Source of the DNA: Halorubellus sp. JP-L1
Lineage (GTDB): Archaea; Halobacteriota; Halobacteria; Halobacteriales; Natrialbaceae
Direction: 5' to 3'
Assembly (NCBI RefSeq): GCF_011440375.1
Contig: NZ_JAAOIR010000001.1
Location: 930,001 to 994,000 of the forward strand
Length of the DNA: 64,000 nt
The notes beneath the pieces are model-generated. The model made no database searches and was not told the DNA's origin. It was given only the letters and a program-made list of their open reading frames with translations. This document shows positions 1-64,000 of the stretch, one piece after another; the first letter of the stretch is position 1, and each line of letters opens with the position of its first letter. The position numbers and the translations under genes were made by a program.

Positions 1-212
1 GGCAGAACGGGACGTGGGTCGAGACGATCGAGCCCGGGCGCTGTTGTGGCGTCGGGTTCTCGACGCCCGCCGTTCCCGATGCGGACCCGGTTCGCGTGGT
101 GTCGACGGAGCGTGCCGAGGATTCGAGTTCGGAGACCGAGAACGCTGAGGCGGTGCTCGCGTCGCTCGACGAGTGGGCGCCGCCGAGTGCCGTCCTTCGA
201 CGGGACAGATGA
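1..212 (+). CDS. Partial hypothetical protein (C-terminal 69 residues)
   Basis: Only the 3' end lies in the window, read from base 3 to the TGA at 210-212. The 69 visible residues include a CCGVG segment and end in an acidic, serine-rich tail. Composition fits a haloarchaeal cytoplasmic protein, and the stop codon overlaps the ATG of the next gene (ATGA), so both are probably translated from one mRNA. I do not recognise a family. The ATGA coupling is the main reason for accepting this frame. Confidence 0.55.
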   Translation, partial: QNGTWVETIEPGRCCGVGFSTPAVPDADPVRVVSTERAEDSSSETENAEAVLASLDEWAPPSAVLRRDR

Positions 213-901
213 TCGTCGCTATCTCGGGCGGCAAGGGTGGGGTCGGGAAGACGACGGTCTCGCTGAATCTCGCTCGGGCGCTCGATGCCGTCGTCGTCGA
301 CGGCGATCTGACGACGCCGGATCTGCCGCGTGGTCGCGGGCCGGACATGCACGACGTGCTCGCGGGGCGTGCTGGCCCGATGGAGGCCGTCGAGGAGTTC
401 GATGACGTCCACGTCCTGCCGTGTGGGCGAACGTTGGACGGGGCGTCCGCGGCGGACGTCTCGAACCTGGAGAACGCGGTGTCGTTGCTCGACCGGCGGT
501 TCGAGTACGTGCTCGTGGATTGTCCCGCTGGCCTCGCTCGGGACGTCGGTCACCAGTTGCGGTGTGCGGATGCGGCGGTGCTGGTGACGATGGCGAACCG
601 GCCGGCGCTCTGGAACGCGCTGAAGACGCGCCAGCTCGCGATGGACGTGGAGACGCCGATCGCGTGCATCGTCGTGAACAAGGCGACGTCGGACGCTGCG
701 GGCATCGTCGCGGATCGCGTGGAGGAACGCATCGGGACGCCGACGCACGTGCTCGAGGAGTACGACGCCATCTTCGAGAGTCAGGACGACGGACATCCCG
801 TTCACCACGTGGCCCCGGACTGCGATGGGTTGGAGACGTTCGACGACGTCGCTGCCGAGGTCGTTCGGTGTGGCGAACACATCAGGTCGGCGTCCCGGTG
901 A
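209..901 (+). CDS. MinD/ParA-family P-loop ATPase
   Basis: This 230-residue protein starts with the deviant Walker A of the MinD/ParA/SIMIBI class (GGKGGVGKTT, residues 7-16, signature Lys9). An aspartate-rich switch segment (DGD, 31-33) and a Walker B-like VDCPAG (103-108) follow. Such ATPases dimerise around ATP and position proteins or DNA in the cell. I see no clear C-terminal amphipathic membrane helix, so it may be an orphan MinD-like regulator rather than a division-site MinD. The start at 209 overlaps the upstream stop; an in-frame ATG at 173 would add an unconserved-looking leader and is not preferred. The TFB gene follows 134 nt later behind its own promoter. Confidence 0.9.
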   Translation: MIVAISGGKGGVGKTTVSLNLARALDAVVVDGDLTTPDLPRGRGPDMHDVLAGRAGPMEAVEEFDDVHVLPCGRTLDGASAADVSNLENAVSLLDRRFEYVLVDCPAGLARDVGHQLRCADAAVLVTMANRPALWNALKTRQLAMDVETPIACIVVNKATSDAAGIVADRVEERIGTPTHVLEEYDAIFESQDDGHPVHHVAPDCDGLETFDDVAAEVVRCGEHIRSASR

Positions 902-968
902 TCGAGCGACCGTGTCCTCCTCGAAGCTGTAGCCTCGTCGCAACGTCCAGAACCGGCAGCAGAGGAGA

Positions 969-1004
969 TATTAAATCTGTATATAGAATATAAAATTTAA
1001 TATT
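969..1004 (+). promoter_or_regulatory. AT-rich promoter (TATA region) of the TFB gene
   Basis: A 36-bp stretch made almost only of A and T sits in otherwise GC-rich DNA, with TATATAG and TTTAATATT elements. The downstream TTTAATATT (996-1004) would place transcription start near 1025-1030, just ahead of the ATG at 1036. A short or absent leader is typical of haloarchaea. Confidence 0.65.
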
Positions 1005-1035
1005 CCCCTGTACCGTTTTGAAGTTCATAATCTAC

Positions 1036-1911
1036 ATGCAACGCTCCGAGGTTGTCTGTCCCGAGTGCGAGGGGCGACTCCGAGACCACGGCAACGAACT
1101 CGTCTGTGACTCCTGCGGGATCGTCTCGGACGAACCGAACGTCGACCATGGGCCAGAATGGCGTCGCGGCGACGGGCGCGACGACGAGGACCGTCGCCGT
1201 ACCGGCGCACCGCGCCGACGGAACCGACACGACCGCGGGCTCTCCACCGAGATCGGGTACGGGTGCGGGAGCGACGTCAGCGGCGACCGACAACGGCAGT
1301 TCGTCCGGATGCGCAAGCAACACAAGCGAGCGCAGATCGCGTCGAAAGCCGAACGGAATCGCGTGTACGCGTACACGGAGATCGGACGCATCCGCTCGTC
1401 GCTCTCGCTCGCCGACAGCATCGAGGACCAGGCCTGTTCGCTGTTCGACTCGGCGCAGGACGCGGACCTGCTCTGTGGGCGGTCGCTCGAGGGGTTCGCT
1501 GCCGCGGTCGTCTACGCGACGTGCCGTAGTCGGTCGGTCGCCCGAACGATGGGCGAGATCGTCGCGGTGTCGCGCGCGGACCGCGACGAACTCAAAGCCG
1601 CGTACGACGCCCTCAATCAGGAACTCGGGCTCCCGATCGGGCCGATCGATCCCGTCGAGTACCTGCCGCGGTACGCGTCAGAGATCGGGGTCTGCAAGGA
1701 GGTCGAGCGGATCGCGCGCCAGTACGTCGTGTTGCTGATTGAGAGCGGTCGGATGGGCGGGAAGAACCCGAGCGGTGTCGCGGCCGCGTGCCTCTACAAA
1801 GCGGCGGCGGAGCGGGACGACGACGTGAACCAGCAGACGCTCGCGGACCTCGCTGACGTGTCTCGAATGACGATCTCAGCCACGGTCTCCGATCTGAAGG
1901 CGGTGGTGTGA
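1036..1911 (+). CDS. tfb: Transcription initiation factor IIB (TFB)
   Basis: The 291-residue protein has an N-terminal zinc ribbon (CPEC at 8-11, CDSC at 24-27), an arginine-rich linker corresponding to the B-reader/B-linker, and two cyclin-like repeats. The first repeat carries the GRSLEGFAAAVVYATCR block and the second the GKNPSGVAAACLYKA block, both hallmarks of archaeal TFB. A helix-turn-helix near the C-terminus (QTLADLADVSRMTISATV) would read the BRE. TFB recruits RNA polymerase to TBP-bound promoters; haloarchaea carry several TFB paralogues with different gene sets. An upstream TTG at 1018 is in frame, but the ATG at 1036 sits better with the promoter. It lies between two MinD-like genes on the same strand. 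Confidence 0.95.
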   Translation: MQRSEVVCPECEGRLRDHGNELVCDSCGIVSDEPNVDHGPEWRRGDGRDDEDRRRTGAPRRRNRHDRGLSTEIGYGCGSDVSGDRQRQFVRMRKQHKRAQIASKAERNRVYAYTEIGRIRSSLSLADSIEDQACSLFDSAQDADLLCGRSLEGFAAAVVYATCRSRSVARTMGEIVAVSRADRDELKAAYDALNQELGLPIGPIDPVEYLPRYASEIGVCKEVERIARQYVVLLIESGRMGGKNPSGVAAACLYKAAAERDDDVNQQTLADLADVSRMTISATVSDLKAVV

Positions 1912-1957
1912 CCGTGTCCGATCCCGGTTCGAACCAGATCACTCACTCGACAGAATC

Positions 1958-3190
1958 ATGATCGCAATCGCGTGTGCGAAAGGCGGCAGTGGTAAAACGA
2001 CGACGACACTCGGTCTCGCGGCGGCGTTCGCTCGCGCCGGCGAGCAGTCGCTCGCGGTGGACGCGGACCGGCAGCTCCCGGACCTCCACGTGACTGCTGG
2101 CGTGACGCGAGCGCAGACCATCGCGGACGTGGACGGCGGCGGCGACTGGCGGACGACCGCTCGACGCCTCCCGAACGTGGACGACGCGTACGTGTTGCCG
2201 GGCGCGGAGTCCGGCGACGTCATCGACCTCCAGTCGACGCTCGAGGGGTTGCGTCGGGAGTCGACGCGCGTCCTCGTCGACTGTCCGTCCGGGTCGGGGC
2301 CCGACGTCATCGACCCGCTCGCTGCCGCCGACGGTGTGGTCGTCGCGACGCCGCCGACGAACCGTGGCGTGGATGCCGCGCGGAAGACGGTCGACGTTGC
2401 GCGACAGCTCGACGTGCCGGTGCTGGGGGTCGTGGTGACGAAGTGCGAGCAGGCGGTCGAGGACGTCGACGTCGACCTGCAGGCGCCCGTGCTGTCGACG
2501 GTCCCGGAGTGCGAGTCGCCGCTCTCGGATGGGCGTGCTGCGTCCGCGTACGACGCTGCGGTGGCGGCGATCGTCGAGATTGAGGACGATACGCCCGAGA
2601 CGGAGGCTGCGGGTACCGAGAGCGAGGACTCGCCGGACGCCAGTGACGTTCGGGTGGAGGCGGGCGAGGGAGTGCTGTCGAGTTTCGGTCCAGGGACGGT
2701 CGTTGCGCTGCACGCTCCCCCGGCGAGTCAGTCGGAGTCGCTACTCTACGGCGCGACGAGCGTCCGGGGGACGCTGTATCTGACCGCGGAACGGTCGGAG
2801 GCGCTCGTGAAGGACGCGATCGACGAGACCGCGGTCGAGACGGGGAGTCCGACAATCCGGTCGCTCGACGAGGACCCGCTCGCGGAGGCGGATTCGCTGG
2901 TCGAGCAACTGCCGGCGAACTCGAATCTCGTCGTGGATTCGGTGACCTCGCTCGAGCGCGCGGGCCGGGCGGAGTACCGCCAGTTCCTGAACGCGCTCTC
3001 GGAGCACATCAAGGAGATGGGCGGGCTCGCGGTCCTGCACTGTCTCGAGCCGGCGGCCGACCCGCAGATGCGTGCGCTCACCGACCAGTTCGCGGACGTC
3101 GTGCTGTTGGTCGATCCCGGCGACGATGGCCTGATCGCAAACGGCACGCTGAACCTCGCGAAGCGACGGACGACCGGTGGCGGATTCTGA
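1958..3190 (+). CDS. MinD/ParA-like ATPase fused to a RecA-like domain
   Basis: Residues 1 to about 205 form a MinD-like ATPase with a deviant Walker A (AKGGSGKTT, residues 7-15) and a DCPSGSG Walker B segment near residue 108. An acidic linker (about 205-232) leads to a C-terminal domain (about 233-410) whose layout recalls RecA/KaiC/RAD55-type cores: a GPGTVVAL strand, a LYLTAERS strand, a VVDSVTSL Walker B-like strand, and a terminal VVLLVD strand. That domain lacks a GKT/GKS P-loop where one is expected (it reads APPASQSES), so it may bind partners rather than ATP. The function is unknown. It lies 46 nt behind TFB and is probably expressed with it. Confidence 0.8.
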   Translation: MIAIACAKGGSGKTTTTLGLAAAFARAGEQSLAVDADRQLPDLHVTAGVTRAQTIADVDGGGDWRTTARRLPNVDDAYVLPGAESGDVIDLQSTLEGLRRESTRVLVDCPSGSGPDVIDPLAAADGVVVATPPTNRGVDAARKTVDVARQLDVPVLGVVVTKCEQAVEDVDVDLQAPVLSTVPECESPLSDGRAASAYDAAVAAIVEIEDDTPETEAAGTESEDSPDASDVRVEAGEGVLSSFGPGTVVALHAPPASQSESLLYGATSVRGTLYLTAERSEALVKDAIDETAVETGSPTIRSLDEDPLAEADSLVEQLPANSNLVVDSVTSLERAGRAEYRQFLNALSEHIKEMGGLAVLHCLEPAADPQMRALTDQFADVVLLVDPGDDGLIANGTLNLAKRRTTGGGF

Positions 3191-3307
3191 CCGGCCGTCG
3201 AGTTCGAGTCAGTCGCCGACGGGGTCGCCGAGACGGACGCGGAAGCATCCGAACGCGACGGCGCAGAGGAGGAGTCGAATCGCGGCACCGACGAGTGACC
3301 GTCGGGC

Positions 3308-4186
3308 TCAGACGCCGAGGTAGGTCTGCCTGAACTCGTCGTCTTCGCGGAGTTTCTCGCTGGTGACGGTGTCGACGATGCGGCCCTCGTCGAGGACGTA
3401 GTGGCGGTCGGCGATGGCGAGTGCGGCGGCGACGTTCTGTTCGACGAAGAACACCGTGATGTCCTCCTGGTCGTTGATGTCGGCGATGATGTCCTCGATC
3501 CGGCGGACGATGTACGGTGCGAGGCCCTCGAACGGTTCGTCGAGCAGCATCAGGTCGGGGTTCGCGGCGAGTGCGCGCGCGATGGCGAGCATCTGTTGTT
3601 CGCCGCCGCTCATGTTCCGCGCGTGCTTTGCGCGCATGTCGTCGAGTTCGGGGAAGAGCTCGAGGACGTCGTCGAGCGGCTTCGGGTCCGCGGCGTGATT
3701 GATCGCGAGCCGGACGTTCTCGGTGACCGAGAGGCGCGGGAAGCACCGGCGCTTCTCGGGGACGAGCGCGATCCCGGCGTTCGCACGCTTGTACGGCGGC
3801 CAGTCGCTGACGTCGGTGCCGCGGTACTTGACGGTGCCGTCGAGGACGGTCGGTTCGTCCGCGCCCATGATCGCGCGGAGCGTCGTCGATTTCCCCGCGC
3901 CGTTCCGGCCGAGGAGGCTCACGAGTTCGCCCTCGCGGACGTCGACGTCGACGTCGAACAACACCTGGCCGGTCTCGTAGCCCGCGTCGAGACCGTCGAC
4001 GCGGAGGACCGACGACGGCGGTGTCTCGCGCGCCTCGGCCTCGACCGCGCTCTCGTTCGCACGCACCGACTCGGTCGACGCGGCGTCGCCGCTCGAAGTA
4101 TCGCCGCTCGTCGTGGCCGCGTCGTTCGCGGTGGTCGCGTCGTTCGCGGTGGTGTCGTCGCTCGTGGTGGTGTCGTCGTGACTCAT
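3308..4186 (-). CDS. livF: Branched-chain amino-acid-type ABC transporter ATPase (LivF)
   Basis: This 292-residue ATPase has Walker A GRNGAGKST (93-101), ABC signature MSGGEQQ (192-198) and Walker B LMLLDEP (212-218). The size and the YKRANAGIALVPEKR segment fit LivF. It would power uptake through LivH/LivM of a branched-chain amino acid, amide or urea-like solute. The first roughly 60 residues are a Thr/Asp/Ala-rich extension built partly from an 18-bp tandem repeat (TTANDA units) and are outside the conserved domain. Its start overlaps the livG stop by 4 nt (ATGA), making it the last gene of the operon. Substrate cannot be set from sequence alone. Confidence 0.93.
   Translation of the reverse strand: MSHDDTTTSDDTTANDATTANDAATTSGDTSSGDAASTESVRANESAVEAEARETPPSSVLRVDGLDAGYETGQVLFDVDVDVREGELVSLLGRNGAGKSTTLRAIMGADEPTVLDGTVKYRGTDVSDWPPYKRANAGIALVPEKRRCFPRLSVTENVRLAINHAADPKPLDDVLELFPELDDMRAKHARNMSGGEQQMLAIARALAANPDLMLLDEPFEGLAPYIVRRIEDIIADINDQEDITVFFVEQNVAAALAIADRHYVLDEGRIVDTVTSEKLREDDEFRQTYLGV
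4121..4174 (-). repeat. 18-bp tandem repeat inside the 5' end of livF
   Basis: Three 18-bp units (4121-4138, 4139-4156, 4157-4174) differ at only a few positions and encode the Thr/Asn/Asp/Ala-rich leader of LivF. Being a multiple of three, copy-number change would keep the frame. Confidence 0.7.
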
Positions 4187-5037
4187 AGTTCCTCCCGCAT
4201 GCCGCCGAGGTAGGCGGACTGGACGGCGTCGTTCTCCCGGACGGCCTCGGGCGGGCCGGTCGCGATGACCGAGCCGCGGTCGAGGACGGTGATGCGGTCG
4301 CTGATCGAGAGCACGACGTCCATGTCGTGCTCGATGAGGACCACGGTCAGGTCGAGGGCTTCCTGGACGCGCTCGATGAGTGCGGCGGTGTTCTTGGTGG
4401 CGCCGGGACTCATCCCCGACGTCGGTTCGTCGAGGAGGAGGACCTCGGGGTCGGTGGCGAGCGCCATCGCGATGCCGAGGCGGCGCTGGTCGCCGTGACT
4501 GAGGTTCTTCGCGAGCGCGCCCGGGTCCGCGTCGAGCCCGACCGTGTCGAGGAGTTCGAGCGCCCTGTCGCGGCCGACGTCGCGGTGGTCGCGGAACAGG
4601 TCGAAGCTGAACGCGCCCTTGCTCGCGGTCTGGACGAACACGCGAACGTTCTCGAGGACGCTCTGGTCGGCCATGAGTTCGTTCGACTGGAACGACCGCG
4701 CCAGCCCCATGTGGGGCCGCTCGTGTTCGTCGCGGTCGGTGACGTCCTCGCCGCCGAGGAAGACGGTACCGGCGGTCGGCGAGAGCGACCCCATGATGGA
4801 GTTGAACAGCGTCGTCTTCCCGGCGCCGTTCGGGCCGATGATCGCGCGGAGCTCGCCGGACTCGACGCCGATGGAGACGTCGTCGACGGCGACGACCTCA
4901 CCGAACGTCCGCCGGAGGTCCCGCGTGGCGAGCGCGGCCTCGGACGGCTCGACGGCGGGGTCGATGGGTTCGTCGCGAGCGCGCTGGCCGTCGGCTGCGT
5001 CCGGCGTGCCCTGGCGCTGCTCGGTCGCGTCCGTCAT
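4183..5037 (-). CDS. livG: Branched-chain amino-acid-type ABC transporter ATPase (LivG)
   Basis: This 284-residue ABC ATPase has Walker A GPNGAGKTT (68-76), the LSHGDQRRL signature (179-187) characteristic of LivG-type subunits, and Walker B VLLLDEP (199-205). It would pair with LivF beneath the LivH/LivM channel. An acidic N-terminal extension of about 32 residues precedes the domain. The ATG at 5037 overlaps the livM stop (ATGA), and its own stop overlaps the livF ATG in the same way. The reading frame is open further upstream, but that stretch is antiparallel noise over livM. Confidence 0.93.
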   Translation of the reverse strand: MTDATEQRQGTPDAADGQRARDEPIDPAVEPSEAALATRDLRRTFGEVVAVDDVSIGVESGELRAIIGPNGAGKTTLFNSIMGSLSPTAGTVFLGGEDVTDRDEHERPHMGLARSFQSNELMADQSVLENVRVFVQTASKGAFSFDLFRDHRDVGRDRALELLDTVGLDADPGALAKNLSHGDQRRLGIAMALATDPEVLLLDEPTSGMSPGATKNTAALIERVQEALDLTVVLIEHDMDVVLSISDRITVLDRGSVIATGPPEAVRENDAVQSAYLGGMREEL

Positions 5038-6248
5038 CGAACCACCTCCAGGACGCGCCGGGTGGCGCGGCCGACGTACGCGCGGACGTACCCCCAGATG
5101 CCGTCGTTCGGCGAGACGAGGACGATGACGACGAAGACGGCGCCCAGGAGGAACTGCCAGTGGGACAGTTCGCGGGAGACGTCGAACGCGACGAACCCGA
5201 GGTCGATGACGGCGAAGTCCGTGAGGTAGTCCGCGACGAACTCCCAGACGAACACGCCGGCGACGGCGCCGAAGAAGTAGTGGACGCCGCCGAGGACCGC
5301 CATGAGGACGGTGTCGCCGCTCGTGTAGACGCCGAGCCACTCCTGGCTCGCGCCGTGGTTGTTGATCGCCATGAGCGCGCCCGCGACGGCGGAGAACGCG
5401 CCGCTGAACGTGAACGCCCACACCTTGTAGCGGGCGGTGTCGATACCCATCGCGCGCGCCAGGTTCTCGTTCTCGCGGATCGCGATCAGCGACCGGCCGA
5501 ACGGCGAGCGAACGATCTGCCAGAGCGCGCCCATCCCGAGCAGGAAGACGATCCCGACGAGGAGGTACCAGTCGTCGAGCCAGCCGGCGACCTCCAGTAT
5601 CGGGTCGGGCCACTCGACGAGCGTCACGGTGAGTTCCCCGCGGAACGACTCCACCCAGCCGGGTTGTGCGCCGCCGGAGATGCCGTCGGAGCCGCCGGTG
5701 AGCCCGAGCGGGTCCCGGTTCGCGACGAAGTAGACGGCTTCGGCGGCGGCGAGCGTGAGGAACGCGAAGTAGATCTCGCCCTTCCCGACGGTGAGTCGAC
5801 CGAGACCGTACCCGACGAGGGCGGCGATGGCGACGCCGACGGTGGCGCCGACGAGGAACGGGAGTTCGGGCGCGGGACCGTGGCCGGACATCGCGATGGC
5901 GGCGCCGTACATGCCGAACCCGAAGAACATCGCGTGCCCGAACGACAGGAGGCCCGTGTACCCGAACAGGAGGTTGAACGCGGCGACGAACAGGACGAGG
6001 ATGAGAATCGTCGACGCGATGCTCTCGAACCCGAGCATGAACGGGAGCGCGACCACCGGGCGGAGGAGGAGGACGAACAGTACGAGACCGATCGGGACGC
6101 GGTAGCGACCGACCCAGTCGGGGAAGACGTCGAGTGCGGACTCGCCGACTGCGCGGTCGCGAGCCGAATCCGTCGCACCCGACGTCCCCGCGTCGGTGCT
6201 CGTGGCGTCGGCCGTGGCCGCGTCCGCCTCCGGGTTGTGGTCGGTCAT
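5034..6248 (-). CDS. livM: Branched-chain amino-acid-type ABC transporter permease (LivM)
   Basis: The 404-residue polytopic membrane protein has about ten hydrophobic segments after an acidic, Thr/Asp-rich N-terminus of about 35 residues. LivM-type landmarks include FNLLFGYTGLLSFGHAMFFG and the cytoplasmic loop IRENENLARAMGIDTARYKVWAF, which couples to the ATPases. It forms half of the transmembrane channel, with LivH the other half. Both ends overlap neighbouring genes by four bases, so stoichiometric translation is likely. Confidence 0.93.
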   Translation of the reverse strand: MTDHNPEADAATADATSTDAGTSGATDSARDRAVGESALDVFPDWVGRYRVPIGLVLFVLLLRPVVALPFMLGFESIASTILILVLFVAAFNLLFGYTGLLSFGHAMFFGFGMYGAAIAMSGHGPAPELPFLVGATVGVAIAALVGYGLGRLTVGKGEIYFAFLTLAAAEAVYFVANRDPLGLTGGSDGISGGAQPGWVESFRGELTVTLVEWPDPILEVAGWLDDWYLLVGIVFLLGMGALWQIVRSPFGRSLIAIRENENLARAMGIDTARYKVWAFTFSGAFSAVAGALMAINNHGASQEWLGVYTSGDTVLMAVLGGVHYFFGAVAGVFVWEFVADYLTDFAVIDLGFVAFDVSRELSHWQFLLGAVFVVIVLVSPNDGIWGYVRAYVGRATRRVLEVVR

Positions 6249-7276
6249 TCGAGCAGTCCCTCCTCGCCGAAGAGGCCGCGCGGGCGAACGAGCAGGATGA
6301 ACAGCATCACGAGGTAGGGGACGAGCCCGCGGATGCCCGAGACGTTCACGGCCGCGATACCAGAGTAGCTGGCGAGCCCCGAGAGGAGGACGGGCGTGAG
6401 GTACGTCGCCTCGCCGATGACGATGCCCGCGACGACGCTCCCGAAGAGGCTGCCGACGCCGCCGACGACGACGACGACGAACGCGAGGATGAGGAACGTC
6501 TGCCCCATCTGCGCGTTCATCCCGTACTCGGCGGCCTGCAGGACGCCCGCGAGCGCCGCGATCGCGGACCCGAGGAAGAACATCGCCGTGAACCGCACGG
6601 GGAGGTTCACGCCGACGAACTCCGTCATCTCGCCGTCCTGGACGCCCGCACGGACGGTGAGTCCGAAGTCGGTGCGGGAGATGAGGACGTAGACCGCGGC
6701 GACCGTGATCGTCGCGATCGCGACCATGAACAGGCGGAACGACGCGACCTGCGTGACGCCGAGGTCGACGCTCTGCCGGAGCACCGCCGGCTTCGAGTAA
6801 CCCAGTGGCGTGGTGCCCCAGTGGTACTGGATGGCTTCGTCGATCATCATCGTCAACCCGAACGTCGCGAGGAGGCCGACGATGGGCTCCGAACCGTAGA
6901 GTCGCCGGAGGACCGTGACCTCGACGAGGACGCCGACGAGGCCGACGATGACCGGTGCGACGACGAGCGCCGCCCAGAACGGAAGCCCCCACGCGGCGAC
7001 GACCGAGTACGAGACGTACGCGCCGAGCATGAACAGCGACCCGTGCGCGAAGTTCACCACGCCCATGAGGCCGAGGATGAGCGACAACCCGAGCGTGATG
7101 AGGACGAGGATGGCGCCGTACACGAGACCGCCGACGGCCTGCGTGACGAACAGCCCCGGCTGGTGGACGAACCCCGCGATCGTCACCGCGGCGAGCGCGA
7201 CCCCGAACGCGAGCCACGCCGGCGACGCACCCGCGAGCCACTCTCGGGACCGACTGGAGAGCGAAGACGTGCTCAT
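6245..7276 (-). CDS. livH: Branched-chain amino-acid-type ABC transporter permease (LivH)
   Basis: This 343-residue integral membrane protein has the LivH-type segment LGLSLILGLMGVVNFAHGSLFMLGAY near its N-terminal third and about eight membrane spans. It also has the ATPase-contact loop region (VRAGVQDGEMTEFVGVN). It partners LivM. It begins 7 nt after the substrate-binding protein gene and overlaps livM by four bases, which fixes gene order as binding protein, H, M, G, F. Confidence 0.93.
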   Translation of the reverse strand: MSTSSLSSRSREWLAGASPAWLAFGVALAAVTIAGFVHQPGLFVTQAVGGLVYGAILVLITLGLSLILGLMGVVNFAHGSLFMLGAYVSYSVVAAWGLPFWAALVVAPVIVGLVGVLVEVTVLRRLYGSEPIVGLLATFGLTMMIDEAIQYHWGTTPLGYSKPAVLRQSVDLGVTQVASFRLFMVAIATITVAAVYVLISRTDFGLTVRAGVQDGEMTEFVGVNLPVRFTAMFFLGSAIAALAGVLQAAEYGMNAQMGQTFLILAFVVVVVGGVGSLFGSVVAGIVIGEATYLTPVLLSGLASYSGIAAVNVSGIRGLVPYLVMLFILLVRPRGLFGEEGLLE

Positions 7277-7283
7277 CGATTCG

Positions 7284-8555
7284 TTACTCGAGGTTGCAGC
7301 CCGTCTCCGAGAGCGAACGCGCGACGTCGTCGCCCGCGAACGTCTTCGTCGTCTGGAACCAGTTCTTGTAGGGGTCGTCGGTCATCTCGTCCTGCGAGCG
7401 CGCTTCGACGCTGAACGTCGGCTGCACCAGCTGGTTGTTCTCCCGCCAGTACATGTCGCCGCCGCCCTTGATCGCCTTGATGTCGGACTCGACCTCGTGC
7501 CCGACGAGCTCGCCACGCATGTCCTCCGCGGCCGTCGAGTCCGCGCGCACCGCCGCACGCACCGACTGATCCATCGACATGTACCCCAATAGGTGCCGGA
7601 CGTACGGGTCGGTCTCGGAGTTCTCCGCGATGCGCTCGCAGAACTCGTTGCTCGCGTCGTTGTCGACCGCCGGCCCCCACACCTGGCCCGCCGTGTCGAG
7701 GATGCCCGCGTTCTCCTTGTCCAGCCCCCAGTAGACGACGTCCTCGAGCTGGTGCATCGCGAGCGTGAAGTCGTCCTGGATGCCCTTCGCCATCGCCTGG
7801 TTCGCGGCCTTCCGGAGGTCCAGGCCCGCGACGAGGAGGCCGATTCCGTCCGCGTCCGAGTCCGCCGCCTCGTTCAGGTACGGCGTGTAGTCGTCGCTCG
7901 GGAACGGCGCCGCCGCCTTCCCCACGACCTCCTTCCCGCCGTCCTCCAGCGCACTCGTCACCGCCGACTGCGCGGTCTGGCCCCACGTGTAGTCCGAGTA
8001 GATGAGGTACCACGAGTCCGCCGCGCCCACCATCTGCTCGCCGATCGTGTTCGCGAGCATCGAGTTCGACGCCGTCGGCTGGTACATGTACTGCGCGCAC
8101 GACCCGCCCGAGATCGCGTCCGAGTGCGAGCCAGTCGCCATGTACGTCACGCTGTTCTCCGACGCCCACGTCCCCATCTTCAACGCCACCGAGGACGACA
8201 CCCCACCCATCGTCATGTCGACGTCGTCCTCCGAGACGAGGCGCTTGATGCGCTGGAGGCCCGTCGCCGGGTCGACCTCCGTGTCGCCCGTCGCGACGTC
8301 GATCGTGACGCCGAGCTCCTCCTCCAGGTCGCTCGCCGCGAGGCGCGCGCCGTCCAGGCCCGCCTGCCCGAACACCGCGAACGGCCCCGACAGCGACGTC
8401 GCGTACCCTACCGAGAGTTCGTTCACGTCCGAGTCGCCGCCCGAGAGCGAGGAGAGACAGCCCGACAGCCCCCCGATCCCGGCGACGCCCGCGACCCCCG
8501 CACTCTTGAGAACCGTCCGCCTCCGCACATGCGACTGACCGTCATTCGTTGCCAT
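7284..8555 (-). CDS. Substrate-binding lipoprotein of the Liv-type ABC transporter
   Basis: The 423-residue protein starts with a Tat-type signal (RRRTVLK at 11-17, a short hydrophobic stretch, then lipobox GLSGC with Cys33). It should be exported folded and lipid-anchored on the outer membrane face. The rest matches periplasmic-binding-protein type 1 folds: LSVGYATSLSGPFAVFGQ at the start of the mature domain and a long two-lobed body. It would capture the ligand for LivHMGF. The ATG at 8555 puts the twin arginines at the usual place; an in-frame upstream start at 8582 would add nine residues before them. It is the promoter-proximal gene of the operon. Confidence 0.92.
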   Translation of the reverse strand: MATNDGQSHVRRRTVLKSAGVAGVAGIGGLSGCLSSLSGGDSDVNELSVGYATSLSGPFAVFGQAGLDGARLAASDLEEELGVTIDVATGDTEVDPATGLQRIKRLVSEDDVDMTMGGVSSSVALKMGTWASENSVTYMATGSHSDAISGGSCAQYMYQPTASNSMLANTIGEQMVGAADSWYLIYSDYTWGQTAQSAVTSALEDGGKEVVGKAAAPFPSDDYTPYLNEAADSDADGIGLLVAGLDLRKAANQAMAKGIQDDFTLAMHQLEDVVYWGLDKENAGILDTAGQVWGPAVDNDASNEFCERIAENSETDPYVRHLLGYMSMDQSVRAAVRADSTAAEDMRGELVGHEVESDIKAIKGGGDMYWRENNQLVQPTFSVEARSQDEMTDDPYKNWFQTTKTFAGDDVARSLSETGCNLE

Positions 8556-8647
8556 AGGGCAAGCAACATCACTCGCCTTCATAACGCTATCCCATCCATC
8601 GGCGCGCTAGCTGGCGAAAATTACCGGAAGCGGGGACTGGGTCGAAC

Positions 8648-10060
8648 TCAGTCCTCGTCCACAGCGTCGTCTCGATCGGGAACCACCTTCCCCGGATTCA
8701 TCGTCCCCGCCGGGTCGACCGCGTCCTTCAGCGTCCGCATCAACTCGACCGCGCCGCCGTGCTCGCGGCGCATGAACTTGCGCTTCCCCAGCCCGACGCC
8801 GTGCTCGCCCGTCGCCGTCCCACCCAGGTCGATCGCCGTCTCGACCACGCGCTCGTGGAGTTCCGACGCGCGCTCGCGGGCCGCGTCGTCGTCTTCGGGA
8901 ACCAGCGGCGCGTAGTGGAGGTTCCCGTCGCCCGCGTGCCCAACGCACGGCGTGAGGACGTCGAACTCCTCGCTCGCCGTCGCGACCGCCTCCACCATCT
9001 CCGGATAGTTCGAGATCGGGACGACGACGTCCCCGAGCATCGCCGGCTCTAGGTCCTCACCGTGCGCGCGATATGCCGGCAGCACGTCCCGGCGCGCGCT
9101 CCAGACCGCGTCCATCTCGCCCGCACCCGGCGCGTCCCACGACGCCGCGTCGTGGTCCTCGCAGATCCCGCGCGCGAACGCCACGTCCTCCTCGATCCCC
9201 GAGTTGTTCGCGTGGAACTCCAGGATGAGCGTCGGCTGTTCGGTGAAGGTTGCGGAGTCACGATATTCGTTCACGAGCTCGACCGTAAGCGTATCCATGA
9301 ACTCGATCGCTGCCGGAACGAGCCCAGCGCCGATGACGTCCGCGACCGCCGCGCACGCCTGGTTGCGCGACGGGAAGGTGACGAGCGCCGCGCGTTCGTG
9401 TTCGGGAATGCCGCTCACCGCGATGGTCGCTTCGGTGACGACGCCGAACGTCCCCTCACTCCCGACGAACAGGTCCTTCAGACTGTAGCCAGAGGAGGTC
9501 TTGACGACGCCGCGTCCGCACTCGATGACGTCGCCGTCGGGAAGGACGACTTCGAGCCTGCGGACGTGGTCGCGCGTCTCCCCGTACTTCACCGCGTTGA
9601 ACCCGCTCGCGTTCGTCGCGATCATTCCGCCAATGGTCGCAATGTCGCCGCTGGAGATACCCGGCGGGAACCGGAGGCCGTGCTTGGCGAGTTCTTCGTT
9701 CAAGTCGTCGTAGACGATTCCAGGGCCAACCGTCGCCTGCAGATTACCGGGTTCGACCTCCACACCCGCCATCTCCTTCACGTTCAGAACGATGCCGCCC
9801 TCGACCGGGATACCACCACCCTCCAACCCACTCCCGCCCGACCACGGCGTCACCGGCACCCCACGCTCGTGTGCTGCCGAAAGGACGTCCGAGACCTGCG
9901 ACGTCGACGTCGGCCACACTACTGCATCCGGGAGCACCGGGTCATGCACGCTCGCATCCATCGCGAATTGCTCGCGACGCGAGTCGTCGAAAGAGACGCG
10001 GTCCTCAGGGAGGACGTCCGCGAGGAACGCGCAGTCGTAGTCGTTGGTTCCTTCAGTCAT
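8648..10060 (-). CDS. FAD-linked oxidoreductase, GlcD / D-lactate dehydrogenase type
   Basis: This 470-residue protein has a PCMH-type FAD-binding domain (residues about 38-225; GVPVTPWSGGSGLEGG and GMIATNASGFNAVKYG), then the FAD-oxidase C-terminal domain (about 230-460) ending in the conserved GTATGEHGVGLGKRKFM block. Members oxidise D-2-hydroxyacids such as glycolate or D-lactate, passing electrons to the membrane or to partner subunits. No GlcE or iron-sulfur GlcF gene is adjacent, so it could be a stand-alone D-lactate dehydrogenase. It is upstream of the ABC operon on the same strand, with a 92-nt gap holding the operon's own promoter region. A functional link is possible but not shown. 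Confidence 0.88.
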   Translation of the reverse strand: MTEGTNDYDCAFLADVLPEDRVSFDDSRREQFAMDASVHDPVLPDAVVWPTSTSQVSDVLSAAHERGVPVTPWSGGSGLEGGGIPVEGGIVLNVKEMAGVEVEPGNLQATVGPGIVYDDLNEELAKHGLRFPPGISSGDIATIGGMIATNASGFNAVKYGETRDHVRRLEVVLPDGDVIECGRGVVKTSSGYSLKDLFVGSEGTFGVVTEATIAVSGIPEHERAALVTFPSRNQACAAVADVIGAGLVPAAIEFMDTLTVELVNEYRDSATFTEQPTLILEFHANNSGIEEDVAFARGICEDHDAASWDAPGAGEMDAVWSARRDVLPAYRAHGEDLEPAMLGDVVVPISNYPEMVEAVATASEEFDVLTPCVGHAGDGNLHYAPLVPEDDDAARERASELHERVVETAIDLGGTATGEHGVGLGKRKFMRREHGGAVELMRTLKDAVDPAGTMNPGKVVPDRDDAVDED

Positions 10061-10208
10061 ACCGACCGACTCCGAGGAGACGAATCATAAGTGGAGGCGA
10101 CGAACCACAGACGCGTAAGGGTTTGCCGCGACCTCGTTCGATACGCATCCCTCACCGTCATAGGGAGACAGCCGCTGGACCAGAAACCGATAGACGATCG
10201 AGAGGCAG

Positions 10209-12626
10209 CTATTCGGCACGGTCTGGTCTCGAAACCGTCGAAACCAGAGGATTCCAACGGATTCTCGGTAGTGAATTGTCGCTCGCGACCGTACGTACAT
10301 TGGGTTCGATGCTTCCCAGCGATTCGACCGCCGTCGAAGCGTTCGCGGTCGCATCGACGACCGTCCCGTTCCGGACCGCTTCCTCGCTCACCGTCACCGA
10401 AGTCCCGTCCACCGAGTACGTCCCGGGCTGAGCGACGCCCACCGAGAACGTCCCGTTCGCATCCGTCTGCGTCTCGCGGACGTACTCGAACGAATACGAC
10501 TCCAACTCGACCGTCGTCCGCACCGTCACCGACGAATTCGGCTCTGCAACGCCACGAATTTCGGCACCCTCGACGAGCGTAAACACCTTGTACTCGCCAC
10601 CGCGCTCGACGTGCACGAGGCGATAGTTCGCAAGCCCGGATGTCGACCCCGAACGACTCCCATTGTGGCGATGGAGTTGATTGCCGAGCGTAGAATCGTT
10701 GGTGAGGACGTCCGATGTCGTGACGATGAATCCCACACGGTTTTGGAGTCTATCGAACCACTCTGTTCCGTTCGTCGACGTGACGAAGTCTCTATAGTTA
10801 CTCTGCGCGAAGCCATACGAACTGGATTCGCCACTCACGAAGTAGTTGTACATTCGATTGTGGCCCCACTGACTGAACACGTAGTTCTCCGGATGCTCCA
10901 TGTCCTCGGCCTCGCTGTAGTCGGCCATCCAAGCTGCCGCATCGTAGCCGTTATTCGGCGACGTTATCTGACTCGTCTTGATCGGGACCTGAACGATGCT
11001 GAGTCCTGTAACGAGCAAGAAGAGACCGACGAGAGTGAACGCCTGTCGTCTGTCAGGCAGATCGATCGAATCGACGACGTCGCTGGTGAACGGCGCGGGT
11101 CGTCGCGCGACGTCGATCCACGCTGCGAGATGCACGAAGCCGAGGCCGGCGAAGACTGCGACGACGATGGAAAGTTGACCGGCGAAGCGAACGCTGATCG
11201 CGGCGAGTACGAGGAAGTACCAGCCATAGACGACCAGCGGCGTCCATCGGTCATCCTCGAACATCCGGCGAGACGCCCACACCATGTAGGGGAGCGCAAG
11301 CAAGAGCAGGAACCCGAAAAGGAGGAGCCAGCCCGCTGAGTTCCCGAACAGACTCTGGAACTCGGCGATCTCCGTAGTGGCGAGCAATCGCTCGGTGACT
11401 TGCGTCGACATTCGCTCCCAGAGTTCGGGTCGCATCGAACGAAGGGCGAACGCGCCCACGCCTACTCCAACCAGATCGACGACGACCAACCCGGCGACGT
11501 GCATGTCAGTCCGGTTCCACAGTATTCCAGTGATAAGGACGCCGACGCTGCCGGCGGCCAACAGCAGGGGTGCGCTCGCCACGAGCGTCGTGTGCCACTC
11601 GAACTCCGTATGGACGAACCACGTGAGCCCTGCAGCGATCAGGACCCCGAGGACCAGAGGACCGGTGGACGCGAGAACGGAGTCACCTCGATACGCTGTA
11701 GTGAGTGTCATCGTTGCAATCGTCGCCCCGAGTGCGATGACGAGAAGCGGGCCGGCTTCCCAGGCGAGCGTCTGGGCGCTGACACCGACCGCAACCGCTG
11801 CGACACCACCGAGGACTTTCGCGTGCGCTCTCTCGTTCGACCGTGACCACGACGCGACCAATATCGTCCCGAGGAGCGTGAGTGCAAGCCACGGATAGTC
11901 GAACGCGTGGTGGTCGGCGAACCCAAGGCTCGTCCGGAAGGCATGCGCTGGAGCGACTGCAAGCATGGCGACCGACGCGAGACCAACTCGACGGTCGTCG
12001 GTAACGGTCACCGTTCCGGCGTAAACGATCAGTGCCGTCACGACTGCGGAGACGACTGGGAACCACGCGAGGACGCTCCCGGCGACCTCTGTCGTCCCGC
12101 CGAGGACGATCGTTGCAAACCACAGTACTGCGAGCATGAGCGGTTCGCCCGCCGAAACACGGAGCGGAAGCGTCGTGAGCGTCGTCTCCGGGTCGGTCAA
12201 GAGTTGCTCGAGCCAGTACCGATAGTAGTACGGGTCGTTTGAGGAGAGAACGATGGCGTCGTCCTGGAAGACTGCGGGATACGAGACGAGTCTGAGTGCG
12301 ACGACGAGCACCAGTGCCCCGACCAGTCCGGCGAGTTCCAACCGACCCAGCTCAGGCCACGAGATATCGATGTCGAAGCCCCTAGAGTCAGAAGAATCAT
12401 TAACTGCTCCATCGAGGGCCTGATCGACGCTAGCGGGATCCGCAACGCGATATCCGTCGTCCTCTTCCTCTACGAGTCCGCGCGAAACCAGTTCGCCGAA
12501 TTTGCCCGAGTCCACGTCCACGTCGTCGAACGTCCACGGCGGGTCGGGTTCCAGCACCGCCTCGAGAGCCGGTTCGAGGTCCGGTCGCTCGTCGAGGAGT
12601 TCACGGACCTCTCGGGCGGAAACCAT
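10209..12626 (-). CDS. STT3/AglB-like membrane glycosyltransferase with N-terminal winged-helix-like domain
   Basis: Residues 1 to about 75 form a soluble acidic helical unit resembling a winged helix (SAREVRELLDERPDLE and a GELVSRGLVEEEDDGYRV wing). About a dozen membrane spans follow, with STT3 landmarks: SSNDPYYYRYW in the first external loop and GFADHHAFDYPW later. The soluble C-terminal part has a carboxypeptidase-regulatory-like beta domain (TDANGTFSVGVAQPGTYSV). Oligosaccharyltransferases move a lipid-linked glycan to Asn of N-x-S/T sequons. The canonical WWDYG motif is not present; SQWGHNRMYNYF lies at the equivalent place, so activity or specificity may differ. The start at 12626 fits a TTAA box about 25 nt upstream. 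It opens a surface-glycan region, transcribed divergently from a sugar-phosphate transferase. Confidence 0.8.
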   Translation of the reverse strand: MVSAREVRELLDERPDLEPALEAVLEPDPPWTFDDVDVDSGKFGELVSRGLVEEEDDGYRVADPASVDQALDGAVNDSSDSRGFDIDISWPELGRLELAGLVGALVLVVALRLVSYPAVFQDDAIVLSSNDPYYYRYWLEQLLTDPETTLTTLPLRVSAGEPLMLAVLWFATIVLGGTTEVAGSVLAWFPVVSAVVTALIVYAGTVTVTDDRRVGLASVAMLAVAPAHAFRTSLGFADHHAFDYPWLALTLLGTILVASWSRSNERAHAKVLGGVAAVAVGVSAQTLAWEAGPLLVIALGATIATMTLTTAYRGDSVLASTGPLVLGVLIAAGLTWFVHTEFEWHTTLVASAPLLLAAGSVGVLITGILWNRTDMHVAGLVVVDLVGVGVGAFALRSMRPELWERMSTQVTERLLATTEIAEFQSLFGNSAGWLLLFGFLLLLALPYMVWASRRMFEDDRWTPLVVYGWYFLVLAAISVRFAGQLSIVVAVFAGLGFVHLAAWIDVARRPAPFTSDVVDSIDLPDRRQAFTLVGLFLLVTGLSIVQVPIKTSQITSPNNGYDAAAWMADYSEAEDMEHPENYVFSQWGHNRMYNYFVSGESSSYGFAQSNYRDFVTSTNGTEWFDRLQNRVGFIVTTSDVLTNDSTLGNQLHRHNGSRSGSTSGLANYRLVHVERGGEYKVFTLVEGAEIRGVAEPNSSVTVRTTVELESYSFEYVRETQTDANGTFSVGVAQPGTYSVDGTSVTVSEEAVRNGTVVDATANASTAVESLGSIEPNVRTVASDNSLPRIRWNPLVSTVSRPDRAE

Positions 12627-12735
12627 ACCCGAGTCCTGTCCGACTCGGTTAATCAATCCGTCGCTTCAGGAACCCGACAGGGCGCCCTCTGGATGGAAAC
12701 GTAGTCAGGCGTCGGCTTCCCGACACCTTCGGAGG

Positions 12736-12742
12736 GTTTAAC
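12736..12742 (+). promoter_or_regulatory. TATA-like box for the sugar-phosphate transferase gene
   Basis: GTTTAAC lies 26-32 nt upstream of the ATG at 12768, the spacing expected for a leaderless haloarchaeal transcript. Confidence 0.5.
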
Positions 12743-12767
12743 ACGATTCGCGTCTTGCTGGTGGACG

Positions 12768-14180
12768 ATGAATGGGGGATGGCGGTATCGGGTGGCGAGC
12801 GTGGTCGGCGTGGTGGGGCTCACTGCGCTCGCAGTAGCGCTGGTGAACAGTTCGTCAGTACAGGCGATTCTCGGCTCGATTCCGTTACTCGATCGGCTCG
12901 ATGCTGACGCACCGACCGGTGTAGAAAGCATCTTCGAGATTGCGACGACTGTAGCCGTCGTAACCGCCTCGTTCGTTCCACTCTACAAACCGCGCCCGCG
13001 GCGCATCTACGACACCATCGCGTTAGCCCAGAAGCGCGTCGTCGTCGCGATGTTCGCGCTCGCTGCGATCGGCTACTTCGACTACACGTACCGGCTTCCA
13101 CGCCTGACCTTGCTCGGCGTCGCACCCCTCCTGCTGATTGCATTGCCTGCTTGGTTCATCTGGATTCGGCGACGACCGTCCAGCGGTGGCGAACGGGCGA
13201 TTATCGTCGGAGACAGTCCCAGACAGGTCGGAGCACTGGCCAGAGACGTGGATATTCCACTGCTCGGATATCTCTGCCCCACGATCGCCTACGAGCAAGA
13301 GGCGTATGCAGCACCCTCGACCGCAGTCGCGGACGGTGGCACTGTCGAACTGGAACGCCTCGGCGGGCTCTCGCGCATCGAGGACGTCCTCGTCGAGTAC
13401 GACGTCGACACGGTCGTGCTCGCGTTCGAACACACGGACAGAGCGGAGTTCTTCGGGGCGCTCGATGCCTGTTACGAACACGGCGTCGCCGCCAAGGTCC
13501 ATCGAGACCATGCAGATACCGTGCTCACCGCCGAAGAGGACCTCGGGACCCTCGTCGACGTTCAGGTGGAACCCTGGGACATCCAGGACTACGTCTTCAA
13601 GCGCGGTTTCGACGTCGCCTTCGCCGGTGCCGCACTGCTCGTCCTCTCACCCGTGATCGGTTTGATCGCACTCGCGATCAAACTGGAAGGGAACGGACCA
13701 ATCCTGTTCAGCCAGAACCGGACCTACCTCCTGGGCGAGACCTTCACCGTCTACAAGTTCCGGACGCTGAAGCCCGACCCAGAGGGCGAGGTCGGAACGA
13801 CGTTCGACGGCAACCGAGAGACGCCCCTCGGGAACTTCCTCCGCGCGACGCACCTCGACGAAATCCCACAACTCTGGTCGATCCTCTCCGGCGGCATGAG
13901 CGTCGTCGGTCCACGCCCAGCACAAACCGAACTCGAAGCCGACTTCGAAGCAGAGACCGCACAATGGCGTAAACGCTGGTTCGTGAAACCAGGCCTCACC
14001 GGACTCGCCCAGATCAACGGCGCCAACAGCCAGAACCCCCGCGAGAAGATCCAGTACGACCTCCAGTACATCCGCAACCAGGGATTCTGGTACGACCTCA
14101 AGATCGTCGTTCGACAACTCTGGATGGTCTTCGGAGACGTCCTCTCGCTCACAAAAAGCGACCGCGAGGAGGGTAACTGA
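12768..14180 (+). CDS. Lipid-carrier sugar-phosphate transferase (bacterial sugar transferase family)
   Basis: The 470-residue protein has four N-terminal membrane spans (about 8-30, 45-65, 88-105, 110-132), a Rossmann-like middle region, then a reentrant hydrophobic stretch (about 283-305). The WbaP/PglC-type catalytic domain follows: KRGFDVAFAGA, YKFRTLKPD, LRATHLDEIPQLW and SVVGPRP. These enzymes transfer a sugar-1-phosphate from a nucleotide sugar to a polyprenyl or dolichyl phosphate, the first step of glycan assembly. It is divergent from the STT3-like gene and next to nucleotide-sugar genes, which supports a role in lipid-linked glycan synthesis. The sugar transferred is not predictable. 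Confidence 0.9.
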   Translation: MNGGWRYRVASVVGVVGLTALAVALVNSSSVQAILGSIPLLDRLDADAPTGVESIFEIATTVAVVTASFVPLYKPRPRRIYDTIALAQKRVVVAMFALAAIGYFDYTYRLPRLTLLGVAPLLLIALPAWFIWIRRRPSSGGERAIIVGDSPRQVGALARDVDIPLLGYLCPTIAYEQEAYAAPSTAVADGGTVELERLGGLSRIEDVLVEYDVDTVVLAFEHTDRAEFFGALDACYEHGVAAKVHRDHADTVLTAEEDLGTLVDVQVEPWDIQDYVFKRGFDVAFAGAALLVLSPVIGLIALAIKLEGNGPILFSQNRTYLLGETFTVYKFRTLKPDPEGEVGTTFDGNRETPLGNFLRATHLDEIPQLWSILSGGMSVVGPRPAQTELEADFEAETAQWRKRWFVKPGLTGLAQINGANSQNPREKIQYDLQYIRNQGFWYDLKIVVRQLWMVFGDVLSLTKSDREEGN

Positions 14181-14212
14181 GGGAAAGTTGCGAATACGCC
14201 GTAGTCGAACCT

Positions 14213-15556
14213 TTATCGGGTTTCGGCGCGATTCTCTTTTCGAGTTAGGTCGCTCTCCACGTGAGCGTCAAGTTCACCGAGCGTGATGACTTCCGCGGGA
14301 ACGTCTTCGGGCATCGCGTTCTTTGCATCGAAGACGAGCGAGGCCTCACGTCCGACGGCTTTGAGGTCGAACTCGTCGTGGTCGACGAGGAGGACGACGA
14401 CATCTGCCGCACGAACCGTATCAAATGAAGGGGAACGAACGAGTTTTCGGGCAACCTCGCTTGAATCGGTGTGCGGGTCAGCGACCGTGACGTCGACTGC
14501 ATCCGACAGTTCTTCGACGACCTGGAGCGCTGGGGAGTTCCGTGTGTCACCGACGTTCGGCTTGTAGGCCGCTCCGAGTGCGAGGATGGATGCATCTTCG
14601 ACGGTAATTCCACGCTCGGTGAGAGTCTTTTCGATTCGATCGGCTACCAATTCCGGCATTCGATCGTTGACGCGCTGTGCGCCATCGAGGAGCGATAGTT
14701 CAATTCCGAGGTCTTCGGCCCGCCAGGACAGGAACTGCGGGTCGATCGGGATGCAATGACCGCCCACGCCAGGGCCGGGACGGAACGCCTGAAAGCCGAA
14801 CGGTTTCGTGGCCGCCGCGTCGATCGCGTCCCAGACGTCGGCATCGAGTCCCTCCGCGAGCGCGACGAGCTCGTTCACGAGCGCGATGTTTACCATCCGA
14901 TACGTGTTCTCGAGCGTCTTCGTGAGTTCGGCTGTTTCAGTCGAATCGACTGGGTATGTGCTCGCGACGACGGCTTCGAACAGTTCGGTCGCCGTGGCAC
15001 CTGCTTCCTCGCTGTCTGCGCCCACGACGAGCGGAATCTCCGAGAACTCGTACCCGCCACCGGGATTCAGACGCTCCGGGACCATCGCGAAGTGAGTCAG
15101 CTCACTTCGACTGGCTTTCACGATCGGGCGCACTACTTCCTTGGTCGCTCCTGGATAGACAGTAGAGCTGACCACCACGAGCGTCTCGCGAGCGCCAGCG
15201 CGCTCGGCGACCGTCCTCGCCGCTGCTGCCACCGCGGACATATCAGGTTCGTCGCCGCTCATCCCCGTCGGCACCGCGATGACGTACACGTCACAATCGT
15301 CGACGATTCGCGCCTCGGTCGACGGCGCGAATCCACTCTCAAGGGCAGCCGAGAGTCGCTCGTCGGTCACGTCGTCGACGTAACTGCTCCCCGCCTCGAG
15401 TTCACCCACCCGGTAGTCGTCGATGTCGAATCCTCTAACCTCGAATCCACTCTCAGCGAACGAGAGACTTAAAGGAAGTCCGACGTAGCCGAGTCCAATG
15501 ACACCGACCGTCGCGTCACGGCTCGCGATTCTATCAAGGAGAGTTTCGTTACTCAC
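14213..15556 (-). CDS. Nucleotide-sugar dehydrogenase (UDP-HexNAc / UDP-ManNAc type)
   Basis: The 447-residue protein has an N-terminal NAD-binding Rossmann motif (VGVIGLGYVGLPLSLSFAESG, residues 17 on) and the central dimerisation helix region. The catalytic cysteine lies in GVGGHCIPIDP, and a C-terminal UDP-binding domain includes LGAAYKPNVGDTRNSPA. The GGHCIPIDP context is typical of WecC/WbpA-like dehydrogenases for UDP-N-acetylhexosamines rather than UDP-glucose dehydrogenases (GGSCFPKD). It would oxidise C6 to a uronic acid using two NAD. Its ATG overlaps the stop of the upstream epimerase gene (ATGA), so the two are co-translated. Confidence 0.88.
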   Translation of the reverse strand: MSNETLLDRIASRDATVGVIGLGYVGLPLSLSFAESGFEVRGFDIDDYRVGELEAGSSYVDDVTDERLSAALESGFAPSTEARIVDDCDVYVIAVPTGMSGDEPDMSAVAAAARTVAERAGARETLVVVSSTVYPGATKEVVRPIVKASRSELTHFAMVPERLNPGGGYEFSEIPLVVGADSEEAGATATELFEAVVASTYPVDSTETAELTKTLENTYRMVNIALVNELVALAEGLDADVWDAIDAAATKPFGFQAFRPGPGVGGHCIPIDPQFLSWRAEDLGIELSLLDGAQRVNDRMPELVADRIEKTLTERGITVEDASILALGAAYKPNVGDTRNSPALQVVEELSDAVDVTVADPHTDSSEVARKLVRSPSFDTVRAADVVVLLVDHDEFDLKAVGREASLVFDAKNAMPEDVPAEVITLGELDAHVESDLTRKENRAETR

Positions 15557-16524
15557 GAGGACACCTCCACATCGTCCCGGCGTTCAGCGATGACGTCCTC
15601 TAGAATCCGGTCGAGGTCGCTATCCGGTGTCCACCCGAGGGTATCTCGGAGCCGTGTGATATCTGGCTGTCGGTGGTCTGGTTCCTCGAAGTCCTCGTCG
15701 AACGCCTCTTCGAACGGAACGTGCTCAATCGTTGATTCCGACTCGGTCAGGTTCTTGACCCGCTGAGCAAGGTCATTGATACTGACGGAGTCGGACGACC
15801 CGATGTTGAATACGCGGCCGTTTGCTTCCGGTTCGTTCATCAGTTCGTGAACGGCCTCGACGGTTTCGTGTACGTGCATGAACGTCCGCGTCTGGGTACC
15901 ATCGCCGTAGACCGTGATAGGGTCGTCATCAAGAGCCTGCTCGACGAACGTCGGGATGACCATTCCGTATTCTCCAATCTGACGAGGACCAACAGTATTG
16001 AAGAAGCGTCCGATAACGACCGGGAGATCGTTCTCGTCGTGATGAGCGAGTGCGTAGAACTCGTCCAGGGCCTTCGCGTTCGCGTACCCCCAACGCGGGA
16101 CGGACGTCGGACCGATTACTCTATCATCGTCCTCCCCGAAGGGAATCGCGGTCGACTTTCCGTAGACCTCCGACGACGACGCAACGAAGACCGGCGTTCC
16201 ATCCGCCGCAGCTGCATCGAGAACGTATCTCGTTCCCTCCACGTTCGTCCGCAAGGAATCCAGCGGTTCGTCGACTACCTTCTCAACACCAACCGCAGCC
16301 GCGAGATGATACACCGATTTGGACCGTTCCACCAAGTCCTCGATCGACTCCTGGTCACAGACGTCACCATCGACCAGTTCCAGCCGATTCGAATCGGGAA
16401 GACTCCCTTCACGGCCTGTCGAGAAATCATCGAGTACAAGCACAGACTCGCCGGTCTCCACCAGGAGATACTCGACAAGATGTGACCCGATGAATCCTGC
16501 GCCACCCGTCACCAAAATCGTCAT
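15553..16524 (-). CDS. NAD-dependent nucleotide-sugar epimerase/dehydratase
   Basis: This 323-residue extended SDR has TGGAGFIGSHL (7-17) for NAD binding, DGDVCD and HLAAAVGVEKV segments, and the catalytic YANAK (Tyr-x-x-x-Lys) after a SSSEVYG strand. FMHVHETV and a VFNIGS segment belong to the substrate domain. Family members include UDP-glucose 4-epimerases, dTDP-glucose dehydratases and UDP-glucuronate decarboxylases; sequence alone does not separate these here. Four-base overlap with the dehydrogenase gene suggests sequential action on one nucleotide sugar. Upstream lies a 134-nt AT-rich gap and the AT-rich island. Confidence 0.88.
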   Translation of the reverse strand: MTILVTGGAGFIGSHLVEYLLVETGESVLVLDDFSTGREGSLPDSNRLELVDGDVCDQESIEDLVERSKSVYHLAAAVGVEKVVDEPLDSLRTNVEGTRYVLDAAAADGTPVFVASSSEVYGKSTAIPFGEDDDRVIGPTSVPRWGYANAKALDEFYALAHHDENDLPVVIGRFFNTVGPRQIGEYGMVIPTFVEQALDDDPITVYGDGTQTRTFMHVHETVEAVHELMNEPEANGRVFNIGSSDSVSINDLAQRVKNLTESESTIEHVPFEEAFDEDFEEPDHRQPDITRLRDTLGWTPDSDLDRILEDVIAERRDDVEVSS

Positions 16525-16658
16525 GTTCTACCTACGGTCAGTTTCCCCTACTACAAGTCATTGACTATCTTGACGACGCCCCGTCAAGAGACTCTTTGTT
16601 GGAAGGATGAATACTGGTTGATAATATCGGGATTGACATTCTGTACCACCGAATTGGA

Positions 16659-18170
16659 TTACTCCAAACGTTGAATCATTCCTTTCGTGTGGTGTGAAAA
16701 CGGCTCTGGGAGCCTATTCAATACGGGTATTACCTCAGCCGGTTCTATAGCCCCAATTTTCAAGGATATTACAGAATAAACTAGTAGACCGGTTGGAGGT
16801 ACTATTAATAAGGATTTTATCGAGGATTCAAACATGATGGAGGACAGAAAAATAACGGGGGTGGCCAGTAGTACCACTAGAAAGACTTTAGAGAGACGCA
16901 GGTTCCGGATAGGATTAAAGCCGATCCTCTGCGCTGCTCGCACGTGGAATAGTATCATCAGTCCATAACTTATGCTGGTAGCTACTGCCGCTCCAGCTAT
17001 TCCATAACGAGGAATCAAAATGAGATTGAAGACTATATTCAGGATGGCGGCGCTCCCTGTCGCACCAATCAAGGGTCTGAGGCTGCCTTTTCCTTGACCA
17101 ACAGCAAATATAGGACGGGCAAGAGCGAACCCAACTGCCCCAGGTAGTAGCAACAGTAATGGAAGAACTGCAGGCTGGAACTCGGCACCGAAATATAAGG
17201 GGACAAAATCACTGGCCAGTGCAGCGATTCCGATAGCCAGTAGCATCGTGAATAAAAGATTATATCGGGTCGTTCGGGAGACTAATTCCGAGATCTGGTC
17301 CACTTTTCCCTGTGTCCAGTACTCAGACGAGGAATGGAGTAGTACCATCTGGAGCGTATTTGGAACAAACCAAAGAAACTCTGCGACGACTAATGATGCA
17401 CGATAGTAACCCGTTTGTTGGCTTCCGACTAACACTCGAAGCAGGAGTATGTCAACATGATATAACGAAGCAGTCAATAAGATTAAAACTACACTGAGCC
17501 CATTGAACGAGAGTAGTTCACGTCGCGGAAATTCAGCAGGAATCCGTTTGAAGACCGCCGAGACATTGATTTCTGTCGAAATCAGCACTCCGCCCATAAT
17601 AGTGACAACAATACTTGAAGCGGTGTGTCCGATGAGAACTCCCGTAACTCCGTAATTCAGATACGCTAAAGAAAGAGCAAAAATACCGAACAGCAATTTC
17701 TGCAGGACTTTCAGTGGTTCACTTCGTTTTTCTAACCCCAACCCCATTAGACCGGTACGTGTGAGGGAGAATGCTTGTTGGGCTAGAATCAGCGCGGCGG
17801 TCAAATACAGATATGTTCCGAACTGTGGTCCTAAGACTGATGTTGAGAGTGGAGACCATGCAAGTACTCCATATCCAATGGCTGCTACAATCGCAAATAC
17901 TCCAGCGACTCGGATGTAGAAACCCAAGACATGCTCTGTCCAATTTGCTGTCTCGCGATTCTCGGCAATGTATTTCCGCGTTCCATCAAAGATACCGGCA
18001 TTTACGAGAATCATCGTGATGCCAAGCAAGGACAGTAAGAACGCGTAGTCACCATATTTGCTACTACCGAGGAGACGAACCAATACAGGGGTGATGAGCA
18101 GCCCTAATAGAAGAGACGATACCCGTCCACCAAGTATTGACGCGAAGCGACGAACGAGACTTTGAACCAT
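16659..18170 (-). CDS. Polysaccharide/oligosaccharide flippase (Wzx/MATE-like)
   Basis: The 503-residue, strongly hydrophobic protein has about 12-14 predicted membrane spans and starts with the RRFASILGGRVSSLLLGLL segment typical of the polysaccharide biosynthesis (MOP) flippase family. AglR-type flippases move lipid-linked glycans across the haloarchaeal membrane. The gene is in the AT-rich island and uses A/T-ending codons much more than its flanks, pointing to acquisition. It is 6 nt downstream of the FkbM methyltransferase gene on the same strand, so both are one transcription unit. Confidence 0.88.
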   Translation of the reverse strand: MVQSLVRRFASILGGRVSSLLLGLLITPVLVRLLGSSKYGDYAFLLSLLGITMILVNAGIFDGTRKYIAENRETANWTEHVLGFYIRVAGVFAIVAAIGYGVLAWSPLSTSVLGPQFGTYLYLTAALILAQQAFSLTRTGLMGLGLEKRSEPLKVLQKLLFGIFALSLAYLNYGVTGVLIGHTASSIVVTIMGGVLISTEINVSAVFKRIPAEFPRRELLSFNGLSVVLILLTASLYHVDILLLRVLVGSQQTGYYRASLVVAEFLWFVPNTLQMVLLHSSSEYWTQGKVDQISELVSRTTRYNLLFTMLLAIGIAALASDFVPLYFGAEFQPAVLPLLLLLPGAVGFALARPIFAVGQGKGSLRPLIGATGSAAILNIVFNLILIPRYGIAGAAVATSISYGLMILFHVRAAQRIGFNPIRNLRLSKVFLVVLLATPVIFLSSIMFESSIKSLLIVPPTGLLVYSVISLKIGAIEPAEVIPVLNRLPEPFSHHTKGMIQRLE

Positions 18171-18176
18171 TAAATT

Positions 18177-18938
18177 CTATTTCGAAGCCCGTAAAAACTG
18201 TTCGTCGCCACGCTGGTTGATGTATTCAATCTCAAAGCCCCTCTTTTCCAAGAACGAAACTATTTGATCTTCGGACCCACTCAGCATCTTTGTTGGATGA
18301 ACCTCCACATAGATGAGTCTACAACTCTCTTCGATCGTCTTGGCAAGCCCCTGTAGAACCAAGAATTCGGCTCCTTCGACATCTATCTTTATTATGTTCG
18401 GAGCTGGTAGGCTACGTTTCTTGATGATATCATCACCTCTCATAGTCGGTACTTCGATAGAGTCTGAGTCAGCCCCGCTTGCTACGATAGTGTGTTCGCC
18501 TTCACCGGCTTGATCACCTGTGAGTTCAAGATCAACGGTTCCAGTTCTGTCCGAGAGAGCAACCTCAAATACTTGGGCGTCTAAATGATTGAGGGTTAGG
18601 TTCTCTCGGAGGCGTGTTGCGTTATCTGGTTCTGGTTCGAAGGCGATTACGCTCCCCTTGGGTGATTTCGATGCGGCGAAACAAGTATATGTACCGACAT
18701 TAGCTCCAATATCATAGAACACATCAGTTCTATTCATCGAGTTGATTAAATCCTCAACTACGGGTTCTTCGCCTACGAGGTCAATAAAACGCATAAATTC
18801 AGTATAAGAGGATGTTATAAATGCAACAGATTCTCCGCCAATTGTATATTCGGTACTGTCGCTTGAGACCAAGTATTTTAGTTTCCAATAAAGGAGTTGT
18901 AGAAGCTCACTTGGGCTGAAAACAAGTTCGGTTCTCAT
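18177..18938 (-). CDS. FkbM-family SAM-dependent methyltransferase
   Basis: The 253-residue protein has a SAM-binding motif I (VFYDIGANVGTYTCFAAS, near residue 75), FEPEPDNATRLRENL (motif II region) and the family-typical IIKIDVEGAEFLVLQGL. FkbM-type enzymes O-methylate sugars or polyketides; within a glycan cluster a sugar O-methyltransferase is likely. It is AT-rich with frequent Lys and AGA/AGG codons, unlike flanking genes. It is co-oriented with and probably co-transcribed with the flippase. Confidence 0.9.
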   Translation of the reverse strand: MRTELVFSPSELLQLLYWKLKYLVSSDSTEYTIGGESVAFITSSYTEFMRFIDLVGEEPVVEDLINSMNRTDVFYDIGANVGTYTCFAASKSPKGSVIAFEPEPDNATRLRENLTLNHLDAQVFEVALSDRTGTVDLELTGDQAGEGEHTIVASGADSDSIEVPTMRGDDIIKKRSLPAPNIIKIDVEGAEFLVLQGLAKTIEESCRLIYVEVHPTKMLSGSEDQIVSFLEKRGFEIEYINQRGDEQFLRASK

Positions 18939-19096
18939 GTGTAGTTACAGCTCATTGGTTAATACCATTATATTCTAAAAACAAGCAAACAGGCCGGATC
19001 GAGGATTCCTCATTTTCAACATGGGACTCACAGAGTTCTTCGAATATTCACAAACATGATTCGACCCTTTATAAGACACACGATATCCCATTATAT

Positions 19097-20017
19097 TTAA
19101 TTATTTATTATCCTGACGAGGCTTCTTTTACACTTCTGAAGCAAGGGATAATGACTACTCGAACATAAAAGATATATATAATACTTAGCGACTGTTGGAT
19201 CTTTTCTGATTGCTCTGGCTATCCATTTTCGAGCTTCTGGATATCGGTGCGAAGATAACGCGGAGTAGCCGAGACTATAATCCAAATTAGCAATCGCCTC
19301 TTTTCTCTCACTCCCCTCCGATGTGAATTCTTTTAAACAATCCAACATCTGGGGGTATGCCTCATCTCTTTTCACTTCGAAGTTATCACTAATTTGCTCG
19401 CCTTCGTTATGACGTATTGTAAGCGGCTCCTTTACCCCAGTGAAGTCCGTACACCTGCTCAACCGTAGAAACCATTCCCAATCTTGCCAAAGGGGTAAGC
19501 TCTCATTTGGCTTCCCAGCCATTTTGATCACACCGTGTTGCACCATCACAGAGGAAAAGGTACCAATAACGTTACCATTTATAAGATTTTTTGTAGCATT
19601 TCCGTGGACACGCGGGGCGTTCATTGAATTATATTTATTAGATTCATCAACTTGTTTGACCCATGTATAACTGAACTCCGCTTCAGAGCTTGAAATGTTT
19701 TCTACTTGTTTAGAAATCTTGGTTTCTTCCCATTCATCATCTGAGTCTAGAAAGGCTAGATAATCGCCATATGCTTCATCTATCCCCGTGTTTCTTGCTG
19801 CATTCGCACCCCTATTTTTAGAATGTTTATATATACTAGTATCCGATAACTTTTGACTGTCTATAGATATGTGTTCTTCAATTTCCCCTTCTGAATTATC
19901 ATCAACAATAATCAGTTGGATATTGTCGTAGGTTTGGTTTGCAACCGAATTGATTGCCCTTTGTGCTTTACCAAACCGATTGTACACAGGGATAATCACA
20001 GAGACACAAGGATTCAT
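19097..20017 (-). CDS. Family 2 glycosyltransferase
   Basis: The 306-residue GT-A fold enzyme begins CVSVIIPVYNR, then IIVDDNSEG for nucleotide contact, RGANAARNTGID, and the DxD-like DSDDEW at about residue 90. The C-terminal half is helical without membrane spans, so it should act at the cytosolic membrane face, adding a sugar to a lipid-linked acceptor. The ATG at 20017 starts the fold directly; a more distal in-frame start at 20107 would add 30 unlike residues. GC is low. It is divergent from a second GT2 gene. Confidence 0.88.
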   Translation of the reverse strand: MNPCVSVIIPVYNRFGKAQRAINSVANQTYDNIQLIIVDDNSEGEIEEHISIDSQKLSDTSIYKHSKNRGANAARNTGIDEAYGDYLAFLDSDDEWEETKISKQVENISSSEAEFSYTWVKQVDESNKYNSMNAPRVHGNATKNLINGNVIGTFSSVMVQHGVIKMAGKPNESLPLWQDWEWFLRLSRCTDFTGVKEPLTIRHNEGEQISDNFEVKRDEAYPQMLDCLKEFTSEGSERKEAIANLDYSLGYSALSSHRYPEARKWIARAIRKDPTVAKYYIYLLCSSSHYPLLQKCKRSLVRIINN

Positions 20018-20119
20018 CAAAAGAAAGATAGGGTTGGGATAGATTATAATTTTCGATGACTGCTGCGGTCCAATCGATGGGGGTAGCTGACGCCCCAGAA
20101 AACGCACCAGCTATATCTC

Positions 20120-20160
20120 ACCTGGTTTATATATCTATTTTATATACTTTGTTCCATCAA
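20120..20160. promoter_or_regulatory. AT-rich divergent promoter region between two GT2 genes
   Basis: The gap between the divergent glycosyltransferase genes (20018-20219) holds TTTATATATC and TTTTATATAC elements near 20126-20150. They could serve as TATA boxes in either direction. Individual starts cannot be assigned. Confidence 0.4.
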
Positions 20161-20219
20161 CAAATCACGCCCAACACAAATGGGAATTCTTATTGAGACA
20201 CACCCACTGTCTCAACAAA

Positions 20220-21116
20220 ATGTCGGTGAGTGTTATTATTCCTGCGTACAATGAATCTAAGAATATTTTGAGGGCGGTCGACAGTGTGCTAGCACAGACA
20301 TACGAAGAGCTCGAATGCATTGTAGTTGATGATGGGTCAGAAGATAATACAGTAGAAAGGGTGGAGAGCTACGACGACAGCAGGGTACGTTGTATAAAAC
20401 ATGATGTGAACAGAGGACGAAGTGCTGCCCGCAACACAGGAATAAATGCCGCCAGCGGAGACTACATCGCCTTTTTGGACTCTGATGATCAGTGGGTTCC
20501 AGAGAAACTTGAACATCAACTTCAATATCTCAATTCGAAACCTGATTCCTGGGTAGCAGCATACTGTGGAGTCACGCAAAAAAGGAGAAACGTACTTGAG
20601 CAAATTGCGGGGGCAGTTTTCAATTCAGGCAGCAAAAAAGAGGGCGGCACAGAATTGATCAAGGAAGTTCTATCAACCAGGGCATCAATTCATCCAGGGT
20701 CAACGTTATTGATAGAAAGAAACATCGCGACATCTATTGGAGGTTTTGACGAATCCATCCATATCAATGAGGATTTGGCATTCATTGTAGAAATATTAAG
20801 TAGAGGTAAGTTAGCTTATTTTGACGAGCAGCTTTCGATAATACATCGATCAAACTATGTGGACGGGGACACGATAAAACGCGAGAAAGAGAAGTTTTTG
20901 AACAAGTTCTCAAATACAGTCTATGAACTTGAGTCCGAGGGATATAGCGTTATCTGCAAGCATAATTATGTAGTTGGCAAAGCGTATCTCCGAGAGGGCC
21001 AGTTCAAACGAGGGGTGAATTATCTAAGAAATGCCTGCATTGAATCTGTTGAAGATGTTGCAGGGATAATTTGGTCGTTTATGCTCGGAGTACTAAACAA
21101 TCCATCCGAAGACTGA
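20220..21116 (+). CDS. Family 2 glycosyltransferase
   Basis: This 298-residue GT-A enzyme opens with SVSVIIPAYNES, followed by CIVVDDGSEDNT, RGRSAARNTGINAASG and the DxD-like DSDDQW near residue 90. It is a paralogue in type, though not a close copy, of the GT2 at 19097-20017. It is cytosolic by lack of membrane spans. The ATG at 20220 is chosen because it places the first beta strand at residue 2; a leader ATG at 20193 adds only nine residues. Its TGA overlaps the ATG of the next gene, so the pair is translationally coupled. Base composition is AT-rich. Confidence 0.88.
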   Translation: MSVSVIIPAYNESKNILRAVDSVLAQTYEELECIVVDDGSEDNTVERVESYDDSRVRCIKHDVNRGRSAARNTGINAASGDYIAFLDSDDQWVPEKLEHQLQYLNSKPDSWVAAYCGVTQKRRNVLEQIAGAVFNSGSKKEGGTELIKEVLSTRASIHPGSTLLIERNIATSIGGFDESIHINEDLAFIVEILSRGKLAYFDEQLSIIHRSNYVDGDTIKREKEKFLNKFSNTVYELESEGYSVICKHNYVVGKAYLREGQFKRGVNYLRNACIESVEDVAGIIWSFMLGVLNNPSED

Positions 21117-22321
21117 TGAACAACGAAACCGCTAAATCAGCAATCTATTGTTTTGGATTAGCACTAACAGCGAGGATAATTTCAGTAATTTTAACTACCG
21201 CCACGGCTTTTAATCCAGAATCGGCTGGAGATGCTGTCGAATTTGGAAATTATGCAGAAATGATTGCATTCGGGTTACGCAATGGAAATCCATACTCGAA
21301 TACGCCGAGTTCCGTTGATCCAACCCAGTTTCTGATCCCCTTGACTTCAGTCAATATCTATGAACTCTGGGGAACACTCCTTGCTCCATTCTGGTTACTT
21401 CCGGGCCCGAGTGGCTTCTACGCTCGACTTGGAAACGCGCTTCTAGGGGCCCTCGCCATTTACAACGTGTACGTTATCGCCCGATACTACCACTCTCATC
21501 AGGCAGGGTTTCTCGCTGCGCTCCCGATGATATTCTATCCAAGCTTCGTCGCGGTTCACAGTACCCTCCTCCGAGAAGCCGTCATCCTGTTCGCGATAAC
21601 GACCACAGCCCAACTTCTAATAATTCCTTCTAATCGACGGTCCCGACTACTCACTTATGCAATGGCTGGAGGCCTACTGCACGTCGCGTTGTTGCTACGT
21701 AGCGACAACGTCTTCATCTACGCATCAGCGATTGGGGCCGGACTCGCGGTTTATGCTTTCGAATCTGAGTATATTTCGAAGCAATCGCTGGGAGTTGGTG
21801 TCATCCTCTCGTCCGCTGTATTCATTGTCGCCCTCCCATTCGTACGAGATGGTGTTGAGTTCCTCGCCCGAACCCGCGAACTTCGGGCGAAAGGCCGTGC
21901 TGTATATCTCCCCGAGATCGTCCCTCAGACCGTGCTCGAACTCGGTGTGTTCAGTTGGATTGGCGGTGCGTACTTCCTCTATGCACCATTCCCGTGGATG
22001 ATTGAGACGATTCCGGACCTCCTCGTCGGGTTTGAGGGACTAATCAGCATCTGCTATACGCTCTTCGCAGTGTGGGGGATTCGTTCTTTGGGCCGAAAAA
22101 ATTGGCCAGCGACAATCGCCTTACTTGTTGGACTTGGCGTTGCTCTCGTTCTATACGGGGTGGGAACTGCTAATTACGGGACCGGGATGCGTCACCGACA
22201 GATGTTCCTCTGGGTCGTCTTCCTCTTCGGCGGTATCGGGTTCTCGGAGCGTGTGAGAATCGTATGGCCTTTCTCCTATTCGAGCCATCGTTCAAGTAAA
22301 ACGCGCGAGCCCTCTACGTGA
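21116..22321 (+). CDS. Polytopic membrane protein, GT-C-like
   Basis: The 401-residue protein has about ten membrane spans. Its first external loop contains acidic residues (SAGDAVEFGNYAEMIAF), as in GT-C glycosyltransferases of the GT39/ArnT class that use lipid-phosphate sugars, and a second loop ends HSTLLREA. I cannot place it in a named family; an oligosaccharide polymerase is the other main possibility. It overlaps the GT2 gene by three bases (TGATG), so they act together. GC content rises along the gene, marking the right edge of the AT-rich island. Confidence 0.7.
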   Translation: MNNETAKSAIYCFGLALTARIISVILTTATAFNPESAGDAVEFGNYAEMIAFGLRNGNPYSNTPSSVDPTQFLIPLTSVNIYELWGTLLAPFWLLPGPSGFYARLGNALLGALAIYNVYVIARYYHSHQAGFLAALPMIFYPSFVAVHSTLLREAVILFAITTTAQLLIIPSNRRSRLLTYAMAGGLLHVALLLRSDNVFIYASAIGAGLAVYAFESEYISKQSLGVGVILSSAVFIVALPFVRDGVEFLARTRELRAKGRAVYLPEIVPQTVLELGVFSWIGGAYFLYAPFPWMIETIPDLLVGFEGLISICYTLFAVWGIRSLGRKNWPATIALLVGLGVALVLYGVGTANYGTGMRHRQMFLWVVFLFGGIGFSERVRIVWPFSYSSHRSSKTREPST

Positions 22322-22359
22322 TGTCGATCAGAATAGGTTCCTCGCCAGTTTTGAGAGAA

Positions 22360-23487
22360 TCATAGCCGATTATTTAGTAGGTCTTGATAAGCTTCATCAA
22401 GACTGTTGACCATAGTGTCAACCGAGAGCTGTTCGACACGTTCAAGTCCCCGTTCACCCATCTCCATTCTCTGACGCTTATTTTTCAGCAATAGTTCCAG
22501 ATGGTCGGCCAATGCCTCGACATCGCCGGTCGAAATCAGATAGCCGTTCTCCCCGTCAGCGACTTGCTCTGGAATGCCAGCGATGTCGGTCGCCACGACG
22601 GGGAGTTCGCTTGCCATCGCTTCTGTGATTACTCTGGGTGTGCCCTCTCGGAACGATGGCAAGACGAGGATGTCGCTCGCGGCGAGGATTCGCGGGACGT
22701 CGTCGCGGTACCCAGTGAGGAAGACCTGATCCGACAGTTCACGTTCCGTGATCTCGTGCGCTAACGAGTCGTATAATGGGCCGTCGCCGACGATGCATAC
22801 CGAGCCCTCCCACTCCCCCAACGAGTCGATAGCGTCCAGTAGCACGTCATGGCCTTTCCCGTCCGCAAGCCGGGCGACCATCACGACGCGCGGTCGATCA
22901 CCAGGTAGATCTTCCGCGGGCTCAGCGTCGGCGAATGCGTCGATATCGATTCCACTGTAGACCGTGCGATACTGATCGGGCGTTCCAATACCGCGCTCAA
23001 GGTAATCGTCTGCGATAGCATCAGCGTTCGTGACGATGCAATCGGTATAGTTCGCTGCAGCACGCTCACAGAAGAGAACGAACCGGTTCAGTACCTCGTT
23101 CCTGTCATCGGTGAATGGCACACCGTGAACGGTGTGGACGACATTGGGAATGCCAGCTATAGCAGCAGCGAACCGACCGATGATACCTACTTCAGTGCTG
23201 TGGGTGTGGACGATATCGAAATCGCTCTGACGGAGATACCTCGCCAACGAAATCGTTGCAGGGACAGCAGTTACGGGATTATAATGTCGTATCAACGGGA
23301 ACTGCACCGTTTCGATTCCGTTCCGTTCGAATCGGTTGACCGGCTCCTGATCGTACGACGCCCCATATCCGACGGTGAACTCGTATCCATCCAGTCCAAG
23401 CACGGTGGCGGTCGTCTTCGCCTCAGCCCCACCCTTAATCAAACGCGTGATGAGATGGAAGACGCGAGGGGATTCTCCTTCAGACAT
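22360..23487 (-). CDS. Family 4 glycosyltransferase (GT-B fold)
   Basis: The 375-residue GT-B enzyme has an N-terminal acceptor domain with KGGAEAKTTATVLGL, a VHTHSTEVG motif and VVHTVHG. The C-terminal donor domain carries RVVMVARLADGKGHDVLLDAI and the E-x7-E element EGTPRVITEAMASE. It transfers a sugar from a nucleotide donor with retention, probably onto the lipid-linked glycan. ATG 23487 is chosen; a GTG at 23496 is possible. Composition returns to haloarchaeal norm (acidic, GC-rich third positions). It converges on the GT-C-like gene. Confidence 0.9.
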   Translation of the reverse strand: MSEGESPRVFHLITRLIKGGAEAKTTATVLGLDGYEFTVGYGASYDQEPVNRFERNGIETVQFPLIRHYNPVTAVPATISLARYLRQSDFDIVHTHSTEVGIIGRFAAAIAGIPNVVHTVHGVPFTDDRNEVLNRFVLFCERAAANYTDCIVTNADAIADDYLERGIGTPDQYRTVYSGIDIDAFADAEPAEDLPGDRPRVVMVARLADGKGHDVLLDAIDSLGEWEGSVCIVGDGPLYDSLAHEITERELSDQVFLTGYRDDVPRILAASDILVLPSFREGTPRVITEAMASELPVVATDIAGIPEQVADGENGYLISTGDVEALADHLELLLKNKRQRMEMGERGLERVEQLSVDTMVNSLDEAYQDLLNNRL

Positions 23488-23626
23488 CGCTTTCACACGA
23501 TTGGCAGTATGGGGTGAGGAACAAGAGTCATTCCATCTTCGCCATCCTCAACCCATAGAGGTTCGCGTGGAATATCTGCTATCCTGATTCGACACACTAA
23601 CGACCCCGCCGTCGGAATCGGAGGCT

Positions 23627-24562
23627 ATGCCCACAGCCCTCGTCACCGGTGCTGCCGGATTTATCGGATCGAATCTCGTCGAGTCGTTACTCGACCGTGG
23701 CTACGACGTACGTGGTATCGACAATCTCGAAACTGGACGAGCGAGAAACGTCGAACGGCTCCAATCTGAAGCCGACTATACGTTCCGTGAGGGAGACATC
23801 CGGGACGCTGACGTCATGGCCGAGATCACTGCCGGAGCCGACTACGTCTTCCACCAAGCAGCAGTACCGTCCGTTCCACGGAGCGTCGAGGACCCGGTGA
23901 CGACCACCGACGCAAACTGTACAGGTACAGCGACAGTGATAGATGCTGCGCGAAACGCAGACGTCGATACCGTGGTCGTTGCGTCCTCGTCTTCAGTCTA
24001 TGGATCGACCGAACAGTTACCGAAGGTCGAAACAATGGACTCACGTCCCGAATCACCGTATGCACTCTCGAAGTACTACACCGAGAACCTGACACTCCAA
24101 GCCAGCGACTTCTACGATATAGACACAGTTGCACTTCGGTACTTCAACATCTTCGGCCCGCATCAGGACCCCGAGGGAGAGTATGCAGCAGTCATTCCCA
24201 AGTTCATCGACCTCATGCTAGACGGGGAACGCCCCGTCATCTACGGCGACGGTGAACAGTCGCGGGACTTCACCTTCGTCGAGAACGTGATTCAAGCGAA
24301 TATTCTGGCAGCAGAGGGTGACGTGAGTGGTGAGATGTTCAACGCCGCATGTGGTGGACGAGTGACAATCAACGAACTCGTCGAAACCCTGAATAACCTC
24401 TTGGGGACCGATATTGAACCCGAGTACGACGACCCGCGACCTGGAGACGTACGGCACTCCCATGCAGATATCTCAAAGGCCAGAGAACTACTCGGCTACG
24501 AGCCAACTGTTGACTTCTCTGAAGGGTTGGAGCGAACTATTTCCTTCTACCAGGACGAGTAA
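23627..24562 (+). CDS. NAD-dependent epimerase, UDP-glucose 4-epimerase-like
   Basis: The 311-residue extended SDR has TGAAGFIGSNLVESL (7-21), REGDIRD, HQAAVPSVPRSVEDP, SSSSVYG and catalytic YALSKYYTE. RYFNIFGPHQDPEGEYAAVIPKF and the RDFTFVENV motif are typical of archaeal GalE-like epimerases. It would interconvert UDP-hexoses at C4. It is separated from the convergent nucleotidyltransferase gene by 323 nt. Confidence 0.88.
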   Translation: MPTALVTGAAGFIGSNLVESLLDRGYDVRGIDNLETGRARNVERLQSEADYTFREGDIRDADVMAEITAGADYVFHQAAVPSVPRSVEDPVTTTDANCTGTATVIDAARNADVDTVVVASSSSVYGSTEQLPKVETMDSRPESPYALSKYYTENLTLQASDFYDIDTVALRYFNIFGPHQDPEGEYAAVIPKFIDLMLDGERPVIYGDGEQSRDFTFVENVIQANILAAEGDVSGEMFNAACGGRVTINELVETLNNLLGTDIEPEYDDPRPGDVRHSHADISKARELLGYEPTVDFSEGLERTISFYQDE

Positions 24563-24885
24563 CGCAACCGTTCTGAATGGACTGATAGCGTAAGTGGTGC
24601 GACCAATGAATGAATCCCGTCTGGGTTTCACTAGAGGGGAACCAGCTAGGGGCAACACCACCTACGACGGTTGTTCACGGAGAGTCAAACACGAACTCTC
24701 CATCACGAAGTCGGAAGACAGCCCATAGAGATACAAAAAAAGCATCTCATATCAACAATCCAAATTTTAGTATACAGAACACGCCTGTACTCCTCAAACT
24801 CAAGATAAGTTCGGGAGCCTATGAGAACTAAAGAGGCCTCCAGTCAAGTGCTCGAATGATAAGAATGACAGATTATTTTCAGAAA
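24563..24885. other. Intergenic stretch without a supported gene
   Basis: This 323-nt gap between convergent genes is AT-richer than its flanks (runs such as ACAAAAAAAGC near 24733). A 73-codon open frame at 24610-24831 has no haloarchaeal composition and no recognisable domain. The gap probably contains transcription termination sites for both neighbours, possibly with remnants of transferred DNA. Confidence 0.5.
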
Positions 24886-25623
24886 TCAATCGGTCACTTC
24901 GACTGCGCTCTCGTTCTCTTGGAGCAGTTCTTCTGCTTTGTCGCGGTCTTCGGGGTAGCCGACGTCGACGCGCCAGCCATCCATGCGGATGGCGTCGATC
25001 GTTCGACCAGACTGGATGAGGAGGTCGATTGCTTCGCTGATCTCGTACTCGCCGCGATTCGATGGTTGGACGAGGTGGCAGGCGTGGAAGATCGCGGGCG
25101 TGAACGTGTAGAACCCGGTCATCACGAGGTTCGTCGGGGGTTCTTTTGGTTTCTCGATGACGTCGGTGATTTCGCCGTAGTCGTTCGTGTCGCAGACGCC
25201 GTAGCGGCCCGCGTCTTCCCACGGCACCTCCTCGACGAGGAAGGCGGCGTCCGCGCGGTCCTCTTGCTGTCGTCGAACGACGTCTTCGAGGTTCGCCTGG
25301 AAGACGTTGTCCCCTAGGATGAGCATGAAGTCGTCGTCGATGTGTTCCTCGACCGTGAGCAGTGCGTGCGCGAGCCCTTTCTGTTCGCGCTGGTGAGTGT
25401 ACGTGATGGGGACGCCCTCGTACTCGTCGTCGTAGTGACTGATGATGTCCTGTTTGCGGTAGCCAACGACGACCACGAACTCGTCGACGTCCAGGTCGAT
25501 GAGTTGATCGAAGCAATGCGTGATTAGCGGTTTCCCGTCGACTTCCACCATCCCCTTGGGTTTGTCTTCAGTCAGCGGACGGAGTCGCGTCCCCTCCCCT
25601 GCAGCGAGCACGACGGCTTTCAT
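24886..25623 (-). CDS. Sugar-1-phosphate nucleotidyltransferase, AglF/RmlA-like (copy 1)
   Basis: The 245-residue protein starts with the pyrophosphorylase signature [18 protein letters not shown] and the KPKGMVEVDGKP lysine block. FMLILGDNVF (metal site), DVIEKPKEPP, GEYEISEAIDLL and [10 protein letters not shown] complete the fold. It would join UTP or dTTP to a hexose-1-phosphate. Length and motifs match AglF of haloarchaeal N-glycosylation and RmlA-type thymidylyltransferases. It has a close relative at 29296-30048. It is transcribed divergently from the DUF4330-like gene. Confidence 0.9.
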   Translation of the reverse strand: MKAVVLAAGEGTRLRPLTEDKPKGMVEVDGKPLITHCFDQLIDLDVDEFVVVVGYRKQDIISHYDDEYEGVPITYTHQREQKGLAHALLTVEEHIDDDFMLILGDNVFQANLEDVVRRQQEDRADAAFLVEEVPWEDAGRYGVCDTNDYGEITDVIEKPKEPPTNLVMTGFYTFTPAIFHACHLVQPSNRGEYEISEAIDLLIQSGRTIDAIRMDGWRVDVGYPEDRDKAEELLQENESAVEVTD

Positions 25624-25776
25624 AGTCTAAACACGGTTACCTATCGACCCGACTTGTGCATTCCGGCTCACGTCTATGATAAAGAATCGGTGCTTGCGGA
25701 TAGGAGCAGGATTTTCCGGAACGGTTTTGTCCGTTTGTTCTGCACGCTTGGATAGTATGAGTCAGATGGTGGAGGG

Positions 25777-27180
25777 ATGGACGTGATCGACGACGAGGCG
25801 AACCTCTTCGGCGTCGTGAACGTCGTCGACGCGCTCGTGGTGCTCCTCGTTCTCGCCGTGGTGGCTGCTGGTGCTGCCCTGGTTCTCGGGGGAGATGGCG
25901 AAGAGCCACCCGAACCGGAGGTCCGGTACGCGACCGTCGACCTGGGGACGCAGCAGTCGTACGTCGCCAATCTCATCGAGAGCGGCGACCGGATGGGGTA
26001 CGGTGGCGGCGAGAGCCTGATCGTGACGGACGTCTACGTCACCGATCACGGGAACGACAAGCGCGTACTCGCACGAGTGGAGCTGGAGAGTCCAGCAACG
26101 GAGAATTCAGAATTCACTTTCGACGGCAACCCACCACGCGTCGGTCGCCAACTCTCGATCTCGACGAACGAGTACAGTACCTCAGGACGCATCACGTCGG
26201 TGAGTGAAAGCGACCCGACGCTCGCCCTCGTGAATCGGACGGTGCTCTTGGAGGGGACGCTCTCGATCGAAGAGGCCGAGCGCCTGTCGACGAACGATTC
26301 GGTCGTGCGTGGGAACCAGACGATCGCGTCCGTCGATTCGTTCCAACTGTATGGAACCGATAATCCGAACGAGCGCCGCGTGATCGTCGCGGTCGACCTG
26401 CTCGCCCACCGAGATGGTGACCGACCGCAGTTCGGGTCGACGCCGCTCCGGCTCGGTGAATCGGTGCAGTTGAACACCGAGGAGTACTCCCTCAGCGGTT
26501 CGATCCTCCGTATCGGCGTCGGTGAACTCCCGATCTCGGAGCGAGACGTCCTCCTCCGAACCGGGATGTCCGCGGACGAGGCGTCAGCGCTCTCAGTCGG
26601 CGACGAGTACGAGGTGAACGGGCAGACGGTCGCGACGGTGCAGTCCGTCGACGCGTACGGGACGGGGAACCCGGAGCGCCGGCTGGTTTACGTGGGCGTA
26701 TCGTACGTGACGTACGAGCCGCGTGCGGAACCGCAGTTCGCCGGACAGGTGGTTCGCGAGGGCGCACAGCTCCCGTTCCGGACGGACGAGTACGAGTTCG
26801 AGGGTCGCGTCGTCCGCGAGAATGCACTCGAGCAGCGCGGCGAGGAGACGACCCGGACCGTCACGCTCGAAATCGAGAGCGCGCAGCCCGACGTCGCGAA
26901 CAGTCTCGAAGCCGGAATGGCCGAGCGAGTCAACGGCGAGACCATCGCGGGCCTGTCGAACGTCTCGGTTGAACCCGCTGACATCGTACTAACGAGCGAC
27001 GACGGGAACGTCTACCTCCGCGAGCACCCAGTGGAGAAGGACGTCGCGATCACGGCCGACCTCCAAGTGCGCGAGTCCATCAACGGCGTAACGTTCAAGG
27101 GCGAATCGATCCGGGCCGGCGACACCGTCCTCATTGACCTCGGGACGGTCACGATCCGCGCGACGGTCACCTCCCTGTGA
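25777..27180 (+). CDS. DUF4330-like membrane-anchored protein with four repeats
   Basis: The 467-residue protein has one N-terminal membrane span (about 15-37, VVDALVVLLVLAVVAAGAAL) and a large, presumably extracellular acidic region. That region appears to contain four related units of about 100 residues. Each has a GTxNPxxRxVxVxV-like strand, an RxGxxVxLxTxEY strand and a short SGxIxxVG turn. The N-terminal shape (acidic start, NLFGVVNVVDALVVLLVLAVV) matches the DUF4330 family, for which I know no function. It sits in the glycan region and ends 6 nt before the next gene. Confidence 0.7.
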   Translation: MDVIDDEANLFGVVNVVDALVVLLVLAVVAAGAALVLGGDGEEPPEPEVRYATVDLGTQQSYVANLIESGDRMGYGGGESLIVTDVYVTDHGNDKRVLARVELESPATENSEFTFDGNPPRVGRQLSISTNEYSTSGRITSVSESDPTLALVNRTVLLEGTLSIEEAERLSTNDSVVRGNQTIASVDSFQLYGTDNPNERRVIVAVDLLAHRDGDRPQFGSTPLRLGESVQLNTEEYSLSGSILRIGVGELPISERDVLLRTGMSADEASALSVGDEYEVNGQTVATVQSVDAYGTGNPERRLVYVGVSYVTYEPRAEPQFAGQVVREGAQLPFRTDEYEFEGRVVRENALEQRGEETTRTVTLEIESAQPDVANSLEAGMAERVNGETIAGLSNVSVEPADIVLTSDDGNVYLREHPVEKDVAITADLQVRESINGVTFKGESIRAGDTVLIDLGTVTIRATVTSL

Positions 27181-27186
27181 GTTCGC

Positions 27187-27663
27187 ATGACTGAACGAAC
27201 GGCCGACGAGGATTTACGCGACCGGGGGTTTGCTGGGACCGTGGTGGAGAACTCGCGGGTGGGGAGCGTCGTATCGAGCGCCGCCGCGAAGGGGACCGGG
27301 GTGGTCGAGAGAGTCGCGAACTTCGTGCGGGGATCGTCCCTGTATCGCTGGCTGACGGCCGAACCCGAACCTGACGTCGTCGTCATCGACCTGCGGGAGA
27401 CGTACACGATAGGGCCGTTCATTCGACTGCTCGACGCGATAATCGAGTGCCTCCAGCCGTACTGGGAGGCGTCCACGATCAAGCGAGCGACAGAAACCTT
27501 CGTCAGGGGGATGGAGCGGGCGGCGGAGACGAAGCCCGGTCGCGTCCTCGCGTCGATACTGGCACCCCCGGAACCACCAGCGCGAGCGGACCCGGGGAGT
27601 GACCATGGAGAAGATGACCCGAAGTCGGCCGACGACACCGGCGAGGATCGGGAGCGGCCCTGA
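27187..27663 (+). CDS. Hypothetical acidic protein downstream of DUF4330-like gene
   Basis: This 158-residue soluble protein has no recognised domain. It contains a predicted helix-rich core (VVVIDLRETYTIGPFIRLLDAIIECLQPYW) that could associate peripherally with a membrane, and a proline/acidic C-terminal tail. It is 6 nt from the DUF4330-like gene, so the two are surely co-transcribed and may form a surface or membrane complex. The function is unknown. Confidence 0.7.
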   Translation: MTERTADEDLRDRGFAGTVVENSRVGSVVSSAAAKGTGVVERVANFVRGSSLYRWLTAEPEPDVVVIDLRETYTIGPFIRLLDAIIECLQPYWEASTIKRATETFVRGMERAAETKPGRVLASILAPPEPPARADPGSDHGEDDPKSADDTGEDRERP

Positions 27664-27861
27664 CGCCCTCCAGTTCTGATTCGCCGGGGACGCTCGACGG
27701 CCGCGACGCGCTCACGTCGACACCCACGGCGAGTTCACGGGAGTCTGGCGGTGATCGAGACGAACTTCGAATGGGTCGAGGGCGCGAGCAACCGAAATTC
27801 AGTCTGTCCTAATCCGGGCACGATGCGACCCGGCGACGACGCGTCTCGAACCCGAGATGAG

Positions 27862-29178
27862 TCACCAGGTAAGGCCTTCGTACGTCATGCCGTCGCGGGG
27901 CTCGACGCTCCGTCGACCATCGACGACGACGCGCTGACGCATCGCGTCGAACTCGTCGTCGAGCGCTTCGAATTCGTCCCAGCCGGTGGTGACGAGTGCG
28001 GCGTCGGCGCTGTCGAGCGCCTCTACAGCACTGTCGGCGTACTCGAGGTCGGGGTAGTGTTCGTGCATGTTCTCGGTGGCGACGGGGTCGTACGCGACGA
28101 CGTCGGCGCCGCGCTCGCGGAGGCCCTCGATCACGGGTATCGCTCGGGAGTTCCGGACGTCGTCGGTGCCGGGTTTGAACGCCAACCCCAGTACCGCGAC
28201 GCGCGCGCCGTCGACGTCGACGTGCTCCTCGAGGAGGCCGAGCATGCGTTCTGGTTGGCGGTCGTTGATCTCGACGGCGGCTTCGAGCATCGCGGGGTCG
28301 TAGCCTGCCTCTTTCGCGGCGTGGATGATTGCGGCGACGTCCTTGGGGAAGCACGAGCCGCCCCAGCCGAGGCCGCTCCGCAGAAACTTCTCGCCGATGC
28401 GGTCGTCGAGCCCGATCGCGTCGGCGACCTCGTAGGTGTCGATGCCGAACTCCTTGCAGGCGTTCCCGAGGTCGTTGATGAGGCTGACCTTCGAGGCGAG
28501 GAAGGCGTTGTTCGCGTACTTAGTCATCATCGCGGTCGGGACGTCGGTCTCGACGACGGGAACGTCGCCGTCCGCTCGCTCGACGACAGGCGCGTACACT
28601 TCGTGGAGCGCGGCGAGTGCGCGTTCGTCGCCGTCTTCGGTTCCGAAGACGAGCTTGTCGGGGTCGAGGAAGTCCGCGACGGCCGAGCCTTCGCGCTGGA
28701 ACTCGGGGTTGGCGGCGACGGAGACAGCGTCGCCGGCCTCGGCCTGCAGGCGTGGTTTCAGCCGCTCGGTGACGACGCCGGGGACGACGGTGCTCTTGAC
28801 GACGACGACGTGGTCGTCGACGGACCGACTGCCGTCGACTTCGGGCGGACTCGCGAGCGCGTCGCCGGTCATCTCGCTGGCGGCTTCGAGCGCGCTCGTG
28901 TCGATGCTGCCGTCTGGGTTCGACGGCGTCTGGATGGCGAGGAACGTCACGTCGGTCTCCGGCAATGCGGCGTAGTCGGTGGTCGCGCGCAGTCGCTCGC
29001 CGGCGGTTCGCTCGATGCGGTCGTCCAGTCCGGGTTCGTGGATCGGGGAGTCACCGGCGTTGATCGCGTCGACGACGGCTTCGTCGATGTCGATCGCGAC
29101 GACGTCGTGGCCGAGGTCAGCGAGGCAGGCGGCGACCGTGGTCCCGACGTAGCCGCTCCCGACGACGCTCACGTGCAT
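27862..29178 (-). CDS. aglM: UDP-glucose 6-dehydrogenase (AglM-like)
   Basis: The 438-residue protein has the NAD-binding [20 protein letters not shown], a STVVPG strand, [14 protein letters not shown], the catalytic-Cys motif [14 protein letters not shown] and C-terminal [25 protein letters not shown] is the UDP-glucose dehydrogenase form. The product UDP-glucuronate is the donor and precursor for uronic-acid N-glycans in haloarchaea, where the enzyme is called AglM. ATG 29178 begins the Rossmann strand directly. It is divergent from the second AglF-like gene, across a 117-nt promoter gap. Confidence 0.9.
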
Positions 29179-29203
29179 GTCTCCTCGAACCCCCGCCGGG
29201 CGG

Positions 29204-29212
29204 TTAATTATA
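29204..29212 (-). promoter_or_regulatory. TATA box of the AglM-like gene
   Basis: On the minus strand TATAATTAA lies 26-34 nt upstream of the ATG at 29178, in an otherwise GC-rich gap. The spacing implies a leaderless transcript. Confidence 0.6.
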
Positions 29213-29295
29213 CCGTTCCTACGGGGGCGGTGTCGTGGTGCCTTCGCTCCAGTAGCGAGTGCGTAGTAATGCCGGGAGACCGGCATGCGTTGGGT

Positions 29296-30048
29296 ATGAA
29301 GGCTGTTGTACTCGCGGCCGGGAAAGGGACGAGATTGCGGCCGCTGACGGACGACAAACCGAAGGCGCTCGTCGAGGTTGACGGGCAGCCGATCCTCTCG
29401 CATTGCTTCGACGAACTGGCGGCGCTCGACGCCGAGGCGTTCGTGGTCGTGGTGGGGTACGAGAAGGAGCAGATCGTCGAGTATTACGGCGACGAGTACG
29501 AGGGAATCCCGATCACGTACGCGGAGCAGGAGGAGGCGCTCGGGATCGCGCACGCGCTCCTCCAGGCCGAGGAGTACCTCGACGACGACTTCATGCTGAT
29601 GCTCGGGGACAACGTGTTCGACGCGAACCTCGCGGACGTCGTGAACCGCCACCAGGAGTCGCGCGCGGACGCGGCGTTCCTCATGGAGGAGGTGCCGTGG
29701 GACGAAGCCTCCCGCTACGGCGTCTGTGACACGAACAAGTACGGCGAGATCACGGACGTCATCGAGAAGCCCGACGACCCGCCGAGCAACCTCGTGATGA
29801 CGGGGTTCTACACGTTCACGCCCGCGATCTTCCACGCCTGCCACCTCGTCCAGCCCTCGGACCGCGGCGAGTACGAGATCAGCGACGCGATCGACCTGCT
29901 GCTGCGGAGCGGTCGCACGATCGACGCGCTCCGACTGGAGGGCTGGCGCGTGGACGTCGGCTACCCGGAGGACCGCGACCGCGCGGAGGCGCTGCTCTCG
30001 GGCGACGTCGACCCGGCCTCCGAGGAACGCGCCGAGACCGCCGACTGA
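29296..30048 (+). CDS. Sugar-1-phosphate nucleotidyltransferase, AglF/RmlA-like (copy 2)
   Basis: The 250-residue protein has [64 protein letters not shown] and [15 protein letters not shown]. It is alignable without gaps to the copy at 24886-25623 over almost the whole length, the main differences being in residues about 40-90. Divergent pairing with the AglM-like gene supports UDP-glucose or UDP-glucuronate metabolism. The ATG at 29296 is chosen because it begins the signature motif; the long open frame upstream is antiparallel to the dehydrogenase gene and not coding. Confidence 0.9.
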
Positions 30049-30242
30049 CCGTGGCCCGCGAGTCGTCGACCGGCGACGCGAGCAGCGTCGCCGCCGACCC
30101 GAGCAGCACCCTGCACCCGGACGACCATCGTGGTTCGAGCTGGAGCGTGGACCGGCGCGACGCCCGTCGGGGAGTTGGTTCGACCCCGTCCCTCGCTGGC
30201 AGCAAGGGTGTGACTTTTGTGGCGACGGCGGAACGTGTGGAT

Positions 30243-30317
30243 ATGAACGACGACGCGGGATACGACCTGGTCGGTCAGCGGACGACAGCTGGTAAGGAGG
30301 TGACCATTACCGCATGA
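30243..30317 (+). CDS. Possible 24-residue leader ORF ahead of the GlmU-like gene
   Basis: ATG 30243 opens a 24-codon frame ([15 protein letters not shown]...) ending in a TGA that overlaps the ATG of the next gene. Its last codons include a perfect GGAGGTGA at 30296-30303. A TTTTGT element near 30210 could be the TATA box. It may be a translated leader that delivers ribosomes to the next start, or chance. No homology can be claimed. Confidence 0.3.
30296..30303 (+). promoter_or_regulatory. Shine-Dalgarno site for GlmU-like gene 1
   Basis: GGAGGTGA is complementary to the archaeal 16S rRNA 3' end and lies 10 nt before the ATG at 30314. Strong Shine-Dalgarno sites are uncommon in haloarchaea, and this one supports the chosen start. 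Confidence 0.65.
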
Positions 30318-31525
30318 AGGCGGTGGTGGTCGCAGCGGGCGAGGGGACGCGGATGCGGCCGCTGACGGACAGTCGCCCGAAGCCGATGCTCCCGATCGGG
30401 GGCGTGCCGATGGTCGAGCGCGTCCTCGACGCGTGCGCGCCGTACGTGGACGGCTACGTGCTCGTGGTGGGCTACGAGGCCGAGGTCATCCGCGAGCACG
30501 TCGGGATCGAACACGCCGGACACCCCGTCGAGTACGTCGAGCAGGACGAGCAACTGGGGACTGCGCACGCGGTCGGGAAAGCCGGAGAGTCGGTGAACGA
30601 GCCGTTCGTGGCGATGAACGGCGACGTGGTCGTCGACGAGGCCCTCGTCGCGTCGCTCGCGGCGGCGGCCCGCGACGGCGAGAGCGCTATCGCGACGATG
30701 GACGTCCCGGACCCGCGGAACTACGGCGTGGTCGACGTCGCAGACGGCTACTTGACGGGGATCGTCGAGAAGCCCGCGGACCCGCCGTCGACGCTCGCGA
30801 ACCTCGGGCTGTACGCGTTCGACCCGGGCGTGTTCGAGTTCGTGGAGGCGACGGAGCTGTCCGAGCGCGGCGAGTACGAGATCACGGAGACGATCGAGCG
30901 CATGCTCGCGGCGGGGCACGCGTTCCGCGTCGTCGAGCACGACGGGCACTGGCTGGACGTCGGCCGGCCGTGGGAACTCCTGGACGCTCAAGAGATACTC
31001 CTCGAGGACGTAGAGCGCGAGATTCGAGGCGAGGTCGAGGACGGCGCGACCCTCGAGGGGTCGGTCGTCGTCGAGTCCGGCGCGACCGTGCGCACGGGGA
31101 GCGTCGTCGAGGGCCCCGTCGTGATCCAGGAGGGGGCGACGGTCGGGCCGAACGCGTACGTGCGCGGCGCGACGGTTGTCGGCGAAGACGGGAAGGTCGG
31201 GACGTCCGTCGAGGTGAAGAACTCGATCCTGATGCGTGGCGCGACGGTCCCGCACCTCTCGTACGTCGGCGACTCCGTCCTCGGCCGAGACGTGAACCTC
31301 GGCGCTGGAACGATCGTCGCGAACCTCCGGCACGACGACGCGAACGTCCGCATGGGCGTCAAGGGCGACCGCGTGGACACGGGCCGGCGGAAGCTCGGCG
31401 TCGTCGTCGCCGACGGCGTGAAGACGGGCATCGACACGAGCCTGAACGCGGGCGTGAAGCTCGGCGTCGACGCGACGACGAAACCGGGAGAGAGCGTGAC
31501 GCGCGACCGGGGAGAAAATTTATGA
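30314..31525 (+). CDS. Bifunctional sugar-1-phosphate nucleotidylyltransferase/acetyltransferase (GlmU-like 1)
   Basis: The 403-residue protein has an N-terminal pyrophosphorylase domain (about 1-230; [41 protein letters not shown] metal site, IVEKPADPP). A left-handed beta-helix of hexapeptide repeats follows (about 245-395), with the acetyltransferase-type stretch PHLSYVGDSVLGRDVNLGAGT. The archaeal counterparts make GlcN-1-P to GlcNAc-1-P to UDP-GlcNAc. Downstream glmS, which makes GlcN-6-P, supports this pathway. Its stop overlaps an ATG of a 41-codon mini-ORF. Confidence 0.9.
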   Translation: MKAVVVAAGEGTRMRPLTDSRPKPMLPIGGVPMVERVLDACAPYVDGYVLVVGYEAEVIREHVGIEHAGHPVEYVEQDEQLGTAHAVGKAGESVNEPFVAMNGDVVVDEALVASLAAAARDGESAIATMDVPDPRNYGVVDVADGYLTGIVEKPADPPSTLANLGLYAFDPGVFEFVEATELSERGEYEITETIERMLAAGHAFRVVEHDGHWLDVGRPWELLDAQEILLEDVEREIRGEVEDGATLEGSVVVESGATVRTGSVVEGPVVIQEGATVGPNAYVRGATVVGEDGKVGTSVEVKNSILMRGATVPHLSYVGDSVLGRDVNLGAGTIVANLRHDDANVRMGVKGDRVDTGRRKLGVVVADGVKTGIDTSLNAGVKLGVDATTKPGESVTRDRGENL

Positions 31526-31647
31526 CCGATAACAGATGTTTGACGACCAAGACGAATGACGAGGCGACAGCTAGCGACCAACAGCAGACCACCGAACGAA
31601 CGCCGAAGGAGGGCGGTCGAGTGACTTCGGGAGGTGTGCGGGCGTGA
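31522..31647 (+). CDS. 41-residue mini-ORF coupled to both GlmU-like genes
   Basis: ATG 31522 overlaps the TGA of GlmU-like gene 1 (ATGA) and its own TGA overlaps the GTG start of GlmU-like gene 2 (GTGA). It thus fills the 118-nt gap in one frame. The product would be Thr/Gln-rich and soluble, with no recognised domain. It could be a real microprotein, a ribosome-relay ORF, or coincidence. Confidence 0.35.
   Translation: MTDNRCLTTKTNDEATASDQQQTTERTPKEGGRVTSGGVRA
31630..31636 (+). promoter_or_regulatory. Shine-Dalgarno site for GlmU-like gene 2
   Basis: GGAGGTG lies 7 nt upstream of the GTG at 31644 and favours that GTG, which starts [11 protein letters not shown], as the initiation codon. 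Confidence 0.55.
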
Positions 31648-32801
31648 AGGCAGTCGTGCTGGCGGCCGGCGAGGGCCGGCGACTGGAGCCGTTGACGAAC
31701 CGTCGTCCGAAGCCGATGCTCTCGATCGCCGGGAAGCCCCTGCTCGAGTACGTGCTGGAGGCGATCGCGGAGGCGGGCATCGACGACGTGGTGTTCGTCG
31801 TCGGGTACGCGCGCGACCGCATCCAGACGCACTTCGGCGACGGCGACGACTGGGGCGTCGACCTCTCCTACGTCGTGCAGGACAAGCAACTCGGGACCGC
31901 GCACGCGATCTCGCAGGCCGAGGACGCCGTCGACGACGCGTTCGTCGTCCTGAACGGCGACCGCATCCTCGAACCGACGTGCATCACCGGCGTCTGCGAC
32001 GCGCTCGAGTACGAGGGCTCGCCCGTGATGGCGGTGACTCGCTCCGCGGACCCGGGCGCGTACGGCGTCGTCGAACTCGACGGAGACCGCGTGGTGGCCC
32101 TCGCCGAGAAACCCCACGAGGCGTCCTCGGAGCTCATCAACGCTGGCGTGTACGGGTTCGAGCCGTCGATCTTCGACGCGATCCGCGAGACCGACGTCGA
32201 CGAGGCGGGCGAACGCAAGATCACCGACACCCTCCTGTCGTACGTCGAGGACGGCGGCGTCCGCGCCGTCCGGTACAGCGGCACCTGGCAGGACGTCTCG
32301 CACCTCTGGGACGTGACGCGCGTGACGCGAAGCATCCTCGACGGCGGTGCCGGGCGTCGGCTCGGCGTGGAGAACCCCGACGCGAACGTCGCCGACGCGA
32401 CGCACGTCGGCGCCGGTACGACCGTCGACGTGCACGCCACGGTACGGCGCGGGTGTTCGCTCGGCGAGAACGTCACGGTCGGCGCGAACGCCGTGCTGTC
32501 GAACGCGGTCGTGCTCGCGGACGCGCACGTCGCCGACGGTGCGGTCGTTCGGGACGCAGTGATCGCGGAGAACGCAACGGTCGGCCCGAACGCGACCGTC
32601 GTCGGCGGCGAGAGCGACGTCGTCGTCGACGGGACGGCGTACGAGGACGTGACCCTCGGTGCGGTCGTCGGCGACAACGCCCGCGTCGGGGGCGGATCGA
32701 CGCTCCAGGCCGGAACGGTCGTCGGTGACGACGCGCTCGTCGAGGCGGGCTGTACCGTCTCCGGCCGGATTCCGAGCGGAACCGAGGTGAGGAGAGGCTA
32801 A
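31644..32801 (+). CDS. Bifunctional-type sugar-1-phosphate nucleotidylyltransferase with beta-helix (GlmU-like 2)
   Basis: The 385-residue protein has [47 protein letters not shown] and a LINAGVYGFEPSIF segment. Hexapeptide repeats (about 245-380) follow. Unlike its neighbour it lacks the clear PHLSYVGDS...GAGT acetyltransferase stretch, so the second domain may be structural or may modify another sugar. It could be a UDP-sugar pyrophosphorylase of different specificity. The GTG start has a Shine-Dalgarno site; the stop is 2 nt before glmS. Confidence 0.85.
   Translation: MKAVVLAAGEGRRLEPLTNRRPKPMLSIAGKPLLEYVLEAIAEAGIDDVVFVVGYARDRIQTHFGDGDDWGVDLSYVVQDKQLGTAHAISQAEDAVDDAFVVLNGDRILEPTCITGVCDALEYEGSPVMAVTRSADPGAYGVVELDGDRVVALAEKPHEASSELINAGVYGFEPSIFDAIRETDVDEAGERKITDTLLSYVEDGGVRAVRYSGTWQDVSHLWDVTRVTRSILDGGAGRRLGVENPDANVADATHVGAGTTVDVHATVRRGCSLGENVTVGANAVLSNAVVLADAHVADGAVVRDAVIAENATVGPNATVVGGESDVVVDGTAYEDVTLGAVVGDNARVGGGSTLQAGTVVGDDALVEAGCTVSGRIPSGTEVRRG
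32784..32794 (+). promoter_or_regulatory. Shine-Dalgarno region for glmS
   Basis: GAGGTGAGGAG, inside the last codons of the preceding gene, ends 9 nt before the glmS ATG at 32804. It is the third Shine-Dalgarno site in this run of genes. Confidence 0.55.
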
Positions 32802-32803
32802 CA

Positions 32804-34768
32804 ATGTGCGGAATCATCGGGTACGTCTCGAGCGGTATCGACGCCGAGAACGAGAGCACCACGGCCGCCGACGGCGGGACCGGCGACGGTCGCGCGCTGC
32901 CTGTGCTCGCGGAGGGCCTCCGGAACCTCGAGTACCGCGGGTACGACTCCGCGGGCGTGGCGCTCGTCGAGGACGACGACCTGTCGGTGTTCAAGCAGGC
33001 GGGCGTGATCGACGACCTCGACCTGCCCGACGACCACCCGGCGACGTCCGGCGTCGGGCACACGCGCTGGAGCACGCACGGGAAGCCGACGGACGCGAAC
33101 GCGCACCCCCACACGGACTGCTCGGGCGATATCGCGGTCGTCCACAACGGCATCATCGAGAACTACGACGACCTTCGCGCGGAGCTCGACGACCACGAGT
33201 TCACGAGCGAGACGGACACCGAAGTCGTCCCGCATCTCCTCGAGGAGGAACTCGCGGCGCGGCGGCGGCGCGCGAGCGACGGCGGGCAGGTCGGCGCGAA
33301 CGCTGACGACGTGACTCCCGACGGCGCGACTGCCGACGACGCGACCGTCGCTGACGACCAGATAGGGGGCGTGGACCTCGTCGAGGCGGTCGAGGCGGTC
33401 GTGGACCGCCTGAGCGGGAGTTACGCGGTCGCGGTGACGATCGCGGGCCGCGAGGAGGTCGTGGTCGCGCGCCAGGACAGCCCGCTCGTCCTCGGCGTCG
33501 GCGAGGACGCGAACTTCGTCGCGAGCGACGTGACGGCGTTCGTCGAACACACGCGCGACGTCGTCTACCTCGAGGACGGCGACGTGGCGCGCGTCACCGC
33601 CGGCGGCGTCGACGTCCGCAGCGACGGCGAGTACGTCGAGCGCGAGACGAAGACCGTCGACTGGGAGGCCGAGGCCGCCGAGAAGGGCGGGTACGACCAC
33701 TACATGCTCAAGGAGATCCACGAGCAACCCGGCGCGCTCCGGCAGACGCTCTCGGGCCGCATCGACGAGGTCGGGGGCGACGTCGACCTCGAACTCGACC
33801 TTCCGGAGTCGTTCCTCGCGAACGTCGACGAGATCCAGGTCGTCGCGTGCGGGACGAGCTATCACGCCGGCCTGTACGCGCGCCGGCTCCTCGAGTCGTT
33901 CGCGGACGTTCGCGTGACCGTCGAGGTCGCGAGCGAGTACGAGTTCCAGGGCGGACGCGACCCGTGGGAGACGCTCGTGGTCGCGGTCACGCAGTCCGGC
34001 GAGACCGCGGACACGCTCTCGGCGATGCGGAAGGCCGCGAAAGCAGGTGCGCGGACGCTCGCGGTCACGAACACGGTCGGCTCGACGGCCGCCCGCGAGG
34101 CCGACGACGCGCTGTACATCCGCGCCGGCCCCGAGATCGGGGTCGCGGCGACGAAGACGTTCGCCGCACAGGTCACCGCTCTCTCGCTGTTCACGGTGCA
34201 CGTCGGCCGCAGGCGCGGGACGCTCACGTCCGAGCGCGCCGGACGTCTCCTCGAGAACCTCCGCGGACTCCCCGGTGCCGTCCAGCAACTCCTCGACGCC
34301 TCCGACCGCCTCGAAGCGGTCGCGACCGAGTACGTCGACGAGGACGCGTACTTCTTCGTCGGCCGCCAGCTCGGGAGCGCCGTCGCCCTCGAGGGCGCAC
34401 TCAAGCTCAAGGAGATCGCGTACGTGCACGCCGAGGGCTTCCCGTCGGGCGAACTCAAGCACGGGACGCTCGCGCTCGTCACCGAGAACACGCCCGTGCT
34501 CACCGTCCTCACCGAGGGCGCACGCCCCGGCGAGACCCTGAACAACGTCAAGGAAGTCGAGTCCCGCGGCGCACCCGTGATCGGATTCTCGTCGTACGAT
34601 GCCGCCGCGAACTACCTCGACGTCGAGATCCCCATCCCCGACCTCGGCGTGCTCGAACCGCTCGTCGCGAACGTCGGCCTCCAGCTGTTCGCGTACCACG
34701 TCGCGAACGAACTCGGACGCGCGATCGACAAACCCCGGAACCTCGCGAAGAGCGTCACCGTCGAGTAA
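32804..34768 (+). CDS. glmS: Glutamine-fructose-6-phosphate aminotransferase (isomerising)
   Basis: The 654-residue enzyme makes glucosamine-6-phosphate from fructose-6-phosphate and glutamine. The N-terminal Ntn glutaminase starts MCGIIGY with nucleophile Cys2 and has GHTRWSTHG (85-93) and HNGIIENYDDL. Two SIS isomerase domains follow (VVACGTSYHAG, TQSGETADTL, GRQLGSAVALEGALKLKEI, EGFPSGELKHG), and the protein ends KPRNLAKSVTVE. It is about 45 residues longer than usual because of acidic low-complexity inserts at about 12-29 and 153-188. It is last in the GlmU-like run and supplies hexosamine for surface glycans. Confidence 0.96.
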   Translation: MCGIIGYVSSGIDAENESTTAADGGTGDGRALPVLAEGLRNLEYRGYDSAGVALVEDDDLSVFKQAGVIDDLDLPDDHPATSGVGHTRWSTHGKPTDANAHPHTDCSGDIAVVHNGIIENYDDLRAELDDHEFTSETDTEVVPHLLEEELAARRRRASDGGQVGANADDVTPDGATADDATVADDQIGGVDLVEAVEAVVDRLSGSYAVAVTIAGREEVVVARQDSPLVLGVGEDANFVASDVTAFVEHTRDVVYLEDGDVARVTAGGVDVRSDGEYVERETKTVDWEAEAAEKGGYDHYMLKEIHEQPGALRQTLSGRIDEVGGDVDLELDLPESFLANVDEIQVVACGTSYHAGLYARRLLESFADVRVTVEVASEYEFQGGRDPWETLVVAVTQSGETADTLSAMRKAAKAGARTLAVTNTVGSTAAREADDALYIRAGPEIGVAATKTFAAQVTALSLFTVHVGRRRGTLTSERAGRLLENLRGLPGAVQQLLDASDRLEAVATEYVDEDAYFFVGRQLGSAVALEGALKLKEIAYVHAEGFPSGELKHGTLALVTENTPVLTVLTEGARPGETLNNVKEVESRGAPVIGFSSYDAAANYLDVEIPIPDLGVLEPLVANVGLQLFAYHVANELGRAIDKPRNLAKSVTVE

Positions 34769-34996
34769 CTGCGCGTCGCCGACGGCGTCTACGTTCGCCG
34801 ACGCCGTCCGCGTTCGCCGACTGTCGCGCGCGTTCGTAGCGTCGGCGGCCCTCCGGAATCGTCCGCTTTCGTCTCCGCTCGACTCCCCACGGGACGACCC
34901 GCCGAACGAAGGACCACCCGCCGAACGAATCAAGTACACGCCCGGCCGTATCGTCGAGCGTAGACACCACGCAAGTCCGCGAAAAGTCCCCGAACC

Positions 34997-35578
34997 ATGA
35001 TGGTCTTCACGCACGTGCTGGTCGGCGTTCTCGTGGGAGCAGCCGCGGCCGTCGCCAGCGGCGGGCCCGTCGGAACGCTCGTCCTCGCGGGCGCGGTCGG
35101 TGGCGCGCTCCCCGACGGCGACATGGTGTTCGTGCATCGGAAGACGCTCCACTATCCGGTCGCGTACTCCGCGCTCGCTGTCGTAACCGGCGTCGGTGCC
35201 GTCGCGGTGTCGCTCCCCATCGTCGTCGTGCTCGCGGTCGCGTTTGCTGCCGCAGCGGTCCATTGCCTGATGGACCTGCTCGGCGGCGGCAAGGAGATGC
35301 GACCGTGGCTCGAACGCGACGACCGGGCAGCGTACGACCACGTTCGGCAGCGATGGCTTCGCCCTCGACGAGTGTTTTACGACGGCTCGAAGACCGACTT
35401 CGCGGTCGCGGTGGTCGCCGCCGCGTTGGCGTGGTGGGTCCTCCCGTCGCGGTTCGACGGCGTGCTCGCGGGGCTGGTTGGAGCGAGCGCGGTCTACGTG
35501 CTCGTTCGTCGCCGCATCACGGAGTGGATCTCCGAGGACCACGAGACGTTCTCCGGGTTCATCCAGGAGAAACTGTGA
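34997..35578 (+). CDS. Membrane-bound metal-dependent hydrolase-like protein (DUF457/YdjM type)
   Basis: The 193-residue protein has four or five membrane spans and the conserved polar residues of the DUF457/YdjM family: an early THV, ALPDGD, HRKTLHYPV and a later HCLMDLLGG. These could bind a metal in the membrane. A substrate is not known; the bacterial relatives affect membrane lipids. The start is ATG 34997; the adjacent ATG at 35000 is equally possible. The 228-nt gap before it contains nothing recognisable. Confidence 0.75.
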   Translation: MMVFTHVLVGVLVGAAAAVASGGPVGTLVLAGAVGGALPDGDMVFVHRKTLHYPVAYSALAVVTGVGAVAVSLPIVVVLAVAFAAAAVHCLMDLLGGGKEMRPWLERDDRAAYDHVRQRWLRPRRVFYDGSKTDFAVAVVAAALAWWVLPSRFDGVLAGLVGASAVYVLVRRRITEWISEDHETFSGFIQEKL

Positions 35579-35641
35579 CCCGTCGACGCGGACGCCTTCG
35601 GTGACCCGTACGTTGATGACAGCCGACGACCAGGAACCGGT

Positions 35642-36253
35642 ATGGCCGTCGACATCTCCCTGTTCGTCTCGCTGCTGTTCGTCGTCGTCGTGGAGATCGG
35701 TGGCATCGCGCGCTCGCTGGACCTCGAGACGATCTCCGAGCAGAAGCTCCCGCCGTTCTTCGTCGGGCTGTTCTTCCTGCTCGATACGGGCTCCCAGGAC
35801 GCGGTCGGGGTTCCGCAGCTCGGCCGGTTCAACTTCCTCCACGGCGCGAACCTCGGCATCCTCATGCTCGGGTTCGTCCTCGTCAGCACGAGCCTCACCG
35901 GTCTGACTCGACTGCTCGTCTCGATCATCACGTTCGTCATCTGGGCGCTCCTTCCGCTGCTGGAGGTCGACGAGTACGAAGCGATCCTCATCGACGGCTA
36001 CCGACCCGTCTCGTACTACCACCACGCCATCGTCTCACTCGCCACAGCACTCCTGATCTACGAGTACGACTCGCTCTGGAGCGCCCTGGCTCCCGCGACA
36101 GCGCCGAGCATCCTCCAGCCAGCGGGACTGCTCGTCGTCTGCATCGCCGGGTACTACGTCATGCTGTTCGGGTTCCTGAAACACCTCGAACGCGAACTCG
36201 ACAGGGAGGACACGGGGCGACTCCCCGACCGCCTCACCAGGACCGACCCCTGA
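35642..36253 (+). CDS. Hypothetical multipass membrane protein
   Basis: The 203-residue hydrophobic protein has about five membrane spans (near 5-25, 37-52, 68-88, 90-108, 160-180) and a short charged C-terminal tail ending in RTDP. I recognise no family. It follows the DUF457-like gene by 63 nt on the same strand, so co-transcription is possible. Composition is normal for the host. Confidence 0.7.
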   Translation: MAVDISLFVSLLFVVVVEIGGIARSLDLETISEQKLPPFFVGLFFLLDTGSQDAVGVPQLGRFNFLHGANLGILMLGFVLVSTSLTGLTRLLVSIITFVIWALLPLLEVDEYEAILIDGYRPVSYYHHAIVSLATALLIYEYDSLWSALAPATAPSILQPAGLLVVCIAGYYVMLFGFLKHLERELDREDTGRLPDRLTRTDP

Positions 36254-36362
36254 CGCGGACGGTGCGTCTCCGTTGGCCGGGACCCCTCGGGCGTGCGGCC
36301 GGAGTGACGTCCAGCCGACGTGACGTGATCCCCAGCCGGGCGACGTAGCCGGCTGCTGGCCG

Positions 36363-36782
36363 TTACTCCCCGACGCTCACTTCGGGCGGTTCGGCGTCGA
36401 GGACGACGAGCTCTTGGGGCGTGCTGCGGCGGTCGTACGCGGCGACGTTCTCGGGCGTCCACGGCGGGACGCCGACGAACACGATCGCGTGCAGGTCGTC
36501 CTCGATGGTTAGCTCGGGGTTCCCCTTCGGGTGCGAGACGTACCGGCCCTGGGTCTGGGCCGACGGCGTCGAAAGGTCCATGCCGAAGACGGCGGTGATG
36601 CTCTCGCCGGACGCCGGCATGTAGAAGTCCGTGAAGACGGGCGTGTCGGGGTCGGCGTCGCCGACGTCGCCCTCGAGGTCGCCCGCTGCGGTGGTCGCCA
36701 GGCTCGCGGTCACCGTGTCCGGTTCCGCGTCCGCGGCGAACTCGCAGAGCACCGTCAGCAGCCCGCGCGTCGCGTATATCAC
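36363..36782 (-). CDS. Hypothetical haloarchaeal protein
   Basis: A 139-residue acidic protein is predicted from a GTG at 36782 (VIYATRGLLTVLCEF...). The beta-strand-rich text (VFTDFYMPASGESITAVFGMDL, DDLHAIVFVGVPPWTPENVAAY) looks like a real folded domain. No family is recognised. An ATG is absent near the natural beginning. It is divergent from uppP, with about 120 nt between. Confidence 0.6.
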   Translation of the reverse strand: MIYATRGLLTVLCEFAADAEPDTVTASLATTAAGDLEGDVGDADPDTPVFTDFYMPASGESITAVFGMDLSTPSAQTQGRYVSHPKGNPELTIEDDLHAIVFVGVPPWTPENVAAYDRRSTPQELVVLDAEPPEVSVGE

Positions 36783-36905
36783 GAGTGACAGTTGACGGCG
36801 GTGACTGGTAAGCCCACCGGGTATCGGTTCGCGACGCCCCCGGACACTCCTCGACCTCCCGGCGGAACCGTGGGGGCTATGGGGCTCCCCGTGCGAGGAC
36901 GCGGT

Positions 36906-37727
36906 ATGTCTGGGGAACTCGTCGTCGGCGTCCTGCTCGGTCTCGTCCAGGGCGTGTTCGAGTGGCTGCCGATCTCGAGCGAGGGGAACGTCGCGATCGC
37001 ACTGCGTGCGCTCGGCCGGTCCGCGGACGACGCCGTCGGCTACGCGCTCTTCTTGCACGTCGGTACTGCCGTCTCCGCGACCGCGTACTACCGCGACGAG
37101 TTCGCCGACGTCCTCGACGGCGTCACCGGGTGGCGGCCGGCGACCGCGTTCGGCGAGCACGCCACCGCCTCCTACATCGCGCTCGCGATGGCGGTCTCGG
37201 GCGTCGTCGGCATCGCCGCGTACACCGGGCTGAAAGCGGTCGTCTCCGAACTCGCCGGTGGTGCGTTCGTCGCGCTCGTCGGCGTCCTCCTGATACTCAC
37301 GGGCCTCCTCCAGCGGTACGCGAACGCCGACGTCGAGGCCGCGAAAGCCCAGCCGGACGCCGTCGACGCGGTGTTCGTCGGCGCGATGCAGGGCCTCGCG
37401 ATCCTCCCCGGCGTCTCCCGGTCGGGGACGACCGCGAGCGCACTCCTGTTCCGTGGACACGACGGCGAAAGCGCGTTCCGGCTCTCCTTCCTCCTGTCGG
37501 TGCCCGCGGCGCTCGCCGCCGGCGCGCTCGAGGTCTACCAGAGCGGCGGGATCCCGGGCGTCGACCCGACCGCGACGCTCGCCGCGCTCGTCGTCGCCGC
37601 CGTCGTCGGGTACGCGACCATCGACGCCCTCATGCGCGTCGTCGAACGCGTCTCGTTCTGGCTCGTCTGCGTCGGCCTCGGGTCGCTCGCCGTCGTCGGC
37701 GGCCTCATGGTGCTCGCGGTCACGTAG
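36906..37727 (+). CDS. uppP: Undecaprenyl/polyprenyl-diphosphate phosphatase (UppP/BacA)
   Basis: The 273-residue membrane protein has about eight spans and the two BacA motifs: FEWLPISSEGN (17-27) and LPGVSRSGTTASALLFRG (about 160-177). The enzyme removes phosphate from polyprenyl diphosphate released after glycan transfer, recycling the lipid carrier; its active site faces outside. The usual SSxGH is SSEGN here. ATG 36906 is chosen over an in-frame TTG at 36792, whose leader looks untranslated. The stop codon lies inside an 18-bp tandem duplication. Confidence 0.92.
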   Translation: MSGELVVGVLLGLVQGVFEWLPISSEGNVAIALRALGRSADDAVGYALFLHVGTAVSATAYYRDEFADVLDGVTGWRPATAFGEHATASYIALAMAVSGVVGIAAYTGLKAVVSELAGGAFVALVGVLLILTGLLQRYANADVEAAKAQPDAVDAVFVGAMQGLAILPGVSRSGTTASALLFRGHDGESAFRLSFLLSVPAALAAGALEVYQSGGIPGVDPTATLAALVVAAVVGYATIDALMRVVERVSFWLVCVGLGSLAVVGGLMVLAVT

Positions 37728-37757
37728 GTGCTCGCGGTCACGTAGGTGCTCGCAGTC
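37710..37757 (+). repeat. 18-bp tandem duplication spanning the uppP stop codon
   Basis: The unit GTGCTCGCGGTCACGTAG occurs at 37710-37727 (ending in the real stop), again exactly at 37728-37745, and a third imperfect partial copy follows to about 37757. Confidence 0.85.
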
Positions 37758-37775
37758 AGCGAGCCGATACCGTCG

Positions 37776-38444
37776 TCAGGAGAGCGCGTTCTTCAGCGTC
37801 TTCGCGTACAGGCCGACCATCCGCTTGCGCGAGCCGGCGAGCGCGTCCTCGAGTGCCTTCGGCGCACCCGTCGTGATGCCGGCGCCGTGCCCGCAGTAGA
37901 GTTCGCCCGGCGCGAGGTCGCCGAGTTGCTTCCGTGGCGGGAACGCACGCAGCATCGGGTGCACGCCGAGTTCCTCGGGTTTGGTCGTGTAGTAGTCGAC
38001 GGTGCCGACGGCCTCGCTCACCCATAGCTCGCCCGAGTCGGCGTCCCAGAGCGCGACCTCGTTCCAGAACGGCGTGTTCAGGACCCGCCGGACGTCGAAG
38101 CGCGCGAGCACGCCGCGGAGCGGCTCCGTCTCCGCGTCCAGGTCCGTCGACCCGAAGAACTCCGGGACGAACACGGGGACGTCGTGTCGGTTCGCGACCG
38201 CCGCGCAGTCGCGCTCGTGGCGCGCGAGCGTGAGGACGACGCCCGCGACGTCCCCGAGTGCCGCGAGGTGGTCGTCGAGGCCGTCGACGTCCACCGGGTC
38301 GACGACGTACACACCCTCGTCGGTGTCGAACGCGTGACTCGCCCGCTGCATCCCCTCCTCGGGGTGCGCGATCCACCCGAAGCCGTCGTCGTCCTCGCGG
38401 ACGACCTCGTAGGCCTCGGCGGACCCCGTCTTCTTCAGTGGCAT
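37776..38444 (-). CDS. Metallo-beta-lactamase-fold-like protein without the metal motif
   Basis: The 222-residue protein follows the order of strands of an MBL-fold hydrolase: YVVDPVDVDGLDDHL, then VVLTLARHERDCAAVANRHDVPVFVPE, VALWDADSGELWVSEAVG, and a late LYCGHGAGI. The zinc-binding HxHxDH is replaced by LARHERD, so only part of the metal site could exist. It may be a non-hydrolytic relative. ATG 38444 is chosen over an upstream ATG at 38471 since it starts the conserved domain (MPLKKTG). It converges on uppP. Confidence 0.65.
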   Translation of the reverse strand: MPLKKTGSAEAYEVVREDDDGFGWIAHPEEGMQRASHAFDTDEGVYVVDPVDVDGLDDHLAALGDVAGVVLTLARHERDCAAVANRHDVPVFVPEFFGSTDLDAETEPLRGVLARFDVRRVLNTPFWNEVALWDADSGELWVSEAVGTVDYYTTKPEELGVHPMLRAFPPRKQLGDLAPGELYCGHGAGITTGAPKALEDALAGSRKRMVGLYAKTLKNALS

Positions 38445-38555
38445 ACCACCCGCTAGGGGCGGGAGCGCCATAAACCGCGGGCCAACGCCACCGCCGACGG
38501 TGCGACTTGCAGACCGACGCGCTCGTTCGCGGCTCGCGGCCCAAGATTCGCCGGG

Positions 38556-38783
38556 CTACTTGACGCGGAACGGGTTGTCGTCGTCCTCGCCGTCGTCGCC
38601 CTCGTCGCCGCCGCCGTGGTCGCCGAAGGGCTTCCTGGCAGTGAGCGTGAGCGTCGCCTCCGGGGCGTCGTCGTCCTCCCACGGCGACTCGTACACCGAC
38701 ACCTCCGCCTCGGTGACGTCCCAGTCGCGTTCTTCGAGGAGTGCCACGAGTTCTCGCTGCTCGTCGAGTACGTCGTCGCGCAT
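38556..38783 (-). CDS. Small acidic hypothetical protein
   Basis: This 75-residue protein has a short alpha/beta start (ELVALLEERDWDVTEAEVSVYES) and a strongly acidic Gly/Asp tail ending NPFRVK. The composition is typical of haloarchaeal small proteins, and the frame has haloarchaeal codon bias. No family is recognised. Confidence 0.65.
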   Translation of the reverse strand: MRDDVLDEQRELVALLEERDWDVTEAEVSVYESPWEDDDAPEATLTLTARKPFGDHGGGDEGDDGEDDDNPFRVK

Positions 38784-38880
38784 ACCGGTCCAACGGCTGG
38801 CAGAGACTTGGGTTCGTCGGGTGCAAAGTCAGGGGTCCTGGGCGCTCGCCGCGGCGGGGGTTCTTCAGTGACGCGCCCAG

Positions 38881-39402
38881 ATGACGGATATGGACTCGCT
38901 CACGGACCCCGGTCGGCTCCTGAACGACGACGCCGTCGACTGGCGAGATCGGACGCACGAGGTCGACGCCGCGACGTTCGAGGATACCCGCGAGCACGTG
39001 GACAGTCACGCGATCGTCGGAATCACCGACGACGACGGACGCGTGCTCTGTCACGACGACGGCTCGCACGGCTGGACGCTCCCGGCGGCGACCGTTTCGG
39101 CCGGCGACGACTGGGCGGCGACCGCCCGTCGCGACCTCGGCGAACTGCTCGGTGCGACCGTCGCGCTCGACCACCCCGTGCGCGTCCGCCACTTCTCGTT
39201 CGTGGTCGACGACGCCCAGGACTCCCGGCGCGCGGACACGTACGACGTCGTCTTCCCGGCGAACGTGGACGGCGAGATTCCGGCCGCAGACCACGATGGA
39301 AAGGATGCCAATGACGGCGACGACGCGCTGGCGTGGTTCGACGCCGTCCCGGCCGGCCAGGACGGACCGCTCGCCGACGACATCCGGCTGTTCCTGGACT
39401 GA
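38881..39402 (+). CDS. Nudix-like hydrolase with degenerate Nudix box
   Basis: The 173-residue protein has the Nudix layout: VDSHAIVGITDDDGRVLC, WTLPAATVSAGDDWAATARRDLGELLG in place of the GX5EX7REUXEEXGU box, then VRHFSFVVDDAQ and VVFPANVDGEI. Catalytic glutamates of the box are only partly kept (RRDLGELLG), so the substrate and even activity are uncertain. The family cleaves nucleoside diphosphate derivatives. ATG 38881 is used; ATG 38890 is also in frame. Confidence 0.75.
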   Translation: MTDMDSLTDPGRLLNDDAVDWRDRTHEVDAATFEDTREHVDSHAIVGITDDDGRVLCHDDGSHGWTLPAATVSAGDDWAATARRDLGELLGATVALDHPVRVRHFSFVVDDAQDSRRADTYDVVFPANVDGEIPAADHDGKDANDGDDALAWFDAVPAGQDGPLADDIRLFLD

Positions 39403-39414
39403 CCGAGCGCGGCG

Positions 39415-39786
39415 TCAGGGCGAGAAGTCGAACCGCGGCCGGTCGACGTCCGGCGTCCGGTGCTCGACCTCCTCCCCGTCCTCGTACCGAACGAAGCTGA
39501 GGTAGAACGTCCGCCCGCAGCCGTCCTCGTCGGGACGCGGGTCGTTCGCGCCGCCGCCGCTGGCGTCCGGGGGCGACTCGGACGACTCGACCGCGTCCGG
39601 GTCGGCGCCGTCGCCGAGGCAGACGAACTCGATGCCGTCCGCTGCCTCGACGTCGTCGTCGGTCGTCGACGCGTACGTCCAGCCGTCGAGGGGCTCGCGC
39701 GTCACGCACTTGTCGTTCAGGTACGCGTCGCGTTCGACGCCGGTAACCGCGCCGCAGTACGGGCAGTGGTACGTGACCCAGACCAT
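39415..39786 (-). CDS. Hypothetical zinc-ribbon protein
   Basis: The 123-residue protein starts MVWVTYHCPYCGAV (Cys8, Cys11), with further cysteines in DKCV, FVCLGDG and DGCGRTF. Four could bind zinc. The middle is acidic and low in complexity. No function is known. It converges with the Nudix-like gene, 12 nt apart. The ATG at 39786 begins just before the first zinc pair, so the longer frame upstream is rejected. Confidence 0.7.
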   Translation of the reverse strand: MVWVTYHCPYCGAVTGVERDAYLNDKCVTREPLDGWTYASTTDDDVEAADGIEFVCLGDGADPDAVESSESPPDASGGGANDPRPDEDGCGRTFYLSFVRYEDGEEVEHRTPDVDRPRFDFSP

Positions 39787-39918
39787 CTCGCCTCGTCGTA
39801 GGAGCCGGACGACCAAAGGCTCGGCCCCCGCGGGGAGTCGTCGGTGCGGCCGTCGGCGAACGCCGCGGGTGCTCGGCGAACCGACAACGTGGTGAGGGTT
39901 CGACGCGTATCGTCGCGC

Positions 39919-41226
39919 GTGACCGACGGAGTCGCCGCGAGTGGGGACGCGGACGCGACCCCGGACGCGAGCCCCGACGCCGACGCGAACGCGGACCCAG
40001 ACGAGGGCGCCGACGGTGGGTCGGGGACCCGCGGGGCCCGCGGTGAGCGCGCCAGGCTCGGCCTCGTCGTGTGGGGCGTCCTCGTCTCGCAGGTGTTCCT
40101 CTACCCCGGCCTGGAGGAGACGGTGGCCGCGCTCGGCGGCGGCGAGGGCATCCTCGCGCCGACGTGGTTCCTCGTCGCCGAGTTCGGCGCGTTCGTCGCG
40201 TTCGCGGTCGCGTGGGGGCTCCTCAGCGACTCGCTCGGACGCCGCGTACCGTTCGTCGTTCTCGGCGCGCTCGGCGGTGCCGCTAGCTACGTCGCCGTCG
40301 CGCTCTCGCCCGGCCTCGGGCTCGGGTTCGGCGTCGTGCTCGGCCTCCGCGTGGTCGGCGGCGCGTTCACCATCGGTGCGTTCTCGCTCGCGATCACCAT
40401 GCTCATGGACCTCGGCGGCGGCCACGGCCGGAACATGGGCGCCGCCGGGACCGCCATCGGCCTCGGCGCCGCGCTCGGCGCGGTCGTCGGCGGCCAGCTC
40501 GCCGCCCTCGACCCGCTCTTCCCGCTTTACGGTGGAGCGGCCGTCCTCCTCGCCGCCGGTGCGCTCGCCGCGACCGTCCCGGACCGCTCGACCGGCGGCG
40601 GCCTCCCCGTCGGCACCGTCGTCGACCGCGTCCGCAGCCGCCCCGTGCTCCTCGTCCCGTACGCGTTCGGGTACGTCGACCGCCTCACCGCCGGGTTCTT
40701 CGCGCTCGCCGGCGTCTCGTACTTCCGGAGCGCGTTCGAGATCGACGCCGCGACCGCCGGCCTCACGCTCGCGCTGTTCTTCCTCCCGTTCGCCGCGCTC
40801 CAGTACCCCGTCGGCTCGCTGTCGGACCGCATCGGCCGGTACCGGCCGGTCGTCGGCGGCTCCGTCCTCTACGGCGTCGCCATCGTCGCCGTCGGCCTCG
40901 CACCATCGTACGTCGTCGCCGCCGCGCTCCTCGTCGCCGTCGGCGTCTGCGGCGCGTTCGTCTCCCCCGCGACGATGGCGCTCGTCACCGACGTCGTCCC
41001 GCCGAACGAGAACGCGTCAGCGATGGGCGGATTCAACGTCTTCGGGAGCCTCGGGATGCTCAGCGGCTTCCTCGTCGGCGGCCTCGTCACCGCCGAGTAC
41101 GGCTTCCTCGCCGCGTTCCTCGTCGCCGGCGGCCTCGAGGTCGCGATCGCCGTCGTCGCGAGCACCGCCATCGCTCGCATCGCGAACCCGCCAGCCAGGG
41201 GCACCCCGAGCGCCGAGCGCCAGTAG
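39919..41226 (+). CDS. Major facilitator superfamily transporter
   Basis: The 435-residue protein has twelve membrane spans after a disordered acidic N-terminus of about 40 residues. MFS motif A appears twice in the usual places: GLLSDSLGRRVPF after span 2 and GSLSDRIGRYRP after span 8. Substrate is unknown; the family exports drugs or imports sugars and organic acids. The GTG at 39919 (VTDGVAASGD) is preferred to ATG 39844, whose added residues are basic and unlike the host. Confidence 0.88.
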   Translation: MTDGVAASGDADATPDASPDADANADPDEGADGGSGTRGARGERARLGLVVWGVLVSQVFLYPGLEETVAALGGGEGILAPTWFLVAEFGAFVAFAVAWGLLSDSLGRRVPFVVLGALGGAASYVAVALSPGLGLGFGVVLGLRVVGGAFTIGAFSLAITMLMDLGGGHGRNMGAAGTAIGLGAALGAVVGGQLAALDPLFPLYGGAAVLLAAGALAATVPDRSTGGGLPVGTVVDRVRSRPVLLVPYAFGYVDRLTAGFFALAGVSYFRSAFEIDAATAGLTLALFFLPFAALQYPVGSLSDRIGRYRPVVGGSVLYGVAIVAVGLAPSYVVAAALLVAVGVCGAFVSPATMALVTDVVPPNENASAMGGFNVFGSLGMLSGFLVGGLVTAEYGFLAAFLVAGGLEVAIAVVASTAIARIANPPARGTPSAERQ

Positions 41227-41296
41227 GCGGCGTTCGAGTCCGCGCGGCGTCGGCGAGGTGGAAAGGCCTATGCCGTCCGTGGGCGACGATGCTGGC

Positions 41297-42148
41297 ATGA
41301 TAGACGAGACCGTCGAAGAGATCGAGGAGATGCAGACGCACTCGTCGTCGGTCGTCGCCGTGAAGGCCGCTCGCGCGCTCGCGGACCTCACCGAGCGCGA
41401 GTTCGCGACGGTCGAGGAGTACGAGCGCGCGCTCGGCCGGAACGCGCAGGCGCTCCAGCGAGCGAACCCGAGTCACGCGAGCCTCCACAACGCGATGGGC
41501 GAGATCGTCGACAGCGTCGAGGACGGCGACTTCGCCGACGTCGAGGCGGCGAAGGAAGCGACGACGGACGCGATCGAGCGGGTCGTCGACACCGTCGAGT
41601 CCGGCAAACACCTTGCGGCGGAGAACGCCGCCACGTACCTCGAGGACGAGCAGACGATCCTCACCCACGACTACTCGTCGACGGTCCTGGAGGCCGTCGA
41701 GGCCGCGACGCAGGGCGGGAAGTTCCTGGAGGCGTACGTCACCGAAGCACGCCCCCGGTACCTCGGCCGGAAGACCGCGCGCCAGCTCGCCGCTCTCGAC
41801 CGCGTCGACCCGCACTTGCTCGCGGACAGCGCCGCCGGCTACTACATGGACGAGTGCGATCTCGTCGTCGTCGGCATGGACTGCATCGTCGGCGACACCC
41901 TGTACAATCGCGTCGGGACGTTCCCGATCGCGGCCGTCGCCGACCGCTGCGACGTCCCCGTCGTCGTCGTCGGGTCCGCGGCGAAGATTATCGACGACGG
42001 GTTCGTGTTCGAGAACGAGTTCCGGTCGCCGAGCGAAGTGATGCGCGAACCCGCCGAGGGGTTCACCGTCGAGAACCCCGCGTACGACGCCACGCCCGTC
42101 GACCTCGTCGACGAGGTGATCACCGACGAGGGCGTTCGCTCGCCCTGA
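41297..42148 (+). CDS. eIF2B-alpha/R15P-isomerase superfamily protein
   Basis: The 283-residue protein belongs to the eIF2B alpha/beta/delta - MtnA - ribose-1,5-bisphosphate isomerase superfamily. It has an N-terminal helical region (about 1-115), then ILTHDYSSTVLEAV, FLEAYVTEARP, LVVVGMDCIVGDTLYNRVGTF and VPVVVVGSAAKI. R15P and MTR-1-P isomerases use a Cys in the first segment and an Asp in a GADA-like loop. Here the first position is HDYSS, so isomerase chemistry by that mechanism is doubtful. It may be a sugar-phosphate-sensing or initiation-factor-like protein. The start ATG 41297 is preferred to ATG 41270. Confidence 0.8.
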   Translation: MIDETVEEIEEMQTHSSSVVAVKAARALADLTEREFATVEEYERALGRNAQALQRANPSHASLHNAMGEIVDSVEDGDFADVEAAKEATTDAIERVVDTVESGKHLAAENAATYLEDEQTILTHDYSSTVLEAVEAATQGGKFLEAYVTEARPRYLGRKTARQLAALDRVDPHLLADSAAGYYMDECDLVVVGMDCIVGDTLYNRVGTFPIAAVADRCDVPVVVVGSAAKIIDDGFVFENEFRSPSEVMREPAEGFTVENPAYDATPVDLVDEVITDEGVRSP

Positions 42149-42281
42149 CGCCCTCCCCCGCGATCGCTTCGAGGAACGCGCCATCGCACTCCGCGAAGAA
42201 CTTCGGAACACGGAGCCGTGACTCCAACCCGAGGTATCAACCCCCAAGAATGAACTACCCCAGCCGCGTCGTCCTGCCTGC

Positions 42282-42425
42282 ATGCTCGACGCCGAACCAG
42301 TCGTCTGCACCGACTGCGGGAACCTCCACATGGAAGGCGGACAGGCCCCCGACTATATCGACAGCTGCGTCGTCTGCGACGGTCACGTCGACGACGTCGA
42401 CCTCGACGACGTCATCGGTCTCTGA
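42282..42425 (+). CDS. 47-residue zinc-finger microprotein
   Basis: This is a short frame with two CxxC knuckles, VVCTDCGN (residues 8-15) and SCVVCDGH (about 28-35), followed by an acidic tail with repeated VDD/LDD. The four cysteines could hold one zinc ion. Haloarchaea are known to have many sub-60-residue zinc-finger proteins that affect biofilm or metabolism, though I cannot say it is orthologous to any. Codon bias is host-like, and the frame ends 75 nt before the convergent trmB stop. Confidence 0.65.
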   Translation: MLDAEPVVCTDCGNLHMEGGQAPDYIDSCVVCDGHVDDVDLDDVIGL

Positions 42426-42500
42426 CCGCGCCGAACGCTCACTCCGTCGAGACCGGACAGTCGACAGCGACAGCGTCGCGACCGCTACCAGCGATGGCAG

Positions 42501-43565
42501 CTACTCCAGTTGCTTCGGCGGGCTGTCCCGTCCGACACGGATTTCGTGGGCTTCGATGTCCTCGAACGCGGCGACCTGCCCGCCGATCGTGACGTCCTCG
42601 CCGGTGTCGTCGTCGGTGAGGGTGAGGGTCGCGACTTCCTCGGTGGTCTCGAACGCGACGTCGCTGACCTTCCCGCTGACGACTCTCGGCGTGCCGGTCT
42701 CGACGTCGCGGCCGTCGATCGTCGCGTAGAACTCGCCGCCCTCGGCGACGACGTCCTTCACGCACCGGCGGATGCTCGCGTACCGGCGCGGGTACGGGCG
42801 GTCCTCGCCGTCGGCGTACAGCTCCTCGGCGGTCGTCCAGAGCACGGTCCCGAAGAACCCGGAGACGAGGAACCCGAGCGCGGAGCGATTGAAGATGACG
42901 CCGTAGCGGTCCTGGTCGTCGCGGAGGGCGTCCTGGGTGGCGTAGATCGAGTACTCGCCGTCGGCGACGGCGATGACGGGCGTCGTGATGCCCCGGCGGG
43001 CGCGCGCGGTCGTCGCGACTTGCGCGTAGTCGTACTCCTCTGGGTCGGGTGCGCCCGCGGCGGGCGTGACGAGGAGTTCGATGCTGACGCCCTCGTGGTT
43101 CCGTTGCTTGAGGAGGTCCGAGAACCGCTCGAGGAGGTCCGGCGTCAGGGAGAGCGCGAGCTCGTAGTCCGCGGCGTCGATTACCTCCTCGAGGTAGCGC
43201 AGGATCGTCGACCGGGACTTCACGAGCGACACCGCCTCGGTGTCCCGCGCAGGTGCGGTGTAGCGCGCTTCGAGTTCGTCGATCATCTCGTCGAGCGACG
43301 ACGTGACGTCGGCGAACGCGTCGTCGGGGTCGACCGCGATGATCTTCATCGGGCGGGACTCGCGGAGTTCGACGAGCCCGCGGTCGGAAAGCGACCGCAC
43401 GGTGTCGTAGACGCGGGGCTGCGGGATCTCGGTGCGGTCGGCGATCTCGCTGGCGGTGAGCTGGCCGTGCTCGAGCACGGTGAGGTAGGCGTCGATCTCG
43501 TACTCGCCGAGGTTGAACCGGTCCCCCACTCGCTCGATGGTGTTGCGGAGGTCGTCGCTTGGCAT
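42501..43565 (-). CDS. trmB: TrmB-family sugar-responsive transcriptional regulator
   Basis: The 354-residue protein has an N-terminal winged helix (about 12-75; [38 protein letters not shown]) and a short coiled linker. The TrmB effector domain follows (about 105-345; [44 protein letters not shown]). In Halobacterium TrmB is a glucose-responsive regulator of central carbon metabolism that binds a TACT-N7/8-GAGTA site. I choose ATG 43565 since GGAGGTCA lies about 10-20 nt before it and the TATA/operator region (43597-43614) is too near the other in-frame ATG at 43589 for that to be the start. Confidence 0.9.
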
Positions 43566-43596
43566 GTCCCGCAAGATGACCTCCTGCATTAAACCA

Positions 43597-43614
43597 TTTA
43601 CTAAAATCCGAGTA
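43597..43614 (-). promoter_or_regulatory. TrmB operator overlapping the trmB TATA box
   Basis: The plus strand reads TACT (43599-43602), seven bases, then GAGTA (43610-43614), an exact match to the published haloarchaeal TrmB consensus TACT-N7/8-GAGTA. On the minus strand it overlaps TTTTAGTAAA, a plausible TATA box about 25 nt from the expected start of transcription. This suggests autorepression. Confidence 0.7.
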
Positions 43615-43730
43615 GCACCGCGTTTCGGAAGCGGGTACGTTCGAGCGGGTGATGCTTCGCTGGCGCGGAGCCGCCCGAGACGGAGCGACGCACCGATACG
43701 AGTAACACGACCGAGAACCTACGGCCGGGC

Positions 43731-44270
43731 GTGCTCTCGGGATACGACGGCGTGGTGTACGACCTCGACGGGACGCTCGTGGGACTGGACGTCGCGTGGG
43801 ACGCAGTGCGCGCCGACGCCGCCACCGCGTACCGAGACGCGGGCGTCGATCCCGGCGAGAGAGACCTCTGGGGGCTCCTCGCGGACGCGGACGCGAACGG
43901 ACTCGGCGCGGACGTGGAGGCGGTGATCGCGCGCCACGAGTGCGAGGGCGCCCGCACCTCGACGCGACTCCGGCTCGCCGACGCGCTCGCTCCCGAGACC
44001 CGGCCCGTCGGCGTCTGCACGCTGAACTGCGAGGCCGCCGCCCGCGACGCGCTCGCCGTCCACGAACTCGACGCGGACGTCGAGGCGGTCGTCGGCCGCG
44101 ACACCGTCGCGACCCGCAAACCACACCCCGAGCCGTTGCTCGCGACCGTCGACCGCCTCGACCTCGCTCCCGCGGACGTCGTGTTCGTCGGCGACAGCGA
44201 ACGCGACGAGGCGACCGCGGAGGCCGCCGGCGTCGCGTTCGCGTACGCCGACGCCGTCGCACTCGAGTAG
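43731..44270 (+). CDS. HAD-superfamily hydrolase
   Basis: The 179-residue protein has HAD motif I VVYDLDGTLVG (residues 8-18, nucleophile Asp11), motif II VCTLNC, motif III near RKPHPEP and motif IV FVGDSERDEATAEAAG. The cap is small (C1 type, about 20-75). Phosphoglycolate phosphatase or another sugar-phosphate phosphatase is the likely class. The GTG at 43731 is the start; no ATG lies close. It is divergent from trmB, and the operator lies about 117 nt away. Confidence 0.85.
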   Translation: MLSGYDGVVYDLDGTLVGLDVAWDAVRADAATAYRDAGVDPGERDLWGLLADADANGLGADVEAVIARHECEGARTSTRLRLADALAPETRPVGVCTLNCEAAARDALAVHELDADVEAVVGRDTVATRKPHPEPLLATVDRLDLAPADVVFVGDSERDEATAEAAGVAFAYADAVALE

Positions 44271-44327
44271 GGCACAGTCGAGTAGAGCGAGCGCGAGCGC
44301 GATCCAGCGTTCGACCGCGAGCGAATT

Positions 44328-44630
44328 TCAGAGCCGGAGTCGTTCCCGCACGTACAGCCCGACGGCCGTCAGGAACCAGATAGCGGCGCCGACGCGGACC
44401 ACGAACCCGATTATCTCACCCCAGCCGTCGAGCGGGACGAACAGCGAGAGGACGACCACGGTCGGAACGCCGAACAGGAGCGTGAGCACGAACGTGAGGT
44501 TCATCACGTGCTCGGTGTCCACGCCCTCCACCGACGCCTCGTCGTCCGACTGCTCGGTGCTCGCGTCGGCGAGTGCACTGTCGCCGTCCGCAGTGGTCGT
44601 CGCATCGGCCGAGTCGGCGTCGCCGCTCAC
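44328..44630 (-). CDS. Small two-span membrane protein, DUF5822-like
   Basis: This protein of about 100 residues has an acidic N-terminal tail (about 1-40) and two membrane helices (near 44-63 and 72-90). They contain VMNLTFVLTLLFGVPTVVVLS and VVRVGAAIWFLTAVGLYV, the pattern of the haloarchaeal DUF5822 family, whose function I do not know. A GTG at 44630 is the best start; no ATG is available. An earlier GTG is also in frame. Confidence 0.6.
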   Translation of the reverse strand: MSGDADSADATTTADGDSALADASTEQSDDEASVEGVDTEHVMNLTFVLTLLFGVPTVVVLSLFVPLDGWGEIIGFVVRVGAAIWFLTAVGLYVRERLRL

Positions 44631-44778
44631 GCCCGACGACTCGGACGCCCCGAGTAAGGACCTGCCGATTCCGGCCACCGACCGCGCGGGCTCGCGACGG
44701 CGAGTTCGGGCGGTCGCGGGCAGCTTCGTCGCCGACCGCACGGTTTTTCGGGGTGTGGGCACTCCGAACGAACGAATC

Positions 44779-45561
44779 ATGCGCGTCGAGACGCTCGGGA
44801 GCGGCGACCCGGAGGTGGCCGTAGTCGCGGCCATCCACGGCGACGAGCCCTGTGGCGTCCGCGCTATCGAACGCGTCCTCGAAGAGGACCCAGCGGTGAA
44901 GGAGCCCGCGAAGCTCGTCGTCGCGAACGAACTGGCGCTGGAGCGCGGCGTCAGGTACGTCGACGAGGACATGAACCGCGCGTTCCCCGGTGCGCCCGAA
45001 GCCGAGACGCACGAGGCGCGGCTCGCGTACCGCCTCGGTGAGGAACTCGAAGGCTGTCGCGTGCTCGCGATGCACTCGACGCAGAGCCACGGCGAGCCGT
45101 TCGCGGTCGTCGACGGCGTCCACGACTTCGCGCGCGAAGTCGTCCCGCACCTCCCGGTCGCGGCGCTCGTCGACTCGGCGAACTTCGTCGAGGGCCGCAT
45201 CTTCGCGTCCGCGCCGGAGTGCGTCGAGGTCGAGTGCGGGCTCCAGGGGTCCGAGCAGGCCGCGGAGAACGCCTACAGCCTGACGCGCGCGTTCCTCACC
45301 GCGCTCGACGTCCTCCCCGGCGACACGCAACCGCGGGAGGTACCCGTCTACCGGCTGTTCGAGCGCGTCGCGAAGGCACCGGGGTCCCGGCACGAGGTCC
45401 ACGTCGAGAACTTCACGCGCGTCGCGCCCGGCACGCGGTTCGCGAGCGTCGACGGCGAGGACCGCGTCGCCGAGACCGAGTTCTATCCGGTGCTGATGTC
45501 CGCGAACGGCTACGAGGACGTGTTCGGGTACTCCGCCGAACGCATCGGGAGCGTCGGCTGA
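44779..45561 (+). CDS. Succinylglutamate desuccinylase/aspartoacylase-family zinc hydrolase
   Basis: The 260-residue protein has the family zinc site: AIHGDEPCG (His20, Glu23) and a third ligand His99 in VLAMHSTQSHG. It also has the substrate-binding DMNRAFPG (64-71) and a later VEVECG segment with the likely catalytic Glu. Such enzymes cleave N-acyl amino acids. It starts with MRVETLG at ATG 44779, below a TTTTT element some 31 nt upstream. Its last codons are the first part of a 35-bp tandem repeat. Confidence 0.88.
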   Translation: MRVETLGSGDPEVAVVAAIHGDEPCGVRAIERVLEEDPAVKEPAKLVVANELALERGVRYVDEDMNRAFPGAPEAETHEARLAYRLGEELEGCRVLAMHSTQSHGEPFAVVDGVHDFAREVVPHLPVAALVDSANFVEGRIFASAPECVEVECGLQGSEQAAENAYSLTRAFLTALDVLPGDTQPREVPVYRLFERVAKAPGSRHEVHVENFTRVAPGTRFASVDGEDRVAETEFYPVLMSANGYEDVFGYSAERIGSVG

Positions 45562-45673
45562 GCGACTGTTCCCTAATCGCCGGAACCGTCGGCTGAGCGA
45601 CTATTCCCTAATCGCCGGAACCGTCGGCTGAGCGACTGCTCTCTCATCGCCGGAACCGTTGGTTGAGTGACTG
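45552..45673 (+). repeat. 35-bp tandem repeat spanning the end of the aspartoacylase-like gene
   Basis: Units start at 45552, 45587, 45622 and 45657 (the last partial). Each begins CGTCGGCTGAGCGACT and ends with ATCGCCGGAAC, with few differences. The first copy contains the gene's real stop codon (TGA 45559-45561). There are no spacers, so it is not a CRISPR. Confidence 0.9.
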
Positions 45674-45688
45674 CATCCGCGAGTCTCG

Positions 45689-46507
45689 TCACTCGCTCGC
45701 GAGGACGCCCACGAGGTGCTCCAGGGGGAGGTCCGCGAGTTCCGCGACCGCTGCCGGGTCGGCGTCGAGTTCGGTGACGGCGAACGCTGCACCCTGGACG
45801 ACGAGCAGGTGCTCGAGGTCGGCGCGGTCGCGCGAGAGCGGGTCGGTCGCGGGGTCGTCGCCGGCGGCGAGCGTGCGGTGGTGGTCGGCGAGCGCGACCT
45901 CGCGGAGGAACCACTCCGGGAGCGGGTCGTCGGTCGCGGCGGCGGCGGGGTCGCGGTCGGCGGGCGCGCCGAGGCCGTCCTCGGCGAGCGCGAACAGCGC
46001 GGCGGCGAGCGCGAGGACGACGCTCGCGTGATGGGCGAGGTCGCCGTCGCCGGTCTCGTAGGCGTGCTGGCAGTCCGCGGCGGCCCGCTGGAGGTGGCCG
46101 GCGGCGACCGCGAGCACGAGGTACTCGCGCGGTCGCTCGGGCTCGCGAGCGAGCTGGCCGAGCAGGCGGCCCTGGAGGCGGCCGGCGCGACGGACGAGGA
46201 ACGTCGTCGCGCGCTCCATCGGGTCGTCGACTGGGAGGTCAGCGACGAGGTCCTCGATTCCCGCTGGCGTCACCTCGGTCGCGCCGAGTCGCTCGGCGTG
46301 GTCGCGCGCGACGGCCTGGAATCGCTCGTGGGGCGGCCGCGACCGGACGTCGTCGACGAGCACGCTCGGCTCCGGGATGGCGACGAACGCGCTCGCTCGC
46401 GACAGCAGGTCCCGCATCGACGCCAGGTCCTCCGCGAGCACCTGCCGCGGCGGCACCGCCGCCGGCACGTCGCCGTCCGCTGTTTCGTCGCCGGACCCGT
46501 CGGTCAT
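45689..46507 (-). CDS. Hypothetical helical protein
   Basis: The 272-residue, mostly alpha-helical, Ala/Leu/Asp-rich soluble protein has no recognised domain. The middle section contains many His and Asp/Glu residues (HHASVVLALAAALFALAEDGLG, EVALADHHRTLAAGDD), but no known metal motif. ATG 46507 (MTDGSGDETADGD) is preferred over an upstream in-frame ATG at 46534. It is downstream of, and co-oriented with, the UPF0179 gene. Confidence 0.7.
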   Translation of the reverse strand: MTDGSGDETADGDVPAAVPPRQVLAEDLASMRDLLSRASAFVAIPEPSVLVDDVRSRPPHERFQAVARDHAERLGATEVTPAGIEDLVADLPVDDPMERATTFLVRRAGRLQGRLLGQLAREPERPREYLVLAVAAGHLQRAAADCQHAYETGDGDLAHHASVVLALAAALFALAEDGLGAPADRDPAAAATDDPLPEWFLREVALADHHRTLAAGDDPATDPLSRDRADLEHLLVVQGAAFAVTELDADPAAVAELADLPLEHLVGVLASE

Positions 46508-46593
46508 GCGGGAATCTCGCGCGGGCGAGTCCAAAAGTCATCGGGTCTCGCTCGCGGTAGCTCCCCGAAACCGCGAGCGCGACTATCGCCAGG

Positions 46594-47043
46594 TCACTCG
46601 TCGGGGGCTTCGAACTCGACCATCGTCAGGTCGCGGTCGAGGTAGCAGAACTCGTGTGGTGGGTCGCCCTTCGTTCGCTCGATGCGGTACTCCTCGTCGA
46701 AGTCCGCGCCGTCTGGCACGCAGTACTCGTGGCTCGGGCACTCGGTGTACGGGCAGTCCCCGGCGAGTTGGGTCTTCGAGCCGGCGTACGCGTTCGCGCT
46801 CGGGACGTTCGCGACGACGGTCGCGGGCTCGACCTCGACGGCGCGCACGCCCTCGTCGTGGACCGCGCAGTCGAGGGTCTGCGCGCCATCCCGAACCGTC
46901 GTGACGCGGTACTTGACGCCAGCCGTGAGGTTCAGGCACTGGTCGCGGTACGGGCAGCCCTCGCAGCCTGGGGCTTCGCCCTGGTAGACGAACTCCGTGC
47001 CCTCGTCGACGAGCCGAGAGCCGAGGAGCGTGACGGTCGACAT
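46594..47043 (-). CDS. UPF0179 family protein
   Basis: The 149-residue protein matches the archaeal UPF0179 family. It has many ordered cysteines (CEGCPYRDQC near residue 27-36, then a DCPYTECPSHEYC cluster near 95-108, and a late FCYLD) that look like an iron-sulfur or zinc site. The function is unknown. It divides from the Lrp/AsnC gene across a 133-nt gap. Confidence 0.88.
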   Translation of the reverse strand: MSTVTLLGSRLVDEGTEFVYQGEAPGCEGCPYRDQCLNLTAGVKYRVTTVRDGAQTLDCAVHDEGVRAVEVEPATVVANVPSANAYAGSKTQLAGDCPYTECPSHEYCVPDGADFDEEYRIERTKGDPPHEFCYLDRDLTMVEFEAPDE

Positions 47044-47176
47044 GCCAGACCGTACACCGCGGAGGCGTATCAGGCTGTCCCCACGGCTGACCGGACGGCG
47101 AGGAACCGGGGGAGCAGATCGTCGGCAAGTTCCTGTTCGGGGAAGACGTTAGTCGTGGGGTGTGCTATCTATCTTC

Positions 47177-47698
47177 ATGGCGCGAGACCTCGACGACGTC
47201 GACAGGAGCATCCTCTTTCTCTTGCAACGGGACGCGCGGAACAAGACCGCACAGGAGATCGGGGACAGCGCCGGCGTCTCCGCGAGCACGGTTCGGAATC
47301 GCATCGATCGAATGGAGGCCGACGGCATCATCAGGGGGTATCATCCGGAGATAGATTACGAGGCCGCGAACCTGCCGTTACAGCTCACGTTCGTCATCAC
47401 CGCGTCGCCGTCCCAACTCCAGGAGTTCTCGGAGCAGATCCGGCAAGTCCAGGGCGTCGTGGACGTCCGCGAGATGCTTACGGGACGGCGCAACCTCCAC
47501 GTCGACGTCGTCGGGACGAGTACGAAGGACGTGACCCGTATCACGGACGCGATCCACGACATCGGCGTGGAGATCGAGAGTTCGGAGATGATGCGGCAGC
47601 GTCACGTCCAGCCGTTCAATCACTTCTTCCTCCAGGGCTCCGAGGCCGGGGAGACCGCCGACGGGGCAGACGCGTCCGAGACGACGAGCGACGAGTAG
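47177..47698 (+). CDS. Lrp/AsnC-family transcriptional regulator
   Basis: The 173-residue protein has an N-terminal AsnC-type helix-turn-helix (about 3-60; LDDVDRSILFLLQRDARNKT, ASTVRNRIDRMEADGII). A RAM effector domain follows (about 68-150; LTFVITASPSQLQEFSEQIRQVQGVVDVREMLTGRRNLHVDV). Amino-acid or other ligands usually set its oligomeric state. A disordered acidic tail closes it. ATG 47177 (MARDLDDVD) starts the conserved domain; an ATG-less longer start at 47162 is less likely. Confidence 0.9.
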   Translation: MARDLDDVDRSILFLLQRDARNKTAQEIGDSAGVSASTVRNRIDRMEADGIIRGYHPEIDYEAANLPLQLTFVITASPSQLQEFSEQIRQVQGVVDVREMLTGRRNLHVDVVGTSTKDVTRITDAIHDIGVEIESSEMMRQRHVQPFNHFFLQGSEAGETADGADASETTSDE

Positions 47699-47942
47699 TC
47701 CCGAAGAGTCATCAACTGGAAAGGACCGTCGTTCGGGTTTCCGCAGATTTACAATGGAACTCGTGCGGATTCAGCAGTCATACCTGTGGCTTTTGGGATC
47801 TCTCGCGATAGAATTGCGGAATCCCGTATCGGTTGGTGGGCTGTCGAACCAGCCTTATCCCCGTTCGTGCCCGAACGAGAACGAGGAGGAGTGGTTCCGT
47901 TCACGACGCCAGTCGGGGACCACTGGGACACCCTCCTTTCAA

Positions 47943-48209
47943 ATGAAAGACACTCAACTCAATGCACTCGCGCACGAACGACGGCGCCAAGTCCTCCTCG
48001 CGCTACACGAGACGGACGGAGCGATAGCGCTGGACCCGACAGCGACCGACGACGAGCTCGGAATCGAGATGTACCATCGGCACCTCCCGAAACTCCAGTC
48101 GTCGGAGCTCGTCTCGTGGAACGCCGATTCGGGCGAAGTACGGCAGGGGACTCGATTCGATGAACTCCAGTCCGTTCTCGACGCGCTCGCGGCGAGGACG
48201 ACGTCCTAG
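47943..48209 (+). CDS. Small winged-helix domain protein
   Basis: The 88-residue protein resembles the ArsR-like wHTH proteins common in haloarchaea: LNALAHERRRQVLLALHETD, MYHRHLPKLQSSELVSWN and a wing VRQGTRF. It lacks an effector domain. ATG 47943 is the preferred start; the frame is open upstream but composition there is not coding-like. Targets are unknown. A gap of 244 nt before it has no other supported gene. Confidence 0.75.
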   Translation: MKDTQLNALAHERRRQVLLALHETDGAIALDPTATDDELGIEMYHRHLPKLQSSELVSWNADSGEVRQGTRFDELQSVLDALAARTTS

Positions 48210-48367
48210 ACCACGCGCTCGACCAGGTCCGGGAGCCGCTTCTCGGTGGCGTCGGAAAGTAACGCGAGATCGACGCCGACTCGCCGTCGTGACTGCGGCG
48301 ACGGCTTCTGGCTGGCAATTACAGCGACGACCTCACCCGTTCACTTCTCGCGATGCGGGCGCGTTCC

Positions 48368-49075
48368 TCACGACGACAACTTGTCGGTCGTGTTCACGGT
48401 GAGGCGGGGGAGTTCGACGTGCTGCGGTCGACCGATCGCGAACGCGACGGTTGCCGCGACGTCCCGTGGATCGAGGGGTCTGCCGTCCCAGTCGCTCCAG
48501 TCGTTCATCTCGCTCTGGATCGGGCCGGGGTTCACGACGGTGACGCGGACGGGGTCGTCGGCCATCTCCTTCCGGAAGGCGTCGTAGAATCCGTTGACCC
48601 CGGCTTTGGACGCGCTGTACGCGCTCCCGCCTTCGGCCGGCTCGTCGGCGTTCATCGAGGAGATTCCCACGACGTGCCCGCCGTCGCGGAGCGCGGGGAG
48701 GGCGGCCCGGGTGGCGTACATCGACCCGAGGAGGTTCACCTCGACCTGCGAGCGGAAGTCCGCCGGGTCGGCGTCGGCGACGTAGTCGCCCTCGAGGACG
48801 CCGGCGTTGTTCACGAGGACGTCGACGCGACCGAACTCCTCGAGAGTCGCGTCGACCATCGCTTCGACCGCGTGCTCGTCGGTGACGTCGGTCGGGACCG
48901 CGAGGGCGTCCGCGTCGCGTTCGGCTTCGATCTCGGCGGCGAGGTCCTCGAGTCGGTGCTCGCGTCGCGCCGCGAGCGCGACCGCGTACCCGTCGCTGGC
49001 GAGCGCGCGAGCGGTCGCCGCGCCGACGCCGGAGGACGCGCCGGTCACCACCGCGACGTCGTCTGGCTGGTTCAT
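48368..49075 (-). CDS. Short-chain dehydrogenase/reductase
   Basis: The 235-residue classical SDR has TGASSGVGAATARAL (11-25) for NADP(H), VLVNNAGVLEGD, a catalytic Ser in GISSMNADEP, and YSASKAGVNGF with Tyr-x-x-x-Lys. VNPGPIQSEM helps the cofactor loop. The substrate is unknown. It acts in the cytosol. No partner in the neighbourhood suggests a pathway. Confidence 0.92.
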   Translation of the reverse strand: MNQPDDVAVVTGASSGVGAATARALASDGYAVALAARREHRLEDLAAEIEAERDADALAVPTDVTDEHAVEAMVDATLEEFGRVDVLVNNAGVLEGDYVADADPADFRSQVEVNLLGSMYATRAALPALRDGGHVVGISSMNADEPAEGGSAYSASKAGVNGFYDAFRKEMADDPVRVTVVNPGPIQSEMNDWSDWDGRPLDPRDVAATVAFAIGRPQHVELPRLTVNTTDKLSS

Positions 49076-49162
49076 GCGTCGGTCGACGGCGGCGACCCTG
49101 TAAAACTCGGTGGTGGTGTGGGAGGCCGTTGCAGTGACCGCGGTAGCGGCGCGCTCGGTGGG

Positions 49163-49636
49163 TCAGTCTCCGCTGCCTGCGCGTTCGTCGCTATCGGCGC
49201 GGTCCTCGTTTCCGGCGCGTTCGTCGTTATCGGCGCGTTCGTCGGTTCCGGTGTGTTCGTCGAGCGCGTCGAAGTAGTCGGGGCGGGGGACCTGGTAGGT
49301 GTCGCGCGGGTCGACGTCGCCGGCGGCGAAGTCGGCGGCGAGGTCGTAGGCGGCGTCGACGGCGGCGTCGCGGTCGGGGTAACGCATGGTCTCGTCGAGG
49401 GAGACGTCGGGTTCGAAGTAGAGGCGGACGAACCAGTCGCCGGTGGTTGCCTCGGGGCGGTCGACGCCGGGGCGGCGGTGGTTGCGTCGGCCCTGGGAGA
49501 GGTACAGCGTCGGGAGGCACTCCGGCGGGTGGGCGGTCGTGTTGAAGACGTCCGGGCGGTAGGCGAGGACGACGCGGCCGTCGGGGTCCTCGTTCCAGAC
49601 CGTCCATCCCGACGGCGGGTCGGGGAGGTCGCTCAT
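49163..49636 (-). CDS. DUF5820-like hypothetical protein
   Basis: The 157-residue acidic protein has the DUF5820-like core SGWTVWNEDPDGRVVLAYRPDVF and CLPTLYLSQGRRNHRRPGVDRP; I recognise this as a haloarchaeal family without known function. ATG 49636 begins the core. The last 27 or so residues (DERADNDERAGNEDRADSDERAGSGD pattern) are encoded by an 18-bp tandem repeat and lie outside the conserved domain. Confidence 0.75.
   Translation of the reverse strand: MSDLPDPPSGWTVWNEDPDGRVVLAYRPDVFNTTAHPPECLPTLYLSQGRRNHRRPGVDRPEATTGDWFVRLYFEPDVSLDETMRYPDRDAAVDAAYDLAADFAAGDVDPRDTYQVPRPDYFDALDEHTGTDERADNDERAGNEDRADSDERAGSGD
49179..49268 (-). repeat. 18-bp tandem repeat in the 3' end of the DUF5820-like gene
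   Basis: Five imperfect 18-bp units (49179-49196, 49197-49214, 49215-49232, 49233-49250, 49251-49268) encode repeated six-residue D/N-E-R-A-G/D-x blocks. Confidence 0.75.
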
Positions 49637-50073
49637 GGACCGGGGTAGGGGGCGGTGGTGTAAGGGGTTCCCGGTTCGGCTCGCGACAGCGATCGCGGCG
49701 GGGAAGCGTGGACCGCTGACCGGGCGTCCCCCACCGGACGGAATCGGTAGCATTTATATGGGGTCGACGGACGGCACATAACTGTTGGGGGCAGGCTTAT
49801 TGCCGAGGAGTCCAGACGTTAGTGTACGACTCGGTCGACCGACCGCCTGCCCACCCCCGTTCGCCGGCCCCGGCCACTGTTGCACCACGCCTCGAAGGCC
49901 GGCCACGCCGGCGAGCATGTCAAACGGTAACGACGACCACGATAGGCGTCGGCGTACAGTCAGCCGCCCGATCGAACCGACGACGGCACCGGTCGACGAC
50001 CGAGCACAGCGCGCGCGGACTCCGAGTGGAGGTGTGGGGGACTCCACGCGGTCTCGCGCTCGCCCCCGATAGC
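49637..50073 (+). promoter_or_regulatory. Promoter and long leader of the prkA operon
   Basis: This 437-nt gap holds a TATA-like TTTATA at 49753-49758, and a weaker CTTATT near 49796. Either would leave a leader of roughly 250-300 nt before the first ATG at 50074, unusual in haloarchaea. The leader has a GCCGGC-x3-GCCGGC inverted repeat near 49898-49912. It also has a 51-codon frame (49917-50072, MSNGNDDHDRRRRTV...) whose stop is one base before prkA. No other gene is seen. Confidence 0.4.
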
Positions 50074-52143
50074 ATGACCAAGAACACGAGACTGACCGAC
50101 CTCAGCCAGGACTACAAGGAGTCGATGCCCGCAGACTTGCGGGATACCAGGAGTTTCCAGTGGTACCTCGACGAGTGCTACGACGACCCGAAGGTCGCGC
50201 GCAACGCCCACCAGCGCGTCGCCGACATGTTCGACCACTACGGCACCGAGTACGACGAGGAAGCCGGCGTCGTCGAGTACGAGCTCGCGAGCGAGGACCC
50301 GCTGAACGACGGCGAGAACACGTTCTTCGGGCGCGTCATCCACGAGAGCATCCACGAGTTCGTCAACAAGGTCAAGTCCGGGGCGCGACGCCTCGGGCCA
50401 GAACGCCGCATCAAGCTCTTGCTGGGACCGGTGGGGTCCGGGAAGAGCCACTTCGACAAGCAAGTGCGCGCGTACTTCGAGGACTACACGCTCACCGACG
50501 ACGGCCGAATGTACACGTTCCGGTGGACGAACCTCACGGACGTCATCCACGACCAGGACCCCGCGGACGCGACGGTGCGCTCGCCGATGAACCAGGACCC
50601 GCTCGTCCTCCTTCCCTACGAACAGCGCAAGGACGTCATCGCCGACCTCAACGAGGCCCTGGACGCCCCCTACACCATCCGGAACGACCAGAGCCTCGAC
50701 CCCGAGAGCGAGTTCTACATGGACGAACTGCTCGCGTACTACGACGACGACCTCGAGAGCGTCCTCGCGAACCACGTCGAGGTCGTGCGGCTCGTCGCGA
50801 ACGAGAACAAGCGCCAATGCCTGGAGACGTTCGAACCGAAGGACAAGAAGAACCAGGACGAGACCGAACTCACTGGGGACGTCAACTACTCGAAGATCGC
50901 GATCTACGGGGAGAGCGACCCGCGAGCGTTCGACTACTCGGGCGCGTTCTGTAACGCGAACCGCGGCCTCTTCTCCGGCGAAGAGCTCCTCAAACTGCAG
51001 CGCGAGTTCCTCTACGACTTCCTGCACGCCACCCAGGAGATGACGATCAAGCCGAAGAACAACCCGCGGATCGACATCGACCAGGTGATCGTCGGGCGGA
51101 CGAACATGCCCGAGTACAAGGACAAGAAGGGCGACGAGAAGATGGAGGCGTTCAACGACCGCACGAAGCGGATCGACTTCCCGTACGTCCTCGGGTACGA
51201 GGAGGAGGCCCAGATCTACCGGAAGATGCTCGCGAACGCGGACGTTCCGGACATCAACATCGAGCCGCACGCGATGGAGATGGCGGGCCTGTTCGCGGTG
51301 TTGACGCGGATCGAGGAGCCGGACAACGACACCGTCGAGATGCTCCAGAAGGCCAAGGCATACAACGGGGAGATCGACGACGGGGACGACATCGACGTGA
51401 AGAAGCTCCGCGACGAGGCGGAGGCGAAGGCCGAGATCGGCGAGGGCATGGAGGGGATCAGTCCGCGGTTCGTCGGCGACGAGATCGCGGAAGCGATCAT
51501 GGACTCCAAGCACCGCAGCAGGGGGTTCCTGTCGCCGCTGACGGTGTTCAACTTCTTCGAGGAGAACTTAGAGCACCACGGGTCGATCCCCGAGGAGAAC
51601 TTCGAGACGTACTACCGCTACCTCGAACTGGTGCGCGAGGAGTACAAGGAGCGTGCGATCGAGGACGTCCGGCACGCGCTCGCGTACGACGTCGACGAGA
51701 TCCAGCGCCAGGGCGAGAAGTACATGGACCACGTGATGGCGTACATCGACGACGACCGCGTCGAGGACGAACTCACCGGGCAGATGCAGGAGCCCGACGA
51801 GACCTTCCTCCGGAGCGTCGAGGAGAAGCTCGACATCCCCGAGGACCGCAAGGACGACTTCCGGCAGGAGGTCAGTAACTGGGTGAGTCGGCGTGCGCGC
51901 ACCGGCGACACGTTCGACCCGACGGACAACGAGCGTCTGCGTCGCGCGCTGGAGCGCAAGCTCTGGGAGGACAAGAAGCACAACATCAACTTCTCCGCGC
52001 TGGTGTCGGCCAACGAGAGCGACGACGACGAGCGGAACTCGTGGGTCGACGCGCTCGAGGACCAGGGGTACTCGCGTGGCGGTGCGAAGGAGGTCCTCGA
52101 GTTCGCGGGCGCGGAGGTCGCCAAATCCGAGATGGAGGACTGA
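50074..52143 (+). CDS. prkA: PrkA-type AAA+ serine kinase (first copy)
   Basis: The 689-residue protein follows the PrkA plan: helical N-terminus, AAA domain with Walker A GPVGSGKS (118-125), CNANRGLFSGEEL and HATQEMTIKPKN around the ATPase core, VGRTNMPEY (sensor-like). A C-terminal PrkA region (about 400-690) holds the helices assigned to kinase or scaffold function. Bacterial PrkA (YeaG) acts with YeaH and YcgB in nitrogen-stress and stationary-phase responses. Its kinase activity has been reported, but the catalytic mechanism is not obvious from sequence. Its TGA overlaps the ATG of the second copy. Confidence 0.93.
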   Translation: MTKNTRLTDLSQDYKESMPADLRDTRSFQWYLDECYDDPKVARNAHQRVADMFDHYGTEYDEEAGVVEYELASEDPLNDGENTFFGRVIHESIHEFVNKVKSGARRLGPERRIKLLLGPVGSGKSHFDKQVRAYFEDYTLTDDGRMYTFRWTNLTDVIHDQDPADATVRSPMNQDPLVLLPYEQRKDVIADLNEALDAPYTIRNDQSLDPESEFYMDELLAYYDDDLESVLANHVEVVRLVANENKRQCLETFEPKDKKNQDETELTGDVNYSKIAIYGESDPRAFDYSGAFCNANRGLFSGEELLKLQREFLYDFLHATQEMTIKPKNNPRIDIDQVIVGRTNMPEYKDKKGDEKMEAFNDRTKRIDFPYVLGYEEEAQIYRKMLANADVPDINIEPHAMEMAGLFAVLTRIEEPDNDTVEMLQKAKAYNGEIDDGDDIDVKKLRDEAEAKAEIGEGMEGISPRFVGDEIAEAIMDSKHRSRGFLSPLTVFNFFEENLEHHGSIPEENFETYYRYLELVREEYKERAIEDVRHALAYDVDEIQRQGEKYMDHVMAYIDDDRVEDELTGQMQEPDETFLRSVEEKLDIPEDRKDDFRQEVSNWVSRRARTGDTFDPTDNERLRRALERKLWEDKKHNINFSALVSANESDDDERNSWVDALEDQGYSRGGAKEVLEFAGAEVAKSEMED

Positions 52144-54437
52144 TGACGGACGGCGAAGCGTTCGTCACGGCGGTCGACCGCGAGCTCGAGTCGACCTACG
52201 AGGAGCCGATGGCGCTCTCGACGTACGTCGACCGCGTGCTCGAGCAGCCGACGGTCGCGAGTCACGCGTCGAAGTACCTCCTGGAGGCTATCGAGTCGAT
52301 GGGAACGCGGACCGTGATCGAGGAGGGCGAGGAGACCGAGCGATACCGGTTCTTCGACGACCCGCACAACGACGGCGAGCACGCGGTCCTCGGGAACACG
52401 CAGATCCTGAACGCGTTCGTCGACGACCTCCGGACGATCGCCGCGGGTCGCGGGAAGCACGAGAAGATCCTGTGGTTCGACGGCCCGACCGCGACCGGGA
52501 AGTCCGAACTGAAGCGGTGTCTCGTGAACGGCCTCCGCGAGTACTCGAAGACGCCCGCTGGACGGCGGTACACGCTGGAGTGGAACGTCGCGAGCGCGAG
52601 CGCGAGCGGTCGCGGGCTCGCGTACGGCGAGGACGCGAGCGCGGCGGCGGACGTCGAGGAGAACTGGTACGAGAGCCCGGTGCAGACCCATCCGCTCTCG
52701 GTGTTCCCCGACCCCGTCCGCGGCGACGTCCTCGACGCGGTCAACGAGGCCGGCGAGGAGTTGCCGGTGCGCGTCGAGGAGCGGCTGGACCCGTTCTCGC
52801 GGGAGGCGTACGACGTGCTCGAGGAGCGCTATCGCCGACAGGGCCGCAGCGACCTGTTCAGCGCGATCGCGGACCCCCAGCACTTGCGCGTGAAGAACTA
52901 CGTCGTGGAGGTCGGGCAGGGGATCGGCATCCTCCACAGCGAGGACGACGGCAGTCCGAAGGAGCGCCTCGTCGGGTCGTGGATGCGCGGGATGCTCCAG
53001 AAGCTCGACTCGCGCGGGCGGAAGAACCCGCAGGCGTTCTCCTACGACGGCGTCCTCAGTCAGGGCAACGGCCTCCTGACGGTGGTCGAGGACGCCGCGC
53101 AGCACGCGGACCTCCTCCAGAAGCTCCTGAACGTCCCCGACGAGGGGTCGGTGAAGCTCGACAAGGGCATCGGGATGGACGTCGACACGCAGCTCCTCAT
53201 CATCTCGAACCCGGACCTGGAGGCGACGCTGAACCAGCACGCCGACCGCCAGGGGATGGACCCGCTGAAGGCGCTGAAGCGCCGGCTGGACAAGCACGAG
53301 TTCCGGTACCTGACGAACCTCTCCCTCGAAACGGAGCTCATCCGTCGCGAGTTGACCGGCGAGACGGAGGTGTGGACGGCGACGACGTACGACGACCTCG
53401 CCGAGCGCATCCGCGAGCCCGTCGTCGTCGCGGTGAAGACCGGCGGTGGGGACCTCGTCGACCGCGAGTTCGCGCCGCACGCGATCGAGGCGGCGGCGCT
53501 GTACGCGGTCGTCTCCCGGCTCGAGGACGGCGACCTGCCGTCGGACCTCGACCTCGTCGACAAGGCGATGCTGTACGACCGCGGGTACCTCCAGGACGGC
53601 GACACGCGCCTGGAGGCCGAGGACTTCGACTTCGTGGACGACGCCGAGGACGGCAAGCACGGCATTCCAGTGACGTTCACGCGGGACGTGCTCGCGGACC
53701 TCCTCCACGAGGAACGGGATCGACATCATCCGGAGTACGACGTCGCGAGCGTGGTCATGCCCCGCGACGTCCTGAACGCGATGGTCGAGGGACTCTCGAC
53801 GGCGCCCGTGTTCTCGGCGGGCGAGCGCTCGGAGTTCGAGTCCCGCGTCGCCGAGGTGAAGAACCACGTGTTCGGCGAGCAGGAGACGGACGTCCTGGAC
53901 GCGATGATGCACGACCGCCGGGTCGACGAGTCCACCGTCGAGGAGTACGTCGAGCACGTGTACGCGCTGGAGACGGACGACCCGATCACGAACGATCGCG
54001 GTGAGCGCGTCGACCCCGACCCGCTCCTGATGAAGGTGTTCGAGGTCGAGCACCTCGGGCAGTTCGGCGAGAGCGACTACGGCCCTGGCGGGTCGCCGTC
54101 GGAGGACGTGCGAGCGTTCCGCCGGGAGAAGGTCATCACGGCCCTGAACCGGTACGCGTGGGAGCAACGAGGCGAAGACTTCCGCGTCGCCGACGTCGAA
54201 CTGACCGCGATCCCCGTCGTCAAGGCGGTGCTGGAGTCGAACGACTGGGACGACGTCCGTCGCACCTACGAGGACTTCGACCCCCGCCACTGGGAGGACC
54301 CGCCGAGCGGGACGGAGACGGAGCGACTCAAGGAACGAACGATCGAGGCGCTCGTCGAGCACTACGGCTACACGGCGGCGTCGGCGGAACTCACGAGCAG
54401 ACACGTCATGGGACAGGTGGCTTACAGATGGGACTGA
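52143..54437 (+). CDS. PrkA-type AAA+ protein (second, divergent copy)
   Basis: The 764-residue protein shares the PrkA framework but is only distantly like the first copy. It has Walker A GPTATGKS (114-121), [19 protein letters not shown] in place of the NRG segment, [13 protein letters not shown] (sensor) and [20 protein letters not shown]. The long C-terminal helical region (about 430-764) is present. The first copy's NRGL turns to GNGLL, so the ATPase details may differ. It starts by a TGATG overlap and overlaps the DUF444 gene by 10 nt. It probably works as a partner kinase/AAA subunit of the first. Confidence 0.9.
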
Positions 54438-55744
54438 AGGACGACCTCGAGCGGTTCCGGGACGTCGGCGAACAGCGCCGCGAGGACCTCGCGGAGTTCA
54501 TCCAGTACGGCGAACTCGGGGCGAGCGGGAGCGACGACGTCCGCATCCCGATCAAGATCGTGGACCTCCCGGCGTTCGAGTACGACCAGCTCGACCAGGG
54601 CGGCGTCGGCCAGGGCGAGGGCGCCGAGCCCGGCGACCCAGTCGGGCAACCCCAGCCCCAGCCGGGCGACGGCGACGAGGAGGGCGACCCGGGCGAGGAG
54701 AGCGGCGAGCACGAGTACTACGAGATGGACCCCGAGGAGTTCGCGGAGGAACTCGACGAGGAGCTCGGGCTCGACCTCGACCCGAAGGGCAAGCGCGTCG
54801 TCGAGGAGAAGGAGGGCCCGTACACGGACCTGACGCGCTCCGGGCCGAACTCGACGCTGGACTTCGAGCGGATGTTCAAGGAGGGCCTCAAGCGGAAGAT
54901 GGCGATGGACTTCGACGAGGACTACCTGAAGGAGGTCCTCAAGGTCGACGGCGTCGGCCCCCAGAAGGCGTTCGAGTGGGCGCGCGGCGAGTCCATTCCC
55001 GTGTCGAAGGCGTGGCTCGTCGACGCGTACTCGGACGTTCCCGACGACGAGAAGACGAAGTGGGCGAGCATCGAGGACGTGGAGGCGAACGTCGACCGGG
55101 AGCCGATCCAGCAGCAGATCAAGCGCGAGGGCATCAAGCACGTGCCGTTCCGCCGGGAGGACGAACGCTACCGGCACCCGGAGATAGTCGAGGAGAAGGA
55201 GAAGAACGTCGTCGTGGTGAACATCCGCGACGTCTCCGGGTCGATGCGCGAGAAGAAGCGCGAGCTCGTCGAGCGCGTGTTCACGCCCCTGGACTGGTAC
55301 CTCACGGGGAAGTACGACAACGCCGAGTTCGTCTACATCGCGCACGACGCGGAGGCGTGGGCGGTCGAACGCGAGGAGTTCTTCGGCATCAGGAGCGGCG
55401 GCGGCACGAAGATCTCGAGCGCGTACGAGCTCGCCGCCGAACTCTTGGAGGAGTACCCCTGGAGCGAGTGGAACCGGTACGTGTTCGCGGCGGGCGACTC
55501 GGAGAACTCGAGCAACGACACGGAGGAGAACGTGATACCACTCATGGAGCAGATTCCGGCGAACCTGCACGCGTACGTCGAGACCCAGCCGACGGGGACG
55601 GCGATCAACGCGACGCACGCCGAGGAGGTACAGAGTCACTTCGGGGACAGCGACAACGTCGCCGTCGCGTACGTCTCCGGTCCGGAGGACGTGACGGACG
55701 CGATCTACGACATCCTCTCCACGGAGGGAGATGGCGATGTCTGA
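54428..55744 (+). CDS. DUF444/YeaH-like protein with von Willebrand A domain
   Basis: The 438-residue protein has a long charged, disordered Gly/Glu/Asp/Gln-rich region (about 55-130) and a helical middle. A von Willebrand A fold follows at about 258-430 whose MIDAS starts DVSGSM (268-273), with YIAHDAEAW and [10 protein letters not shown] for the remaining metal contacts. DUF444 (YeaH) genes accompany PrkA and SpoVR in bacteria. ATG 54428 lies inside the end of the second PrkA gene. No in-frame upstream start makes sense. Confidence 0.9.
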
Positions 55745-57737
55745 CAGCGACCGCTTCGCGAAGCAGCGGATCGCGGACGACCTCGCGGAGCCCGTCGAGG
55801 AGGCCCGGAACCTCGCGGTGAAGCTCGGGCTGGACCCGTACGACGTGAACTACTGGGTCGTCGACTACGACGAGATGAACGAGCTCATCGCGTACGGCGG
55901 GTTCCAGCACCGGTACCCGCACTGGCGGTGGGGGATGCAGTACGACCGCCAGCAGAAGCAGGGCCAGTACGCGGGCGGGAAGGCGTTCGAGATCGTGAAC
56001 AACGACGACCCCGCGCACGCGTTCCTGCAGGAGTCGAACACGATCGCAGACCAGAAGGCGGTCATCACGCACGTGGAGGCCCACAGCGACTTCTTCGCGA
56101 ACAACGAGTGGTTCGGGCTGTTCGGCGACGACGCGAACGCGGCGGCGATGCTGGAGCGGCACGCGAACGCGATCGCGGACTACATGAGCGACCCCGAGGT
56201 CGAGCGGGCGGCCGTCGAGCGCTGGATCGACAACGCGCTCGTGCTCGAGGACAACATCGACCAGCACCAGCCGTACGCGCCCGTCGAGACCGACGACGAC
56301 GGCGACGGCGAGGAGGTGGCGGTCGACGAGGAGGTCCAGGACAAGCTCGCGGACCTCGACCTCTCCGACGAGGTCCGCGACCAGGTGTTCGACGAGGAGT
56401 TCCTCGCGGCGGACGACGACGAACCGGCGTCGTTCCCGGAGACGCCCGAGAAGGACGTGCTCGGGTTCCTCCGCAAACACGGGAAGCGTTTCGACGAGGA
56501 GGCCGGGCGCGCGATGGAGATGACGGAGTGGCAGACGGACCTGCTCGACATGCTGCGCGCGGAAGCGTACTACTTCGCGCCCCAGAAGATGACGAAGGTC
56601 ATGAACGAGGGCTGGGCGGCGTACTGGGAATCCCTGATGATGACCGACGAGGGGTTCGCGGCCGCGGACGAGTTCCTGAACTACGCGGACCACATGGCGC
56701 GCGTCCTCGGGTCGCCCGGATTGAACCCGTACAAGCTCGGGATGGAGATCTGGGAGTACGTCGAGAACCGCACGAACCGCCGCGAGGTCCTGGAGCACCT
56801 GCTTCGGGTCGACGGCGTGACGTGGCAGAACCTCGACGAGGTCGTCGACTTCGACGACGTCCTCGACGTGCTCGAACCACCGGAAGCGCTGGCGAGGATC
56901 ACGCCGGAGTCGCTGTCGGCCCTCGCGGACCTCCCCGACGAGTACGTCGACCGAGACGCGCTCGACGCGGCCCTGGCCGGTGACGTGGACGTCGAGCAGT
57001 ACCCGTGGAAGGTGCTGACGACGGCGGGGCTGGCGCGCCGGCACTTCTCGCTCGTCGAGCGCGGGTCTCGGACGTTCCTGGCGAGCGCGACCGACAGCGA
57101 ACTCGAGCAGATCGGGCGGTACCTGTTCGACGACGCGCGCTACGGGAGCGTCGAGGAAGCGCTCGCGGACGTCGACTACGGAGCGGGCTGGAAGCGGATG
57201 CGCGAGATCAGACAGAGTCACAACGACGTGACGTTCCTCGACGAGTTCCTCACTCAGGAGTTCGTGGACGCGAACGACTACTTCACGTACGAGTTCAGTC
57301 ACGCGACCGGCCAGAATCGCGTCGCGAGCGTCGACGCGGCGGACGTGAAGAAGAAGCTCCTGCTGCAGTTCACGAACTTCGGGAAGCCGACGGTCGCCGT
57401 CTACGACGGGAACTTCGACAACCGGAACGAGCTCTTGCTCGGCCACCAGTACAACGGCGTGATGCTGGACGTGAAGCAAGCGAAACAGGTGTTGGAGCGC
57501 GTGTTCGAGCTCTGGGGGCGACCGGTGAACCTCCTGACGATCGTGAAGGAGCTGAGCGACCACGACCGCGAGGTCGCCCGCCGCCGGAACAAGGAGCCGG
57601 AGCCGACCGAGCAGGGCAAGCGCATCCGGTTCGACGGCGAGGGATTCGAGGAGTTCGACGTGCCGTGGGAGCAGGTGAGTCACCTCGCCGCGGACGACGT
57701 CGACTACGACACGAAACCCGACGAGTGGCTCGCGTAG
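55737..57737 (+). CDS. SpoVR family protein (YcgB-like)
   Basis: The 666-residue protein has the SpoVR landmarks: [29 protein letters not shown] (55-85, cut into short parts by the conserved WRWGM), [20 protein letters not shown] with conserved His, and [27 protein letters not shown]. SpoVR acts in spore cortex formation in Bacillus, but in archaea it must do something else; it pairs with PrkA. Its start (ATG 55737, or 55731) overlaps the DUF444 stop. It is the last gene in the operon. Confidence 0.93.
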
Positions 57738-57804
57738 GGGGCGCCGCCGGACGTGCCGGCGACGCCCGCGGTCGGATCGTCTCTCGCACTGGGAGGGTGG
57801 CGAC

Positions 57805-57866
57805 CGGCGGTCACGTACTACTGCGACGGCTGACGCCGAGCGGCGGTCACGCGCTACTCCGACGGC
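57805..57866 (-). repeat. 36-bp imperfect duplication at the end of the PGF-CTERM gene
   Basis: CGGCGGTCACGTACTACTGC at 57805 and CGGCGGTCACGCGCTACTCC at 57841 start two copies about 26 bp alike, 36 bp apart. The second copy covers the last four codons and stop of the minus-strand gene ending at 57854. Confidence 0.65.
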
Positions 57867-59611
57867 GAGCGACCGCGAGTGCGACTGCGACGCCGAGCGA
57901 GTGCGGCGACCGCGAGGAGTGCTGCGAGCGCGCTCGCGCCGGTGAACCCCGGGAGCGCGTCGTTCTCGCGGTCGCGGTCGCCGAACGTCGGGCCGTCGCT
58001 CGCGTTCGCGTCGCCGACGACGATGGTCCCGGTCGACCGCGAGCCGTTCGCTTCGACGACCCACGTCCGGTTGCCCTCGAGGATGCGACCGGTGTCGAAC
58101 GAGAGCACGGCGACGGTCTGACCGTTCCCGGGGACGGAGACGTTCCGCTCGACGACGTGTCCGCCGATGCCGACGGAGACAGGGACGTTCCCGGTTCGCT
58201 TCCCGCGGTTCACGAGCGTTATCGTGAAGTTCGCGACGGCGTCGGCGGGAACGCTCGCGGGGGCGTCGATGGACGCGACGTCGACGACCGGTCGGTCGGG
58301 TTCGGTGCCGGCGGGGACGACGCGGACGTTCGCGCTCTTGGTCTCGTCGCCGCCGCGGTAGGGGTGCGCTCCCGTGATCAGGAAGTCGACGTCGTACTGG
58401 GTGCCGACGTCGAGCGCGTCGTTCCCCGGCGCGAACCCGACGACGATCCGGCCCTCCTCGACGTGGACGTGGTCGGCGTCGGTGAGCTTCACGGCGTCGC
58501 CGCCGTCCTCGGGCCGGATCGTGAGCACGACCTGGTCCGGGCCGACCGACCGGAGGTCGCGCGTGGCGTTCACCGCGCCGAACACGCCCTCGGTGCGGAC
58601 GACGGCGAACAGCCACTCGTCGGTCTCGACGGTGTCCGTCGACACGCCCCGTGCGAGACTCGCCTCGGGCGACCCCGCGTCCGGTGCCTCGTACACGTCG
58701 ATGCGGGAGGTGTGCAACGGCTCCAGGTCGACGACGACCGCCCCGCGGTCGCGGACGACCTCGCTCGGGTCGTTCGAATCGGTCGTCTCGGCGGCGGCGT
58801 TCGTCTCGGCGGCGTCGTCCGTCGCGTTCGGTCCGCCTGCGCGGACGGTCAGGTGGTACTCGGCCTCGCGGAGGAACCCGTCGAGGTCGCGCTCGCGTTC
58901 GGCGTCGACGACAGCGTCGTCGCCGCGGGCGGCGAGCGAGACCCGCCCGCGGCCCGCGTACCACGTGTTCCAGTCGAGCACGACCGTGCCGTCGCCGTCG
59001 CGGTCGACGACGGTCGCCGTCACCCGGTAGTCGCCGCGGTCGTCCGCGAGCGCGAGCGTCGCGCGCGTCGTCCCGTTCGGGAGCGAGAGCGGGACGGTGA
59101 CGACGTCCGCGGGCTGGTCGACCGTCACCTCGGGGGCGAGTCCGGGGTCGTACGAGCCGCCGACGCCGAACGTCGCGTTCGCCTGGGTGCCCGTCGCGGC
59201 GTCGACGACGACGACGCGGTACGAGCCGGCGTCGAGGTCGCCGAACGACCACGTCCGCGACTCCCCGCCGAGGTTCCGGTGGCGCGTCGCTGTTCGCGTG
59301 CCGTTCTCGTCGTAGAGGTAGACCGCGTACACGCGGCCTCGCTCGCCGGAGACCGTGACGCGGACGTTCTCGTCGGTCCCGTACGTCGCGTTCGTCGAGA
59401 CCGACACGAGGTCGTCGTCCGGATCGCCGGGTCGGTCTTCGACGGTGCCCGCCGCGCTCGATCCGGTCCCACTCCCCGCGGGGCTCTCCGTCTGCGTAGC
59501 GCCAGCGCTCTCGGCCGTCGGCGACGCCGCGCCGAGACCGGCGCTCGCGCCGCCCGCGACGGCCGCCACCACCATCGTCGTCGCCGCCAGCACCCCCCAC
59601 ACCCATCGCAT
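57854..59611 (-). CDS. Secreted PGF-CTERM surface protein (downstream copy)
   Basis: The 585-residue protein has an N-terminal signal peptide (MRWVWGVLAATTMVVAAVAG), then acidic beta-domains with many NxS/T sequons. One domain (about 340-480) is a CARDB-like or Ig-like unit (VDVASIDAPASVPADAVANF). It ends with PGFTGASALAALLAVAALARRRSR, the PGF-CTERM tripartite signal that archaeosortase A processes to anchor proteins. It should be exported, N-glycosylated and lipid-anchored. ATG 59611 is chosen as the signal peptide start. It lies 142 nt after a related gene and both are minus-strand. Confidence 0.85.
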   Translation of the reverse strand: MRWVWGVLAATTMVVAAVAGGASAGLGAASPTAESAGATQTESPAGSGTGSSAAGTVEDRPGDPDDDLVSVSTNATYGTDENVRVTVSGERGRVYAVYLYDENGTRTATRHRNLGGESRTWSFGDLDAGSYRVVVVDAATGTQANATFGVGGSYDPGLAPEVTVDQPADVVTVPLSLPNGTTRATLALADDRGDYRVTATVVDRDGDGTVVLDWNTWYAGRGRVSLAARGDDAVVDAERERDLDGFLREAEYHLTVRAGGPNATDDAAETNAAAETTDSNDPSEVVRDRGAVVVDLEPLHTSRIDVYEAPDAGSPEASLARGVSTDTVETDEWLFAVVRTEGVFGAVNATRDLRSVGPDQVVLTIRPEDGGDAVKLTDADHVHVEEGRIVVGFAPGNDALDVGTQYDVDFLITGAHPYRGGDETKSANVRVVPAGTEPDRPVVDVASIDAPASVPADAVANFTITLVNRGKRTGNVPVSVGIGGHVVERNVSVPGNGQTVAVLSFDTGRILEGNRTWVVEANGSRSTGTIVVGDANASDGPTFGDRDRENDALPGFTGASALAALLAVAALARRRSRTRGRSPSE

Positions 59612-59664
59612 GCGAGTGGCTTTCGTGGCTGCGTGGATGAATCCCACGGCTTCCGCCAGATTGT

Positions 59665-59755
59665 GCCGGAACCGCATCGCCTCCCTCGGTCAGATGGCGC
59701 CGGAACCGCATCACCTCCCTCGGTCAGATGGCGCCGGAACCGCGTCGCCGCCTTC
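59665..59755 (-). repeat. 34-bp tandem repeat between the two PGF-CTERM genes
   Basis: Units start at 59665, 59699 and 59733 (partial), each beginning GCCGGAACCGC and running to CCTCGGTCAGATGGC. The final partial copy runs to the stop codon of the upstream gene (stop at 59754-59756 on the minus strand). Confidence 0.85.
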
Positions 59756-61781
59756 AGTCGCCGTCGGCGTCGGCGCTGGCGCCGGCGCCGGGACTGATCC
59801 GGCGAGCGACGATGGCGAGCGCGGCGGCGAGGCTGGCGAGCGCCGCGACCGGCCCGAATCCGGGGAGCGGGTCGCTCGCCGGACGGCGTTCGCCGTCGGC
59901 GAGCGTCGGCCACGGCTCCGACCCCGTCGGCGTCGGCGTCGTCGTCGGCGACCCAGTCGTGGGCGGGGTCGGCTGGGCCTCGTCGAACTCCACGGTGCGT
60001 TCGACGCGCGTCTCGCCCATCGAGACGACGACCGCGGCCTCGTCGTCGGGGACGTCGCTCGCGGGGAACCGCACCTCGACGATGGCGTCCTCGCCGGCGG
60101 GGACGGACTCGGTGCGTTCGCGGGTGACGTTCCCGAGCGTGACCGCGACGGTGGCGTTCCCCGCGATCGTTCCGCGGTTCAGGACGAACGCGCGAACCGG
60201 CACCGGCTCGTCTGCCGCGATCCCATCCGGGATCCGAACGCCGCGCAGGGTAAACGCCGGTTCTGCGACGACGGTGACGGCCTGCTCGTGGACCGTCTCG
60301 CCGTCCTCGCGGACGACGACGGTAGCGTTCGTCCCGTTCGCGACGCCGGAGAGGTCGAGTGCAGCCTCGAACCGGCCGTCCGAGACGGTGACCTCGTCGG
60401 TCGCGACGGCGCGGCCGTCGACGCGGACGCCGACGGAGAGTGCCGTCCCGTCAGGGAGCGGGGTGTGGCCGTCGAGCGAGACGTGCTCGGGCGAAAGTCG
60501 ACCATCGCTGTCCAGGTCGAGAGTCACCGCGTCGACCGCGACGACCTCCGCGCTCGCGGTCGCGTTCCAGGACTCGCCGAGCGCGACGTACTCGAACCGC
60601 GTACGGTCCTGGTCGCTGTCCGCGCGGTACGCGTACCAGAGCGTGCCCGCGTCCGCGTCGAACCGACGGGTCGCGTTCGCGAGGTCGACGGGTGCGGGGT
60701 CGCCGTGGACGCCGCCGCGCACGCCGCGAGCGCGGACGGTCGCGTTCTCGTGGCGAGCGGGTGCGAGGAGCGACGCGTCCGCGGGCAGCGAGTCGAGCGT
60801 GCCGTCGACGTCCACCCGGAGGACCACCCAGTCGTCGGCGACGACCTCGGCGGCGTACTCGCCCCGGACGGGGTCGCCGTCGCGCGCCGCGTCGATCGCC
60901 TCGGTCGCCGACAGTCGCCCGTCGGCGGTGTAGACGCTCGCGTCCGGGTCCGCGAACGACACGGTGACGCGACCGGATCGCCCGTCTTCGCCGTCGCCGG
61001 TCGTCGTCTCGAGTTCGTACGCGCCGTAGGGGACAGGTCGGTCGACGGCGACGCCCGCGGACAGCTCGGTGCCGTCGGCGGCGACGAGCGCGGTGTCGGC
61101 CGCGGCGTCGACGTCCCACGCGAACGCGACCCGGCCGTCGTCGTCCTCGTCGACCGCGCTCGCCCGCCAGAGCGGGCCGGAGTCGCCGCCGTCGTCGGGT
61201 CGGAGGGAGAACGCGGCGCGGTCGACGCACCGGTGGAGGCGCGCGTCGACGCGCAACGTCTCGCTACGCGAGACCGTCTCCGCGAACATCTCGCGGGAGT
61301 CCTCGGCGAGCGCGACGAGCGGATTCGCCTGATGGACCTCCGTCTGGGCGGCGACGAGGACGTCGCCGTCTGGCGTCGCGAGCCGAACGACGTATGACTG
61401 GGCGCGATGGCACGCGCCGAGGTCGACGGTCGCGCTCTCGCCGGGCGCGAGCGTCACGCTCCGGGCCGCGACCGACTCCCCGGCGACCGGGTCGAGGGTG
61501 ACGCGGAACGTCCGCGACCCGTTCGCGTCCGCGGGCAGCGAGACGGACGCGGTCAGGTTCCGCGACCGGTTCGCGGCGTCGGGCACCGAGAGCGTCGGGT
61601 CCGCGACGCCGTCGGCGACGGGGCTGGCGTCGGCAGCCTCGACGGTCCCGCCGAGGTCGGCGGCGCCGCTCCCCGCGGAACCGGCACCGTTCGCACCGAC
61701 GGCCGTGGGTGCCGCAAGCGAGAGGACCGCGAGTGCGGCGAGGGCGACGGCGACCCCGCCGCGAGCGGAGCGAGTCATCAC
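59754..61781 (-). CDS. Secreted PGF-CTERM surface protein (upstream copy)
   Basis: The 675-residue protein has a signal peptide (MTRSARGGVAVALAALAVLSLAAPTAVGA, shown in parts), a mature acidic region with several beta domains and many sequons, a CARDB-like domain near residues 480-590, and a C-terminal Thr/Pro linker (PTPPTTGSPTTTPTPTG). The PGF-CTERM anchor LPGFGPVAALASLAAALAIVARR follows. It resembles its downstream neighbour in plan and partly in sequence. Archaeosortase A would replace the tail with a lipid. The two ATG codons at 61781 and 61778 are equally possible. Confidence 0.85.
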   Translation of the reverse strand: MMTRSARGGVAVALAALAVLSLAAPTAVGANGAGSAGSGAADLGGTVEAADASPVADGVADPTLSVPDAANRSRNLTASVSLPADANGSRTFRVTLDPVAGESVAARSVTLAPGESATVDLGACHRAQSYVVRLATPDGDVLVAAQTEVHQANPLVALAEDSREMFAETVSRSETLRVDARLHRCVDRAAFSLRPDDGGDSGPLWRASAVDEDDDGRVAFAWDVDAAADTALVAADGTELSAGVAVDRPVPYGAYELETTTGDGEDGRSGRVTVSFADPDASVYTADGRLSATEAIDAARDGDPVRGEYAAEVVADDWVVLRVDVDGTLDSLPADASLLAPARHENATVRARGVRGGVHGDPAPVDLANATRRFDADAGTLWYAYRADSDQDRTRFEYVALGESWNATASAEVVAVDAVTLDLDSDGRLSPEHVSLDGHTPLPDGTALSVGVRVDGRAVATDEVTVSDGRFEAALDLSGVANGTNATVVVREDGETVHEQAVTVVAEPAFTLRGVRIPDGIAADEPVPVRAFVLNRGTIAGNATVAVTLGNVTRERTESVPAGEDAIVEVRFPASDVPDDEAAVVVSMGETRVERTVEFDEAQPTPPTTGSPTTTPTPTGSEPWPTLADGERRPASDPLPGFGPVAALASLAAALAIVARRISPGAGASADADGD

Positions 61782-61880
61782 GCCGTGCCTGCGTCACGTC
61801 CAGATAAGTGTCTTGTCACCCGTCGCCGCGCGCTCGCCGGCCACGGCGCGTCGTCGCCCGCAGCGTCGTGGCGGGCGAAC

Positions 61881-61886
61881 GCTTAA
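61881..61886 (+). promoter_or_regulatory. TATA-like box for the YjbQ gene
   Basis: CTTAAC lies about 31 nt before the ATG at 61917 in an otherwise GC-rich gap, suiting a leaderless message. Confidence 0.4.
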
Positions 61887-61916
61887 CCGACGACCGCGTC
61901 AAGTGACCGAGTCGAG

Positions 61917-62306
61917 ATGGAATCGTTCACGCTGGAGACCGACGCGTCCCTGACGACCGCGGAGATAACCGACGAGGTCGCCTCGGCCGTCCCCGAGGAC
62001 GGGTCGGGCCTCGCGACGGTGTTCGTCGGGCACACGACCGCGGGCGTCGTCCTCCAGGAGGACGAGCACCGCCTGCGGCGAGACGTCGTCGCGTTCCTCG
62101 AGGACGTCGTCGCCGACGAGGGGTGGACGCACGACCGCCTCGACGGGAACGCCGACTCGCACCTCCGCGCGACGCTCCTCGGCGCGAGCGAGACGATCCC
62201 CGTCGAGGACGGCGACCTCCAGCTCGGGACGTGGCAGTCCGTGCTGTTCGTCGAGTGCGACGGCCCGCGCAAGCGCGAGTTCGGCGTCCAGTTCGTCGGC
62301 GACTGA
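61917..62306 (+). CDS. yjbQ: YjbQ/UPF0047 family protein
   Basis: The 129-residue protein has the family block VFVGHTTAGVVLQEDE, NADSHLRATLLGAS and LGTWQSVLFVECDGPRKREF. YjbQ-type proteins are trimers with a His/Asn-lined site reported to have weak thiamine-phosphate synthase activity in bacteria. The archaeal role is unclear. It has its own promoter and a convergent downstream gene. Confidence 0.92.
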   Translation: MESFTLETDASLTTAEITDEVASAVPEDGSGLATVFVGHTTAGVVLQEDEHRLRRDVVAFLEDVVADEGWTHDRLDGNADSHLRATLLGASETIPVEDGDLQLGTWQSVLFVECDGPRKREFGVQFVGD

Positions 62307-62336
62307 CCGACTATCGTCGTCTCCGCTCCGACCATT

Positions 62337-63053
62337 CTAGCGCAGTCCGGCGTACTCGTCGAGCGCGACGTCGGCGATCAGGCCGTCGACGCCGGCGTTC
62401 GCGACGACCCGGGCCACCCACGGGCTGTCGAGCGTCCACGCGAACACGTCGAGACCCGCGTCGTGTGCGCGCTCGACGAGGTCGCCCGCGATCGTCGTCC
62501 GGTACTGCGGGTGGACGGCACTGCACCCGCAATCGCGCGCGACCGCGACCGGGTCCTCGCGGCGCGTCCACGACAGGTACGCGGTATCGATCTCGGGACC
62601 GTCAGTGGCCTCGCTCGCGGCCGCGACCCGCTGGAGGGCGTCGGCGTGGAACGACGATACCCAGACCGCGGCCGTCGGCAGCGTGGCGTCGCGGACGGCG
62701 TCGACGGTCGCCGCCGCGACCCCGGGCTCCTTGACGTCGACGTTCACGGCGAGGCCGCGGTCGCTCGCGCACTCGAGGACGGCGTCGAGCGTCGGCACGC
62801 CCTCGCCGGAGTCGAGGACGTCCATCGCCGCGAGCGCGCCGGGCGAGTACTCGCTGACCGGTCCGGAGCCGTCGGTGACGCGGTCGACGGTCGCGTCGTG
62901 GACGACGACGGGCGTGCCGTCCTCGGCTGCGCGAACGTCGACCTCGACGGCGTTCGCGCCGGCGTCGGCGGCGGACGCGACAGCGCCGAGTGTGTTCTCC
63001 GGGGCTTCGCGAGCGAACCCGCGGTGGGCGACCAGTTGCACGATGCCGTCCAC
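62337..63053 (-). CDS. Glycerophosphodiester phosphodiesterase
   Basis: The 238-residue TIM-barrel enzyme begins IVQLVAHRGFAREAPENTLGA (His-Arg of the GDPD motif, then E-N-T). It has NAVEVDVRAAEDGTPVVVHDATVDRVTDGSG (shown in parts; His and Glu of the catalytic triad), VNVDVKEPG and a late AWTLDSPW. It cleaves glycerophosphodiesters to glycerol-3-phosphate or a similar archaeal head-group product. GTG 63053 is the start; another GTG at 63041 is possible. It is 29 nt after the SdpI-like gene on the same strand. Confidence 0.9.
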   Translation of the reverse strand: MDGIVQLVAHRGFAREAPENTLGAVASAADAGANAVEVDVRAAEDGTPVVVHDATVDRVTDGSGPVSEYSPGALAAMDVLDSGEGVPTLDAVLECASDRGLAVNVDVKEPGVAAATVDAVRDATLPTAAVWVSSFHADALQRVAAASEATDGPEIDTAYLSWTRREDPVAVARDCGCSAVHPQYRTTIAGDLVERAHDAGLDVFAWTLDSPWVARVVANAGVDGLIADVALDEYAGLR

Positions 63054-63082
63054 GAACTGACCGGAGAAGTACGTTGGGTCGC

Positions 63083-63748
63083 TCAGGGCGACGTCCGCTC
63101 GCCCTCGGGGTGTCGTCGCCGGTAGAGGACGTACGAGTACGCGGACACGGCGACCGCGACGACGACCGCGCTCGCGACGACGACGAGCGTCGCGTACTCT
63201 GGGACCGCGAGCGCGGCCGCGACGGACGCGACGCCGGCGACGACGAACGCGCTCCCGGCGCGGTCGTGCGTGCGCTCCCAGACCACGTCGTCCGAGAGCG
63301 TCCACGGCGTGCGGACGCCGACCGCCCAGTTCCGCTGTACGCGGTGGAGGACGGCGCCGAGGACGACGTAGAGGCCGCCGACGCCGACCGCGACCGCCAC
63401 GTCCATCGGGACGCCGTACCCGAGGTTGAAAGCGAGCACGAGGCCGTGCACGCCGGCGAGGAAGCCGAGCGTCGCGAGGACGAGCGCGTCGTAGACGCCC
63501 GCGAACTCCTCGAAGTTCTCCTTCAGCGGGTCGACCCTCGGGAGGCCCTCGAAGAGCGCGAGGACGACGACCATGAGTGCCGGGACGAACGCGGCGGCGA
63601 ACGCCGGCGACGCGAAGTCGTCCGGCGAGCCACCGGGCCCCCAGTGGATGGCGGTCCGCTCGGGGAGGTCGGGGAGGGCGAGCACGCTCGCTACGGCCGC
63701 GACGGCGACCAGCACCAGGCCACCGACGAGTCGGAATCTCGAACGCAT
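63083..63748 (-). CDS. SdpI-family membrane protein (DUF1648)
   Basis: The 221-residue protein has six membrane spans. The opening pattern PDLPERTAIHWGPGGSPDDFAS is the DUF1648 motif, and RNWAVGVRTPWTLSDDVVWERTH is the SdpI one. SdpI is an immunity protein against a toxic peptide in Bacillus, but most members have no known role. It probably shares an mRNA with the GDPD gene. Confidence 0.9.
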   Translation of the reverse strand: MRSRFRLVGGLVLVAVAAVASVLALPDLPERTAIHWGPGGSPDDFASPAFAAAFVPALMVVVLALFEGLPRVDPLKENFEEFAGVYDALVLATLGFLAGVHGLVLAFNLGYGVPMDVAVAVGVGGLYVVLGAVLHRVQRNWAVGVRTPWTLSDDVVWERTHDRAGSAFVVAGVASVAAALAVPEYATLVVVASAVVVAVAVSAYSYVLYRRRHPEGERTSP

Positions 63749-63901
63749 ACGAGCGACTCGAACGTGACGGACGATAAACCGGTCGTCGCGACTTCACGCG
63801 CTGCAGTCCGTCCTGCCGTAGTCCGGAACACGCTGGCACTCGGTCCTTCGCACCGCGTCGCGGCGCGTGAACTGCTAGCACGCTGCTGCCGGTTGGCGAG
63901 G

Positions 63902-63909
63902 GTTTAGGG
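63902..63909 (+). promoter_or_regulatory. TATA-like box for the final partial gene
   Basis: GTTTAGGG lies 24-31 nt before the ATG at 63933, matching a leaderless start. Confidence 0.4.
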
Positions 63910-63932
63910 TACCGCCGCCCGACGAATCGGGC

Positions 63933-64000
63933 ATGACCGACTCGTACGCGGACCGGCTCGTCGACGAGGACGCGCTCCGTGCGTTCCTCGACGACGAACT
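63933..64000 (+). CDS. Partial CDS, N-terminus only (possible phosphotransferase-family kinase)
   Basis: Only 22 complete codons are visible (MTDSYADRLVDEDALRAF...). The helical start with DRLVDEDALRAFLDDEL resembles N-termini of haloarchaeal aminoglycoside-phosphotransferase-like kinases, but this is too short to be sure. It runs out of the window. Confidence 0.5.
   Translation, partial: MTDSYADRLVDEDALRAFLDDE

Follow-up and report, generated by a model that had tools for sequence, protein, structure and literature searches.

The trmB promoter of Halorubellus sp. JP-L1 contains what is strongly supported, from its sequence, as an operator for TrmB, and because a TrmB operator stands in the promoter of trmB, the regulator most likely controls its own gene, a reading to which, leaving direction aside, we assign a probability of about 0.8. 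TrmB governs whether haloarchaea synthesise or consume sugar. The protein of Halobacterium recognises TACT-N7/8-GAGTA and loses its affinity for DNA in the presence of sugar (PMC4158304, PMC3794607), which bears out an earlier note on this DNA that had stated both the motif and a response to glucose. The candidate operator, TACTAAAATCCGAGTA on the plus strand and TACTCGGATTTTAGTA as read along the trmB strand, is an exact TACT-N7-GAGTA and the sole match in the window, the whole 64-kb stretch of DNA that was analysed; the chance expectation is 0.06 matches per window, and at least one match appeared in 4 of 100 dinucleotide shuffles. Its presence in the trmB promoter and its overlap with TTTTAGTAAA on the minus strand (43606-43597) had both been noticed before and are confirmed, and the span first given, 43597-43614, takes in an extra TT beside the motif itself, which runs from 43599 to 43614.

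The sequence identifies the gene as a genuine haloarchaeal trmB. Its product matches NCBIfam family NF047392 over the full length with 618.8 bits (cut-off, 500) and combines an N-terminal winged HTH domain (PF01978, 75.5 bits) with a C-terminal sugar-binding domain (PF11495, Regulator_TrmB, 217.4 bits). The sugar-binding residues of Pyrococcus TrmB include G320 and E326 (PMC4158304), and in the alignment with 3qph the sugar-binding glycine and glutamate match (GGMFAVIED versus GGQVAAFED). The ORF in its full extent covers 42501-43589 on the minus strand, and its first ATG (43589) overlaps the TATA element; in most of the 80 named relatives, homology begins at ORF residue 9, also an ATG, which makes ATG 43565 the most likely start. 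An annotation that takes the longest ORF would be wrong for trmB, the relatives starting 8 codons later. The placement of the TATA and BRE elements in Table 1 assumes a leaderless trmB transcript; in Haloferax volcanii this type is the commonest, at 72 percent (PMC4983044). Read from this start, the operator is located upstream of the TATA element with its proximal half-site over the BRE, rather than in the interval from the TATA box to the trmB start that had been proposed.

Table 1. Features of the trmB control region (coordinates of the 64-kb window) and TrmB-type sites elsewhere in the genome (coordinates of the locus named)
Feature	Position	Strand	Remarks
trmB, haloarchaeal sugar-sensing regulator TrmB, 354 aa	42501..43565	-	NF047392, PF01978, PF11495; start placed from relatives
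TATA-box-like TTTAAT	43588..43593	-	-28 to -23; TTTA columns conserved in 99 distinct promoters
BRE-like GTAAAT	43596..43601	-	-36 to -31 of the predicted leaderless start; conserved RTAAAT columns; overlapped by the proximal half-site
TrmB operator (putative)	43599..43614	-	TACTC (-49 to -45), N7, AGTA (-37 to -34) on the trmB strand; exact consensus, best matrix score of the window
Second conserved palindrome, AC-N4-TTYSGRAA-N4-GT	43617..43636	.	here ACCGCGTTTCGGAAGCGGGT; 20 bp, 2 bp from the operator
Refined-pattern site, fba-fbp operon	L097, upstream of 763		85 bp before the aldolase gene
Refined-pattern site, ROK glucokinase-like (glk-like) gene	L251, 2472-2489		44 bp upstream
Refined-pattern site, gluconate/galactonate dehydratase-like (gad-like) gene	L252, 2526-2543		12 bp upstream
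Refined-pattern site, aldehyde dehydrogenase (ALDH) gene	L253, 2442-2459		55 bp upstream

For comparison, 141 trmB promoters were assembled from the window, 80 named genomes, and 60 others chosen to cover the families. [TA]ACTC is found at -47 to -53 in 102 of them, and about 100, or some three quarters of the set, keep the operator in the position it has in the window; many Haloferacaceae-type promoters are among these, and the distance to trmB is fixed across families. The exact consensus is retained in only 25 of the 141, and AATA replaces AGTA as the proximal half of the operator in many Natrialbaceae-type promoters. TACTCG, A(G/A)TAAAT, and TTTA are almost invariant columns among the 99 distinct promoter sequences, and because the columns upstream of the composite element (the operator plus the second palindrome described below) drop to background, at 0.02 to 0.24 bit, this conservation does not merely reflect relatedness. 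In the proximal half-site, the T is invariant (102/102) and the A is kept in 94/102, at positions that a generic BRE would not fix. The operator is missing from the trmB promoters of Haloarcula-like genomes (f3 g26; presumed genus), of f3 g37 and f3 g42, and of several Haladaptatus-type genomes, and Halobacterium-like trmB promoters (f2 g22; presumed genus) have no good operator within 150 bp.

Several of these promoters share other elements. Those of the Haloarcula-like genomes (L191, L193-L200, L202) share GAGTGCCGAAGTTCTTAGTACTCGACTCGCAAACGCC, a different conserved block, at the trmB start; those of Haladaptatus and Halomicrococcus (L055, L059, L063, L064, L072) have neither the operator nor the second palindrome, and the Haladaptatus promoters have another block in common around GAAAAGGTGG-TACTATA.

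The operator was also recovered with a matrix from a different gene. TrmB is known to target gapII (PMC10817205), and [TA]ACTC-N6-[GT]AGT is present in 27 of 30 gapII promoters of relatives, centred at -63 to -73 of the ATG; these sites were gathered with a motif-shaped expression, and the independent part of the result is their constant position, not their sequence. A weight matrix built from the 27 gapII sites alone, with no trmB site included, places its best match for 102 of the 141 trmB promoters at -50 to -52 and ranks the trmB operator first in the 64-kb window with 18.7 bits, the next site scoring 13.1 bits. This second-best site (17374) lies inside a flippase-type gene and was taken as a chance match. 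The gapII site of the same genome, AACTCGTCGGCGAGTGA, is weaker (14.7 bits), and the ppsA promoter of this genome has no good site by this matrix, which argues that the predicted regulon differs from those already studied.

A search of the genome with the loose consensus TACT-N7/8-GAGTA, as the earlier note had advised, yielded 20 matches, mostly in coding frames, against 24 for the reversed control; the motif is not enriched in this form, which we rejected as useless for defining a regulon. The refined pattern WACTC-N6-BAGTDAA gave 5 matches versus 1 in the control, all 5 of them 12 to 85 bp upstream of the starts of trmB or carbohydrate genes; the pattern had been shaped with the trmB and fba sites, so that only the glk, gad, and ALDH matches are independent, and the enzymes are named at the family level, since no protein among them scores above an equivalog cut-off. 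Across 59 genomes of the order, the refined pattern gave 143 matches versus 84 in the control, and in 25 genomes of five families with the operator at trmB it gave 97 versus 27, counts in which matches from related genomes are not independent and small p-values overstate the case. The expectation that the motif is commoner upstream of genes than by chance thus fails for the loose consensus and holds for the refined pattern. A longer pattern, KTGCTACTC-N7-ARTA with 2 mismatches allowed, gave fewer matches than its control, with only trmB exact, and was discarded. The unenriched loose consensus and the shuffles that contain a match could be taken to mean that the operator arose by chance in an A/T-rich promoter; however, its fixed position, its conservation across families, and its rank at the top of the matrix scores in the window make such a coincidence extremely improbable.

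Nearby, the ORF of a HAD hydrolase begins divergently at GTG 43731, 117 nt away, in agreement with the distance of about 117 nt given before, and the operator might in principle also, or mainly, serve that gene. tblastn of the fetched trmB flanks, in which trmB was found as a positive control, detected a HAD relative beside trmB in 0 of 80 named relatives, most of which keep the operator, and the distance between operator and trmB is constant in all families. Because relatives lack a HAD gene next to trmB and the operator stays at a constant distance from trmB, the two genes probably do not share the site, contrary to what the earlier note had considered, and a role in HAD expression is very unlikely.

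Binding by this TrmB is predicted from the site itself, its likeness to the sites of other targets, its fixed position, and its conservation, and the glucose response is presumed by analogy with Halobacterium and Haloarcula. In the proposed mechanism, TrmB would occupy TACTC-N7-AGTA, at -49 to -34 of the leaderless promoter, when glucose is absent; with the proximal half-site on the BRE, the bound protein would most likely hinder TFB and lower trmB transcription, and glucose would release TrmB and open the promoter. The distance from the operator centre to the TATA element is 37 bp in 17 of the 20 gapII promoters scored (35 to 38 bp overall) and 15 to 16 bp in most trmB promoters, where the site is on the BRE, and in 28 of the 30 gluconate dehydratase promoters of relatives (L257-L286), the best site begins at -28 to -31, over the TATA/start region. 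Gluconate dehydratase is a sugar-catabolic gene that is expected to be repressed without glucose. The trmB operator therefore takes a position intermediate between those of gapII and gad, and the three genes offer a clean test of how operator position relates to activation and repression in archaea.

In Haloarcula hispanica, the TrmB motif generally overlaps the BRE at repressed targets (PMC10817205), which favours negative autoregulation here. However, an activator may also bind next to the BRE, as the UAS of the haloarchaeal GvpE adjoins it and this closeness is essential (PMC4390858), so that repression is no more than plausible. TrmB might accordingly act on trmB as GvpE does, recruiting TFB/TBP from beside the BRE and raising trmB expression when glucose is absent; the adjoining operator and BRE would suit this arrangement, and the operator centre is 21 to 22 bp, about two helical turns, nearer to the TATA element than at gapII, which would place TrmB on the same DNA face. 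Such positive autoregulation is nevertheless doubtful, since the proximal half-site is over the BRE rather than upstream of it, activated gapII has a different and very constant spacing of 37 bp, and a motif on the BRE goes with repression in Haloarcula (PMC10817205). That TrmB binds at trmB with no effect on its expression is unlikely. We consider it rather probable, from the geometry, that TrmB represses trmB; of the earlier proposal that TrmB represses itself, the operator in its own promoter is upheld, and repression is plausible from the geometry.

The operator is accompanied by a second conserved palindrome (Table 1). Of the 141 trmB promoters, 62 have a strict match, at a constant 22 bp ahead of TACTC wherever both elements were scored, and 91 of the 102 operator-bearing promoters have one with at most 2 mismatches; elsewhere in about 950 kb of loci, the palindrome occurs at one place, upstream of gapII in Haloparvum, and its reversed form at none. 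It is nearly exclusive to trmB promoters. The core TTYCGRAA-N4-GTGC is present in the same genome at trmB and at two places that lack the AC arm and are unlike promoters. The palindrome is centred ~36 bp upstream of the TATA element, the location that TrmB takes up at gapII, an activated target. No relevant report of a TTCGAA palindrome among haloarchaeal regulators emerged from a literature search. We also considered the palindrome as a divergent promoter (a CGAAA BRE plus GTTGT) and rejected it, as no divergent gene starts there in relatives such as Haloarchaeobius sp. FL176, whose gene upstream of trmB runs in the same direction.

The palindrome and GTGCTACTC could together form one site of another regulator, the TrmB match being a by-product of TACTC beside an A/T-rich BRE. 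In keeping with this, conservation of the palindrome and of the GTGC preceding TACTC is roughly on a par with that of TACTC, neither was seen at the gapII, fba, and gad operators, and AGTA overlaps the BRE. However, TACTC-N6-NAGTA fits the gapII, gad, and glk sites, which have no palindrome, the proximal half keeps its A and T more strictly than a BRE would require, and the palindrome needs no TACTC to be complete and symmetrical; a single site for another protein is therefore distinctly unlikely. We lean slightly towards a composite trmB control region in most haloarchaeal families, made of the BRE-overlapping TrmB operator and the palindrome, at which a second regulator, or TrmB in a second mode, would help set the level of trmB. 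The palindrome is new and the most interesting by-product of the analysis; adjoining the operator, it points to a second input on a regulator of central carbon metabolism.

TrmB of Halobacterium salinarum (VNG1451C) resembles the protein described here in its NF047392 family, its operator consensus, and its overlapping targets (gapII, fbp), and PMC10817205, citing Schmid 2009, reports its binding near its own gene; in contrast to the exact operator at -49 here, Halobacterium-like trmB promoters (presumed genus) have no good operator. TrmBHar of Haloarcula hispanica likewise recognises a partially palindromic 19-bp motif akin to that of Halobacterium and targets gapII and fbp, with the motif on the BRE at repressed targets, and it is reported not to be autoregulated in vivo (PMC10817205), with which the absence of the operator from Haloarcula-like trmB promoters agrees; the operator is present in the promoter studied here. 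Tgr/TrmBL1 of Thermococcales is another sugar-responsive member of the TrmB family that represses or activates depending on the position of its motif, and autoregulation has been proposed for Tgr (PMC4158304), but its operator, TATCAC-N5-GTGATA, is different. Genome-wide maps of TrmB binding have been reported for two haloarchaea, in one of which no autoregulation was seen; the promoter comparison suggests that the two studied genera, Haloarcula and Halobacterium, are the exception, that most other families keep a fixed trmB operator, and that autoregulation of trmB is very likely widespread.
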